Below are positions 1 to 64,000 of a stretch of DNA of 64,000 bases, piece after piece (the first letter of the stretch is position 1; every line of letters starts with the position of its first letter). The stretch is from positions 86,324 through 150,323 of the forward strand of contig NW_004457538.1 in assembly GCF_000313135.1 (NCBI RefSeq), read 5' to 3'. Below the pieces are notes generated by a model. The model did not search any database and was not told where the DNA came from. It saw only the letters and a list, made by a program, of their open reading frames with translations. Origin of the DNA: Acanthamoeba castellanii str. Neff (taxonomy: Eukaryota; Discosea; Longamoebia; Acanthamoebidae). The position numbers and the translations under genes were made by a program.

Positions 1-1393
1 CCTGGTGGGTGGAGGTCGAGTTGCCCGCGCTCAGGTTGAGGCTGTCGCCCCGCTTGCGCTTCCGCTTGGCGCCGGTCGACGACGACGTGGCCGGTACCGA
101 TGATGGCTGCGGGGGCGTCGATACGGGCGACGTGGTGAGCGACGACGAGCCGCCGCGCGGCTGGTGCACCGGCGTGAACGGCTGCGGCTGCTTGTCGTCT
201 ACGAGAAATCCAGCGGCGGACGTAGCCGGCGCGAGCGAGAGGCCGCCGTTGGCGTTCATGGTCATGGCCGCGAAGGAAGGGAGGACCGGCATCGCTGCGA
301 TGGGGCTCACGCCGGCGGCCGAGGCGGCGGCCGCGGACTGCTGCGCCAGAATGCTGGCCAGCCGCGGTATGCCCGCAGGCATTCCAGGCATTCCTGCGGT
401 CATTTGGCGCCACTGGCGCTCGGCCTCGGCCCGCACGGCCGCCAGCTCCTCCTTCTCGGCGTCGATCTGCAGTCGCTCCTTGGCCTGCCGGTCGCGCTCG
501 ATCTCCCAGGCCTTCATGATGTTCTCGATCTCTACCCGGATCTTCTCGATCTCCTGCTTGTCGCGCTCGACCGTGTCGCGGGCCAGCTGGAGCTCGGTCT
601 GCTCCCGCTCGCGTCGCTCGGCCTCGACCCGGTCGCGCTCGGCCTGCAGGCCCTCGGCGCCCCGGTCGCGCTGGATGCCCAGCAGCGCGTCGCGGCTCTT
701 CTCCAGCCGCTCGTTCTCGGCCATCAGATCGTCGCGCTCCACGGCGAGCTGCTCCTGCGCGGCGGTCAGCTGCTGGACTTGGCTCCAGAGCTGCTCGCGC
801 TCCTTTTCCATCGCGCCGCGCTCGAGCTTCATCCGCTCGAGCGCCTCCTTGAGCACCTGCGTCTCGACGGCGGCCAGGTTGGCCATCATTTGCACCTCGC
901 GTTCGATCTTGACCCGGTCCTCGTCCATCTGCTGTCGATGCTGCTCCTGCTCCCGCTGCTGTCGGTCGAGCGCCTCCTTCTCGCGCTTGTGCGCCTTCTT
1001 GAGCCGCTCGACGGCCTCCCGCTCCTCGGCCAGCATCCTTCGTTCTTTCGCGATCGCTTCGCCTTCGCTCTTTTCGGCGTCTTCGAGCCGGCCCCACTGG
1101 TCGGGCGGCGTGGTGGGCACTGACGACGCCGCCAGAGCCATCCGCTTCCTCTCCGAGTCCATCGATTCCCGCTCCCGCTGGATCGCCGCTCGCTCGCGCT
1201 CGATCGCCTGGCGCTCCCTCTCCATCGCCTGCACGAGCAGCGCCTGCGCCTGCTGCGCTTGTGTGTACGCCGCGGCGGCGGCTTCCGAGGTCACGCCCAC
1301 GCCCGGAGGTGGCGGCTGGCCCAGCGTGTCATCTCCGGCCAGGCGCGCCTCGAGGCCCTTTTCCTTGGGTCCGAGCTGTGCCGTCCCGTTCAT
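1..1393 (-). CDS. Coiled-coil protein, 5' part only (runs off left edge)
   Basis: Unrecognised gene, read on the minus strand and open from the ATG at 1393 to the window edge (about 464 codons). After about 40 Ala/Gly/Pro-rich residues it becomes a long, highly charged coiled coil with runs such as ERERQAIERERAAI and repeated Glu-Arg-Asp/Gln heptads, up to about position 430. It then turns into a Met/Ala/Pro/Gly-rich stretch and a basic KRKRKRG cluster near position 60 that could be a nuclear localisation signal. The ATG is preceded by a pyrimidine-rich stretch ending in tgcag, so a 5' exon further upstream is possible. The composition suggests a structural or scaffolding protein, and no catalytic motif is visible. 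The long plus-strand frame over the same bases is its shadow. Confidence 0.7.
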   Translation of the reverse strand, partial: MNGTAQLGPKEKGLEARLAGDDTLGQPPPPGVGVTSEAAAAAYTQAQQAQALLVQAMERERQAIERERAAIQRERESMDSERKRMALAASSVPTTPPDQWGRLEDAEKSEGEAIAKERRMLAEEREAVERLKKAHKREKEALDRQQREQEQHRQQMDEDRVKIEREVQMMANLAAVETQVLKEALERMKLERGAMEKEREQLWSQVQQLTAAQEQLAVERDDLMAENERLEKSRDALLGIQRDRGAEGLQAERDRVEAERREREQTELQLARDTVERDKQEIEKIRVEIENIMKAWEIERDRQAKERLQIDAEKEELAAVRAEAERQWRQMTAGMPGMPAGIPRLASILAQQSAAAASAAGVSPIAAMPVLPSFAAMTMNANGGLSLAPATSAAGFLVDDKQPQPFTPVHQPRGGSSSLTTSPVSTPPQPSSVPATSSSTGAKRKRKRGDSLNLSAGNSTSTHQ

Positions 1394-3355
1394 CCCGAGC
1401 TGCACCCAAAGAACGAAGAGAAGAGCGAAGAGCGAGAAGTGAGGTGAGTGGGGCGTGAAAAGGTTGTTGGAGTTTTTTGGGTGGCAGTGGTGGGCACTAA
1501 CTCTGCACCACCACCGAGGCCGGAAGAGGAGGAAGAGGCCCAGCAAGGAAGTGGGAGCGCCCGCCCCCTCGCCACTCTGCAGGCAACACAACAAGATGTT
1601 GGCGCACGTGCCCCGCAAGAGGAACCAGCTTCGGTTCCATAAACTCTTCGACCAACCAAAAAATGCAGCAAATAGGAGCGTTTCTGTGTGGTTGGGGGAG
1701 TTTCGGGCCACACGTGCAACGAAGAGCTCTCCGGCCTCAAGACAATTGGAGGAAAATCCAGTCGCGGACCAATTGCCGCACAGCGAGTCGCCAAAAGGAC
1801 ACACTCTTGCGTTCAACAATAGCACAACATCAACACAACATGAACATATTGGGTGATAAATTTTGTTGACCACCAGGTGCCACCATACGTGTGGTGTGTA
1901 TGGTCACCCACACAACCATCATGTTCCACACACGCAGACTGCGCATAGAGAAAGAAAACATGAAGATATGTAGGGAGTACCTGGGTGGAGTGTGTCTGGC
2001 TTGCTATGGCTGTGAAACAAAAAATGTTGTGTCACTTGTTGCCGAGTCCTTGTTGTGGCCCGTGTCTTGTCTGGTCTGGCGGATCCCGCACTCGCTCACT
2101 GCGGCAGGCGGGTGAAAGGAGGGGGAAGAAGCTAAGAGACTTTAATTTCCCAACCGCGTAGAGAGGGCGCGCGAGGCGGGTATGTGTGGCGCAGTGCGAA
2201 TGTGTTATGACGTGAAGTGGCGCCGGCGATACAGCGTGTGCCCTCCATTTCGTTGAAAAAAGAAAAAGATCTTCCCAGATACCACTTCCCTTTGGCCTGA
2301 CGTAGAGGCCTATGGCCGCTATGTTGATTGAAGGAAAGAGAAAAAACAAAAAGATGGAGGCGGGAGTGGATGTACCACTTGTTTTTTGGTCTCTTCCTTT
2401 CTATTCCTTCTTCTCTCTGCTGCTCGAGAGAAGATTAACGAGAACCGCGAGTAGCGGCAGAGGAGGTTGATGTTTGCGCCGCTCCTCGTCAGGTGAGCGC
2501 TGGATGGATGGAGTGCTGGTTCGCTGCGGCAACGGCAGCGGAGAGTGGCCGTTGAGGTGTGGTGGTGTTGTTGTGGGGTGGAAGAGAAAAACAAACAGAA
2601 TGCTGTGTTCGGGCGCGCTGTATTCGAGAATCACCGGAGAACACGACAGACCACGTCGCTAAAGCGCCACTATCAACGGTGAAACATGTTTGTGTGTAGT
2701 GATGATGCCAGGCAGCATAAAACAGTCCGCCCGTAAACGAACAACATAATGTTATCCTAAAGCGCACCAACCCGGCATGGTGACCGTGTCGTCCATCAAC
2801 GAAATGCTATCTGAAATTCTTTGGCCAACATGTTGATAAAAATTCGTGTAATGCGGCAGAGTGTGTATTAGCATGCTCTTCAAATGTTTGGTTGCACATT
2901 GTCGAGGAGTTTCCGCCCACACTCCGACCATGTGTCATGTACATCAATTGAGATTCCGCACAGATAAAACCTCTTTGTGTGCGCAACCACAACGACATCT
3001 GCCATTCACCATCACCCTTGTTCGCACTGACCGACCAATGTGTGCTTGCCCGATGAACATGAACGGCAGGGTGACAACTCCGGCCTGCTAGAGTGCTGAT
3101 TGGCCAGCTGACACCCGCGGCCTCCGCGGATGTTGTTGTCCACCACCATGGGGCTCAATTGGAACAGTAGCCACCAACCAACAATCCTCCTCGCCCTTGT
3201 GGGTGCGCAACCACCACCAATAGCCCCAATCTTCCGCACAACCAAACCTTGTTGGTGGGATTCGTGATGATGTACGTGTGGTGTTGGGTTGTTGGGATTC
3301 TTGCAGAGCATGTGACCACCACACGACACATCAGGCGGCCTGGCTCGGTCGCGGC
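1394..3355. other. Intergenic stretch without a supported gene
   Basis: About 2 kb between the coiled-coil gene and the 3' end of the kelch gene. It is less GC-rich than the neighbouring exons and full of CCACAC/GTGTGG words. All frames are short and lack the codon bias of neighbouring exons. It should hold the promoter and perhaps a 5' exon of the coiled-coil gene near its left end, and the kelch 3' UTR at its right end. I see no tRNA, no transposon terminus and no conserved protein fragment. Confidence 0.5.
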
Positions 3356-5357
3356 TCACTGTTGCGCGGTACTCGAGTAGAGGAAGAGGTCGCCCGTGCG
3401 CTCCTTGCCGTCGAAGCCGCCAAACAGGAGGAACTGCTCGTCCTGCAGCCCCGCACCTGCCAGCCAGCCTCGCGGCGTGGGGCTATTGTTGTGGTGCACA
3501 CGGCACATACGACACACGCGGCACACGGTCACACGAATGTTGGCATGTCGATGTGGTGGGGGAGCTGTACATCTCTTCGCTTGCGCCGTCCTTCCTGATC
3601 CAGGTGAGCGTGTTGGTGTCGAAGATGAAGGTCTCGTTGCTGTAGTCGCCCGCTCCCGCGTGCCCTTGCGCCGCTGGCCGGGCGTTGTTCGTTCGTTCGG
3701 TGATTTGAATGTGAATCGCTGCTGGCGGCGAAAAGGTTTGTGGGGCGAGTGGGCGAGGGGAGAGCGTACAGGGATCGACTTCGCCGCCGAAGAGGAAGAG
3801 GTGGTGACCGAGCGCCGCGCAGGCGGCGACGCTGCGCGCGGTGGGGCGGTCGCCCTGGGCCTGCACGGCCTCCCACTTGCGTCCGTTCAGATCGTAGGCC
3901 CAGAAGTCGTCCATCTCCTTTCCGCTGAAGCCGCCTACGACCGCACACACACCGCACACGCACACGCACACGCACGCACACGCACACGCACGCACGCACG
4001 CACACACACATGCGGGTTAGAATTGCGATTGCGCGATGACGTGGTCTAGGCGGTGTTTTGATGTGTACCGAAGACGTAGACCTTGTCGGCCGTGGCGAAG
4101 AGGGCGGGGCCGCCTCGCACTGAGGGCTGTTCCGAGGCGGTGCCGGTGTGCTCCAGCTTCTCCCACGCCTGCTTCTCGGTGTCGAATGCGAACAGATCGT
4201 TCTGCCTGTTTTCGCCGCCCAGCCAACCCTCAGCCACCGTGAGATCCTCTTTCCTCTTCCTCCTCGTGCCTCATATCCCCCCACAGTCGCTGTTGTTGTC
4301 ATCGTCTTCTTCATCTTCCTCCTCGTTATGACAACGATGATGCTGACGATGATGATGATGTCCATGATGATGTCCACACCACACCTCCCACCAATCTAAT
4401 CTTTCTCTTAAGTGGGCCAGAGAGATCAGCTCTGGGAGGTGATTGAGGTTTGATGGGGTTGTGTGGGGGTAAGGGGGGAGGGGGTAGTCATACCGGCCGC
4501 TGGCAGCGCAGCCGCCGAACACGTAGACGCGCTGGGCGTGCGAGGCCATCACGTGGTAGCTGCGCGCGGCCGGAGCTCCCTCGGCCTCGATCTGCCTCCA
4601 GCGCGTGGTGGCCGCATCAAACTCCCACATGTCACCTACGCGCGTCAGGCCCCATACACCACCCCATGACGTTAGCATCAACCATCATCAAGTCCAAGCG
4701 CAGGCCCAGCCGAAAGGTGGTGCTATTTATTAATATTGTATGTATGTACGTATGATATGTGTGTATGTGTACGTATGATATGTGTATGTATGTGTGTATG
4801 TAGAAAGGTACCCAGGCTCGTCTCCTCCTGGTCCACGCCCGTGCGCCCGCCGAACATGTAGAACCGATTGCCAACCGATGCCGCAGCTTGGCCCACTCTG
4901 GGCGCAAAGTAGCGCAATCGCCACCACAAAGTCAGCATTGGAACAAGGTTGGGCCGGAGTAGTACATCATTTCCATGGGCGGTTGGGCGCAGGGGGGGGG
5001 AGAAGGGCATGGGGGTGGGTACCTGGCTGAGGGGGCGGGGTGGTCGGGCGAGGTCTCAAGACGGACCCAGTGAGCTGAGGCCACGTCGAGGACGTGCACA
5101 GCGTTGTCGATCGGGTGCCGCGGTTCGTGCTCGCCTCCGAACACCGCCACCTTGTAGCCCTCGAGGGCCACCACACTAGTGAGTGGGGAGCAGAGGTCAG
5201 GCTAGCATAGGGCGAGACGCTGCGCGATTAGCAATTAGATGAATGAAATCTGTGAATGAACGAAGAAGAACCTGTGGGAGCTGCGACCGAGGGGCACGCT
5301 GCCCGCTTGACGACCGGTGAGCCTGCGCCAACTGCCACCACAAACACTACAGGCCAT
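3356..5357 (-). CDS. NSP/ESP-like kelch-repeat protein
   Basis: Beta-propeller protein made of about six kelch repeats spread over several exons. Repeat cores include VAVFGGEHEPRHPIDNAVH, RFYMFGGRTG, RVYVFGGCAASGR, KVYVFG, HLFLFGGEVDP and a final FLLFGGFDGKERTGDLF. The order of FGGE, RSYH, FGGC, GGP, SARS-like, FGGE and PRGW signatures matches the plant nitrile-specifier/epithiospecifier (NSP/ESP/TFP) kelch subgroup better than generic kelch proteins. Exon 1 (5272-5357) encodes MACSVCGGSW and ends CACAG; splicing to 5175 restores SSHSVVALEGYK, which supports both the start and the intron. The stop is TGA at 3356-3358. Plant relatives are iron-dependent and act on glucosinolate products, which an amoeba does not make, so the substrate here is unknown. 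I could not confirm a metal-binding triad. The gene is likely cytosolic, with no signal peptide seen. Confidence 0.85.
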
Positions 5358-5388
5358 GTTGTTGTTGGGCTTGGGTTCTTTCTTGTTT

Positions 5389-5408
5389 GCGCCCACAGCT
5401 GTGGGCGC
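5389..5408. promoter_or_regulatory. Perfect 20-bp palindrome upstream of the kelch start
   Basis: The bases GCGCCCACAGCTGTGGGCGC read identically on both strands, 32 bp upstream of the kelch ATG at 5357 and inside the short gap before the transporter gene. The core CAGCTG is an E-box (bHLH-type) hexamer. A dimeric activator or repressor site is plausible; this is inferred from symmetry and position only. Confidence 0.4.
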
Positions 5409-5588
5409 CACGACACCAAGTTTTACTGGGCGTTGGTGATTGGTGGCTGCTCTGGTGTTGGTCTTCTTGTCCAACAAGAACACCAGCCTGAGAATCACTT
5501 GGTGGTCATCAAGCCAAACCAGACAAGCTCAATGTAAATATAGTTCTGTTCACACAGTATTGATCCACCATCCCTCAAGTCATACACC

Positions 5589-7300
5589 TTACCCCCTCCA
5601 CACAGGACCCTCTCTCTCACTCAGTCGTCCCTGTGCGCCATGATGAGCCGTTAGTGACGAACCGCCTCGGCTGACAGGGGCTGGATGCGAACCAGCTGGG
5701 GGGGAGAGTGGGTACTCTTTCTTAGCGGAGGGGAGGGTGAGCTGGTACTCCTCCTTCGACGTGGCCACGGCGGTCGAGTCCAACGGCACGGCTGGCTTGG
5801 GCTTGGTCTGCTGCACGTACTTGATGTGCGTGTACCTTCATTGCGTGTGTGCGTGTACATTAGTGCGTGTGCGGTGGTGTGTGCGGTGGTGCGTGTGCGG
5901 TGAGAACGAGGTTGGCGTAGCAGAGGGAGTAGTAGAGGAGGTGGTACCACACGGAGGCGATGGTGGCGAGGAGGAGGCCGACGGACAGGAGGAAGGAAAT
6001 CTGCACGTCGCCGAAGATGAACAGGCCGATGCCGGTGGTGAAGATGTTCTTGATCTGGCCCGTCACGCTCGTCGTCAACGGCGAGTTGATGAGCGAGCAC
6101 AGGAAGATGAAGTAGTTCAGCAGGAACGCCTGCACCGACGACATGATGAAGCACAGCTGCACACCCAACGAACACCACACACACGTCAGCACCAAGTGTG
6201 CGTGTGCGGTGGTGTGTGTGTGTGTGTGTGACTGGAGGTGGCGGTACGAGGAAGCCGGGGTCGGTCCAGTACGGGTAGTTGATCACGTCCTCGTACTCGA
6301 GCCCGAGCACGACAAGGACGACGAAGGGGATGGAGAGCACGTTGTTGTAGAACATGAGGCCAAAGGTATCGAGGTTGGTCTCGTTCTTGACCTTGGCGAT
6401 GAAGACCAGGTAGAGCGCCGTCACGACACAGTTGAGCGCGCACAGGAAGTATCCGATCGCGTTGAACGACAGATCGCCCAGGCCGGCGATCACCGCACCT
6501 ACGCCGCGCACATAAGAAAGTGTCAGCTGCGTGTGCGGTGGCGCGTGTGCGGTCGTGCGTGTGCGATTGCCGGGATATGCGGACCGATGACCATGGCGTA
6601 GACGGACCAGGCCTCGTCACGTGGAGTGAACTTCTTCAGATAGACCGCCTCTCCCACAATCACGATCAGTGTCGTAAATCGCCGCAGGGCGCTGGCGTGC
6701 GACACACACACAACACACACCACACGTGAGTTGTGTGCACGTTGTGGCTGGAGCAAGCGAGATAGCTTTCACACCTGAACATGGGCACATTGATGAACTG
6801 GAGGGCCGCGAGGCCGGTCACCACCATGCCAAAGAAGAAGAAGGCCAGCGGCAGCACCTGAACACAACACAATGACGCGTGACGAGGTTGAGCCAGGTGA
6901 AGAAGAAGGAGGAGGAGAAGAAGAAGGCTGATGTGTTTGACGTACGGCCTTGGCGGTGGAGAAGGAGAAGTCCTTGTAGGTGATGATGTTGGTAGACTTC
7001 ATGAAGTAGAGGGCCACGGTGGCGAAGAGCATTTGGCCCAGGGTCAGCGTGTTGGAGTAGGGGAAGTCATAGACCGATAGCGTCGCCTTGTTGAAGAAGG
7101 TGATCGAAGTCGAGATCAAACCTGTTGTTTGTTGCACCGGGAGGGGTCAAAATCAAATCAAATCAATTCAAGAATTATGGGGCAGGTGGGATGAAGACAA
7201 GCCTCACGCGTGGCTTCATCAAGCTGGACGTGCCATAGAGGAAGGCCACTCCGAATCCGATCCATTGCTTCCTGGTGAGGGAATCTTGGATGCCCTTCAT
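5589..7300 (-). CDS. Nucleotide-sugar transporter (SLC35D-like)
   Basis: Multi-pass Golgi/ER membrane antiporter of the drug/metabolite transporter superfamily, which exchanges a cytosolic UDP- or GDP-sugar for the nucleoside monophosphate. Exon 1 starts at the ATG at 7300 with MKGIQDSLTRKQWIGFGVAF, and the next exon gives the family signature ITFFNKATLSVYDFPYSN followed by LTLGQM, as in SLC35D members. Later hydrophobic exons include PLAFFFFGMVVTGLAALQF, GLMFYNNVLSIP and the late signature TTSVTGQIKNIFTTGIGLF. The cytosolic tail after the last membrane segment is Pro/Ser/Lys-rich and ends at TGA 5589. The SLC35D subgroup carries UDP-glucuronate, UDP-GalNAc or similar sugars, but the substrate cannot be read from sequence. 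The gene lies 231 bp from the kelch start on the same strand. Confidence 0.88.
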
Positions 7301-7724
7301 CTATGTCTTTGCGCGGAAGATCTCTTCTCTGCTCTGTCGTTGCTAATCGTCGATTCTAATCAGCGTTGCTCCTCTATGCTCGCCGTTCACGCTACTCTGT
7401 GCACCCTCGCGAGCCCGCCTTGCCTTGCGATCGATTTGTAGCGCTACGTCGTTCGATTTGCGCAAACAAACTCTGGTTTTCGTTTGGTCTTCTACTCTTT
7501 GTACGCACGTGCCCACTCTACGCCTGTGTGTGTTGCTCCTCTCCCTCCAGCCAAGAGGCTTCACAGCTTCATCTTCTACAGTTCATCACGGCGTACACCA
7601 CTGGTGGGAGCTGGACGATGCTGGTGATGTTGGTGGTTAAAAAAATATGGTGTAATGTTGTAAGTTCAGTATGTCAAGGTGGCAATGTATCTATCAGGTG
7701 TCGTGATGTGTTGGGTGTGTGTGT
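7301..7724. other. Intergenic gap, transporter promoter and 3' UTR of next gene
   Basis: About 420 bp between two minus-strand genes. It must hold the transporter promoter and the 3' UTR/polyadenylation region of the acyl-CoA-synthetase-like gene. I see no reading frame of note. Confidence 0.4.
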
Positions 7725-10700
7725 TCATGGCTGTGACGTCGACCAGGACTCAGACTCTGACGCCGACGGCGACGAACGATCCGACTTGGAGCCGCCGTCG
7801 CTCGACGATGTCATCAACGACGATGACGACGTGCCGCGCTTGGTGGAGGACTTGGTCGTGGCGGGCTTGTTGTGGGGCACGGGCGCGGTCGAAGTCTTGG
7901 CCAGCATCTGGAACATGGCCATGGTCGACTTCATGTCCACCTTGCGCTCGATCAGCTCCCGCCGGGCCTGCGCGCGCCGCTCCTCCTCGAGCTTGCGCTC
8001 CTCGGTCTCGCTCAGCTCCTTCTCCTTCTCCCACATCAGGCCCAGCTGCACCTTCTTCTCCTCATGCTCCCGCTCCCGCCGCTCCTTCTCCTCCCGCTCG
8101 GCCTCGTCCTGCTGCTGCTGCGGCTGAGGGCTGACGCTCCGCCTCGAGCCGGCGGCGGTGGCGGCGGCGGGCCGACGGAGCTGATGAGAGCGCGCGGCCT
8201 CGTCTTCGCTGACGCCGGTCGACGGAGGCTCGTCCTCCTCTTCGTGCTCGACGTCGCCGTCGACGGCAGAGTCGTCGTCCTCTTCGTGCGGCCGCCGCTT
8301 CGTCTTCTTCTTTTTGTTGTTCGCGTCCTCCCGCTCGCTCTCGGTGGTCTCCTCCGTCTCAGTCTCCGTGGTCGTGTCGTCGGTCTCCGGCGCGGAGCTG
8401 CAGCACTCGGTGTTGGTGGTGGTGTAGCCGCGCTCGGCGTCACTGGCCTCCACCACCTCACCACGCACATCGTAGAGGTCCGCCGCCGCCGGCGCTGCTG
8501 CCTTGGTCGGCGCGACTGGCGGTTCGGGTTCGGTCGTGAGCTCGTCGAGCGGGACCGGGCTGACGGAAGCCTCGCCGTCGCCAGCGGCGCGTGGAGAGGG
8601 CTCGGCCGGGGGCCTTGGGGACGTCGACCTCGAGGCTGACGCCTCCGATGCTCGCGGCGAAGGCGCCGTTGCGGCGGCCGCGCTCCCCCCTGCGCTCTCC
8701 TCTTTCCGCGGCGACGATTCTTCTTCGCTCTTTGCGTTCTCGGCGGGCGTCGCCACCTCCGTCGACGGCGTGGCCTCCTCGACCGACGTCAGTGTCGACA
8801 CCACGACGGGCTCGGCAGTCGACTCGCCCTGCGCTCCAACGCCGGCGGCCACCACCTGCTGCAGCTCCGGCTCCGGCTCCGGCTCGGGGTGCGCCGGCTC
8901 GGGGGTGACGTCAGCGGCCGGGTCGCGCGGGGACACGGTGCGGCCCATGTGGGAGGCGGCGCCCTGCTTGAGCATGTCGTAGAGCAGCGCCGTTCCTCGC
9001 TTCGGCGAGGGCTCTGTGGCCGTGGCCTCGGCCGCCTCTACCTCAACGCCGGGCGGCGCAGCCGAAGCCGCCGTCGTCACCTCCTCGGAGGCGGCGGCGG
9101 CCTGGGCGACTTCAGCCTGCGCCTCCTTCTCCTCTGCGCTGTCGGCCTTGGGCGGCGACTGAGCCTCGGCGCCCGACCGTGGTGATGAGGTTGACGACGA
9201 CGATGGCTGCTGTGCCCCGACCGAGCTGGCCAGCGGTCGCTGGGCCGAGCTGCCGCCCATCGCGTCGGCGTACATCTTGTCAATTTCCTTCTCGTAGTTC
9301 TTCTCGACCACGAAGCGTCGGATCTGCATGCCGGCAGTCAACTCGTCTGGCAGAAACAAACACACCGCACACGCAGCACACGCACACACGACACACAACG
9401 ACGTCAGGGTCACCGCGTGCGCGAGGGCGTGCGACAAGCGCGGCGGCGGTACCCCGCTCGAGCGAGAACTGCTTGCGGAGGACGGTGAAGCGCTTGAGGG
9501 TGGGGAAGCCGCGCGGGAGGCGCTTGTTGACGGCGACGACGTGCTTCTGGATCGCCACCGTGATCTCGTTGATGTAGGGCGCTTTGTACAGGGCCTTGGC
9601 CGCCACGCCCTTCTCCTTGCTCACGCGGGCCTGCACGTACGTAGTCCACAGCACGCCACCCGTCAGTAAAGTGTGTCGTGTCGTGTCGTTGGTCGTGTCG
9701 TGTCGTGTCGTTGGAAGGCGACACGATGTACCATGAAGTAGGGGTCGAGCGAGATGACGGCGGTGAGGTAGGGCTTCTGGTGGCCGAAGACGATGACGTT
9801 GTTGATGGCCGGCAGCATCTTGAGCGCGTTCTCGATCTTCTCCGGGTGCAGCACCTTGTCGCCGGGCGAGGTGATCAGCTCCACGCGGCGGCCGACCAGG
9901 CGCACGAACCCGCCGGCGTCCATCGAACCGTGATCGCCCGTCGCCCACCAACCGTCGACCGGCCCAGCCTCCTCCTGGTGATCCAGCCAACCAACGGTTA
10001 AACCGGTGTGTGCGGTCGTGCGTGTGCGGTGGTGCGTGTGCGTGATCGCCGATGATGAGGGAAATGTACGGAGAGATAGCCCATGAAGACGTTGTGGCCC
10101 TTGACCAGGATCTGACCGTCTGCGTCGATCTTGGCCTGGGTGTTGGGCAGGACCTTACCGACAGTGCCCGCCTGGCTGTTCCCTATAAAACGACAACGAC
10201 AGCGCAACAAAGAGGGGGACGGACGTAAGAAACTATCACGACGCGAAGCGCGACGCCGTGGTGGCAAAAGGTGGGGGGTACCGGAGCTGTTGACGGCCGT
10301 AAGACCGCACGTTTCGGTCTGTCCGTAGGCCTCGTGGATCGTCAATTGCAGCTTCTGCAGGGATTCGCTCACCTCCTGGAAGAACAAAGAAAGAAAGAAA
10401 GAGTTGTTTGTTCAGCTGTTCAGTTCACTGAATTCAAACGGTACGCCGGGGAGGGTCGGGTTTGTGTGTACCTCGGGCAGGTAGCCGTAGGCGCAGGCGG
10501 CATACCGCACGCGCGCAAAGCCCATGGCCGTCCACAACGCCGAGAGCGCCGGCGCGTTCATCGTCTGGGCCGCCGACGCCGGTACCTTGCCCTGTTTCAC
10601 GTGTCGAGAATGAATGTCAAGAATGTGCGATGAGAATGAATGTCAAGAATGTGCTGCGTGTGCGGCGCCGGCTGAGTGAGCGAGTGCTGCGTAGAAGCGA

Positions 10701-13281
10701 GAACCTGAATGGCGAGGTAGATCTTCCGCCAGAGCTCGGGCGGGGCGAAGACGAGCGTGGGCTGAATCTCGCGCATGTTGCGGTGGAGCTTGGCCGTGCT
10801 CTCGGCAAAGTAGATGCGGCAGCGCGCCACGACGGGCACGTAGACGGCGAGCAGCTGCTCGGCGACGTGGGCAAACGGCAGGAAGGACATGAGCGAGTCG
10901 CACTCCTTGATGGCCAGCAGACGACCGATCGCACACGCGCTAAACATCAGATTCCGATGCGACAGCATCACACACTTGGCCTGTCCAGTGGTGCCTATCA
11001 TCGTGTGTGTGCGTGTGCGGTTGTACGTGTGGTGTGTGTCGTGTGCGGCGTTAGCACAAATATACTACAGGTCAAGGTGAGGTGCGATGTGAGCGAGGCG
11101 ATGCGTCATACCAGAGGTGAAGGCTAGAGTGGCGAGGTCGGTGGGTTGAAGGTTCTGGAGCCGGTTCTGGAACTCGGCGTTATTTACATTACCGTAGGTT
11201 CCCTTCGACAACAACTGTTTGTGGGGAGAGGAACGCACATTCGCGTTGTCAGCCAAAAGCACACTCGAGACACAACACAACGCACACAACGCACAGCGCG
11301 TGCGGGCCGACGGCGCATGACGGTTTGGGGGGGGGGAACGCACTTGTCTCCATGTAAGGACCAGGTCCGCGGGATAACCGGAGGCCGAGCCGTCTAAAAG
11401 TACAACGTGTCTCAGGCGAGGGAAGAGCTGCCTCTGGGAGAGCAGCGCATCGCACTGCTCTCGCTTCTCCACCAGCACCACATTTGCCTGAGAGAGAGAA
11501 ACACAGTGGTGAGGAGGAGGAATGTCATACTTATATATTATTGGAATATATGAATGTGATGGACAGATATGTGTGTACCTGAGCGACGGCCAGCATGCGG
11601 GTGGTCTCCGGCGTGGTCGATGTCGTGGGGAGGGCGGCCGGGACGGCACCCGCGCTCATGCTGCCCAGACAAAACGCGACCCATTCCTGCGCCGACAAAA
11701 TTGACCGGTCAGCGCACAATGCAAGGAATGAGGAGGCCCGGGGGGAGGGTAAGGGGCCTTACCAAGCGGTTGGACGACAAAATAGCGGTGCGCGCTCGCG
11801 GCGGCATGCCGAGGGCAATTAGACCGCTGCTCACTCGACGCACGAGAGCCGACACATCCCTGCACGGTGCGCCACCACGGTGTGTGAGTCAACAATGAAT
11901 GGCGATGACGCGGACAACACCGTGTCGATGACGTACGCAAAGGTGGTATACTGCCAGGTGTGGGTGACGCCCGACTTGGTGAAGTAGATCGGGTGGTGCG
12001 GGTGCTGCTCGCTCATCCGCAAGAGCGACGCGGGAATGGTGGTGGCCTCATCCACCGCCTCGGCCTCATCCGCCTCGTTCTGCCGAGCCGAGGCGCCGGC
12101 CCGCTCCGCGTCGGTGAGCTCCGGCAGCAGCCATGGCTCGTCCAGCAGCGGGATGGGAATATCGTCGAAGCTCACCGGCGTCGATGCTGACGTGGCAGAC
12201 CCCTTGGACAAGGGCGAGGGCGAGGGCTTGGGGGCGGGCGTCGTGGCGGGGGCGACAGCGGCCAGCTTGCTGGTGAAGTCGTCGTCGGAGTGAATGTGCC
12301 GCAGTCCGCCCGAATTCCTCTTCAGCTCGGGACGTTTGGGTTTCGCGTCTGTGTGGGGTAGCGCTGCGCGACCGTCAGCACGGCCGCTCCACACACACAC
12401 CACACACCACACACCACACACCACCCACCACACACCACACACCACACACACAGACCGCAGCACGAGACACACAACGCACAACGCACAACACACACTAAGA
12501 GGGCGGTGCAAGTCGTACTGGCGATTTCCTCGGACAGGGTGCTGGGCGCGGAGTCAGCCTGCAAAGGAGGAGCCAAGCACCACACACGAGAGAGAGAGAG
12601 AGAGAAGAGAAACAGAGAAAGAACGAAGAAGAAAGGAAAACGAGAAAGCGTCAGCGTAATTCGGGGTGTGACCGCGCGAGTGAATGAAGGAACCTTCTTG
12701 TCCTTCTTTTTCTTCTTCCCATCGCCTGGGTCGTCCCGCTTGGGCACGACCTTGTCTTCTTTATCTTCCTTCGCGTCTCTTTTGAAGAAGGACCGTACAT
12801 CGACCAGCGAAAATGTTTTGCGGAATCCTGATCCCCCCCCACAACGTCAGCAGAACACGACGCACAACACGACACACACACAACATGACACACACACGAC
12901 ACGCGTTGTGTTTGTACCGGTGGGCGAGTCGTCGCCGTGTTGGGGCTTGGTGGACTTGCTGCCGTTGAGGAGAAGTCGGCGCCCGGAGATGGTCTTGGTC
13001 AGCCGGTGATCCGATGACGACAGCTTGCTCGTGTCCCCGCCCTCTCCCTCCCCGCCGTCCTTGCTGTCCTTTCGCTTCTTCTTGCCGGAGCCGCCCTTCT
13101 TCTTCTCCTTGGCCGCCGCCTTCTTCCGGTCGTTTTCCGCCGTGTGGTTCGCGAATTCCCCGGACGTGTCTCCCCTCTTCGCGTCCGCCTCCCTGCCCTC
13201 ATCTTCCGTTTCATCCACATCCTCGCTTATTTTCACCTGCAGGGACCCAAAACGACACCCACGCGCACACGCACACGCACA

Positions 13282-13314
<33 letters not shown>

Positions 13315-14359
13315 GCGCGCATGCGTTAGCGAGTAACTTTATGCGTGCGTGCGGTGCAGTGTGGTGTGAAAAAGGGGGGGGGGCGGATAGAGCGCGTGCC
13401 TCGAGGGTGATGGTGATTTTTTGGATATCGAGAATCGCCGAAATGGACGAGGCGCGTTTCCTCGCCCACGAATATCGTGCGTTCGCCTTCTTCCTGTTAT
13501 GTCGCGCACGCGCCAACGCCGACAGTGAGCTCAATCGCCTCAGATGATACCAACGTCAACGAGGAGTGGAGTGGGGTGGAGTGGGGTGGGGAGCGCGTGC
13601 CTGTGGTGTTCGAGCGTCTGCTGCTGCGGGAGCGAGAGATGCTGCGACCTGTCGAGGTCCGTGATCTCGATGTCCAGAGGAATGGGCTCGCCCATCTTGC
13701 GCCCCTTCCGGGCCTGCGCCATGTACTTGGCCCGGACCTTGTTCGTGCTGGCCGCGCCGCTTCCGCCCTTGCCCGCGTCATTCACGAACAGCTTCGCGAG
13801 TATATCTAGCGGGGAGAGGAGACGGCGTCGTGTGTGGGTGCAATGCGTGGGTCGCGAGTAGAAGGCAAGAGCAGCGAAGAAGAAGAAGAAAACCGCCCAG
13901 CAAGGGGAGCGAGAAGAGAGTAGTGGTGGGGGAGGGAGAGAGGAAGTACCAGCGAGCGGGAGGCCATCCAGCTTTCCTTGGTCGAGATCGAGAGTAATGC
14001 GCACACGATCAGGCGATGGGAGGCCTCCGTCGTCTCCATCTGTGGTGCCACCTACACGCAACGGACCGCCCAATCAACAACTCCTTTCTCTACATTCATG
14101 CCCCCCTCCGAGTAGCGGCCGGTTAAAAGGAGGATGGCAATACCAGCGGGCAGCTTGAATGGTTTACCTTCCATCTTGTGCGATCTCTTTTCTGCAATTC
14201 AGTCACACAAATGTCACGCACATCAAAGAGGAAAAAGCGGGGGGGGGGTAATGAACCTCCTCCCTCCACGTTCGCATACGCGTCCGCCGCTGTGGTGTTG
14301 GCCTCCTCCTTCGGCGCAGAGGCTCCTCCCTTCGCCTTTTTCTTTCCTTCTTTTCCCAT
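7725..14359 (-). CDS. Acyl-CoA-synthetase-like AMP-binding protein with long disordered ends
   Basis: Giant gene with about 18 exons, starting MGKEGKKKAKGGASAPKEEA at 14359 and ending ASESESWSTSQP at 7725. The N-terminal third (14359-12200) is Lys/Ser/Glu-rich and mostly disordered, with one ordered piece around VRITLDLDQGKLDGLPLA. The adenylate-forming domain spans about 12150-9270. It shows TSGTTGQAKCVMLSHRN (A3 loop, completed across an intron), the AYGQTETCG motif (A5), WATGDHG (A7) and LVGRRVELI (A8). The order matches bubblegum/long-chain acyl-CoA synthetases. The C-terminal signature reads GELTAGMQIRRFVVEKNY, where active relatives have a catalytic lysine at the Gln. A tail of about 500 residues of Ala/Glu/Ser/Pro, ending in a charged coiled coil, follows in one uninterrupted exon (7725-9350). 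Activity on a fatty acid is therefore uncertain. Confidence 0.85.
13266..13321. repeat. (AC)n microsatellite in an intron
   Basis: Nearly pure AC/CA dinucleotide run, ending in alternating GC, inside an intron of the acyl-CoA-synthetase-like gene. Alternating purine-pyrimidine runs of this length can be polymorphic and can adopt Z-DNA. Confidence 0.75.
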
Positions 14360-14849
14360 TCAAAATCTCGTAGAGGAGCGATGATCTGTTTCCTCTAGCC
14401 CTCCAACCGTCCAATTTAAATCTCCTGAAAGTGGAAGGGAAGGAAGAGCTGATCCGCGCACGCCTCCAAGATGATGACGAGTCTCGAGCGTAAAAGAGTG
14501 CCTAACTCCCGCGCCGGCAACGAGGTGGCCGTTTGAGTGTTTTACTGTAGTTCGTAAATCCAAACAAAGAGGTCCGCAGTTACCGCGTGCTCCTTCTTCC
14601 GGTCGTGAGGCTTACGTAGCTGCAGTTCATTGAAGTGGAGCAAGATGCCTCATGTCCAAGCTTGGAGGTGCACAGCGCAGCAGCTAATAATGTGTGTGTT
14701 TGGCTTGAAGAAGGGGGAGATGGTACAGCGCCAGGCTTGTGAAGAAGCTCAGCAGCCTCCAGGGAGAGGGAGCTAACAAAAATAAATAATAATAAAAAGA
14801 CAAAAGAGAAGAACGTCCGATGCGATGTGGTGCGGGCACACATCATCGC
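14360..14849. other. Intergenic gap with promoter of the acyl-CoA-synthetase-like gene
   Basis: About 490 bp between two minus-strand genes. It holds the upstream region of the gene starting at 14359 and the 3' UTR of the four-pass membrane protein. The frames seen here are short and without family similarity that I recognise. Confidence 0.4.
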
Positions 14850-16096
14850 TCAGTTCTTGAAGAAGGCGGGCCGCCAGCCGAGGACGAGAAGGATGACCCA
14901 CGAGGTGAAGCCAAAGGAGATGGTCGTCAAAATCCAGCCGGTGGTTGGTCCCCACAGCTGCTTCACTCCTGTGTGTGACCGGCACAGACCGAAAGTCGAA
15001 GTCGTTTAGATGGGTACTGTGCGATACAAACGGAGAGGCGAAGGTGATGATGAAGAAGAAGGTTCGTGGAGCGTACCCGTAGCTTGAACGTCGGTACGGA
15101 AAGTGAGGTTCCTAATGATGGAATCACTCCAGTTCCACTCGTCCTCCCACACGCAGTACACGCCGCCCTTGTACCGCTCCTGTTCACAGAGAAGAAGGGC
15201 AGCGGGGGTGAGTCAAGCAGCGGTCTAAATGTGGTGACAGAGCGTTGAGAGGAAAAAAAGAAAGAAGGTTAAACGAACCGAGATCTCCCACCGGTCGCAG
15301 TAGTTGTCGTCGAGGCCAACCGCCTGTCTGGTCGACTTGGGGTGGCGCCAGATGAGCGCCCAGGTGATGATCACGAAGGCGAGCAGCATCACCGAGATGA
15401 CGATAGCCACCACCGTCAGGATCTTGGAGCCAAGACCTTCAGCACGCCACCGCACCACACGCCGCAAGGGTGAGCATTCAATCGTGCCGCAGCCCAGTTC
15501 AAGAGCTCCGTACCGCCCATGGCCTCGGCACGCCAGTTCATGACCAAAAGGAGAATGCCCAATACTGGAGAACGAAGTGGTGAGAACTGGTGCTAAGGAG
15601 TGGAAAAGCAAAGACCGCAAGGTGGCGAAAGAGTACCGACAGCGGTGACGATAGTGGCCAGAGCAAACGAGAAGATGGCTGCGTACATGCCTTGGAACTC
15701 GTTCGAATTGAACGGGTCTATAAATATGTACATTAAATTAGTCAAAAAGAGATTAATCGGGGGCTTGGGGGGGGAGGGAATACCCCTAATGGCAGGGCAG
15801 TTGGTGTCGGTGTAGTCGCAAGTAACCGTCTTCAGGGGCACAACAAGGCTAGCATCGGGACCCTGAACTTGCTGGTCGTATTCCAGATGGAACATGTAGT
15901 ATCGAATCTCGTAGGAGAAGAAATTGCCGCGTCTTGATGTCGCCATGTCGTAGACTTGGCCAGATGTCTTCTCCCGGTACCACACCGACCCGCAAGCACC
16001 CGCCATGAGGGCCACAATGACCAAGCACAGGAACGATGCCGTGCAGTAGGCCCAGTACTTCGCCGTCCACTTCGCTACATCCGCCCAAGCCACCAT
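14850..16096 (-). CDS. Four-pass membrane protein, claudin-like layout
   Basis: Unrecognised membrane protein, start ATG 16096 (MVAWADVAKWTAKYWAYCTA), stop TGA at 14850. Four hydrophobic segments are seen. The first is near residue 18 (ASFLCLVIVALMAGACGSVW), followed by a loop of about 85 residues with paired cysteines (TCDYTDTNC). The second is MYAAIFSFALATIVTAVG and the third is ILTVVAIVISVMLLAFVII. A second loop has CDRW and YCVWEDEW cysteines and an N-glycosylation sequon (NLT), and the fourth segment is WILTTISFGFTSWVILLVLG, close to the C-terminus. Two cysteine-bearing loops between four helices resemble claudin/PMP22 or tetraspan topology, but no family signature is present. At least six exons. 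A surface or endomembrane location is likely. Confidence 0.75.
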
Positions 16097-16405
16097 TCTG
16101 CGTCAAGTGATCTCTCAGGGACCCACCTTCAATTCTGTCTCGTTCCAGATGATGGCGCTCCTTTCAATGTCGGCTTGAACTCGTGGAAAAGATTGCCGTG
16201 CGATGTCGATGAATCGTTGCGGTTGCCTGAACACGGAGAGAACCGATTTTTTCGCTTTCAGGCCAAACAAATTGAGGAAAAAATAAAACGACCAACCACA
16301 GCCAACGTGGGGTGGAGTTAGAGGGGTTGATGTATTGACACGAGGACCAAACAGGAAGATAAGACGATGGTGTGAAAAGGAAGGAGGAGCGCGGCCCGCG
16401 GGGCC
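16097..16405. other. Intergenic gap, nothing recognised
   Basis: About 310 bp upstream of the four-pass membrane protein and downstream of the tricarboxylate carrier, both on the minus strand. It should carry one promoter and one 3' UTR; no other feature is seen. Confidence 0.4.
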
Positions 16406-18085
16406 TTATTCGGTCTTCCAGACGGCGTCGAGGGCCATGGTGATGTAGTCGAAGAGGAACATGGTGATGGCGACGTCGGCGCACACGCGGCCGAGCCGGG
16501 GCACGGTGCCCTTGTAGAAGCCCTTGAGGCCGTCCGCCTTCCAGGTCTGCTGGACGCAGTCCCAGGTGTTGCGGTACTTGCTGGCCTCGAGCCCCTGCAT
16601 CTTGGTCTTGATCACGTCGATCGGCGTGTTACCGAACACGCTCACGGCGCCAGCCGTCGCACCAGCAAATATTGTCTGGAACACGGCCTTGATGGTGCTG
16701 CGATCAAAGTCGAGGGCGGGGTCGCCCAGCATCCACGTCTTGAGCTGGTAGAAGGTGGTGAACCTCAGGGCCTGGTTGCTGCCCTGCTTGATCATCGTCG
16801 CCGTCAAGCCCTACAAACCGAATAAATACCACCTGTGGTGAGTGCGCCGGGAGGAGGCCACAAGACAAGTCGCACTGGCGCCCATGGTGGTGGCGAGGGC
16901 TTACCTTGTAGCAGCCGCTGATGCCCTGCTCCTTGAGGAGGGTGGTGATGCCATGGAAGGTGCCTGCGGCGATGGAAAAATAGAGAGAGTTGTCGATGAG
17001 CAGCCTGCTGGATTGCAAGGTGGGCCTAAAACGCACCATGGAATCTGGGGTTGGGCGACAGGCGATCGTGAATGAGTCGCACTTTCATGGTTTCCTGTTA
17101 ACAAGGGCAAAGAGAGGGCAGATGAGTAGTGATCGCGGTGATTCGCTACAGATGCTGCTGCATTTGGTTGGCTCACAGACATGAGGAGAGAGAGAGAGAG
17201 AGAGAGTTGCGCATGCGTTACCTGGGGAGTGACGACGAGCACGGCCTCCATCAAACCACCGCACAGACCAGCAAAGAAGTTACCGCTGAGGGAAATCGCG
17301 CCCTTATCGTTTCTGTTGACCACACACATTGGAACCGGCGATGATCGCAACGCGAGAAGATGAGCGAAACGAGTAAAGCATTGCACGTGACATCGCGCTA
17401 GAGAAGACTGGTGTAGTGGTAAGAAGCTTGAGCATTTCGTACCGCAGCTGGTTTCGGATCATCTCCACAAAGAAGAAACGGACGGCGTTCTTCGGCACGG
17501 CAAACACCACCAGCGGACCCAGACCTCGCCAGAGGCCTGACACACGCGCAAACAACCACCACAAACGTCAGCTGACGTGGTTGTCGTCACGCCGCAAGGC
17601 TATTACGCCATTCTTGGGCCTAATATACCTTTTTAATTCGATTTTTTCAATAAAAAAACAAACAATAAATAAAGGGCAGCGTAGTTGGAAGGAGAAAGCT
17701 GAAGGAAGAGGTACCGAGTACGCCATGGTTCTTGACGGTGTCACGCACGCAGTACATGACGCCCTCCTTGCCGTACTTGGCCGGGTACAGCTGCATCTGC
17801 GTCTTGATGTACTCTGTGGGCATGGTAATACAGATCTCGATGGCACCGCCCTACCAGTACCAAACCGCCGTTAGATTCACCCGGTACAGCTAGAGCCGTG
17901 GACAAGAGAAAGGACACGCACCAGACCACCGCTGATGATGGACTTGACCGGGTGCCTGAATGAAACAGATTAAAATGTTACAAAATTAATGGCTCTACAC
18001 GCTTGGCAAAATCATCTCAGGCCTTGTACCTCTTCTTGCTGGTGGGGGCGGGCGAGTACACGGTGAGGGGCTTCACTTCGCTCAT
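16406..18085 (-). CDS. Mitochondrial tricarboxylate (citrate) carrier, SLC25A1 type
   Basis: Inner-membrane carrier exchanging citrate/isocitrate for malate, which exports acetyl units for cytosolic lipid synthesis. It begins [20 protein letters not shown] at 18085. The first carrier repeat has [10 protein letters not shown] (the PxD/ExxK variant also found in known citrate carriers). A middle exon carries [18 protein letters not shown]. The third repeat is diagnostic: [17 protein letters not shown], then [27 protein letters not shown] and [19 protein letters not shown], ending VWKTE at 16406. These strings match animal and plant citrate carriers almost residue for residue. About eight exons. 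No mitochondrial presequence is needed in this family. It is divergent from the gene at 18611. Confidence 0.95.
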
Positions 18086-18610
18086 TGTGTCTGAAATTGA
18101 TCGGCAACAAAACAAAACGGAGCGACGATCGTGTTGTTCAACATCAGCCAAAGATGATCAGATCTTATTGTTCTAACGCACTGCCACAGCAGTATCACAT
18201 TACCTGATGCGAGAGGGCGATTTAGAAGTTACGGCGCAGTGGGTCTGAGGTGCGAGGACGGCAAGGTCAGTCGACGATCCAACACGCCGTTAGGTCCAAA
18301 ATTTGTGTATTTTTCACCTCGCGATTGCCCTTTCGCGGAGACAGCGCGGGATCGAGTCCGCCCATTGGACCGCGCATGGCCGCGAAATTTCGGCATTGGG
18401 CCAAGGTGGCTCTCCTCTCGAGGGTGTGGCAACAGAGGGCGTGATCCAGCAGCGGTCATCGGGCCGGCTTGGACGCGTTCTCACCGACCACCGGTGTGCC
18501 GGCCGATCCGGCCAGCAAGTGGTTCCAAGTTGTCGGCAAATATCCACTATTTCATGAATGCAAATTAAACACGCGTTATTTCACTCTTCCTCACGAAACA
18601 AACAACAAAG
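18086..18610. promoter_or_regulatory. Divergent promoter region, carrier and type II membrane protein
   Basis: About 525 bp between two divergent start codons, so it must contain both promoters. It is AT-richer just before each ATG (for example ATGCAAATTAAACACG before 18611). An open frame crosses it, but without the features of the neighbouring exons. No specific element is claimed. Confidence 0.45.
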
Positions 18611-20355
18611 ATGTACGCAACACAACAAAGGTTCCAGGCCAAATGGTTGGCGCTGGGCGTGGGGCTCGCGCTGGGCGTCTTTTTTATCTTCTCCGATTTT
18701 TTCTTCGTGCGCGACCGCACCTGCGGCTTTATCTCCGAACTAGACCCACACGCTGCCACCGCCGCGGGCCAAATGCGGGTGGTGCACGCCGCAGCCGCCC
18801 ATCCGCTCGACCACGCCCGCACCTCGCCGTGCAAGTTGGATTCGACCCTTCGCCAGGCGCTCGTCATCCGCACCTGCGGCCCCCTCACCCCCGTACGCCC
18901 CCTACCAGCATCCCTCCCATATCTCCGTATCTCCGTGCAAACGACACAAACATTTTTTTGTTGGTGATGGCGCTGTAGGGACTGCGGGCGTCGTACGCCA
19001 AGTACGCGCGGGAGCTGAGCGCCTCGCCCCACTACGACCTGTGGCTCCTCTATGACACCGGCACTGAGGCGCCACCAACGGCCGACAATGAGGTCCTCGA
19101 GGCGTACTACGACCTGCAGCGGGAGTACCCCAGGCTGGGCCTGTTCCTGTACAACGCCAGCGACGTCAAGGCGCTGCTCCCGACCGCGGCCTACATCCAG
19201 AAGGACGCGACGCCCAACTTCTGGTTCCACGACGCGTCGCTGTTCCTCTGGTCCATCACCTGCCGCCCTGACCTCTGGCACGCCCCACCACTCCCGCCAA
19301 ACAGGTACCACACCCCCAATTTCAGTGTTAATGGGTGAATGTTTTCAGTGTGAAGTGCACGACTACATGTTTCTTTGCACGTAATCAGGGAGAGTGAGAT
19401 GTACATTTGGACAATCGAGCACGACGCCATTTATTTCGGTGACGTGTCAACATTCCTAGATGAGCACAATACCAACACCGCAGGTTTGCCCCACATCTTG
19501 TGTGCGCGTGTGTGCCCGTGTGTGTGTCTGAGCATGCGGTGTCGTGCGGTGTCGGGCTGTGTCGATCCTGATCGCGTCAACTCAGACTACATCGCCCACT
19601 ATTTCCCTCTGGCGCCAAATTGGCCTCACTGGCAGCAAAGCACGTGGCGGCCGCCCTACGACAAAGCCGTCTTCAAGAAGGAGTACGTCGAGCGCCACTC
19701 GACCGCGCTGCTGCGCTACCTGTACAGCATCACGCTGCTCGACGTGGTGGCCTACGGCGAGGTCTTCGCGTCGACTGTGTGCGCCCTGCAGCCGCACTGG
19801 TGCGTGATGGCACCGCTCGAGAAGCGGTTCATCGGGCCGGCCTACGCTTGGAACACGTTCCTCACCGACGACCAGGTGACCGCCATGTGGGCCGATCCGA
19901 CCCAGCAGGGCAAGTGGAACCACGCCGTGCTGTCACGCAAGAGCCGCAAGTGCAAGTCCTCCCTCCGCGAGCTCAACGTACCGCAACCCACAAGAAACGC
20001 CACAACAACACCACCACCAACACCAACAAAATAAAGACAGTACATTCATTGGGGCTGGTGCACGAGAGCAGCAATAGGGATGTGTGTCGTATGTCTGGAG
20101 ATCTTCCCCGACATGGACGAGCCGCGGGCAGCTCAAGTCTGTGCCACACGACCAACCGGACCGACCGAGACGACTCAGAGTTCCGCATCATCTGTCTCGA
20201 GTATCTATGGACTGACAGGCCAGACGTTGATTGCATGCATACCGAGTGCAGCTTCATCTACTGCCTACCACGCGTGGACGCATTTGTTTGGGATTCTTCG
20301 ATTCTTCGCTCGAAGAAGAAGAGATTCCGTCCGGGCATTTCATTCACCACTATAG
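18611..20355 (+). CDS. Type II membrane protein, glycosyltransferase-like
   Basis: Starts MYATQQRFQAKWLALGVGLA at 18611. After a short cytosolic end there is one signal-anchor helix (GLALGVFFIFSDFFFV), so the rest should face the Golgi lumen. Exons 2-4 carry ASPHYDLWLLYDTGTE, an internal WTIEHDAIYFGDVSTFL and DYIAHYFPLAPNWPHW, plus several Cys and Trp residues. A WxxExDxxxxG-type segment next to an aromatic-rich stretch is seen in several putative protist, algal and fungal glycosyltransferases, so I call it glycosyltransferase-like rather than naming a family. The 3' end is uncertain. Without a last intron, the frame stops at 20034. Splicing from about 19977 to an acceptor near 20095 would extend it to about 20355 with IFPDMDEPRAAQ and a Ser/Thr-rich tail. 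Confidence 0.6.
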
Positions 20356-20389
20356 ATCATCATCACCATGATCATGATCTTCTTCATCA

Positions 20390-21589
20390 TCACGAGGAAG
20401 CGGAGTGGTCCTTGAGGGCCTGGAGGTAGTCGAGGATCTCCTCTTCGGTGGCGAGCTGCACGGGCGTCTTCTCCTCCTCGTTGATGATGTCCGTGCGCGC
20501 GCCTCGCTCCACCAGAAAGCGAACCGCCGCTGAGTGGCCCTCTTGCGTGGCAATGTGCAGCTGGTGAAGAAGAAGAAGAAGAAGGTGAGCGAGCGGGAAG
20601 TGGTGGCCACAAGAGGACAAGAAGGTGAGATCGAAAGGGGGGTACCGGCGTCTCCTTGATCTTGTTTTGCTGGTTGAGCCTGGCCCCACGATCGACGAGC
20701 AGCGCCATGATCTGCACATCGCCCTTGGCAGCCGCCCTGTGGAGGGGCGAGTAGCTGTGCTCGTCCAGCTTGTTGACCTCGGCGCCCTGCGCCACGAGCA
20801 GTTGTGCAATGTCGCGGTGGCCCTTGCTACACGCATAGTGCAACGCCGACCTGCTCGTCACACACAAAGCACAAAGCACACCGGCGATCGTCAGTCGGCA
20901 CTTGTGTGACACGCGGCTTGCGGGGTCCTTACCGCTCGTTTTCGTTTTCTTGGTTCACGTCAGCGCCGTGCTTGAGCAGCTGCAGAGGCACCACAAGAGT
21001 GAGGAGGATGAGCTCAGGCGAGATCAAGCCCTCAGCGATGGTATAGGGCTTGAGGGACATGATGGGATTGCGGGACGTCACGCACGAAAGACACGGTGTC
21101 GGTCTTTCCCGCCGAGGCTGCGGAGAGAAGGGGACTCCAGCCGCTGTCGTCCACCGTGTCCACCTTCGCGCCCTTGCTCACCAGATACTCCACTGCACCA
21201 CGCACGCACGCGCACAGCACGAAGTCGTGTGAGCGATCGCACCTTCACCCAAGCGCCACTGCGTCGAGCAGGTGTACTCACCCACGGGCGTGTGCCCTGC
21301 ACCTGCCGCCCTGTAGTCGCCAAAGAGGGTTGGGTGTGAGTGCATGTGGCACGTAGCGGGGGACAGTACAGTGCATGTACCAGTGGAGGGGCGTGCGCTC
21401 ATCTTCATCCTTCTTGTTCACGTTCACTCCATCCACCTCCACGAATCTCTGTGACAAGCAAGAGGAGTTGATTATACGCAACTACAGTCTTTGCTGTTTG
21501 CAACATCGGAGGGCACACGATACCTTGACCGCATCTAGATCACCCGAACCTGCAGAGTCGTGCAGACTTTTGGCCACCTTGATGCTCAT
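20390..21589 (-). CDS. PSMD10: Gankyrin, 26S proteasome assembly chaperone
   Basis: Ankyrin-repeat protein that holds the Rpt3 ATPase during assembly of the 19S regulatory particle. Start ATG 21589 (MSIKVAKSLHDSAGSGDLDA), stop TGA 20390. Successive exons give about six ankyrin repeats: ERTPLHW, AAGAGHTPVVEYLVSKGAKV, DDSGWSPLLSAASAGKTDTV, then LHYACSKGHRDIAQLLVAQG, YSPLHRAAAKGDVQIMALLV, LHIATQEGHSAAVRFLVERG and a final NEEEKTPVQLATEEEI. The HRAAAKG and EEKTPxQ(V/L)A strings and DDSGWSPL are the gankyrin-specific ones, which separates it from generic ankyrin proteins. Predicted length is close to the usual 220-230 residues. Cytosolic or nuclear. Confidence 0.85.
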
Positions 21590-22379
21590 CCTCTCTTCCT
21601 CTGCCTTTGCTCTGTAGTGCTGCCAGCAAGCGTGCACGTCATTTTTGTGTCGCACGCATTTTCCGGTTCCATTTCTCTCAAGAAAGTAAAGAGAAATTCA
21701 TGATTGCCATGCAACGTTCCCTGGCTCCAGATCGCTCTCACTACGCAAGTGGCCGTGATGACCTGCCTGATGAAGACGACGGTGTCCTCCATAGCTAAAA
21801 GCCAAGCAGCACCACTTTTCATCTGAATCGGTTTGTTGCGCTTAGCTACAACTCCCCCTTTCATGGAGGTTTCTGCTCCGGCCGCAACATGGTGTCTTGG
21901 GCCGAAGGCACCCCAGTGGCCCAAACACGGTCTTCCGTGTTGTGCATCTGGTTTCGGTGGTGCACCACCTATCGCCCAACAACCAACAACGATCACCACC
22001 GAGATCGGTTCCGCCCTGGTCTACTTACAGGTGACTCCCTTGCACCCGGCTGCGCAGCTTGTGAGCTAACACACAACACCCCAGGCCACATGACCACTTC
22101 ACCAGGAGTCCTGCATGCCATTTGCTTCCAACCATCGCTCTTGCCTCAACTCGGAGAAGAAAGAAGAACAAGACCCCACCAAGACCAGGTACTCACCACA
22201 CTCCTCCGTTCGAGGCAAGGGGCGCGAGGCCAGCCACCGCATGGCTCATACGTGAACCAACAAATATCCTCAGGTCTGGTCGCACTGGCTCCATAGGCGA
22301 AGTTTCAAGCTGAGTAGAACGAAGACTACTTCAAGGATCCTCTCGCCGTGCACGAGCAGCAGCGGCGGTGGGACATAGG
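21590..22379. other. Region between gankyrin and RasGEF, possible 5' exons
   Basis: About 790 bp containing the gankyrin promoter. The stretch 22320-22377 reads NEDYFKDPLAVHEQQRRWD in one plus frame, which looks coding and could be an upstream RasGEF exon. Another plus frame is open over 21889-22296. Neither has a family signature, so both are left unassigned. Confidence 0.35.
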
Positions 22380-25300
22380 ATGACACATCATGTTGTACCC
22401 GCCAGCGTCGAGGCCATTGGCCAAGAGGGTCTCGTCCATGGAATCCACAGCGACGACCAGCGGCGCCAGTCGGGCTCAGGAGTTACGGAGGAGTTGTTGA
22501 TGCCCGGTAGCTCTGGGCAAGACGATGGCAGTCCAGTGGCGGGGCGACATCGTCGCACGGGGCCATCGCCCCCACCAACCTCATCTCCGCCTGCCACTTC
22601 CTCCTTCATCAGGCAGCTCCCGCAGCCACCACCGAAGCCCCATTCGGCCCTCGGTAAAGGAGGAAGCAGCATCCATAGACGCGTAACACCCATCCAGCTC
22701 CAGAGGCAGCTGAGTTGTTCATCTTCTCACGTCGGCGTACGCAAGCTCAAGCAGCTTCCCCTCGTTCCCCCTCCATCACCGCCTTCTTCGCCACCTCTGC
22801 CTCCTCGCCCCTACCGACTTCCATCTTCGCACTCATCTACGGCCTTTGCCGACTACCCACCGGCCCTGAGCCTGCTACTCGCATCGATACATTCTAAGAG
22901 CGCACGAATGTATGATGTCGCCACCTCCAAGGAGAAGGCCCGACGCCTGGCCTTTGAACGCCTCGCCACCGAAGTCATGTTCTGCGACGACCTCGGTGCG
23001 CCCCCCCCCCCTTTTTTATCCCTCCACTTGTAGCCCTTTGCTTCTTCATCATCCGTGGGTGCTGTTCATCTTCTGTGGAAACGAGTCAAGAGTTCGCTCA
23101 CCTCCCATCTTTCCTTCCGCGGCTCTACACAAAACGTAGAGCGACGAGAGGCGCTCTTGCTGAGCTATCCGCTCTTCTGGGCGGAGAAGAGGGACATGTG
23201 CGCCCTGTGGCTCAGCCTCTACGACCAGACCTGGTCCGTCGACTCCACCCTCCCCCTTAGCAGCCGCGACCGGTGCGCCCCCCCCCCCAAAATTCCCGCC
23301 TCACTACCTGCACACCCACCTCTTCGCACCTTCTCTCCGCGTCGCGTTGGCAACTGCCCCGGTTGCTGATGTTGTTGATGTGCTGTGATTGTTCTGCAGG
23401 CTGCTCGACTTCATGCAACTGTGGGCCGGCCTCTACGTCAAGGACTTTGACGACATCATGAGGTGCGTGCCTCCCGTGATGACAAAGAGACGAGTTGTTC
23501 GTTTGATACATCTTTAACGCAAATGAATGTAGGGGCGGGGTGTTGGACATGTTGGAGATGAGGGAACAGAAGCCGGTGGTGAACCGGTTCAAGCTCCTCT
23601 TCTTCCATTCATCGATCATGACTCCCACCACGGCCACCACGACCGCTGCCGGTCCATCCCAGCCGGCCACCGCCGACGAGAAGCGCACCCGGCGGCGGCC
23701 CTTCCACTCCTTCTCGTCCTGGACCTCCACCCGCAGCTCCTCCTCCTCCGACGCCGACGACGACGCCCCGTCATCATCATCGTCAGCAGCCTCGCCTTCG
23801 CCTTCGCGCCTGGGCTCGTCGTCCTCGGTGCCAGCCGTAGCCGAGCGCGAGGAGTGGGAGGGCACCGGCTCCGGCGAGCTCGAGGACAAGCGCATGCTGA
23901 AGATCCGCTACCGCGTGCGCGCCATGTCGCTCGACCTGATCGGCAAGAAGGGCTCCCACGCGAGCGGCCTCGATGGCTCGCAAGCCGCGGCGCCGGCGGG
24001 GGCGGCGGCTGCGCCGACGTCGCTGCTGGACCTCAAGTCGGAGGACATTGCGCGCGAGCTGACGATGGACGAGTTCGAGCTCTACTGCGGGGTGGAGCCG
24101 CGCGAGTTCCTGGGCCAGGCCTGGCAGAAGGAGCGCAAGGCCGAGCTGGCGCCTAACCTGACCCGACTCATCGAGCGGTTCAACAAGATCGGCTACTGGG
24201 TGGCGACCGAGGTGCTCACCAAGCACGACGTCAAGGTGCGGGTCAAGTACATCAAGAAGTTCATCAAGATCGCCTTCCGATGCTACGAGTGCAACAACTT
24301 CAACGCCATCATGCAAATCCTCTCCGGCCTCAACAACTCGTCGGTCAAGCGACTCAAGGTATGCGCCATGCAATGGAATGTTAGACTGCGCCCGCATTCC
24401 TCACATTACTGGTGTGCGTGTCGTGCCGTGCGTGTGCGTGTGCGTGTGCGGTCGAGCAGGACACGTGGGAGGCGTTGGGCGAGCGGTCGAAGAAGAAGAT
24501 GGAGGAGCTCGAGTCGCTGATGGAGCCCCAGTCCAACTTCAAGAACTACCGCACGGTGCTCCACCACCGCCGCCACTCGGCCAACCTCAGCTCCTCCGGC
24601 CCGCGCTCCGTCATCGCCGCCAACACCCCGCCCGTGCCCCGCGCCGGCCTGCACAGCCCGGCCCACTCGCCCCGCGGCCAGGTCCCCTCGTCGCCCCTCG
24701 CCACGTCATCGCCACGCTGCGGCCCGCTCCCCGAGGCCGGCAGCGGCAGCGGCATCATGCAGGCCGGCAACGGCGCCTCGCCCAGCCACCACACCACCGG
24801 AATGGCCCGACGCCCGACGCTGCCCTACGTCGGCCTCTTCCTGCGCTACCTCACCTACCTCGACGAAAACTCGCCATACCTCTCCACCACGGTGCGTGTC
24901 CTGTCGCGCGTGTCGTGTGTGTGTCGCGTTGTGTGGCGGGAATTAAAGGCTGATCGTGTGTCGTGTGCAGGAGAGCGACGGAAGGGATGGCGCGGGCGAG
25001 GTGAAGGTGAACGCCAACCTGCTGCGCACGCGATGGGAGCAAGTGAAGGAATTCCTCGGATTCCAGGCCCCGCCCTACCGCCTGCCGCGCTCCGAGGCGG
25101 CCGCCAAGTACCTCCGGTCCATCCACGCCGTGGCCGACGACGAGGTCCTGTACCACCTCTCCTGCTCGTCGCAGCCCTCGCCCCGCCGGGACCACAGCGC
25201 TGCGACGGGCGGCCTGCGCGGCAGCGCGAGCGTGCCCTCCAGCCCGGCCGTGCACCGCGCGCCGTCGATCGCTGACGAGAAGGTGGCGGCGCCCGGCTCG

Positions 25301-26007
25301 CCGCTGATCGCCCAGCTCACGCCCTGGATCACCACCACCGACGCCGATCCGACCGGCGGCCTCGTACGCCCTCCTTTCCCGCGCGTGCGGTCCTGTGCGT
25401 GCGCGTGTGAGGCGATGGCTGACTCGCGCCTGGTGTGTGTCTCTGTGAACAGCCGGACGTGCGAAAGCGAGCGAACTCGGCCGGCCGAAGCAATGCGCCG
25501 CCATCGCCGTCGGTGGCGCCGTCGGGCTCTGGGTCGCGCCGCCGGCGCATGCACTACGCCAAGCCGCTCCCGGCCCTCCCGCCCGAGGACTCCCCGGCAT
25601 CCGCCGCGGCCGACTCGCAGCAGCAGCAGCTCTACGACTCGGGCGAGCCGCCGCTGCACCGCTCCAACTCGGGGGTGCCCCTCACTGCGGCCCGCCTGAG
25701 CGTGTCGAGTCCGACCCTGCCGCGACTGCGGCTCGATCGCATCCAGCGCGACGACAGCTTCCGCCAGCTCCTGAGCTCGAGCGAGAGCAGCAGCGACGAA
25801 TCGAGCTCGAGCAGCCGCTCGTTCGGCCGCCTGGACGACGCTCATGGGGCGGACCACCATCATCACTACGATCAGATGTCGACGTCGTACTACGACGAGG
25901 GCTGCTGGTCGCAGTACTCGGGCGGCGACTGGACGGACGACGACTCGACGCCGCTGGCCTCGCCCGCCGTCCCGCTTCGCCCCGGCTTCGCACGACAGAT
26001 CGTGTAG
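22380..26007 (+). CDS. Ras guanine nucleotide exchange factor (RasGEF_N + CDC25 domain)
   Basis: Activator of a Ras-like small GTPase. The 5' end is uncertain; the first in-frame ATG of the long 5' exon is 22380, and about 180 Pro/Ser-rich residues precede MYDVATSKEKARRLAF. A RasGEF_N-like segment follows (LLLSYPLFWAEKRDMCALWL and LLDFMQLWAGLYVKDFDDIM). After a Ser-rich linker the CDC25 core begins at about 24050: ELTMDEFELYCGVEPREFLG, GYWVATEVLTKHDVKVRV, KFIKIAFRCYECNNFNAIMQ, ILSGLNNSSVKRLK and NFKNYRTVL. About 85 Ser/Pro/Gly-rich residues (24560-24810) are inserted before PYVGLFLRYLTYLDE, a place where most CDC25 domains have only a few residues. The tail is a Ser/Pro-rich, acidic region with Gln and His runs, ending at TAG 26007. 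Regulation through phosphorylation of these low-complexity regions is plausible but not shown. Confidence 0.85.
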
Positions 26008-26308
26008 AAGAGGAAGAAGAGAATGTCGAGCTGACATGTTGTAGAGTAGACGTCCGCGGCGATGATGGTGGAAGGAGATGAAGAGGTGGAAGATAACATG
26101 CATGTTTTGTACATAGACCCAACACACTCAAACAAACGATATTATGTTCATACTGCGCACGACACACACGCTCCCCGGTAGTGCACGCGTGTGGTGTAGA
26201 GTTAACTTAATCTTTCGAGATCCAAGGCAGACAAGGAAAGAGTAGTGTGTACATGGTGTTTACAAAGTGAAAGAGATGAGGAGACAGCAGGGAAAGGGTG
26301 GGTTGGTG

Positions 26309-26708
26309 CTACCAGTTCGAGTCGGTTTCCCACACCCACGTAAGCACGTTCACCAGATCGCTCAGCGGCACTGGTTGCGACAACTGGCAGCATGACACCA
26401 AGAGCATAGGTCATCACGGAGAGGGAGAGAACAAATGCAATCGTGGAGGGTGAAGATCGTACCTGCCCTCGTGAGGTGACGTCGGTATAGATTACATCGG
26501 GATCGATGCGCTTCTTCTCTTTGGGCTTCTCGCTGTCTTGTGGCGTGCCCCCCTTTTTATCATTGGGCGATTTGTACTTCCATTCATGCCGCAGAGCCGA
26601 CCAGGTCTGCTCGCCGATGTTGACCCAGCCCTCTCTTGGGCCGGCCGCCGATGTCCCACCACTAGGCAGCCCCTGGCAGCTCGCCTGGGCCTCAACCTGT
26701 TGCTCCAT
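26309..26708 (-). CDS. Gag1-like clamp (DUF4050) domain small protein
   Basis: Two exons (26463-26708 and 26309-26383) give 106 residues. Splicing CAG to TTG at the 26384-26462 intron keeps the frame. The N-terminal part has WVNIGEQTWSALRHEWKY, a Lys-rich linker and DPDVIYTDVTSRGQ. Exon 2 encodes LSQPVPLSDLVNVLTWVWET and ends SNW. The PVPLxxxVxxLxxxWE ending is the hallmark of the DUF4050/Gag1-like clamp family known from plants and from fission yeast, where Gag1 restrains TORC1. Whether this protein does the same is inference. The start codon lies only 72 bp from the divergent ELF4-like start, so the two share a promoter. Confidence 0.7.
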
Positions 26709-26780
26709 CTCTTGTACACGAATAATTAAACAATCAATTAATATTGAACCGAAAAAGATTTACCTTTATGGAAAATAAAG
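26709..26780. promoter_or_regulatory. 72-bp shared divergent promoter
   Basis: AT-rich spacer (for example AATTAAACAATCAATTAATA) that separates the start codons of the Gag1-like clamp gene (minus) and the ELF4-like gene (plus). Such a short gap implies a bidirectional core promoter with very short 5' UTRs. Confidence 0.6.
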
Positions 26781-27100
26781 ATGGAAGCAGGCCAGCAACA
26801 ACAAGTTGATGGAGGGAAGGTGGTGCTGCCCATCGGTCAGCTGGCTATGATCGTAGATCAGTTGCAGCGAAGGAACAGCGACCTCATCGCCCACATCTCG
26901 CACAACCAAACATCCCGCGATCCCGCCAAATTGAACGAAAATGTGCGACTGCTGCGCGAGCTTGACTTGAATCTCCACAAGGTACACGTGCCTTCATACA
27001 TGATGGCACAACTAGCTTCAATTTGAGTAAAATTTAATCACAAATGCACAAAAAACAGATCCTTGCTCTCTATCAAGAGATACGATCTCGAATCGCCTAG
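26781..27100 (+). CDS. ELF4 (EARLY FLOWERING 4)-like domain protein
   Basis: Eighty residues from two exons: 26781-26981 (67 codons) and 27059-27100 (13 codons plus TAG). The intron has GT...AG ends and preserves the frame at HK|ILALYQEI. Essentially the whole protein is one helical domain: LQRRNSDLIAHISHNQTSR, then LNENVRLLRELDLNLHKILA and LYQEIRSRIA. The pattern of N-x-x-LI-x-x-I-x-x-N-(H/Q) followed by N-(V)-x-L-(I/L)-REL-(N/D)-x-N-(I/L)-x-K-(V/I)-x-x-LY is that of the plant ELF4 family (DUF1313), a dimeric helical protein of the evening complex. ELF4 in plants acts with ELF3 and LUX in the circadian clock; no partner is seen here. Length, helix spacing and the tight NxxLxREL core make chance unlikely, but only about 55 residues carry the match. 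Confidence 0.72.
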
Positions 27101-27301
27101 TCTCGGACGCTGCATCTCTCCTTCTCGGCCATCATCTCCTTCCTCGTGCGTCGTCTCATCTCCTCTGTCGATCGGCGTCTGGAGTAAAGGCGGAAGAGGG
27201 CGCTGGCCCCGCCCTATGTACATTCTTTACAGATGCTGCGTCTCCTCGTCTCTCCCGTTGCCGCTGCGCTGACGTCGGCGCGGCCAGGCCATTGTCTTCT
27301 T

Positions 27302-30300
27302 CTACTGCATACGCGGCACCTCGGTGCAGCCGAGCGGCTTGACGCGGTTGTTGAGACTCACCACCTGCCTGTCCTCCAGCATGCAGTTGTGGAGCTCCAC
27401 CCTCTTCAATGACAGGGGCCAGGCGTTCACCTTCACATGCACCACCACCGCAATCGACATCAGCAATCAGAAACAACGACAACAACGTCAAGAAGATGAT
27501 GAAGAAGGTACCTCGCCCAGTACTTGGCAGGCAGAGGCGTCGAAGCGGCATCGGTACAGCATGACGTGGTCGAAGTTGGTGTCTGCCAGCGCTTCCGCCA
27601 GGGCCTTGAGCGACCCGCCCGTCACGTAGCTGTCGCGCAGCTGCAGCTTGTCCGACGGGATGCCGCTGCACCACTCGACCCAGTGCTGCACACTGTGTGC
27701 GTTGTTGTTTCACATCACCCGGACAGTTGCGTGCGTGAGTTCCACCACGTCCACTACCGCACGACACACGCCACCGCACACGCACACACGCCAGTGAAAC
27801 AGGATGGGGGGACGTACGAGGTGTGGGGAGAGGCCAGGAGTGGACCCTCGCGCGGGGGCGGCAGCGTGCAGTAGACTTGTGCTGAGGGGTTCATCATGGG
27901 AGTGTTGTAAGCCGCGAGGAGGAGCGGCGAGGTGGTGATTGCGGTGGTCGGGCGCAGGGCCGGGGTCGGCGTTGGGGTGGCCTTGACGGGCGCTGCGGGA
28001 GGCGCCGGCGGTGAGCCGATCACGATGGTGGTGGGCTGCTGATGTTGCTGGGCAGCGGCACTCACGCGCTGGGCAGTGGCGAGCACGCCGGCGGGACAGG
28101 CGTGGGTGACGCGGCTCGAGAGCCTGGTCAGCAGCGACTCGATCGAGTCGGGCTTGGGCTCGAGCAGCTGGTAGAGCACCTCCGCGTGGAGGTTGAAGTC
28201 GGGCTTCTGGTCCAGGTACTTGAGGAGGTAGGGCACGCCGAGGTGCAGGATGATCTGACGATAGCGGAAGAAGCGCGCAAAGAAGACGCCGGCCCTTTCG
28301 CGGAGCTCGGCATCGATGGCCTGCTTGATCTCGCGAGCCGAAAGCCACCCACTGCGTGCACACTGCGTAGGAGGGAGCAGAGTCAGCATTAAAGAAAGGC
28401 CGACGGCTGAGGAAGCAGAGGACTCGCGCAACCATCTTACCTCTTCAATGAGACCGACCTCGGCCTCGAGACGGAAGTAGACGCTGCAGAGAAGCTGTGC
28501 GGGCAGCTCGAGGTGCGGAGGCGGAGTGCTGGACACGATGCTTTCGATCTGCTGCAGGTCCTCTTCCACAGAAGTCTGCAACTCGGCCGGCTGTACGAGA
28601 GGACAGCTCAGTCAGTTTTCACAATCATCATCATCACCATTTTCATCATGTAGTGGCGTGTACCTGAGGCAGCGAGATGACTTCGTAGTGGCCAGGCGAC
28701 GGAGTGTAGTACAAGGAGATGGGAGGCCCTCCGAACTCGGTGCCGATCATGTAGTCCTTGCCGGGACGCAACCTGACAAGTGAGGACATGAACGTGAGCC
28801 ACACGAAACGGAACGAAAACGAAACGAAGCGAAACGAGAGAGAGGAAACGGCACGTACTTGCCCTGTCTGTCCATGCGGAGGGCCACGTCGTCAAAGGTG
28901 AAGAGCTCAAGCGGTCGCTGGAGCTTCTGCGACAGCTTTTGCACCTGGATGTGATCGGCCCACACGCCGGCCTTGGCCATGGTGAGCGAATCGTTCACGT
29001 TCTCGATCACGAAGCCGTGGAACTGATATTCAGCGCCCTTGCCGTGGGCCTGCATCTCCCTCTCGGAGCCCTGTTGGTGTTGTTGTTTGTGTGAAAGACC
29101 CGAACGCACACGTGGAGTGGTGAGCAAGGGGGCCGACTTCGGCTGAAGAGCGGCATTTCATGACGATCGCGCAACTGTACCGTGTTGAGTCGCTTCCTGA
29201 GACCCAGGCTCAGCGCGTCCTCCCAGGCGCGCGTGATGTTGGGATACGTGTGCCGGACAACGGCCCGGAAGAAGCAGTTGCCATCGCCGTCGATCTTGTG
29301 AATCGTGTAGGGCGTGTGGTCGGTGACGAGCCTCTTGAACGAGTCCATGACGTCTGGAGATGCATGGCGCACGGACCAAGAGTGAGAAAAAAGCTTCGAC
29401 GACATGAAGGAAAAGCTGGTGTGCAAACGTACAATCAGAGGCGGACAGGAACTCGAACATGAGTTCGTACTCTTGCTTGTGCAGGAACGGAGTGACGTCA
29501 AAGTCCAACTCTTCGACCTGCTTCGGCTGACTGTAAGAGGACAAGCCGGATTAGGTCCATGCTCGAACAGCAAACCGGGGTGCATGAAGAGAGAGAGAGA
29601 GAGGATTGGGGGAACGAACGTACATGGACTGGTGGGCCTCGGGCGAGTTGAAAAGGAAGCACTTGATGATCTGCATCTTGGTTTCCAGGAAGCTGGCCTC
29701 CTCGGCGCACAGTCCTCCGTTGGAGCGAGTGGCCTCTTGCTTGATGCTGTGGGCAACGGTGATGTGTGTGTGAGAGAGAGAGAGATTAAGCAGTGCGTTC
29801 GGCGGCCTAAGCGTGTAAGCGGGCAGTACCAGTCATTGATCTTGCGCAGACTCTGGAAGCAACAGTACATGCCTGGCCAGTTGGGGAGGGTCACCTTCGA
29901 CAGATCCTTCTGTGGCTTGCCCTGTGTGCAAGAAAAAGAAGGGAACACGTCAGGTCACTGATGAGCTCTATCGGCCAACGTCGCGGAAGAGGTACAACGC
30001 ACCTTGGTCTTCTCGTACAGAAGGAAGGCCGTCTTGGTAATGGTAGGGTAGTGTAGCAACTTGACGATCTTGTACTGTGGCCCGCAAACATGCAAGAATG
30101 GGGCGTAAGCGCGTAGTTTGTGGATGAGAGCGAGAGAAGGGGGTTGCAGACGTACGGTATTGGAAGCCTGCTCGAGCGTTTGAATGATCGCGTGGAAGGG
30201 GGTGTAGGGATCCTTGGGTTTGGACTTGCCCAGCAGATCAGCGACGTGGTAGGCATAGGCGCGAAGGGCCACGGGCTGCAGCACCTTGGCCAGCTCGTGC

Positions 30301-30623
30301 TCGGAGAAGTCCTCGGAGAGGGCGTAGGCGAGCAGGTTGTTGCGCACTCTCTCGACGACCGAAGAGAGCTGGCATTTCAACTCTGCCAATTCCTGGATGG
30401 AGGCCTCGAGAACGGCGATCCTGGAGCCAGGCGCTTCGGGTGCCATCTGGTTGCTGTCGCTACGTTGCTTGGCATACGCTTCGGATTGACGTCGCATGTT
30501 GCTCATGAGGCGAGGGTAGTGAACATCGCAGAGCTCGTTGAGCACGCAATAGTCCTGATTGATCGTCTTCCATAGGGGCATGTCGTCATGAGGCGAAGCG
30601 CACCACGATCCAGAAGGTTGCAT
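27302..30623 (-). CDS. OTU-type deubiquitinase with C-terminal leucine-rich repeats
   Basis: Cysteine protease predicted to cleave ubiquitin chains. It starts MQPSGSWCASPHDDMPLWKT at 30623 and stops TAG 27302, with about 11 exons. The N-terminal 200 residues are helical with unknown role (including SEHELAKVLQPVALRAYAYH). The OTU domain has HKIDGDGNCFFRAVVRH (catalytic Cys codon 29274-29276, preceded by the oxyanion Asp-Gly-Asp-Gly-Asn) and PSPGHYEVISLPQ (catalytic His codon 28688-28690). A helical middle region (QKPDFNLHAEVLYQLLEPKP) and an Ala/Pro/Thr-rich linker follow. The splice from ACCTC to TGTGCAG keeps the frame into an LRR-like end: KLQLRDSYVTGGSLKALAEA, HVMLYRCRFDASACQVLGE and LKRVELHNCMLED. 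The protease-LRR combination is unusual. The LRRs may select a ubiquitinated target. Confidence 0.8.
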
Positions 30624-31099
30624 GATGTTGGTGTGATGTATCTGTGGATGATGCGTCGAGATGAAGACGGAACGCAACTCGGTTTCCTTCTGCTTTCTTC
30701 GATTTGTCGAGAGAGTTTGCAGGTAGCCTGGTCTGAGGGACGCGAGTGAAGATTGATCGATCTACTGAGAGCAGAGATGATTCCACCGAGGCCAGAAGAG
30801 GACTGTGCAGGAAGGAAACCCGGTGATGGAGTAGATGGACAAGGGTTGAGCAGGAAACGTTTATAGAAGGACGACGAAGGATCGAATGGCGAACCACGAA
30901 GATGGACTCACGCGAGACCAGCCGTGATCGAGCAGGGGATCTTCTGCGTCTGTCTCTGCTGTAAATTTCTCCAGAAGTGAAAATGCCGTGTGTGGCACTC
31001 CCCAGATTTTTGCGGAATGCTCAGTTTCACGAAATTTTTCAGATGAACGAAAATAGTGCGCAACAAAAAGAAAATGAAGATTAAATCGAAATCAAGAAG
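30624..31099. promoter_or_regulatory. Divergent promoter region, OTU protease and glomulin
   Basis: About 475 bp between divergent start codons; AT-rich over the last 150 bp before the glomulin ATG. It should carry both promoters. No defined element is recognised. Confidence 0.45.
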
Positions 31100-33709
31100 A
31101 TGGAAGAGAGGAACTTCGAGGAGCTTCTGGCAAGCATCTCAGCGGCCGCTGCACACGTGAACGAGGTGCCTAGTGTCTGTCGCCCTCATCTCTATGAGTG
31201 GTCTGATCGCATTGTCAGCTCAGGTGGGTGCAGAGGGTGCAGGAGAGCAACAGCAGCAAGAGGTTGTCGATGCCCTTGTGTCTCTACTCGACGTTCCCGC
31301 TGCACTCTCGGCAGAGCAGAGGGAGCGCCTGTTCGACCTCCTCCTGCCGCTACTCCGGCCTGACAAGGTGCGTTCACTCCTGTGCCCTTTTACTACTTCA
31401 CCACTACACCGATGCTAACATGTACGCACATCGTGTCCCAGCCGCTGTTGGGTCGTGTCTTCTTCGACATCTTTCACGGCCTGCTCGGCTTCCTCCCCTA
31501 TCCTGAAACACAGCCGGCCTGCACCCAGGTTCGGCCCTCCCACTCCTTCTCGCGCATTCATGTAGCGCCGTGACTTGGAGCGCTTGCTCACTCTCTGATC
31601 AACCACGCGGGCGGCAGCACAGATCGTGAACGACATTGCGGCCACGTGCAACCCGCGGGAGATGTGGATCGTGTGCACTGAGGCCCTGGGCCGGCCGCAG
31701 CCCACGGCCACCAAAGTGCTCCTACTTCACCTCCTGTCGCAAGGTGCGTCCGGTGCACACACGAGCACTGGAGGCAGAAGCTGACCATTACTCACACATA
31801 TTTTCTTCTTCCTTCTCTCTCACTCTACGCTGCAGTGCTGCGAAGGCTTCCAGAGAGCTCGCGCCCGCGGTTCCTGAGAAGTGGGCTCTCTCTCGCCGCA
31901 TCTCTGCTCCGTCCCAAGGACGAGCGTGCCAGCGGCGATGATGATGAAGAAGAAGATTCCGACGAGATGGACGAAGAGGTCAGTAGTGCTCACCTTATCT
32001 CTTCTCAGTTGTGCTGTCAACGTTGTTGACACGTAAACGTAGGACGAGGCTGAGCCCACGACCGCGGTCAAGGTGACCAACGCGTTCGGCGACACCGACG
32101 ATGACCTCAAACGAAAGTACCGGCTCGCGCCCGACACCGAGTCCTTTGCCAAGGCCGCCCTCGAGCTGGCCCGGCCTTTCGTCTCCAAGACCACGACCCC
32201 GCTGGCACGAGAGGAGGGCGAGCTCGTGCTAGGGTTCCTGATGGCGGTACTCGCTGGCCCGGTCGCCCGCGCGCCGCTCGAGTCGCGGCCCAAGAACAAA
32301 CCGCACGCGGGCTACTCTGGGATAGCCTCCACCGTCCTCGTATGCCCCCCCCCCGGTCTTCCTACGACACGACACACGTACCAACAACTCGCCAACAGGA
32401 ACTCTTGCTGGCGCTGGGGTGGTCGGTGGACCGCGTGCTGAGCGCGGCGGCCACGATCAACCCGAGCGGCGTGGGCGTCTACGCCTACCTCGTCTTCGTG
32501 CAACCGCCTGACGTCACCCTGTCGCAGCACTGCCTGCCGATGGTCAGCTCCTCGCTCTACAGCTTCTGCCGGATCCTCCCCAGCCTCAGCCAACTCCTGC
32601 GAGAGTACCTACCCCCCCCCACATCTGCGTCAGTCGCTTTGATGTCGCCCCCCCCCTAACGCGTACGTTGGCGAATCCGCACAGGCCGGCGCCCAACGCG
32701 TCGTTCAAGGGCCATCGCCTGTTGGTCCACTTCACAGACCTCCTGCGCGGTTCTGCCGGCGAGGTGTCCGAGCCCGTCCTGGCCGGCCTCGGCGCCTCCC
32801 TCGACCAATGGCGAGAGCTGTGCAAGGTACCACTCAGCAGTTTCTTTCACTGCGCTCCTGCAACGACACGACCAACAACACGACACACACGACGCGCGCT
32901 CACGGTATACGACACACGACACACGCCAACCAGGACGTGATCACGTACATGGTGAGCAACCCGGTGGAGGGGGAGCGACAGACCGCCTACGGCTGCCTCG
33001 GCGCTCTTTTCACCCTACTGGGTCCGTGGGAGCGGTTCCGTGTGCTGGGATCGCTGCTGCAGGACTGCCCCTACGCGGCGGTGGCGGGCCTGCTCGTGGC
33101 GCGGCTCAAGGACGAGACCCTGCGGGCGTGGCCCGCCCGGGGCAGTCCCGCGGGCACGCACTGCCCGCCCTTCGCCAGCCCCAAGCTCGTCGACCTCTTC
33201 CCGCACTTCATGCACTGCAAGGCCCCCATCGAACAGCTCGACCTGCTCATGCACAGCCTCAACTTCTACCGCTTCCTCCTGCTCCGCGACCGAGGCGCCC
33301 AGGCTGTCGTCGGTGTGTGGCGGCCCGACCTCGTCGAGTGGGTCAAGGCCCAGTGGCTCTTGCCCTTGCGAGAGGTACATACAACCACCGAGACCACACG
33401 ACCGATGACACACGCACGCGCACACGATCGATAACACACGAGTTAACGGGGGAATAGGCGGTGAGTGGGCTGGTGCAGGAGTACTCGACGACGCTGGGCG
33501 AGGAGGCCCAGCAGCAGAAGATTGCGATGCTCACGCAGCATGGCTTCCCGCAGTTGAGCCCCGAGGACATGCAACACGCGTCGACTGCCTCGCTCACCGC
33601 CCTCGCGCCGCTGACCGACCTCATCGACTGGGTCTTCTCCCTCCTCGACGAGCAGCAGCTCCAGCTCGCCCCCGTCCGCGCCGACCCCAGCCTCCTCCCT
33701 CGGCCATAA
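31100..33709 (+). CDS. Glomulin / ALF4 homologue
   Basis: Helical-repeat protein of the glomulin (animal) / ALF4 (plant) family, which binds the RING protein RBX1 and masks cullin-RING E2 binding. It starts MEERNFEELLASISAAAAH at 31100 and ends at TAA 33709, in about nine exons. The N-terminal half is HEAT-like (VVDALVSLLDVPAALSAEQR, GRVFFDIFHGLLGFLPYPET). The acidic region DDEEEDSDEMDEEDEAEPT follows. The C-terminal half has the family strings FKGHRLLVHFTDLL, VSNPVEGERQTAYGCLG, LDLLMHSLNFYRFLLLRD and LVEWVKAQWLLPLRE. The RBX1-binding region of glomulin is C-terminal and is kept here. A cytosolic and nuclear role in restraining cullin ligases is expected. CSN4, another cullin regulator, lies 25 kb away. 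Confidence 0.82.
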
Positions 33710-33797
33710 TATATAAAAACGTGTTGCACATCAACCTACAGCGAGAGAAGGAACGGTAGCCAATGTTTCGGCCGAACATTGTCTGCCCAATGGTGCG

Positions 33798-33809
33798 TTT
33801 TGGCGGGAA
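33798..33809 (+). promoter_or_regulatory. E2F-like site upstream of the small coiled-coil gene
   Basis: TTTTGGCGGGAA matches the E2F/DP consensus TTTSGCGC-type core (TTTGGCGGGAA) and lies about 100 bp upstream of the ATG at 33911. It suggests G1/S expression of that gene. The site is inferred from sequence only. Confidence 0.45.
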
Positions 33810-33910
33810 CGGGTTGGTGGAGCTGCTGGCAAAGAAAAACGCAGGCAAAGAAGGTGAAAAGCGAAAGGCCGCGTAGTGGCCAAGTGACTTGCTTGTCCTG
33901 GTAGTAGGCG

Positions 33911-34262
33911 ATGGAGATGCAGGAGACGAGGGGAGGAGTAGAGGGGACGACCAGGCGAGAGGAGGGGACGAAGGTGAACCAAGCGGCAGAAGCGGCCACC
34001 ACCGATGGAGGGATCATTTCTTCTTCTTCGGCATCCCGGCTGCTGGCGGACTTAGCGGGCTTACGTACGTTGACTGTTGTGTCGTGTACAAGACTGGACT
34101 GCTCACAAATCTCGTCGCGGCGGGAGTGCAGAGAGGGTGCAGGAGCGATTACTTCTGCGCGAGCGGGTGCTGGTCCAGACCAACTCGGCCCAGGAGCTCG
34201 GGCTACGTGTGGCCGCGAGGGAGCTCACCGAAATCGCCCACCGGGCGGAGAGGAGAGGCTAA
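33911..34262 (+). CDS. Small coiled-coil protein, 94 residues
   Basis: Unrecognised. Two exons, 33911-34064 and 34132-34262; joining TTAC to AGAGGG forms a Gln codon and keeps the frame to TAA, giving 94 residues. The first half is Gly/Glu/Thr/Ser-rich (MEMQETRGGVEGTTRREEG). The second half is a single amphipathic helix (LADLAGLQRVQERLLLRERV, then TNSAQELGLRVAARELTEIA) ending AERRG, which looks like a subunit of a helical bundle complex (BLOC, kinetochore or similar). The intron donor gtacgt and acceptor tgcag are typical for the window. The E2F-like site upstream hints at a cell-cycle role. Confidence 0.6.
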
Positions 34263-34383
34263 GGCTAATGAACAGCTTCATGTACTCTCATTCTATCCCT
34301 CTCCTCTGGGGTGGTGGGTAGTATGCAAGTCCTTGTTGTTGTTGTGTGGTTGTCTATATACTATACAATCGCTGCGGGGCGCG

Positions 34384-36070
34384 TTAGCAGGTGTCTTCTA
34401 CGAACACAGCACTATGCTTGGTGTAGAGGAAGTGCGGCCGCTTACGCGCCTGAGGTCCGCTGCTGCTGGCAGAGTTCCCCTGGACGACGGGGGACGTGCT
34501 GCCCGGCTGCGTCGCATCGGAGGAGGACCCGAGGCCACCGCTCCCCGCCGTGGCACCACCAGTGGTCGATGATGAAGAAGACGGTGCGGCCGTGGCAGCG
34601 AGGAAGAGGTGCGAGTAGCTCTGATCGAACTGCCAGTCGCGCAGCTCGGGCGCGTCGAGCTTCGAGGGCCAGTGGAGGATGACCTTGCCCTCAGTGCGCT
34701 CCCTCAGACGGTTCTCGTCGGCCTTGGCCATCGCCGCGCCGTCCTTCTCGCCCGCACGGGCCGCAGCCACGAGCGCACAGCTCAGCGCCACGAGGTCGTC
34801 GAGATGCAGGTCGGCGCTGCCAGCAGACGCAGCAGCGCGCCCCCCAGCGGCACCACCACCATCGACGGGAGCGCCCGCGACCGGTACGATCGTGTAGGTA
34901 CCGTAGAAGTCGAACCGTCGCCGAAGCAGCTTGCCTCGCCAGAAGCGGTGGGTGAAGTGGAACTGGTCGCCCGGCCCGAACACGATCGTCTCGACGCTCC
35001 GCACCTCGGCGTGCGGCGCCTGCACCTGGCCCGACTCCTTCTTGAAGGCCCGCCCCGACAGAGGGGTCACCGCCTTGCCGCCCGACGACTGCTGCTGCTG
35101 CTCCCCGTCCGGTACGGCTCCCCCGCTGCCGCCGCTCCCGTTGCCGCTCCCGTTGTCGTCGCTCTCGTGCGTCATCTGACTGTAGCGCTGGCCCAGCCGG
35201 GGCTTCTTGTGGGGGTAGTGCGACGGGTAGTCGTTGCCCAGGTGGTTGTAGCTGTTGTTCGTCTGGTGGATGACGTCGCTGCCGTACGAGTTGCTGCTTC
35301 CATAGCCGCCGCCGCCGAGCGAGGGCGACGACGTCGAGGAGTGGGGGCTCCCGCCACCGCTGGTATGGTCGCTCCCTTCGCCCTCGCTGCTCGTGTTGTC
35401 GCTGCCCCCCTGGGGCTGAAGCCCGCGCCGGGGGGTTTGGCTCTTCCTGGACCGCTTCCTCGGCAGCTCACGCCTGAAACACGCCCGAAACAACACAATT
35501 AGGCGAGGCCTCGAGGGAGAAGAAGAAACTTCGCAACAACAACAACAAGAAGAAGACGGCCACGAAAAGTACGGCTGCCCCAGCCCTTTCTTAAAACATA
35601 GAAAGGGAGACGAGGTGGAAGTGGAAGGAGAAGGAGGAAAGGGTGAAGGGAGTCGTTTGCGCAACGTACCCAAGGGCGGCAGCTTCGCTCTGCTGCTGTT
35701 GCTGGAGTTGGTGGTGGAAGAGGTCTAACAACTGCTTGGAGTGGTGTTGCTTGGGAAGGAGGTGCTGCTGCGAGTGACCACCCGCCGGGGCCGAAGAAGC
35801 AGAAGAAGATGGAGTCGAGCGCTGGTGGCCATGGCCGTGGCTATGTCTGTTGTTGTTATTGTTGGAGTAGCTGCCGTGGTGGTGGTTGTTGTTGTTGAGG
35901 CTGAGGTGGTGGCCTGCCCCTCCTCCGCTCGCCTTCTGCCGCTTGAAGTACTCCTCGAGACGGGCCAGCAGCTCAGTCTTGAGGCCCGACGGCGACAGGC
36001 CGCGCTTCTTCAGCTCCACCCTCAGCCGCGTGCGGCCCCAGTTCAGGTACTCCTCTGCACTCACGTCCAT
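34384..36070 (-). CDS. SAP-domain protein with low-complexity regions
   Basis: Two exons (35670-36070 and 34384-35473) give 496 residues; the phases fit exactly. It starts MDVSAEEYLNWGRTRLRVEL, so the SAP (SAF-A/B, Acinus, PIAS) DNA-binding helix pair lies at residues 12-45: LRVELKKRGLSPSGLKTELL followed by ARLEEYFKRQ. A long Asn/His/Ser/Gln-rich region follows, then a basic stretch RRELPRKRSRKSQTPRR likely to be a nuclear localisation signal. The C-terminal 220 residues look folded: SVETIVFGPGDQFHFTHRFW, RGKLLRRRFDFYGTYTIVPV and KVILHWPSKLDAPELRDW. I do not recognise this last domain. A chromatin- or RNA-associated nuclear factor is likely. The gene is divergent from TFIIIC subunit 5. Confidence 0.75.
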
Positions 36071-36499
36071 CTTTCTTCTTCCTCGTCCTCTACTTTTTAA
36101 CTTCAACTTCTTAGTTCTACTTCGTTGCCTGCAGACGCTCAAGGCCAAGAAGGTGGTCGAGTGCTTGGCTGTTGTTGGTGGTGTGTTGATGTCGGGCGGC
36201 AGAGCGGCAGAGTGAGGAGAACAAACGGGGGTCAACCAGGCCTTGTTGGGCGCTTGGAGGTGCAGAAAGGTAAGATCCGCCGTCACGAGACGGCAGGGGG
36301 GGAGGGGGCCAGCGACAAAGACTCCATTGTCCGGCGACGATTGGCCATCGACAACAATGGCCGGAAGTCCGGGTGTGACTCCGGGTTGCGATGCGAGGAA
36401 TGTTCGTGTCTGGGCTTTCTGGGCGGACCGTAGCCTCGCAACAAGTAGTAAAAGAAATTGATCGGAAATTGTGTTTCTTCTTGAAATAAAAATAAAAAG
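36071..36499. promoter_or_regulatory. Divergent promoter region, SAP protein and TFIIIC5
   Basis: About 430 bp separates the two start codons. It contains an AT-rich stretch TTGAAATAAAAATAAAAAG just before the TFIIIC5 ATG. Both promoters must lie here; no further element is recognised. Confidence 0.45.
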
Positions 36500-39425
36500 A
36501 TGGAGCTGATGGAGATTGAGAGCGAGGCGGCTCATCAGGGGACTCCTCCAACCAGAGCGGAGGGAGCACAGGACGAACCGGCTGGAGGGGATTCGATCTT
36601 GCAGGAGACACCGGCGGACGGTGGTGCTCCATTCAAGCCAGCCCCCTCATTTCCACTGCCATCGCGCTCCCTCCTGTGCGTAGAGCACCCTGCCCACGTA
36701 CGCGATGTCCAACGCGCCATCACAACCCTCGGCGGCCTCCCTGCGCTTACCAAGGTACGCAGATGCCGCTACGATACTGCTGTTGCCCCCAGCCATCTAT
36801 ATTGAAGTGCTTCTGTTTACAACGGTGCCGACTGTCGGAAGGGCAGGCGTTCGAAGAGGCGGCCAAGCTCCTGGAGCTGCGCTTTCGTCCAGAGGATCCC
36901 TACGCGCACCCCCTGTTCGGTGACTACACGCTGGGCTCTTCGCTCCTCCTGAAGGTCACCCGCAGACGCAAGAAAGCCGCCCCGGCCACCCCCGCCACCT
37001 CTTCCACCTCCTCCTCCTCTACGCCATCATCGGTGCCACAACCACAGCAAGGTCCTCTTCCTTCTTCCCAAGCCAATGCGCTCTCTCTTCTCTTCTCTTC
37101 TCTTCTACCTGCTGTGCTGCTTTTGCCAACACTTCCCTCTCTCCCCTCTACAAACAAAACAGACAAGCCGAGCGACTTCAAGGCTGAAGTGGTGGCCATG
37201 ATCCCCGCCGTGTACCAGTTCAAGGGTACGGAACAACCTTTTGAGTGGTTGGCGCGTGGGGCAGCAGCGATGTTGATGCTGGTGATGGCTCACACTCATC
37301 TCTCTCTCTCTCTCTCTCGCTCCGCTCAAGGAATGGCGGATTTCCAGTACGTGCCGCCCTCCGAGGTGGTGGTGAAGGAACAGCGAGGGGCCTTCCAGCT
37401 TGTGAGCCAAGGCACGCGGCCCTCTTGCCCACGGCACGACACGACACGACACGACACGACACGACACGACACACAGCGGCTTGGCGCTGTGGTCCGACTG
37501 ACTCACTCCGCCGCCAGACTGGGGCGAGAAGGACGAGCCCATGCACCTGCCGCCGCCCATCTTCTCCAAGGTGGACATGCCGCAGAACTACCGGTTCCTG
37601 CCCAACCTCCTCTTCCGGGTCGTCGAGGAGCAGGGACCCGACGGCGAGGTACCGCCCGGCCCCGCCTTCCTTTCCTGCTTGCGTGGCCGCCCTTGCTTTG
37701 GGGGAGAGAGTACCGGCTCACCCCCCCCCCCGAATTCTTGGCATTCATTCTCTGTCGCTGGACCAGGTCACCAAGAAGTTCGAGCGAGCGCTGAGACGCC
37801 AGCCTGCGACTTCGTTCCGTCTCCCAGCGGTGGCCTTTGATGAAGGTGCGTTTGCCGTTGGTGTCGTGTGTCGTGTGGTGTGTCGTGCGTGTCACACGCG
37901 AAACCACGACACGCGCTGCACATAGCCTCTGGCGCGTCGGAAGGCTAACCTCGCCGGCGATGGGGTGCGCCGGCGCGCGTGGCAGAGGTGGTGCCGCAGG
38001 GCGCGCCGCCGGACGACCAGCGGAAGAGCAAAGACCTGAAGCGCCTGGAGGGCCTCCTCCGCACCCTGTTCGAGCAGCGCCCGGTCTGGTCCACCGTGGC
38101 CCTCCGCGCCAACGTCCCGTCCGAGCTCGCCTCCAAAGTCAAGAGGTGCGCCGCCGCCATCTCGCTGGCCCGGAAGAAGCAAATTTCCAACACTTTCGTT
38201 TGTTTGCGTGCGTGGCGTGGCGTGGCGTGCGTGTCACAGGGCGCTGTCGGCGGTGGCGTACCATTTCAAGAGCGGGCCGTGGCGCAAGATGTGGGTGCGC
38301 TACGGCTACGACCCGCGCCAGCACACCGACGCTCGCGTGTACGGCTGCCCATCTTCCCCCCCCCCCAATATTTCCCCATCGACCCAGCGACTGACTGACT
38401 GACGGCTTCATCGCTTGCAGGTATCAGGTCATCGACTTCCGCGTTCCGCCGGGCCACACCCGCCAGCGACACCTGGGCTACACGCAACACGCGCCGCGCC
38501 GACGCAAGCTCAACATGCAGATGGACGTCTCCACCATGCTGGAGCCCGCCTCCGCCCCCTCCCAGTACTACTACTTTGCTCCTCCACCCACCCGCCCGAT
38601 GCAGGTGGTCTGTGGTCTGTGATGTTGGTCTCACCCATCGTTGCCACTCAGGGTGGAGCGAAAGGAGCTGCAGCTGGAGCACCGCTTCGCGATCCTGCCC
38701 AGCCGCCAGCAGACGCTGTACCAGCTGTGCGACATTGACGACACCCGCATCCAGAAGCTCGTCCAAGCGCCCGACGCCTTCACCACCACCTGCAACGTAC
38801 GCGCTTTGCCTTCTTCTCCTCGCTCACCAACGCCGTCTTTCTTGAAGGCCACATTGTGCGGTGTATACGATCGAATTGTTTGCTGAAGCGCGCTCGCCTT
38901 CACGGCACACAGCGAGCCAACGGGTTCTACACGCAGCGGACGCTGGACGCGATTCGCAAGCTGATGACCGAACGCTTGACCATGCTCGTCAACGAGGCCA
39001 ACACCAAGAGCAAGCGAGGGCGGCTGGAGGAAGGCGAGGGCGAGGCTGAAGAGGAGGAGCTGCCATCGCCTGCCGGCACGCCCATGCAGCTGCCGGGCGC
39101 GGGCGCGGCACAGGAAGCAGCGCCGCCGGCGCCGCTGGCCGTCCACGCGGAGAAGATCGGGGCGAGCATGAGCATGCTCGAGCGGATGCTGAGGGCGGGC
39201 GTGGGCGGAGCGGCTGCGCGAGAAGGAGCGAAAGGAGGCGACGATGACGACGAAGACGAGGAGGTGGAGCCGTTCGAGATACTGGATGGTGCGGCGGCGG
39301 GAGAGGCGCGACCAGGGTTCTACAGCCGGCTGCTCATGCAGGACGAGGAACCGAACGAGTACCCAGATGACGAGGAATCGGAAGATGAGGAAGAGAGCGA
39401 AGAAGACGAAGACCCCTGGGCGTAG
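36500..39425 (+). CDS. TFIIIC subunit 5 (GTF3C5 / Tau95-like)
   Basis: Subunit of the RNA polymerase III factor TFIIIC that recognises the A box of tRNA genes. Start ATG 36500 (MELMEIESEAAHQGTPPTRA). The N-terminal dimerisation region reads LCVEHPAHVRDVQRAITTLG and LELRFRPEDPYAHPLFGDY followed by SSLLLKVTRRRKK, the family signature of the Tau95/GTF3C5 barrel. The middle has DMPQNYRFLPN. The C-terminal DNA-binding part includes KRLEGLLRTLFEQRPVWSTV, AVAYHFKSGPWRKMWVRYGY and DPRQHTDARVYQVIDFRVP. The end is a long acidic tail (DDDEDEEVEPFEILDG, SEDEEESEEDEDPWA), as in relatives. About 11 exons, including a CGACA-rich intron near 37440. The overall match is strong. Confidence 0.88.
37434..37474. 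repeat. CGACA/ACACG pentamer repeat in an intron
   Basis: Tandem CACGA/CGACA pentamers (about seven units) inside an intron of the TFIIIC5 gene. The same pentamer recurs in introns of other genes in this window, on both strands relative to transcription. Confidence 0.7.
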
Positions 39426-39504
39426 TGAGGGCGATAACGTGATTGCGAATGAAGAGATTTGAACTTATTTATAGGGTGCAGAATCAAGAAGCATGCAAGG
39501 GGTT

Positions 39505-40339
39505 TTACTCCTTCTTGTCGCTGGAAAGCTTCTCCATCTCGGCCTGGCACTTCTCGAACTCCTCCTTGAACTTAGTGGCGTCTGCAGATGACAAAAATCA
39601 GTAAAATGAGCCTTGACTTTGAGGCGCGAGCAAGGTGATGGCACGTACTCTCAGAATTGGCAAACCTAATCGCCAAGACGTCGTCCCTAACGCCAGCCTC
39701 CTCATCGGAGACGTCAGAGTAGGCAGTCCACACCCACGACCTGTCGCTGCCAGCGTTGGTCTCGAGCTTAATGGCGGGGAGAACTGTACAGTTACACCAG
39801 AGATTTAAGAATGAGATTTGGAGTTCAAAATCAAAAATTCAAGATGCAGTACGTACTGTAGTGGTTAGCGCAGATCTTGAGGGTCTTCTCTCGGCGCATG
39901 AGCACGCGGATCTTGCCGCTCTCCTTGTGCTTCAAGAACTTGACATCACCCACGCCCCTCTCCTTCCATTCGCTGGTCTCCTTGGCGAAGCGGAACAGCT
40001 TGGCGCGGCTGCCAAGTGCAGAGCGAAAGTGAAGATCAGAATTGCGTAGAGCCGAAAAATGCGAGAGAAAAATGATGCGCTGCGCGGAGTAACTACGTAC
40101 ACCTTGAACAGAGTCTCCTCATTCTCCTCGTTGGTGACGACCTTCACCTCGGAGAGGTCGCCCTCAGCGGCAGCACCCTCAGCAGCGGGGGTCTGGCCCT
40201 CAGCGGCGGGGGCGGGAGTCTCCTCCGTCTTGGTCTCCTCCGCAGCGGGGGTCTGACCCTCGGCAGCGACGGCGGGAGTCTCTTCCGTCTTCGTCTCCTC
40301 GGGCTTGGTCTCGGTGGTGGGGGTGGTCGAATCGGACAT
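39505..40339 (-). CDS. Ran-binding protein 1 (RanBP1)
   Basis: Cytosolic co-factor of RanGAP that binds Ran-GTP during nuclear transport. It starts [20 protein letters not shown] at 40339 and ends SSDKKE, TAA at 39505, in four exons. The N-terminal tail contains two nearly identical units of about 20 residues, TKTEETPA(V/P)[10 protein letters not shown]. The Ran-binding domain follows: [68 protein letters not shown] and [20 protein letters not shown]. It closes with LAIRFANSE and a C-terminal [13 protein letters not shown] helix. All the key elements of the PH-fold RanBD (RAKLFR, WKERGxGxxK, RExTLKxxANH, W) are present. Divergent from COQ5. Confidence 0.95.
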
Positions 40340-40507
40340 CTTGGATAGAAATGGAAACGCGGGCGATGTGATGAATGGGCAGCAACGAAAAGAAAATACA
40401 GAAATGGCCTTTCCTTCTGGAAGCTCCGCGAATGTGTCGACAATGGAAAAAAAAACAGTTTTGAATTGATTTGCGCAATCTCGAGATCAACCCGTTGGTA
40501 CTTGAAG

Positions 40508-42075
40508 ATGAGGAAGGCATCGACGACCACAGTTCCGATGTTCGCCGGCATGGGGGCGGTGAATAGAACGGTTTCCAATGCTTCGTTTTGCTTGTTGCCT
40601 TCCTTCTCATTTGCATCGAATGGCGCGAAATCTGCGGTTATTGGCTCTCTTTTGCAGCGCACCTACTCTACATCTCCATCTCCCGCAGCTGCATCTCTCC
40701 ACGCATCTCCCCCGCCTGCAAACGCTGCCCCGAAGCAGCGAGAGGAAGAAGAGGAGGTTACACATTTCGGCTTCAAAAATGTGCGAGCCAAGGAGAAGGC
40801 GTCGATGGTCGGGGAAGTCTTCCATCGCGTTGCCTCCAACTACGACCTCATGAACGACGTCATGTCCGCTGGTGTGCACAGGTGCCCTGTCCTCACTACT
40901 TTGCATTTTACTCGAATTGGCAGAATCGCGATTTTACGCTCACATGTTTTATTATTTATTATTTATCTAGATATTGGAAGGACCGGTTCGTGACAACCTT
41001 GAACCCGCTGCCAGGCACGCGCATTCTCGACGTGGCCGGCGGCACCGGCGACATTGCCTTCCGCTGCCTCGACCGCATGAAGAGCACCTCCACTTTCTTC
41101 TCCAAGGCCCCCGGTACCACTTTGCCTTTCGCTACTCTCCTCCCCACGCCGTGCGGTCCCCATGTGCTCACCACCACCACCGCGGGCGGTTGCGGCGTTG
41201 GCACTGAACCAACCCAGGAACCGGTCAGCGAGCATCGTCTTCGGTCACCGTGTGCGACATCAACCCGTCCATGCTCGCCGTGGGCAAGGAGCGAGGCATC
41301 GCTCGCGGGTACACAGAAAGCACCGGTACGACTCCGATATGCACCAAGTTGACGTCTGACACTGTCACTCGAGTGTACCCTGAACCTGCGTCGTCGTCTC
41401 TGATGATAGATCCGTCGGTGGCCTGGGTGGTGGGCGACGCCGAGCAGCTGCCCATCGACGACGCCTCCATGGACGCCTTCACGATTGCCTTTGGCATCAG
41501 GAACTGCACCCACATCGACAAAGTGATCAAGGTCCCTCCTCCCCCGCCCACCTGCACCCACTTTCATACAATGAATTCCCTTCACTTGACGAACAACGTT
41601 GTAATGATTGTCTGTCTGCTTGTGGTTGTTGGTTGTCTGCCACCACAGGAAGCGTACCGCGTGCTGAAGAAGGGCGGACGATTCATGTGTCTCGAGTTCT
41701 CGCACCTCGAGAACCACCTCATGCAGCAGGTGTACGACACCTACTCGTTCCAGGTCATCCCCGTCATGGGCCACGTCGTGGCCGGTGACATGGACTCCTA
41801 CCAGTACCTTGTAGAAAGCATCAGGCACGCCTCACTCCCTCATACACCACACCCATTCCTGCATTCTTTGATTCTTTCTTTTCATTGCAATGAAAGCTAA
41901 TTGTGGCCACCTTCCTTTCATCGTCGTCATCATCATCTTCATCATGGCACATCGCAGACGGTTCCCGAGGCAGGAGGTGTTTGCCGATATGATCGGACAG
42001 GCGGGCTTCCGGGCGGTGACCTTCGAAAACCTCACCTTTGGCGTGGCCGCCATCCACTCAGGCTGGAAGCTCTGA
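40508..42075 (+). CDS. COQ5: COQ5, ubiquinone biosynthesis C-methyltransferase
   Basis: Mitochondrial SAM-dependent enzyme that adds the C-methyl group to the benzoquinol ring in ubiquinone synthesis. The first in-frame ATG is 40508 (40538 is an alternative). The first 60 residues are rich in Ser, Arg and Ala ([20 protein letters not shown]), which fits a mitochondrial presequence. The UbiE/COQ5 core reads [40 protein letters not shown] and [20 protein letters not shown], then [11 protein letters not shown] (SAM motif I), [50 protein letters not shown] and a C-terminal [17 protein letters not shown]. Five or six introns. Every UbiE/COQ5 signature is intact, so it should be active. Confidence 0.95.
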
Positions 42076-42250
42076 TCAAGACCACCACACTAGCTCGCAC
42101 ATGTTGATTTTTCAAATATATTTATTTATTGATCAACCAAACTGGTCACCCCTGAAGGCGTACAGTACACAGCAAAGAAGACTGACATGTGCACTTGAGC
42201 TCCTGTCTGACCTAAAACCACTTGCAGCAATAAGAGAAGAGGAAGAGCAC

Positions 42251-42255
42251 AAAAA
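42251..42255 (-). terminator. Pol III terminator of tRNA-His
   Basis: Five T residues on the transcribed strand, about five bases beyond the mature 3' end, the normal RNA polymerase III stop signal. Confidence 0.7.
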
Positions 42256-42260
42256 GGCAT

Positions 42261-42331
42261 TGCCAGGACCGGGAATTGAACCCGGGTTGTTGGTACCACA
42301 AACCAATGTACTACCACTATACTATCCCAGC
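42261..42331 (-). tRNA. tRNA-His (GTG), minus copy
   Basis: A 71-base cloverleaf without intron. The acceptor stem GCTGGGA pairs with TCCTGGC (with G-U wobbles), the D arm contains TAGTGGTAGTA, the anticodon stem TTGGT/ACCAA encloses the loop TTGTGGT with anticodon GTG, and the T arm is CCGGGTTCAATTCCCGG, a good B box. No CCA is encoded and the base before G1 is not G, so the extra 5' G of tRNA-His must be added after transcription. Identical to the copy at 44449. Confidence 0.9.
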
Positions 42332-42641
42332 TGCGGGCCTTGTTGCAGGCAGCCACCACACAGCAACCACTGGCTGCCACACCAAGGAACAACCAAGCTT
42401 GGTTCAGTCCACACAATACATGGAGAACTGAAAACGGTAAAAAGACCTCTTTATTAAGTCACGTGCCACAGAAGGAAAGCAGAAGAAATCAAAGAAGAAT
42501 GAAGGAAATCCTGGCATTCACCAAAAAACGTGGCAATAAATTTCTTTTATTTCTCTCAATAAAATGGATGTCCAACCTCTCATCCCGCTCTTGGTCTTTT
42601 CGCCGTCGTAGCTTTGAACCACTCCCTCCCCTGTCTTCCAC
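42332..42641. other. Gap upstream of the HXXXD acyltransferase
   Basis: About 310 bp with a short inverted repeat (GGCAGCCA...TGGCTGCC, near 42348-42378) and an AT-rich stretch (GGCAATAAATTTCTTTTATT) shortly before the acyltransferase. It should carry that gene's promoter and the upstream region of the minus-strand tRNA. No other gene is seen. Confidence 0.4.
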
Positions 42642-44339
42642 ATGAGCGCCGCGTCCGACTCGACGTCAACCAGCGATGCCTCGGCTGTGACGGTGCTGGC
42701 GCGGTATCCGCTGCAGTGCGCCGATGATACCTCGCTGCGGCGCATCGAGTCGCCGATGCACCTGGGTCCCTTCGACCAGGTGGTGCCGCCTTTCGTGCCT
42801 ATCGCAGTCGTCTTCGTCTACCGACCCGAGGCGACTCCATCATCTCCATCTCCATCTCCGTCACCACCGAACAGTGGCAGCGAGCTGATCCCAATCGAGC
42901 GACTCCATCGAGCCCTGGCCCACCTGCTGGACTACTATCCGCATCTGACGGGCCGTATTGCGTTCAATCCGCAGGACCAGACGCCCGAGATCGATCGCCT
43001 CGGCACCGGTGCCGAGCTGGTGTCGGCGCAGTGCGATGCACCGCTTGAAGCGTTTCACGCCGCCGCTGCGGCCCCGTCCGACGACGACGACGACGACGGC
43101 GCCGCGCCGCGCCTGCTCGTACTGAACCTGCCCGGGGCCGGCGGCAACGCACTGCTGGCCCCGTTCGACCCCAGCATGGAGGGCGTGTGTCGCGACCCGA
43201 TCTTGACGGTGCAGCACACGCGCTTCGCGTGCGGCGGCGTCGCGCTCGGCGTGCGCCTGCTCCACATGGTCTGCGACGCCGACGGCTTCTTCCAGTTCGT
43301 GCGCGACCTGGCCGAGCTGTATCGCGCCCTCCGCGCAGCCGACGCCGCCGGCACCGGCGCACCAGTGCAGCTCCGCCGCCCGCCTCACATTCAGTCCTAC
43401 CTGACCGACCTGTGCGAGCGCATGCGGCCGGAGGAGCGCGAAGCGGCGCTCGCGTTCAAGCCATCGGTCTTCGAACTCGACGAAGCCACGCCGCCTGCGC
43501 CAGCCGCGTCTGAAGCGCCATCGGCCGAGCCTCCGCTGCAGACGGCAGCGGCGCCTGCGCCTGCGCCGCCCATCACCGGTCGCGTGCTGCGCTTCGCCGC
43601 GCGCGAGCTCGAGGCGCTCAAGGCAGAGGCCAACGCGAGTGCGAGCGGTGGTGCGCAGCAGCAACTGTCGACTTTCGACGCTCTGTCGGCGCACCTGTGG
43701 CAGTGCGTGTACCGCGCGCGCCTGCGCTTGTGCGAGTCGCGGGGCATGTCGGCGAGCGCGGCTGCGCTGCACGTGTCGCGCGACTTTCTGACGTCGGTCA
43801 ACTGGCGCGGCCCGAGCCGGCTCGACCTGCCGGCGCGCTACTTCCCCAACTGCATCTTCTGCCCCTTCTTCTCTCTGCCCGCCGACCGCCTGGCCGACGC
43901 GCCGCTGGCCAGCGTCGCTGCCGCGGTGCACGACGCCGTCCGATCGCTCAGCCGGCAGGAGGCGCTGCAGTCGCTGCACTGGATCGCCGCGCAGCCGAAC
44001 AAGCGCCGGGTGCGGCTCGGCTTCCGCTTCGAGGCAGGCAGCTTCCTCGTGAGCCAGTGGTGCAAGTTCGACATGTACCGCGGCGCCGAGTTCGATTCGC
44101 TGCCGACGCTCGTGTCGCCGCCCTTCACGCCCATCTCGCTTGTCGACGGGTTGGCCTATTTTGTGGCCACCGAAGACCAGCTGCGCCAGTCGACAGCTGA
44201 CGACTCGACTGAGGAGGGGCAGAACCCGAGCGCCGGAGCCACCACCGGCAGCATCGATGTCAACTTGTCGCTCAGCGAGCCTCTTTGGGCCATTCTGGAC
44301 CGAGATGAGCGCTTCCGCCAATACAGCAAGCAGGGCTAG
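42642..44339 (+). CDS. HXXXD-type (BAHD-like) acyltransferase, intronless
   Basis: A single uninterrupted frame of 565 residues, unlike the intron-rich neighbours. It is of the transferase family PF02458, known mostly from plants and fungi, which moves an acyl group from acyl-CoA to an alcohol or amine. It begins MSAASDSTSTSDASAVTVLA. Early strings are PMHLGPFDQVV and RLHRALAHLLDYYPHLTGRI, the typical N-terminal lobe. The catalytic motif is LLHMVCDADGFFQFVRDLAE, with His208 and Asp212 as HXXXD. The second lobe has STFDALSAHLWQCVYRARLR, TSVNWRGPSRLDLPARYFPN and ADAPLASVAAAVHDAVRSLS. The C-terminal DFGWG motif is not kept; the corresponding stretch reads FDMYRGAEFDSLPTL. Substrate unknown, likely cytosolic. 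The gene sits between two inverted tRNA-His genes; acquisition by transfer or retroposition is possible but unproven. Confidence 0.85.
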   Translation: MSAASDSTSTSDASAVTVLARYPLQCADDTSLRRIESPMHLGPFDQVVPPFVPIAVVFVYRPEATPSSPSPSPSPPNSGSELIPIERLHRALAHLLDYYPHLTGRIAFNPQDQTPEIDRLGTGAELVSAQCDAPLEAFHAAAAAPSDDDDDDGAAPRLLVLNLPGAGGNALLAPFDPSMEGVCRDPILTVQHTRFACGGVALGVRLLHMVCDADGFFQFVRDLAELYRALRAADAAGTGAPVQLRRPPHIQSYLTDLCERMRPEEREAALAFKPSVFELDEATPPAPAASEAPSAEPPLQTAAAPAPAPPITGRVLRFAARELEALKAEANASASGGAQQQLSTFDALSAHLWQCVYRARLRLCESRGMSASAAALHVSRDFLTSVNWRGPSRLDLPARYFPNCIFCPFFSLPADRLADAPLASVAAAVHDAVRSLSRQEALQSLHWIAAQPNKRRVRLGFRFEAGSFLVSQWCKFDMYRGAEFDSLPTLVSPPFTPISLVDGLAYFVATEDQLRQSTADDSTEEGQNPSAGATTGSIDVNLSLSEPLWAILDRDERFRQYSKQG

Positions 44340-44448
44340 CAGCCAAACAGCAGGACCCTGGCTGATTGGAATCGTTTTCTTTTGTACCACAGACCGAACA
44401 CAATCCGATGGCTACGACCCGTCACAATAATGCATAACAAGGCCCGCA

Positions 44449-44519
44449 GCTGGGATAGTATAGTGGTAGTACATTGGTTTGTGGTACCAACAACCCGGGT
44501 TCAATTCCCGGTCCTGGCA
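44449..44519 (+). tRNA. tRNA-His (GTG), plus copy
   Basis: Same 71 bases as the copy at 42261-42331: acceptor GCTGGGA/TCCTGGC, anticodon loop TTGTGGT (GTG, histidine) and T-loop TTCAATTC with a B-box consensus. Discriminator A, no encoded CCA. It lies 109 bp beyond the acyltransferase stop and is transcribed in the same direction. Confidence 0.9.
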
Positions 44520-44524
44520 ATGCC

Positions 44525-44529
44525 TTTTT
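44525..44529 (+). terminator. Pol III terminator of tRNA-His
   Basis: Run of five T shortly after the mature tRNA 3' end, as in the minus copy. Confidence 0.7.
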
Positions 44530-44670
44530 GTGCTCTTCCTCTTCTCTCATTGTTGCAGGTGGTTTGAGGTCAGACAGGAGCTCAAGTGCACACCCACTAC
44601 TTCACAGTGCTCAGTGACCTTGGCTGCCCCTGTACACACCAGCAGGTTGACATCAGCACAGAATGAATAA

Positions 44671-44755
44671 CTCCACCACCACCACCACACCACCGCCACT
44701 GCTGCACTGCCGCACCACCACCGCCTCACCACCACCACTACCACCGCCTCCGCCT
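44671..44755. repeat. CCA/CCG trinucleotide-rich tract
   Basis: Imperfect (CCA/CAC/CCG)n between the plus tRNA and the 3' end of the next gene. No reading frame is claimed here. Confidence 0.6.
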
Positions 44756-44816
44756 TGGACCTGGCACTTGGTGATGGTTATGAGGGTGTGCACGTCTACC
44801 CAACAATTCATTTTAT

Positions 44817-46706
44817 TTACTTGCGTTGCGGAAGGCGCCTGATGTAGATGTAGACCAGCAGCTTGAGGAAGGAGTTGGCCAGCTTGTTCTGGAACATGAA
44901 CAGGAACGCGGCGGTGAGCACCGACTGCACGATCTTTGACTCAATCCCTGTGATGTGTGTGTGTGTGTGTTGGGTGTGTCGTGTGTGTGTGTGTTGGGTA
45001 CACACGTCATTTGCAGTGATTAGTGAACAGTCTTAAGCCAAGTGGCGGCGGGGGGGAGTGTAGTACCCTTGAAGAAGGAGCCGATGCCCTCCTGGGTGTA
45101 GATCTTCTGGAGCACATCGAGCGTGCCCGAGTACTTGCCCTTGGCCTGCAGTCGGGTCTTCACCGTGATGTACGGATCTGCATCGGGGGGGGGATGAGAG
45201 CGCGACACACACACGCGCGCGCGCGCACACACACACACACGACACACGACACACGACACGTTCATCGACATTGCCGGGAGGGGTTGGTGTACATGTGACA
45301 ACGGTGGCCACCGTCTTGGCGATGGCGCCGAGGAGGAAGAAATCGGACGAGGAGAGCTGGCGCCCCGGGGTCCGCTTTTCCCACACCGCCTTGACCCGCT
45401 CGAACACCTTCAATGCACCACACGCACAACACACCGCACACGCACGACACGACACACGACGTCAAAGGTAAGCAACCGAGACATGGGAGCAATGGGTACC
45501 ACACGCACCATGTACTGGAGGGCCGGGTTGATGACGAGGATCAGGGAGGGCACGAGCCCGTTCCAGAAGGCCTTGAGGCCGCCCTCCTGGTAGATCTCCT
45601 GGACGACCTGCAGGATGCCCTTCTGCTTGGGCCTCGCCGTCTTGAAGCCGACCTCGTCGTCCTTCTTGGTCGTCTCACGGCCCGTCTGCAGGCGAGTGGT
45701 CACCACCCTGTCGCCACATTCATTTTATTAGAATTATTATATTATAAATAATAATCAAATACAAATATACAAATAAATACAAATACGATTACAATTACAA
45801 TTACAATTACAATTACAAAAATGATGGAGGCATTGGAGCGCGGACCAGAATGGGTTGGTGAAGATGACGGTGATGGCTCCGGCGAGTGCTGTGAAAAGAA
45901 GAAGGGGAAGAAGAAGATGATGAGGAGGAGGAGGAGGAGGAAAGAAGATGTGATGAGAAGAGAGTTTGGATGGCTGGGAGAAGGTGGAGGTGGAGAGGTG
46001 TTCTACCGCCGATGAGGAGGGAGGCGAAAGTGCCCACGGCTCGCTTCTTGGGACCCTTGCCTTCGGCGACGGAACGGAAGAACGCGTACCAGTAGTAGTA
46101 CACGCCTGCACGACACGACACCCGCAACACGACACGACACACAAGGCGCAAAATAAGAAACGAGAAGAAGGTTGCATGGCAGCGCGTGTGCGTGTGCGGT
46201 GGTGCGTGTGCGTGCCTTGGGCGTAGGCGTTGCCGATGAGGGCGGGAGCGAGGCCGGCGTAGAGGGACGTCCAGCCCTCCTCGCGCAGCACGTGCAAGAA
46301 CGTGTCGATCGGTCCTCCGTAGTTGGACCTCACCTGCACGTGACCAGACAATCATTCATTTATTATTTATGAATTATTTGTTATTTATTCATTTATATGG
46401 CTTATTATTATTACGCTGTAACAAAATAAAAATAAAAATAAAAATTATCAGCTACGTGCCTGCAGCTTGGTGACGATGGTGTACAGCGGGTAGGTAAGGC
46501 CCAGCGAGATCGCTCCGCCTCCCGCTCCTGTGGTGCAACGCAGCAGCAGGTGTTGTTAATCGCAGTCAAGCCTCGGCCTTGTCGATGGCGCAGAGCAATC
46601 TACAGAAATTTGAGATCGGATGCGTACCGGCAAGCGCCGCTGCCGGCGAGGCAAGATCGCGCTCGAGCTGCGCGACCACAGCATCCATCGAAACTCGTTC
46701 GCTCAT
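44817..46706 (-). CDS. Peroxisomal-type adenine nucleotide carrier (SLC25A17/PNC-like)
   Basis: Member of the mitochondrial carrier superfamily. It starts MSERVSMDAVVAQLERDLAS at 46706 and stops TAA 44817, with about eight exons. The first helix region reads GGGAISLGLTYPLYTIVTKL, the family PxxxxxT/K variant, followed by GWTSLYAGLAPALIGNAYAQ and VYYYWYAFF. The second repeat has VVTTRLQTGRE, then YQEGGLKAFWNGLVPSLILV and NPALQYM. The third has YITVKTRLQAKGKYSGTLDV. The degenerate first signature, the long loop after the second one and the NPALQYM string resemble peroxisomal ATP/AMP carriers (PMP34, plant PNC) rather than mitochondrial ones. That family supplies ATP for peroxisomal acyl-CoA synthesis. 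The substrate call is inference from subgroup similarity. Confidence 0.75.
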
Positions 46707-46942
46707 CCTCGTGTTATGTTGTGCGCGCGTATAGTTTGTCGATTTGTTCGCGACAGCAAGTAGAAGAGGCCTCGCTGCGGGAACTACTTCTTCCCCAAGC
46801 GAAAAGCGCCGGAAAAGACAATGAGCAATCAATCCAAAAATGTTTGGTATGCCAAGCCAAATTGGGTGCGTTCATCACATTCTTTAGTAGAGAGCCGGGC
46901 AAAAAAACACAAAAAGAGGAGGGCACTGTGGGGGGCCGAGGC

Positions 46943-48662
46943 TTAGAAGTCGTCGAGGTCGAGCTGGTCCTGGAAGTTGCCCACAGAGTCCCTGCCGAGG
47001 GTGAAGTAGAACTTGTCCAGGTGGTAGATCCTCATGTAACCATCCTCACTTCCGCTCGTGTAGCTGTTTCGAGTAGAAGAAGATGGAAATGAGACATGAT
47101 GGCTCGAGTAGAAGAAGAGAGAGGAAAAAAAAAGATGTAGCAAGACGATGTTGTGACGTTATATACCTCTTGCCGTCGGGAGCGTAGGAGATGGTGTTGA
47201 TGGGACCGAAGTGGCCCTTGATGGAGCCCAGCTCCTCCTCGAAAATCATGTCGTAGATGCGGGCCTCGAAACCGCCAGACTCGACGGCGGAGGTGGTCAC
47301 ACCGTGCGCCTTCTGACCACCACCCAGCAGGACGTGGTCCAGGATGGGCGAGATCGCAGCCGAGTTCACGGGCTTGGCCGACTCGAACGTCTTCAGCAGC
47401 TTGAACGTCTTGCTGTCGTACAACTGGGGAATGGAAGAAATAGTAGAAGAAGAAGGTGAGTGCGCAAGCCTCAAGTGGAGAGGGAAGTGGCTGTTGGCTT
47501 ACCCTGGCGGTACGGTCATCCGACGATGTGATGAAGTAGGTCTCGTCCCACGAGAAGGCGATGGAGTTCACCTGAGCCTGGTGGTCCGTGATTGTGTGCA
47601 GGAGCTCTCCGCTCTGTATTTGGTCAAGTAGAAGAGAGATCAGAACACAAACCATTGTGGTGCGTATGACAACAGGGAAAGGAGAAGTAGAAGAAGCGAA
47701 CCTCAGGATCGTGTATGTACACCGAGCAGTCCTCGCTGGAGTAGATGATGTATTTGTTGAGGGGTCCCCACAGCGCTTGTGTGATCTTCGCGCTGGGCGT
47801 GGGAGCCACGATCTCCCGCATGGGCAGCGGGTTCTCTGCAGTGCGGCCCAAAGAAGTGAGAAGGTTAGCACAGACAAGAGGCACCAACATGTAGCGCGGT
47901 GTACGCCGCCACCGTACGTTTGGCGGGCCTCTCGGGGTCGAGCTTGTAGATGTAGATGGACGAGGCCAGCTTGGTGAAGGGATCAGTCACCGCAAGGAAT
48001 TTGCGGTCGCCCTTGGCAAAAGCGACGCACCTCACGGGTGCTCGGTGAGACCTGATAGCGCGCAGATTTCAATGTCAACCGAAGAACGTACAGATTTATC
48101 TGGAGATTGGCGAATCCACCAATCTACATGGTAAAATTGGCAACAATTTTCGGTGTAGAGGGCATACCAGGAGAAGAGCTCCTCGCCGGTCTCAACATTC
48201 CAAAGCTTGGCCGTGGTGTCGGCGGAAGCAGTGAGAAGAAGCTTGCTATCCCCTGTAAACAAAACGAAATCATAAGAAAAATGTAGCAGGAGGTTGATTG
48301 ATGCCGAACGCAGAGAATGAGGAAATTGGAGCGTACATGAGACATCAAGCGACCACACAGCACCGGTGTGGCCCTTGTAGGTGCCGAGGCGCTCACCGGT
48401 GTCGGAGAACCACACGCACGGGGTGGGATCCTTGGCGGCACTGAAGATCAGATCGCCATCTCTGTTGTACTTCAAGAACGTGAGCGCCCTCTCGTGTCCC
48501 TTGAGCAGAATCGGTCTCTGCAATGTGACAATTGTGTCCCCATGTCAGCGATCAGGCGGTATATTTGGATGGCGATCTCAAAGCCGCAGCGGCACGAGGA
48601 CACAAGCGCAGCTTCAAAGGGAAGACAAAGAGGGAGCATGACAATAATCGACTCATTACCAT
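46943..48662 (-). CDS. EIF3I: eIF3 subunit i (WD40 translation initiation factor)
   Basis: Seven-bladed WD40 protein of the eIF3 complex, which brings the 43S pre-initiation complex to mRNA. The first coding exon is only the ATG (48660-48662), followed at once by GTAATGAG. The next exon starts at 48517 with AGACCG, giving [19 protein letters not shown], matching the conserved N-terminus of eIF3i. Later strings are [100 protein letters not shown] and [20 protein letters not shown]. It ends [20 protein letters not shown], stop TAA 46943. Length and blade order are as in animals, fungi and plants. A 5' UTR may precede the ATG in the same exon. Confidence 0.93.
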
Positions 48663-49038
48663 TGTCTGTTGTGGATGAAATCAACAAATGGGCTTTTTGT
48701 GGCTTAGATGCAGAAAAAAGCAGGGCCGGAGAGAAAGGTGGCAGAATAGCAGAGTAAAAAGGCAGACGGGAAAAGGCCGTGAATTATAATTGTGCACGAA
48801 TGCTGCAGAGATGAGAATCCTGCCACCAAGGCCTTTTTACACCACAGCAAACATTGGTCATGTAGCACAGCCACCACCAGGATGAAGGAAGCTGAGAAGT
48901 TGCTCTAGGGATATCGTGCTGATACATGTTCAAGTTGAGATCCCCTCACAAAAGGCTTCATTTTTTTTGTCGTTGGCACAAAATGGCGCCAACTGGCAAA
49001 AAGTTGGTGGAATTTTTTATTACCTTTGATGCTTGCAG
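48663..49038. promoter_or_regulatory. Divergent promoter region, eIF3i and SMC6
   Basis: About 375 bp between divergent start codons. It carries the E2F-like site at 48983-48992. The last bases before the SMC6 ATG (TTGATGCTTGCAG) could be the end of a 5' UTR intron. Confidence 0.5.
48983..48992 (-). promoter_or_regulatory. E2F-like site upstream of SMC6
   Basis: ATGGCGCCAA (TTGGCGCCAT on the minus strand) contains the TTGGCGCC form of the E2F consensus, 47 bp upstream of the SMC6 ATG. Cell-cycle control of SMC6 is plausible; the match alone does not prove binding. Confidence 0.4.
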
Positions 49039-52000
49039 ATGCAGAAGGCCACGCCGAAGCGTCGAGCACCATCGGGAGATGGTGTCAAGAATGGGGAACA
49101 AGCCAGTGGGTCCAGCAAACGGCCACGGCTGTCTTCGATCACGAATGAAGAAGAGCAGGAGGATGTCGCTACATCTCACTACAGCGAGTCTGAAAATCGT
49201 CTCCTTGATCGAGTCGCGCGAATGGAAGCCGAGGGCGAACAAGAATTACAAAACCTGGATGAAGAAGAGTTGACACGACACGAGAAGCATCGAAACATGC
49301 AGCAAACGGAAGCCGAGGTGGGCATTATTGAAATGATCAAGCTCGAGAACTTCATGTGCCATCGTCACCTGGAGCTGAAGCTGGGACCCAACATCAACTT
49401 CATCATTGGCCAAAATGGAAGTACGTTCAACCCCACGCACCAGATTATTTCATTTAACGGCAAATTTAATCGCAAATTGTAACCGTTAACTGCTAATCTT
49501 GCTATTATCTAACAATCAACCCATCTCTCCAATCCAAGGCGGTAAGAGCGCCGTGCTGGTCGCACTCACTGTGTGCTTGGGAGCAAAGGCTGGCTTCACC
49601 AATCGTGGAAAGAAGATTACCAACTTCATCCGTGGAGACGCCAGGTTCGTTGACTCCCCCTTTGATGGTCATTCGCGCTCTCTCTTTTCTCTCACATCAT
49701 CACACGCAACAGCTCGGCCTCTGTATCTGTGACGCTGCGCAATCGTGGCGCGGAGGCCTACAAGCCCGACCTCTACGGCAAGACCATCACCATCATTAGG
49801 ACCATCGCACGGTCCGGCTCGTCGGGCTACAAAGTCAAGAGTGACAGCGGTACGCGAGTCTCCAGCAGGTCATGAGGGTGGCTCGAGCCACCAGCCACCT
49901 CACCCTTTTGGATTGTGTGCAGGCAAGACGATCGCGACAACGAGGCGTGAGGTGCTGATGGTGATGGAGCAGTTCAACATACAGATCGAGAACCCCTGTG
50001 TGATCCTCATGCAGGACACCAGCAGGGCGTTCTTGAACGCGAGTAAGCCCGCCGAGAAGTACAAGTTCTTCCTGAGCGCCACCCAGCTCCAGCAGATCAG
50101 TGACGACTACCGCACAGTCGACGTCAAGGTGCGTTTTCCTTTCCTTTGACAGCTCACATCAATGATTGCGCCGCGAGCCACGTGCTGACATCGCCGCGCC
50201 GTTGTGACAACAATGTTGTTTTTTTCCCCCCCAGCTGAACGGTATGAAGCAAACGCTGGAGAATAAGCAAGACGTACTGCCCGACCTGAAGAAGAGGGTC
50301 CAGGAGCTGGAGCATCAGTTCAGGGAAGTGGCCAAGCTGCGCGACCTCGAAAGCCAGGTCAGCCAACCCCACCCCCCTCTCCCCCCCCTACTCACGCTTT
50401 ATATCAAGGCCCTCTAGGCCAGCTGAGCTTTGCGCAGCTTCGCTAACCCCGCGTGTGGCACAACACGCTGCAACAGGTCCGCAAAATGAAGGGCCACCTG
50501 ATTTGGGCGCAGCTTCAAGGCCGAGAAAAAGAGCTGGCCGAGTTGCGCGAGAAGGTCGAGGCCCGCCAGCGCGAGATCGACAAGAACGACCAGGTCCTGG
50601 ACAAGGTGCGGCCGCCACCACTGCCTTCGCATGCCGTCTCGCCCCCACCCGAGCGCAGCGCAACACAACACTGTTGAGATTTCTTTTGACTCACCAAAGC
50701 TTGCTTGCGCTGTCGTCGTTAACATCATCAGATCAAGAACGCGACGCAAAAGCTCACGGAGAAGTACGAGGCCCGGCAGAAGCTGGTGGACGAAACCGGC
50801 GCGCAGATCCGTGCGGCCACCGCGGAGGTCGAGACCTACCGCACCCAGATCGGCGAGATCAAGCGCGGCATGAGCCACCACCAGAACACGGTCAAGGACC
50901 TGCGGAAGAGGCGCGACGAGCTGGCGCTGCGTATCAGGAAGCTGCAGGAATTCATCAGCGACGTGCAGGAGAAGGCCATGCGCGACACACAGTGCGCCTA
51001 CACCAGCTCGCCCCATTCCCCGTGCCTGGCGCACCCGCCTCTGCTGACGCCACCCTTCGCAGAGCGGAGAAGCTGGAGAGGCAGGAGAGGATCGCGGCGC
51101 TGCAGGCGGCGTTGCAGGCGCAGCACGAGAAGGCCGAGGCGATGGACCAGGAGCTCGCCGAACACGAGCGCCAGCGCCAGAGCATCGACGCCGAACTGAA
51201 GGACCTCACCGCCAAGGAGCGCGAGGTCGTTCAGGAGGTACATACATCCGCACCTTGCCGGCTTCCCCCCCCCCCTCTTCTCCACTTCTCACCGCCTGGG
51301 ATTCACACGACGTCGCTCTTTTGCCCCGGTGGCGTGCAGGCACAAAAACTCGAGGGCCAGATCCGCACGCTGGAGCTGCAGAAGGCGGACCGCACGCGCT
51401 GCTTCGGCCGAAACATGCCCGCCCTGCTCGACGCCATCAACAGGTGCGTGAGACAACTGCCACGCCAGCCTTCTTTGCTCGAATTGTGTGTGTGTGTGTG
51501 TGTGTGTCGTGCGTGTGGCATGTGTGCGTCGTGTGTGTGTGTGCATCGTGTGCGTGTGTGTTGTGATAGCATTCTATGCGGCTGACCACTTGTTACACTG
51601 ACAACCCTTTGTTCGAACGGGGACGAGAGCAGGGAGCGTCGGTGGCAAAAGAAGCCCATCGGCCCGCTGGGCCTTTGCCTGACGATCAAGGACGACCAAT
51701 GGGCGACGGCCATCGAAACCGCGCTCGGTCGTACCATGGACGCCTTTGTCGTCGACAACCACCACGACGAGAAGATCCTCAAGGAGATCGGACGGCGCGT
51801 GGGGCAGGTGTGTCATCACCCCCCCCCTCTTCCCCCTTCTCCCCCACCCCCACAAAACCATCAATTCAGCGCTCAAGTGCTCACGCGTCGTGTCTTGCTT
51901 CATCACCTGCAGGTGCCGGACATGTATGTGCAGCGGTTCCAAGACCGGGTCTACCACATACCGGACAATGCGCTGCCTCCGCCCCACCTCACCACCGTCC

Positions 52001-52577
52001 TCTCTCAGCTCCAGGCCGACGAAGTACGCCCCTCGCCCTTCCCCCCCCCTTTTTTTTCTTCGCGTGCGTCTTGTGTCTGACTGACCGTGTTCGGGTGATG
52101 GTGGCGGTGGCGGCGGTCCCTCCGCTACACGATCTCGTGCACCACAGGTCATGGTGTACAACTGCCTGATCGATCAGCGGCAGATCGATAACATCATTCT
52201 CATCCCGGATCGACAGCAGGCCTCACAGGTTGGTCCCCCCCCTCACTTGTGCAGCTATGTAACTGGCCAACCACATTGCACAGATTTATCTCACTACACG
52301 CCACTACACGCCACACCACCACTGCGACTGATGATCAGATCATGTTCCGACAACGGCCGCCGAACGCGAGAGAGGGCTACTTGCCGGACGGCTCGCGACT
52401 GCTGGTGCGCGGCGGCGCTGAAGTGTTCAACGCCGGAAACACGCGCGCGCGGAGGCTCGGCCGCAATTTCGAGGAGCAGATCCGGGACGCCCACGTTGCG
52501 CTCGAGCACAAGCAGAAGGAGGCCGCGCACTTCAGGCCGCGCGTGCAGGAGCTGCGAAGCGCTGCCGATGCCGTACG

Positions 52578-52635
<58 letters not shown>

Positions 52636-54568
52636 CGACACACACGCATTATTTGCTGACGCCAATCCAATCGTGGGTGGTGGTGGTGGGGCGTAGACCG
52701 CGCGAGCGCTCACGCAGCTCCGTAAGCAACGGGCGGCGCTCAAGCGGGACGAGGGTCGGCTCACGGCCGACATCCACGAGCTCCAATCGGTGCGAGAGGA
52801 GGCCCCGCCCGACATCTCCGAAGCTCAGACCAGTCTCGAGGTACCCCCCACAACCCACGACACGACACGACCAACGACACGACACGCAACACGACACGCG
52901 ACACGACACGACACGACACGACACGACACGTGTGTGGTTTGTCTCTAACTTTGGGGTGTCAATGGGGAAACAGGGTTTTCTGAAGACGAAGGAGGAGCTC
53001 GAGGCCGAGCTGGCCAAGGCCATGGAGGTGGCCGGCCAGGTGCCGGAGGAGCTGGGGCCGTTGCAGGACAAGTTCGCCGAGAAGAAGGCCGAGATCGAGA
53101 ACCTGGCCGCCCGCAGCGAACAGATCGCCGCCAAGCTCACGAGCGTGCACAAGAACATCACCACCGTACGCCCTCCCCTCACCTTCCCGCTGTGATGACG
53201 TCAGCAGCTGCTGACGTGTGTCGTGCGTGTGCGCGCGTGTGTGGAATTGCAGATAGCGGCGAGGGAGAAGCAGATGGTGCTCAACAAGGAGAAGCTGATG
53301 CAGTCCAAGCTGGAGGAGGAGACGTCGCTGGCGGAGCAGCGCGCCGCGCTGGACGAGGAAATGCGCCGGGCCGAGCAGGCCGTCCCGCGGCCCGAGGAGG
53401 ACCTGCCGCCGCCGGCCCACCTCCAGCGCGAGATCCAGAAAATGGAGGCCCGCATCCGCTCGCAGACGGTACCCCCGCGCGCCTTGTGTGTGTCGTGTGT
53501 CGTGTGTCGTGTGTCGTGTGTCGTGTGTGTCATCTGCAGTGTCAACGACTCAACGTTGTTGCTTGGGTGGGCGATGTGCGTGTGTGTGTTGGTGTGGACA
53601 GGACGGCCAACGGAGTCCGGCGGAGATCACGCGCGAGTTCAAGGCGGCCAAGAAGGCGTACGACGAGGCCACGTTCAAGGTGCAGCTGTTGAGCAGCCTG
53701 CTCGAACTCCTCGAAAACGACCTCAGGGTAGAGACAGCTTCGCTTCTCCTTATTTATTTATTTATTTATTGTTTGTTTGTTTGTTTGTTGCATTTTCATT
53801 ATCTCGGCGCTAACCAGGTTCGCCACTTTGACGCAGGATCGTCTGAACAAGTGGCTCCTGTTCCGTCGCTCCATCGCCAACCGGACGACCTTCCACTTCC
53901 ACGGATTCCTGAGCCGCAAGGGCTACGCCGGGTACGCGCCCACTTCGCCCGTCGTATTGGGGGGGGGGAACAACGTTTGATGTTGTGCTCATCTCTCACA
54001 TCAACATGATCAACAACAACACGGCCAGGTCGCTCTCGTTCGACCACCAGCACCGCCACCTGGACATCGAAGTGCAGCTCGACGCTGCTCAGGGCGGTCC
54101 GCAGGGCGCACGCGACACGCGAACCCTCTCCGGCGGCGAACGCTCCTTCTCCACCGTCGCTCTCCTGCTCTCCCTGTGGGAAGGTACCATCATCCCGCAC
54201 ACACCGCACACACCGCACACACCGCACACACCGCACACACCGCACACACCGCACACACCGCACACACCGCACACATAGAACGCGCTGACGTGTCGTGTGG
54301 CCGCGCAGCGATGGAGTCGCCCTTCCGTGCGATGGACGAGTTCGACGTGTTCATGGACGCAGTGAACCGCCACCTGTCGCTCAAGCTGCTGATCGAGTCG
54401 GCCCGACAGCAGAGGCACCGCCAGTTCATCTTCATCACGCCACACGACCTCACCTCCGTCGCGTCGGGACCCGACGTGCGGGTGAACCGCATGCGCGACC
54501 CCGAGCGAGCCGACATCGTCGGCATCGGCGCTCAGCAGACCATCCTCGACCAGTACACCCAGTCTTGA
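49039..54568 (+). CDS. SMC6: SMC6, structural maintenance of chromosomes protein 6
   Basis: ATPase of the SMC5/6 DNA-repair complex. It starts [20 protein letters not shown] at 49039 and ends TGA 54568, with about 20 exons. The ATP-binding head half has [19 protein letters not shown] and Walker [21 protein letters not shown], where the serine codon is split by an intron. It continues with [20 protein letters not shown] and [18 protein letters not shown], then long coiled coils. The hinge is at about 51640-52240 ([37 protein letters not shown] and [20 protein letters not shown]). The C-terminal half carries the signature loop [20 protein letters not shown] and Walker [21 protein letters not shown], the DEFDVFMD form being SMC6-specific. 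It ends [20 protein letters not shown]. All catalytic motifs are intact. Introns hold (CA)n and CGACA repeats. Confidence 0.96.
52577..52634. repeat. (CA)n microsatellite in an SMC6 intron
   Basis: About 28 CA units directly after the donor site of an SMC6 intron. Length variation would not alter the protein. Confidence 0.85.
52857..52930. repeat. ACACG/CGACA pentamer repeats in an SMC6 intron
   Basis: Imperfect tandem pentamers of the CGACA/ACACG type over about 70 bp in one SMC6 intron, the same motif as in other introns of this window. Confidence 0.75.
54195..54276. repeat. Tandem 9-bp repeat (CGCACACAC) in an SMC6 intron
   Basis: About nine perfect copies of a 9-base unit (CACACACCG), just before the intron's 3' end. 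Read through, it would encode Pro-His-Thr repeats and then reach a stop at 54276-54278, so a retained intron would truncate SMC6 after the signature loop. Confidence 0.8.
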
Positions 54569-54691
54569 TCATCGTCTTCGTCGTCGTCATGTAATATGAT
54601 CACAGTGTGCGGAAAACAACAAGAACGGTTGGCATGCAACTGTTATATAGTGATGATGGTTGGCATGTAACATTAACAACGTATGTATCAA

Positions 54692-55891
54692 TTACTTGGA
54701 GGGAGGAGGGGAAGAGGGGGAGGCTTCGATGCCCACAAAGCGGAGGATGCGGCCGAGCATGGACTCGAGGGTGAGCGAGGGGAAGAGTGGGCTGAGGAGG
54801 GACAACGTCGCCAGGGCGGCGAACGGCACGAAGCGCTTGGCCGGAAGCAACGGCTGTGGCAGCGTCTCGCTGTGCGTCGACGCGCGGCGTTGGTGAGTGC
54901 ACAAAATAACACGACACGACACGACACGACACACGACATGCAACGCAACGGAAGAATAATGGGTACCTGTCGTAGTAGAGGTTGTTCATGGTGGCCATGA
55001 AGGACGGGTTGAGCGTGTCGGGCTCGTACTCGGTGAGGTAGAGGATGAGCGCCAGCGAGAATCCAGCAAATATTCTGAACCCGCGCTCGGAGCGCACGTC
55101 GAGCGTCTGCGGGATGACGCCGCGCCGCACGCCGCTCACCAGGAGGCCGTAGATGCCCCGCGCGAACAGGTAGAGCACAATCTGATTATTTACACTCCCC
55201 GACAGCCCCTTACTGTCGCCGAACCCTATGTAGCCACCCACAAACCCTGCGTGTCGTGTCGTGTCGTTGTGTCAGACAGCACGCAACACACACACACACA
55301 CACACACAAGTGACTCACCTGCGATCCAACACTCGAGGCCGCCGTCGACGCCCATCCGTCGGAGAATGTAGCAGATGGCCTTGTAGATGCCGACGAACAT
55401 GCCGAGGTTCTTGCCATGCTGCACCAGCTGCTTCATCGTAAACACCAGCCTGTTACGATAGCTGCACGGGTGGTGGTGAAATGCAACAGCGCGTGCAAGA
55501 ACGCCACACGGCACACACAACGACAACGGCTGTGAGAACGCAGCAAAGATGGACAAGGAAGAGGTAAATGATCGATGACGAACCTGGACTCTCGATAGAG
55601 GAGGGCGTAGACGAAGGCCTGGATCACATAGGGTAATCGAATGCGAGCGCCCATCACGATGCCATTCCTACAATTGTTGTAATATAAAATCAGTAGAATT
55701 AAAATTGAGAAGAGATTTGTGGCTCTACACGAATGAAATGAAAGACGAAAAATCGATTCGACCAACCTGTAGCCGCGAAGAGCGCTCAGCAGGGAGCTGT
55801 GTCGAATGAGCCAATTGAAGTGTAGCTTGGCTCCCCGAATAAATGTCGGGGCGGCCGAAGGTATAAGACTTGCAGTTGAAGACGAACTCAT
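54692..55891 (-). CDS. Peroxisomal membrane protein 4 (PXMP4/PMP24-like)
   Basis: Small membrane protein of the Tim17/22/23-PMP24 superfamily, located in the peroxisomal membrane. It starts MSSSSTASLIPSAAPTFIRG at 55891 and ends SPSSPPPSK, TAA at 54692, in six exons. Diagnostic strings are NGIVMGARIRLPYVIQAFVY and ALLYRESR (family: FRNGxxYGxKIRxPHALVM), NNQIVLYLFARGIYGLL, KLVQHG-type basic loop (MKQLVQHGKNLGMFVGIYK) and EYEPDTLNPSFMATMNNLYY (family: EYxxxTLQPSLxxSMTYLY). The GxxxG-rich segment GGYIGFGDSKGLSGSVNNQ is typical of the superfamily. Function in relatives is poorly defined. Confidence 0.85.
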
Positions 55892-57246
55892 TCTCCTCCG
55901 CTGACCTCTTCACATGTCCCAGGCCCCAATGTTGGGGGAACGAAGCAATCCAGGCAATCGGGGCGTCGTGGGATTTGCTGTCTTCCTTTATGTTGCGGCC
56001 AACCGCCAGTATTGCATTTCTTTTTCTTTTCCAAACTGAATTCCTTTTGCACCGCGATCGAGCACGTAGTGAATGAACGCATGTCCTATCTATGATCAGG
56101 GCTCAACCGAACCCTTGATATATACATATATATATATATATATATGAGGGCCAGAGGAGGATCGTATCACGTACCAGATTGTATATATGCTAGTTAAAAA
56201 AAAGCCGGTGGTAAGGTTTCAGGACCGGCGCACAGTGGCACCCATCCCAGACAACAGAGCGTGATTGTTCGAAGTAGCCCAGCGACTGTAGCACCGCGCC
56301 CATGAAGCGATGTGTGCGGGCGACCACCTTGTGGCCAACAGTCTTGCGTTGGTGATCGTGGGCTCAGCCAGAATTCGCGGAAGGCTGCCGTGGCGTGGTT
56401 GACAGGATCAAAGCGGGTGGAGCCCGATGCTGGGCCGGCGACGTGTGCGGTCGAGACTTGTCTAGTCGTTGCATTGGCGGTGGAGTGTGAAAGTGGGAGG
56501 TTGATGACGTTGCGATGGAGCTTGTGACCGCCACCACATCACTCTCTCTTTTTATTTAAAAAACAATCACCGTGTCAATGTCGAGTGTCATTTTGGCACT
56601 GTGCCATTTCTTGTCAAGCCAAGCCAAGATGGAGATGAAGGTGGACACGAATGAAGATGATCATTGATTGAATGGAACTACAAAATACACGCGCTTTCCT
56701 CTCCCCTCGAGCTCTTTCTTTCTCTCCTTTTAGCTGACTTCCTCTTCTCCCCCTTGTTTTTTCTTGCCTCTCTCTCTTGCGTGTCCACGTCGACGATGAT
56801 GAAGGTGATGAAGGGCTCACAAAACTGTGGGTGACGACGACGCATTGACGGCGGCGAGGCGGCGGTGATGTGTTGAAACGGCAAAATTGGATCGGAAAGG
56901 AAGATGATGATGAAGGTGGTGGTACGCCGCCGTTGGTCGGTGATGATGACGACGATGGGCCGGTCTCGTCGGTCGACTCTCGGGCTGGTTGATGGTGAAG
57001 ATGAGGAAGACGTGGGCGCGACCACAACTGGTCGTAGCCGAGCTCGCTCATATTTACATTTCCACTCGCGCCCGTGTGGGTGCTGGTGGGGTGATCGATG
57101 TCGATGAGTGTGTGGCGACGGCCGTAGAGGCGAGGTTCGAGGAAGAAGCTTCAGAAGAGAGAAGAAGAAGATGGAGAAGGAGAGGAAGTGGCTGATGGTG
57201 GTCGCGGCCGTGTTCGTGAAAAGTCTCTTGTTGACGTCGCGCTGAT
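55892..57246. other. Long gene-poor stretch with a TA microsatellite
   Basis: About 1.35 kb holding the PXMP4 promoter and the 3' end of the CTD phosphatase gene. It includes a (TA)n run at 56118-56145. A moderately GC-rich piece at 56220-56530 has an open frame of 71 codons without recognised similarity, and a Ser/Pro-rich minus frame covers 56614-57051. Neither is called as a gene. Confidence 0.4.
56118..56145. repeat. (TA)n microsatellite
   Basis: Roughly thirteen TA units with one interruption, in the gap upstream of PXMP4. Simple AT repeats of this kind can extrude hairpins. Confidence 0.85.
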
Positions 57247-58561
57247 TTACTTGCGCGATGTGTCCAGCACTGTACACACGTCGTCCACCTTGGACAGGTC
57301 TTCCAGGAACGATATCAAGTCCTTCAACGCGTGCACGATGCGACCCAAGTGAGCACACGAGCAGAGACAGACAGACAGACGGACAGGCAAGAGTGTAGGC
57401 AAAGTGTGACGCACCAGGAGCTCGGTGTCGTTCATGTCGTCGAACCACGAGTCGATGGGCACGGCATGGTGAGGGTGGAACAGATACGAAGCGGGCGAGT
57501 TGTCGATGATGATCACGTTCTTCATCTCCCTCCCGAGTTTGGACAAGTCCTGTGTGCGTGTGGCGAGACAGTCAGAGTGTGAGCCGACAGAGAAGAGAAG
57601 AGAGGAGACCGGGTGACGGACGGACCTTGACAAAATTGCCCTTGTGTTGCACGCACGACTCGCGGAAGAGCCGTGTTCGCGTAACTCGGTGAATGTCGAG
57701 CAAGTCGAGCACCGGATCGGCGTACTGGGCAGAGGCAACGGAGCCAACAACGTTGTCAGTCACTCGCCGGCGGCGGCGTGGCTTGCTTGTTGTTGGGCAG
57801 TTCTGTGGGTCGAGTGTGGGTACCTTGGCCAAGCTCGCGGTGAAGACCACAACCTCAAAGATCTCGCCTACTCGCTTCATGAACGTGTCCACTCCAGGTC
57901 GCTTCAGGACGTACACCTGGTGCATCTGATCCTCCACCTCGACGGGAATGATGAAGTCGGCATTGTTGATTGGCTAGGGTAGGACATGTCGAGAAGGCCG
58001 AACAAAAATGAGCAAAATTGAATCCGCGGACACGCGAATGCAGAATTGGGCAAATCGGAAAAGAATCGGGCAGAAGGGCACCTTGAACGAGCTGTGCACC
58101 AAGGTCTCATCGAGATCTAGCACGAGAGTCTTCTTTCCGCTGTCCTCTGCCAGAAGAGGCGGTAGCAGGTAGTCACGGCTCAACTGGAAATGGTGGCCCA
58201 ACATAAACATGCAATGGTCAGAACGTGTAGAAGCAAATTGAGAATGCCATGGCATTTCCATGCGAATGTGGATTGAAACGGAAGCAAGAAGACGGTAATG
58301 AGAGGAAGACGGGCGGAAGGGTAAAACATGTACATGAGGAGAAGTATTGGAAGAAGCGCCCACTTTCGTCATGCGATGTTCCTCATCATCAGTCTCTGGA
58401 AGGCAGCATTGGAAAAGGGAACGCATCCATCCCTTTTTCCTGCCGTTTCGAGATGCACGGTGCTCTTGAGGGCGAGGTGATTGAGATCCATCGCGTGAGA
58501 CCTGCGTTATGAGGTTTTGATGCGGCTCATCCCGAGATACTTGTGTTATGGGCGAGCTCAT
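57247..58561 (-). CDS. SCP/CTDSP-type phosphatase (HAD family)
   Basis: Small C-terminal-domain phosphatase that removes phosphate from serines of RNA polymerase II or of SMAD/REST-type substrates. It starts [20 protein letters not shown] at 58561 and ends TAA 57247 (VLDTSRK), in six exons. The first 70 residues are disordered, with a short repeated ITQVSRD motif and a cysteine pair ([13 protein letters not shown]) like the palmitoylated N-termini of membrane-linked SCPs. The catalytic domain begins [18 protein letters not shown] (DLDET, nucleophile Asp), then [40 protein letters not shown] (motif II Thr) and [10 protein letters not shown]. It continues with [40 protein letters not shown] and [13 protein letters not shown]. 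All HAD motifs are intact and the order is that of human CTDSP1. Confidence 0.95.
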
Positions 58562-58982
58562 TTCCTACTCGTTGTGTATCGTTCGAAGAAGTAGGAATGG
58601 TCGTTGGGGAGATCGAAACGACCAGCCGAGCCGCACGATGAAACGAGTCCAAAGAGAAGAAGGGATGAAAAGATTGAGATGGAGGCGGGGAGATCCAAAC
58701 AAAAAAAGAAAAAATAAATTGCAGGTGAGAAAAAGCGGGTGCACCAACGGCGCTCAGTGGTTTGAAACCGGACTTCCGGTGAACATGAACCACCTCTGCT
58801 TGGTGGGCGGAAATTGCCAGGATTGCAAAATACACTAAATGGTTTGGCAATTTTAGAAATGAATTAGCAAAATCAAGAGTTCACAGAAAAATCAAGCCGC
58901 AAAAAGAATTCATTTTCGGCTGCGCTTGAGTTTTTTCACGCAATCTATCAATCCTACGAATTGGAGAAGCAGCATAGAAACA
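58562..58982. promoter_or_regulatory. Divergent promoter region, CTD phosphatase and CSN4
   Basis: About 420 bp between divergent start codons, turning AT-rich (AATTTTAGAAATGAATTAGC) over the 130 bp before the CSN4 ATG. Both promoters are expected here. Confidence 0.45.
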
Positions 58983-60565
58983 ATGAGCACGGTGTCGAAG
59001 CTGAATGGGATCGCGTCGGTGGGCGATCAGAAGACCAAAATCGCTCAGTACAGAGATCTGCTGAACGAAATCTTCGCGGCGCAGAAGGCTGAGGATTTCA
59101 ATGCCTTCGTCGATCACATGGTGTCTGAGGACACCCCCCTCGTCATCTCGCGACAGATCCTCCAGAACTTTGCTCAGATCCTGAAGGACCTGCCCACCGA
59201 GCTGCACAAGACTGTGGCCACTTACGCCCTTGCCAAGCTGCAGCCCCGCGTGGTTGCGTTCGAGGAGCAGGTGTCCATCATCCGCGAGCACCTGGCATCC
59301 GTCTACCAAGATGAGGAGGAGTGGGCTGAGGCTGCCGCTTGCCTGCGTGCCATCCCCCTCGACACTGGCAACAGGTGCCCCCCCCCCCGATGCTGCCGCT
59401 GATATGCTTCCATTATGAGACCAATTGTATAAATGCCTTATTTGCCTCGTGCAGAGTGCTGGATCCCGAGTACAAGGTCAACATTTACGTCAAAATCGCT
59501 CAGCTGTACCTGGAAGACGATGAGGCCGTGCAAGCCGAGACCTTCCTCAACAGGGCCTCGATTCTCATCCCTGACTGCAAAGAAGCCAACCTGCACATGC
59601 GCTACAAGGTTCGCCTCAGCCCCCCCCCCTTTTTTTTCTCCTACTTCTTTCTGCCGCTGTCGCCATCTGCTGGCCTTCAGATCGTTATTGGAGTGCTACA
59701 CGCATCACCAACCACGCACCTTGCCGACAACAGGTCTGCTTTGCCCGTATCATGGACTACAAGAGGCGCTTCCTCGAGGCGTCGTCGCGCTACTACGAGC
59801 TCTCGCAGATCGTGGGCGAGCGGGAGAGGCTCGACGCGCTCAAGTGCGCCGTGACGTGCGCCATCCTGGCCAACGCCGGCCCGCAGCGTTCGCGCGTGCT
59901 GGCCACCCTCTACAAGGACGAGCGGTGCTCCAAGATCGACATCTACGACATCCTCGAGAAGATGTACCTCGAGCGCGTCCTGAGGAAGCCCGAGGTGCAG
60001 AAGTTCGCTGCCGACCTCAAGCCCCACCAGATGGCGCTCCTCTCCGACGGCTCGACCGTGCTCGACCGTGCCGTCATCGAGCACAACCTCCTCTCGGCCT
60101 CCAAGATCTACAACAACATCACCTTCTCCGAGCTTGGCTCTCTCCTCGAGATCACTCCCGAGAAGGTTCGCGTTCAGCTCAGCCCCCCTCATCATGATCA
60201 TCTCCTCTTGGTTCTTGTCGTGCCTGAGTACCGTCAGATATCGGTCTGACGCATCATGTCGCTTTACACAAACACAGGCCGAGCAGGTGGCGGCGCGCAT
60301 GATGGTGGAGAGCCGACTCCAGGGAAGCATCGACCAGATCGACAAGCTCATCCAGTTCGAGACTGGTAATTGTCTTCCTCCCTCTGCAAGACCTTCTTAC
60401 CCTCTTCACCTTCTCCTTGAGCTCACGTGTGCACACTTTTTTTGCCTTGCGCCAGACGGTGGCTCGCTGAACCTCTGGGACAAGCACATCGAGGGAGCGT
60501 GCCACACCATCAACGTCATCGTGGAGAACCTCGGCACCAAGTACCCCCAGTTCATCCAGTCCTAA
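58983..60565 (+). CDS. CSN4: COP9 signalosome subunit 4
   Basis: PCI-domain subunit of the COP9 signalosome, which removes NEDD8 from cullins. It starts [20 protein letters not shown] at 58983 and ends TAA 60565 in five exons; the first ends AACAG at 59374, and a C tract follows at once. Helical N-terminal repeats include [20 protein letters not shown] and [21 protein letters not shown] middle part has [33 protein letters not shown] and [20 protein letters not shown]. The PCI winged helix follows ([40 protein letters not shown] and [18 protein letters not shown]). The tail reads [13 protein letters not shown] and [20 protein letters not shown]. The match to animal and plant CSN4 is close over the full length. 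Confidence 0.96.
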
Positions 60566-60826
60566 GCGAGGTCTATGTTCATAGATGAGCCATTCCCTTG
60601 GAGGTGTATCTCTAGGCTCTCAACAAACAATACAGGCCACCAAGAAATGTAGCAAAGGTCTTCTTCTTGAGCTCTCTGGCAAAGAAAGAGAGATAAAAAA
60701 AGAATTAATAATTATTTAATAATTATTTTCTTTTCCGGCTTTTCTGGCTTTGTTCCCTTGTCTGGCTCCGGAAGAGATCATCATCTCCCTTGATTGCCCT
60801 CTTCTCCTCGCTCATTCCTGAACAAC
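60566..60826. other. Short gap before RRP9
   Basis: About 260 bp between two plus-strand genes; holds the CSN4 3' UTR and the RRP9 promoter. It contains an AT-rich inverted stretch, AATAATTATTTAATAATTAT, at about 60703-60725, which could be an AT-rich promoter or a polyadenylation region. Confidence 0.4.
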
Positions 60827-63063
60827 ATGGCTGATCCCTTCTTCATGTCCGATCCCGCCGCCCGCAAGCGGAAGCGTACAAAGGTACACCCGGCGCATCT
60901 CTTGCCAATGAATTGAATTGTGATTATTAATCGGAGACGATTGGCCCTTGCAATTATGATTGCAGGCAAGCGATGACGAAGAAAATGAGGAAGAAGGTAC
61001 TCTCATCTCTGCCCTTTGCCCCCCCCCCCAACAAACGCGGCGAACGCAGGAGAGATTTTATGAGATTTTATTCAATTTACAAGAAAATAGGACTTGGTAG
61101 AACGGAGGAAGTAGCAACGCGCATGCGTGCCCTTTCATTTGTTTTCGATCTTGTTTGCAATCGCCCAATCTTTTACCTTCATCTCAACTTTGTCTGCTTT
61201 GAATCAATGAATGGCAGGAGGTGCGCTGGACCTGAGCGAAGAAGAGGGAAGCGAACAAGAGGAGGAGCAGACCGAAGAGGACCGCTTTGCTCACGAGACG
61301 CCCGACGAGACGCGCCTGCGACTGGCCGAGCGCTACGTGCGCAAGCTGGAGGCCCTCAACTCGGCCAAGCGCGGCGACGAAGACGACGACGAGGAGGAGG
61401 ACGAAGAGGAGCTCAACACACGCGTCCACAAGCGCCTCAAGCAGGACGTGCTTGAAGCCTCCGGACGTCATCGCCGCCGCTTGGCCCACGAGGTGTGTTG
61501 CTGTCCCGTGTTGCGTGTGTCGTGTGTGCATGCGTGCGTGTGCGTGTGTGTGTGTGTTGGCGTTGATTGATTGTTCGATTGTAAAGGTTGCGGCGCGAGA
61601 TGTGGCGGCGGCCGAGGCGGGCATCCGAACCATTCGGGGCCACCAGCTGCCCCTCACCTGCGTGGCGCTGGCCGACGACGAGAAGACCGCCTACACCGGC
61701 TCCAAAGACGGCACAATCATTCAATGTACCCCCCCCCATCATACCCCCCTCAACCACACATGATGCGTGTTGCTGACGTGTCATGCGTGTCGTGTCATGT
61801 GCGTGTGTTGCGTGTGTTGCGTGTGTCGTGTGCGTCTGGTGTTGTATCATCAGACGACGTGGAAACGGGCAAGCGGCTGTGGCGAGGCGGTCGGGCGCCG
61901 AGGAGGGAGGCCAACGAAAAGGCGAGCAAGGGGAAGGGCCGGGGCAAGAAGGGGAAGCAGCAGATGAAGAGCGACAAGTCCAAGGGGCACGTGGGGCACG
62001 TGCTGGCGATCGCGGTCAGCTCCGATGGACGGATGCTGGCCACTGGCGGCGACGACCGGCTCGTCCACCTGTGGGACACCCGCACCAACACCCAGATCGA
62101 CACCTTCTCCGGCCACCGACAGGCCGTCACCGTACGTCGTGCCGCCTCGTGTGCGCGTGTGTCGTCTCATGTGTGCGTGTGTCATTGACTCAATGCGTGT
62201 CGTGTCGTGTCGTGTTCAATAGGGCCTCACGTTCCGACAGGGCGGTCAGGAACTGTACAGCGCGTCGGCCGATGCGACGGTCAAGGTGTGGAGCACGGCC
62301 CAGATGTCCTACGTCGAAACCCTGTTCGGACACCAGGCGCCCGTCACCTCCATCGACTGCCTGGGCCAGGAGCGGCCTCTCACCGCCGGCGGATTCGACC
62401 GATCGATTCGGCTCTTCAAGGTACACCACCACCGCTCACGCCTCGTCTATTGCGTGTTGCCTTTGTTGACACTTTGATGACTGTGTGTTATATGTCGTGT
62501 GTCGTGTCGTGTCGTGTGCGGTCGTAGGTGGCGGAGGAAACACATCTGGTGTGGAAGGGACACACGGCGCCGATCGACGGCGCGGCCTACCTGACGGACC
62601 AGCTCTATGCGACGGTGTCGCAGGACGGCTCGCTCTCCCTGTGGGACCTGGGTCTCAAGAAGCCCCGCTCGACCGTGCCCAACGCCCACGCCGGCCGCTG
62701 GGTCACCGCCGTCGCCGCCTGCCGCCAATCCGACCTCTTCGCCACGGGATCCAGGTGCGCACACGACACGACACGACACGACACACGCACGAAACACATG
62801 TGCTTACCTTATATTGTCGACACAGTGACGGAGTGGTGCGCTTCTGGAGTGCGCCGCCCGCGGGAGTAGGCAAGGTGGAGCAGGTGGGCACGGCCACGGC
62901 GGCTGGATTCGTCAACGGGCTAGCCATAGCGCCCTCGGGCCGCTTCGCCCTGGCCGCGCTGGGCACCGAGCCCCGCATGGGCCGCTGGGACCGCCAGCCC
63001 GACGCGCGCAATGTGCTCGCTGTCCTCCCCCTCATCCCCGCCCCCCATCCAGACCACCCATAA
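60827..63063 (+). CDS. RRP9: U3 snoRNP WD40 protein RRP9 (U3-55K)
   Basis: Nucleolar WD40 protein that binds the U3 snoRNA box B/C for 18S rRNA processing. It starts MADPFFMSDPAARKRKRTK at 60827 and ends TAA 63063, in eight exons. The N-terminal part is basic and then acidic (DDEDDDEEEDEEELNTRVHK), and contains the family helix ETPDETRLRLAERYVRKLEA. The repeats run RTIRGHQLPLTCVALADDEK, GHVLAIAVSSDGRMLATGGD, DRLVHLWDTRTNTQIDTFSG, LTFRQGGQELYSASADATVK, VWSTAQMSYVETLFGHQAPV and SIDCLGQERPLTAGGFDRSI. The last blades are TAGGFDRSIRLFK, VWKGHTAPIDGAAYLTDQLY and GVVRFWSAP. A basic insertion (KGKGRGKKGKQQMKS) lies between the first and second blades. Nucleolar localisation is expected. Confidence 0.93.
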
Positions 63064-63550
63064 AAAAGCACCTTCAGAATTCTTTTAAGGTGGCGAATGA
63101 AACCCAACGTGTCAGGCTCAGTGAGGTTTTCAACCTGGTGTTCCCTGGCATGCAAGTGCCCTCAATGGCACATGTGGGATCATCAACCTGGACTGGGAGT
63201 GATCTTGGGCACCTCCTCCTGTTTCACAGAGCACAGAACAGCTGGTGCCAAGAGAGTTTTTTTCTTTTTTCTTTTTTAAGCCACAAGGAAACAGGCAAAA
63301 GAAATTGACCAACTTTCTGAGGCCTCAGCTCAAGGCGAAGGAGGACCCTACCAAAATCCGCTACTTAGGGTGCGCACTCATCTGTTGTCCATCTGCCTTC
63401 TCTCCTTGGCCACACAGCCTTGCGATTCATCCTTTTCTACTGTACGCTGCGCATCATCTTGATATACAGAATAACAGATTTTTTTTCGATTATCATTCAG
63501 TTGGCAGATCGGAACAGGATATTGAACAGAGGAGCAACAACAACACATAA
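63064..63550. other. Gap between RRP9 and the last gene
   Basis: About 490 bp, lower in GC than the exons, with T-rich stretches (GTTTTTTTCTTTTTTCTTTT). It should hold the RRP9 3' UTR and the promoter of the gene at 63551. No further feature is supported. Confidence 0.4.
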
Positions 63551-64000
63551 ATGGAACCGCACAACCACGGTGGCGCCGAGTTCCTGTCCTCCTCGCCCAA
63601 CTGGTCTTCGATGGCTTCCCCAAAATGGGGATACCTGTCATCCGCAGCCGCGGCCAGCCTGCGATCGCCCTGGGGCGACGCTGGGCTCGGCACAGGCGGC
63701 GACGATGGTGAGGGCGAGTATGGGGATGAGGCGCGACGAGGATGGGGAGATGGAACTATAGAACGAGAGGGCAGCTTCAATGGCGCACCGAGATTAAAGG
63801 CGGAGGAATTCGAGCGACGATGGGTGCCCCCAGCAGTGACAGCGCTCCTACAGGCGCTGGGCGGACCCGCAGCCCCATCCCGAACAGAAGCGCTCGAACA
63901 GCTGCGCCAGCTCCTCCTGCGCACGACGAGGGAACACGCACGGCAAGCGACGCAGCCGCACCTCGCCACCTTCACCATCCTCGCCAACGAATCGCCATTT
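63551..64000 (+). CDS. Unrecognised protein, 5' part only (runs off right edge)
   Basis: Open frame from the ATG at 63551 to the window end, 150 codons. It starts MEPHNHGGAEFLSSSPNWSS, stays Gly/Ala/Ser/Asp-rich for about 70 residues, and then becomes helical: RLKAEEFERRWVPPAVTALL, QALGGPAAPSRTEALEQLRQ and LLLRTTREHARQATQPHLAT. The helical part could begin a HEAT/armadillo array, but 60 residues are too few to name a family. It is read in the same direction as RRP9. Confidence 0.6.
   Translation, partial: MEPHNHGGAEFLSSSPNWSSMASPKWGYLSSAAAASLRSPWGDAGLGTGGDDGEGEYGDEARRGWGDGTIEREGSFNGAPRLKAEEFERRWVPPAVTALLQALGGPAAPSRTEALEQLRQLLLRTTREHARQATQPHLATFTILANESPF

What the first reader, a model, noticed from the sequence alone, without database searches (positions are those of the whole stretch)
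26781..27100. ELF4-like clock-domain protein in what looks like an amoebozoan genome
An 80-residue two-exon gene whose whole length fits the helical ELF4 (DUF1313) family best known from land-plant circadian clocks, including the NENVRLLRELDLNLHKI core. Finding it alone, with an intron, in a non-plant context raises the question whether ELF4 is an ancient eukaryotic fold lost in most lineages or has been transferred, and what it does without ELF3 or LUX.
Basis: partly seen in the sequence, partly recalled or inferred. Interest (0 to 1): 0.8.

Follow-up and report, generated by a model that had tools for sequence, protein, structure and literature searches.

The report
Plant clock-protein relative in an amoeba
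The window, which comes from an Acanthamoeba genome, holds a small two-exon gene for a real member of the ELF4 protein family, which papers describe as found only in plants, where it helps to run the daily clock; what it does in an amoeba is not known.

Summary
Window 26781-27100 (+) encodes an 80-residue protein from two exons (intron 26982-27058). It passes the Pfam Elf4 model PF07011 (2.1e-10, 40.8 bits, cut-off 27). A profile of plant-type sequences alone gives it 32.0 bits; shuffles reach at most 7.7 and other window ORFs at most 4.3. The proposed intron scores best of 173 splice candidates. A metagenomic relative, P0124 (43 of 58 residues identical), reads straight across the junction and ends at the same residue. 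Two closer copies follow exon 1, then run into non-conserved intron. The genome is Acanthamoeba (actophorin identical over 84 residues), with one Elf4 locus. No GARP-type LUX was detected; the ELF3 test was uninformative. Membership is secure although published passages call the family plant-only. Nothing here supports a clock function. Ancient inheritance and old transfer cannot be told apart. The gene lies head-to-head, 72 bp away, with a Gag1-like gene, a family whose yeast member binds a CK2 catalytic subunit; that is only a lead.

The parts
26781..26981 (+). Exon 1 of the ELF4-like gene (residues 1-67)
   Evidence: PF07011 match starts at residue 25
26982..27058 (+). GT-AG intron, 77 nt, phase 0, 35% GC
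   Evidence: Best of 173 splice candidates; P0124 reads across the junction; frame not kept in P0002/P0003
27059..27100 (+). Exon 2 (residues 68-80 and stop), second half of helix 2
   Evidence: same end RIA-stop in P0124
26709..26780 (.). 72-bp A+T-rich gap between the two divergent start codons, possible shared promoter
   Evidence: promoter function inferred
26463..26708 (-). Exon 1 of the divergent Gag1-like clamp gene
   Evidence: PF13259, 31.2 bits against 22.8, spliced
26309..26383 (-). Exon 2 of the divergent Gag1-like clamp gene (intron 26384-26462)
   Evidence: unspliced this exon alone scores 18.5 bits, below cut-off

Best explanation
An Acanthamoeba nuclear gene encodes a true ELF4-family (PF07011) protein reduced to the core: one antiparallel helical hairpin. 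Shown: sequence membership, the splice junction by comparison, conservation in a second, Acanthamoeba-like sequence, and a predicted two-helix layout like that of plant ELF4. Inferred: like plant ELF4 it self-associates and works as a small adaptor that binds and stabilises or localises a larger, probably disordered partner, as plant ELF4 does with ELF3. The partner here is unidentified. Inferred with less weight: its job is not that of a plant-type clock, because no GARP-type LUX and no CCT (TOC1/PRR) domain above cut-off was found.
For: PF07011 2.1e-10, 40.8 bits. Plant-type-only profile 32.0 bits against 7.7 for the best shuffle; best of 173 splices. P0124 crosses the junction, 43 of 58 residues identical. 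Ten columns invariant over the 27 rows of A5 all lie in the hairpin. AlphaFold2 of P0124: helices 2-21 and 26-57, mean pLDDT 92.3; plant-type P0004: helices 26-59 and 62-98, pLDDT 73.9. Plant ELF4 ran as a dimer on a native gel and binds the middle domain of ELF3, raising its nuclear level (review PMC6378743, passages).
Confidence: 0.6

Rival explanations
1. The gene was acquired by an ancestor of Acanthamoeba from a green alga or plant by old horizontal transfer, gained an intron and took on a host function.
For: Outside the amoeba-type sequences, hits were plant-type only; Chlamydomonas has a DUF1313 protein (PMC5638080 and PMC3017809, passages).
Against: Amoeba rows stand apart from all 26 plant-type rows (100/100), the ELF4- and EFL-type profiles score P0001 nearly alike (30.5 and 32.4), and a 74%-identical relative exists. 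This excludes only a recent transfer from flowering plants; my searches were weak for protists.
Confidence: 0.35
2. The protein acts with the divergent neighbour, a Gag1-like clamp, in control of protein kinase CK2.
For: Start codons only 72 bp apart; the neighbour passes PF13259; yeast Gag1 binds Cka2 directly and is modelled as a clamp (PMC10700138, passages).
Against: Close divergent genes may be common in a compact genome; I did not count them. No second genome was available to see whether the pair is kept. No link between ELF4 and Gag1 was found in the papers seen.
Confidence: 0.1
3. It is part of a circadian or light-entrained clock in the amoeba, working as in plants.
For: Family membership; one SHAQKYF-class Myb exists in the genome.
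Against: That Myb is of THAQKYY type and not GARP/LUX-like; CCT best 17.1 bits, below 28.4; one search listed six papers, none visibly on an Acanthamoeba clock.
Confidence: 0.06
4. A chance or convergent helical hairpin, unrelated to ELF4, or a non-functional reading frame.
For: The fold is simple.
Against: Score far above shuffles and other ORFs; curated cut-off passed; exon sequence kept and intron not kept in relatives.
Confidence: 0.02

Closest known systems
Plant ELF4 and ELF4-like (EFL) proteins, PF07011 (DUF1313)
   Same: Ungapped core in alignment; shared invariant residues; short single-domain protein; same predicted two-helix layout
   Different: 21-28% identity; shorter, without the long tails; intron within helix 2; scores alike on ELF4-type and EFL-type profiles (30.5 and 32.4 bits), so it belongs to neither plant subgroup
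Evening complex (ELF4-ELF3-LUX) of land plants
   Same: Only the ELF4-type subunit is recognisable
   Different: No GARP-type LUX detected; ELF3 could not be tested
Gag1-like clamp family (PF13259), the divergent neighbour
   Same: The neighbour, not the ELF4-like protein, passes this model
   Different: A separate gene; a working link to the ELF4-like protein is unproven

Membership tests
ELF4 family (PF07011) | Score above Pfam's curated cut-off | tested here: met
   40.8 bits against 27
ELF4 family (PF07011) | Recognised by plant-type sequences alone, above shuffled controls | tested here: met
   32.0 bits; best shuffle 7.7
ELF4 family (PF07011) | Alpha-helical domain, no beta structure | tested here: met
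   Predicted for the relative P0124 (pLDDT 92.3) and plant-type P0004; the spliced window protein itself was not folded
ELF4 family (PF07011) | Dimerisation | not testable with these tools
   No complex prediction or biochemistry
Evening complex component | LUX-type GARP partner in the same genome | tested here: inconclusive
   TIGR01557: one match, a THAQKYY-type Myb; LUX DNA-binding domain: same place, E 0.08; domains split by introns can be missed
Evening complex component | ELF3 partner in the same genome | tested here: inconclusive
Evening complex component | Rhythmic, evening-phased expression | not testable with these tools
   No expression data
Gag1-like clamp (PF13259), neighbour gene | Score above Pfam's curated cut-off | tested here: met
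   31.2 bits against 22.8, spliced by me; unspliced exon 18.5

The most novel reading that the evidence does not exclude
ELF4 is not a plant invention: the hairpin existed before the lineages leading to amoebae and plants parted, with a non-clock role as a small adaptor, possibly in CK2-linked signalling, and plants later recruited it into the evening complex.
Probability: 0.4. Interest if true: 0.8.

Novelty: new member of a known kind. Interest (0 to 1): 0.62.

Why it matters
[quoted passage not shown] A secure member in an amoeba contradicts that. It offers a minimal version, with no plant-type evening complex in sight, in a single cell that can be cultured, in which the basic biochemical role of the ELF4 domain could be studied apart from the plant clock.

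Tried and rejected
Chance resemblance: rejected on shuffles and on other window ORFs. Other splice forms: of 173 candidates the runner-up scores 28.1 against 32.0; only the top 12 were printed. Use of the unspliced frame: rejected, because relatives change frame inside the intron (the P0003 tail ends DGTSSFNLSKI; the window intron reads DGTTSFNLSKI in another frame). Solved relatives by sequence: none at E<=1. Fold comparison gave generic hairpins only, and no family stood out. Homologues in viral contigs: none confirmed with P0001 (13 pattern matches) or with alignment A5 (98). Prokaryote genome contigs: none confirmed with P0124 (109). A record named Staphylococcus aureus (P0142, 238-bp contig) carries a plant-type sequence and was treated as contamination. 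P0139 leaves plant ELF4 just after NIAKVV, close to the amoeba intron site; its DNA was out of reach, so a shared intron position could not be tested.

Papers: searches (28 papers, 20 listed; 1; 0; 369, 20 listed; 209, 20 listed; 0; 6) showed nothing visibly on ELF4 in amoebae; three of these lists were capped, and only open-licence PMC papers are held. The ELF4 structure paper PMC2801535 is not held. For all papers cited I saw passages only, found by term.

Limits and dropped rows: the plant-type profile used 132 of the 142 proteins held then; left out were the four amoeba-type ones and P0134, P0137, P0138, P0139, P0140, P0142 as partial, odd or suspect. Many of the 132 come from unnamed sources and are plant-type by sequence only. 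One search listed 120 of 254 hits. The third protein search was aimed on purpose at short proteins (about 31-99 aa by the tool's length rule), so longer protist homologues could be missed. The tree's bootstrap had not settled, and P0124 and P0139 are long rows. The own-genome searches go exon by exon and score only the best candidates.

Full report
WHAT IS THERE. The reading frame starting at window 26781 runs 201 bases to a GT donor at 26982; after a 77-base GT-AG intron a 42-base second exon ends with the stop codon at 27100. The spliced product has 80 residues. The intron has 35% GC, the exons 54% and 45%.

IS IT AN ELF4-FAMILY PROTEIN. Pfam gives PF07011 at 2.1e-10 and 40.8 bits against a curated cut-off of 27; the next family is at E 0.076 and below its cut-off. 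To avoid leaning on a model that may itself contain amoeba sequences I built a profile from 132 plant-type proteins. It gives the window protein 32.0 bits and its relative P0124 32.6. Of 2000 shuffles 1912 got a score, at most 7.7 bits; of 1022 window ORFs of 40 aa or more the gene's own frame scores 26.9 and the next 4.3. Against 11 plant-type proteins the identity is 21-28%, with no gap in the core; V25, N32, L35, I36, N42, S45, N54, V55, L57, E60, N64 and Y72 are invariant in those 12 rows. Membership is therefore secure, though distant. Profiles of ELF4-type and EFL-type rows score it nearly alike (30.5 and 32.4 bits), so it belongs to neither plant subgroup.

IS THE INTRON REAL. Four lines agree. 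(a) Of 173 GT/GC-AG combinations the proposed one gives the best plant-profile score, 32.0 against 28.1 for the runner-up. (b) P0124, a 58-residue protein from a JGI contig of unnamed origin with 43 of 58 residues identical, reads NLHKILALYQEFGMRIA across the junction and stops at the same residue. Whether that record is an intronless gene or cDNA is unknown. (c) P0002 and P0003, 92 and 97% identical over their aligned parts, leave the family right after residue K67 and run on into what is intron here. The P0003 tail matches the window intron in another frame, so the intron has taken indels that a coding stretch would not bear. (d) Base composition. No RNA data were available.

WHERE IT COMES FROM. 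The window lies in an assembly of 38.4 Mb in 250 contigs. A cofilin-type frame from that assembly is identical over 84 residues to PDB 1ahq, actophorin, which is from Acanthamoeba castellanii (species recalled). The organism is thus an Acanthamoeba of or near that group. One Elf4 locus was found by the family, by P0001 and by P0124. Nearby are a RasGEF domain (128.4 bits) and a weak OTU-like stretch below its cut-off (16.4 against 23.3 bits).

HOW WIDE THE FAMILY IS. In 5.8 billion proteins the window protein found P0002 and P0003 only (2 of 3 candidates). Arabidopsis ELF4 found 254, of which 120 were listed, plants wherever a name is given. A third search, aimed at short proteins, found 21: three amoeba-like (P0002, P0003, P0124); nine with plant names; one filed under Staphylococcus aureus but plant-type; eight unnamed, of plant type by sequence in my reading (all eight were fetched). 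Viral and prokaryote contigs gave none. In print: a DUF1313 protein is reported in Chlamydomonas but no ELF4 in Ostreococcus (PMC5638080, passages; PMC3017809, passages). ELF3 and ELF4 are called plant-specific (PMC6378743, passages), and the family is said not to have been detected outside plants (PMC8315153, passages). Searches showed no paper visibly on ELF4 in amoebae, some of them with capped lists. Automatic Pfam labels already sit on P0002, P0003 and P0124, so databases flag the domain.

ANCIENT OR TRANSFERRED. A tree of 28 rows sets the two amoeba-type sequences apart from all 26 plant-type rows with full support, but along a branch of several changes per column, with an unsettled bootstrap, without algal rows and without a root. 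It speaks against a recent transfer from a flowering plant and decides nothing more.

STRUCTURE. AlphaFold2 gives P0124 two antiparallel helices (2-21, 26-57) at mean pLDDT 92.3. Plant-type P0004 has the same two-helix layout (26-59, 62-98) at pLDDT 73.9 with poorly predicted ends. Solved structures offer generic helical hairpins only.

PARTNERS. A SHAQKYF-class Myb search finds one gene (48.8 bits), with THAQKYY, which I read as CCA1/RVE-like and not GARP (motif classes recalled). The LUX DNA-binding domain finds only the same place, at E 0.08. The CCT domain stays below cut-off (17.1 against 28.4 bits). An ELF3 motif finds nothing, which shows nothing. A plant-type evening complex is thus not visible, but not excluded.

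THE NEIGHBOUR. On the other strand, 72 bp from the start codon, begins a two-exon gene for a 106-residue protein of the Gag1-like clamp family (PF13259, 31.2 bits against 22.8). It is the only place that model finds in this genome, there by one exon and below cut-off (18.5 bits). In yeast, Gag1 interacts directly with the CK2 catalytic subunit Cka2 and is modelled as a clamp that competes with the regulatory subunits (PMC10700138, passages). A shared promoter could tie the two products together, or it is mere crowding; I had no second genome in which to test whether the pair is kept.

VERDICT. A true, conserved, spliced ELF4-family gene in an amoeba: a new member of a known family in an unexpected lineage. 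Its most likely working is that of a small self-associating helical adaptor for an unidentified larger partner; a clock role is unsupported.

Noticed in passing
26309-26708 (-): Head-to-head neighbour is a Gag1-like clamp (PF13259) gene, 72 bp from the ELF4-like start codon; yeast Gag1 binds a CK2 catalytic subunit.
   Followed up: partly
26768-26809 (+): A short out-of-frame upstream ORF (ATG at 26768, stop TGA) overlaps the ELF4-like start codon; it may lie outside the transcript or may lower translation (read).
   Followed up: no
42261-42331 (-) and 44449-44519 (+): Two tRNA-His(GTG) genes about 2 kb apart on opposite strands.
   Followed up: no
L003:1402-2610: The one SHAQKYF-class Myb found in this genome (THAQKYY type, CCA1/RVE-like by my reading), on another contig: another relative of a plant clock family.
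   Followed up: partly
P0142: A public record named Staphylococcus aureus Elf4 (238-bp contig) carries a plant-type ELF4-like sequence, most likely contamination.
   Followed up: partly
P0139: A plant-type ELF4 from an unnamed contig breaks off just after NIAKVV, next to the site of the amoeba intron; a shared intron position is possible but untested.
   Followed up: no
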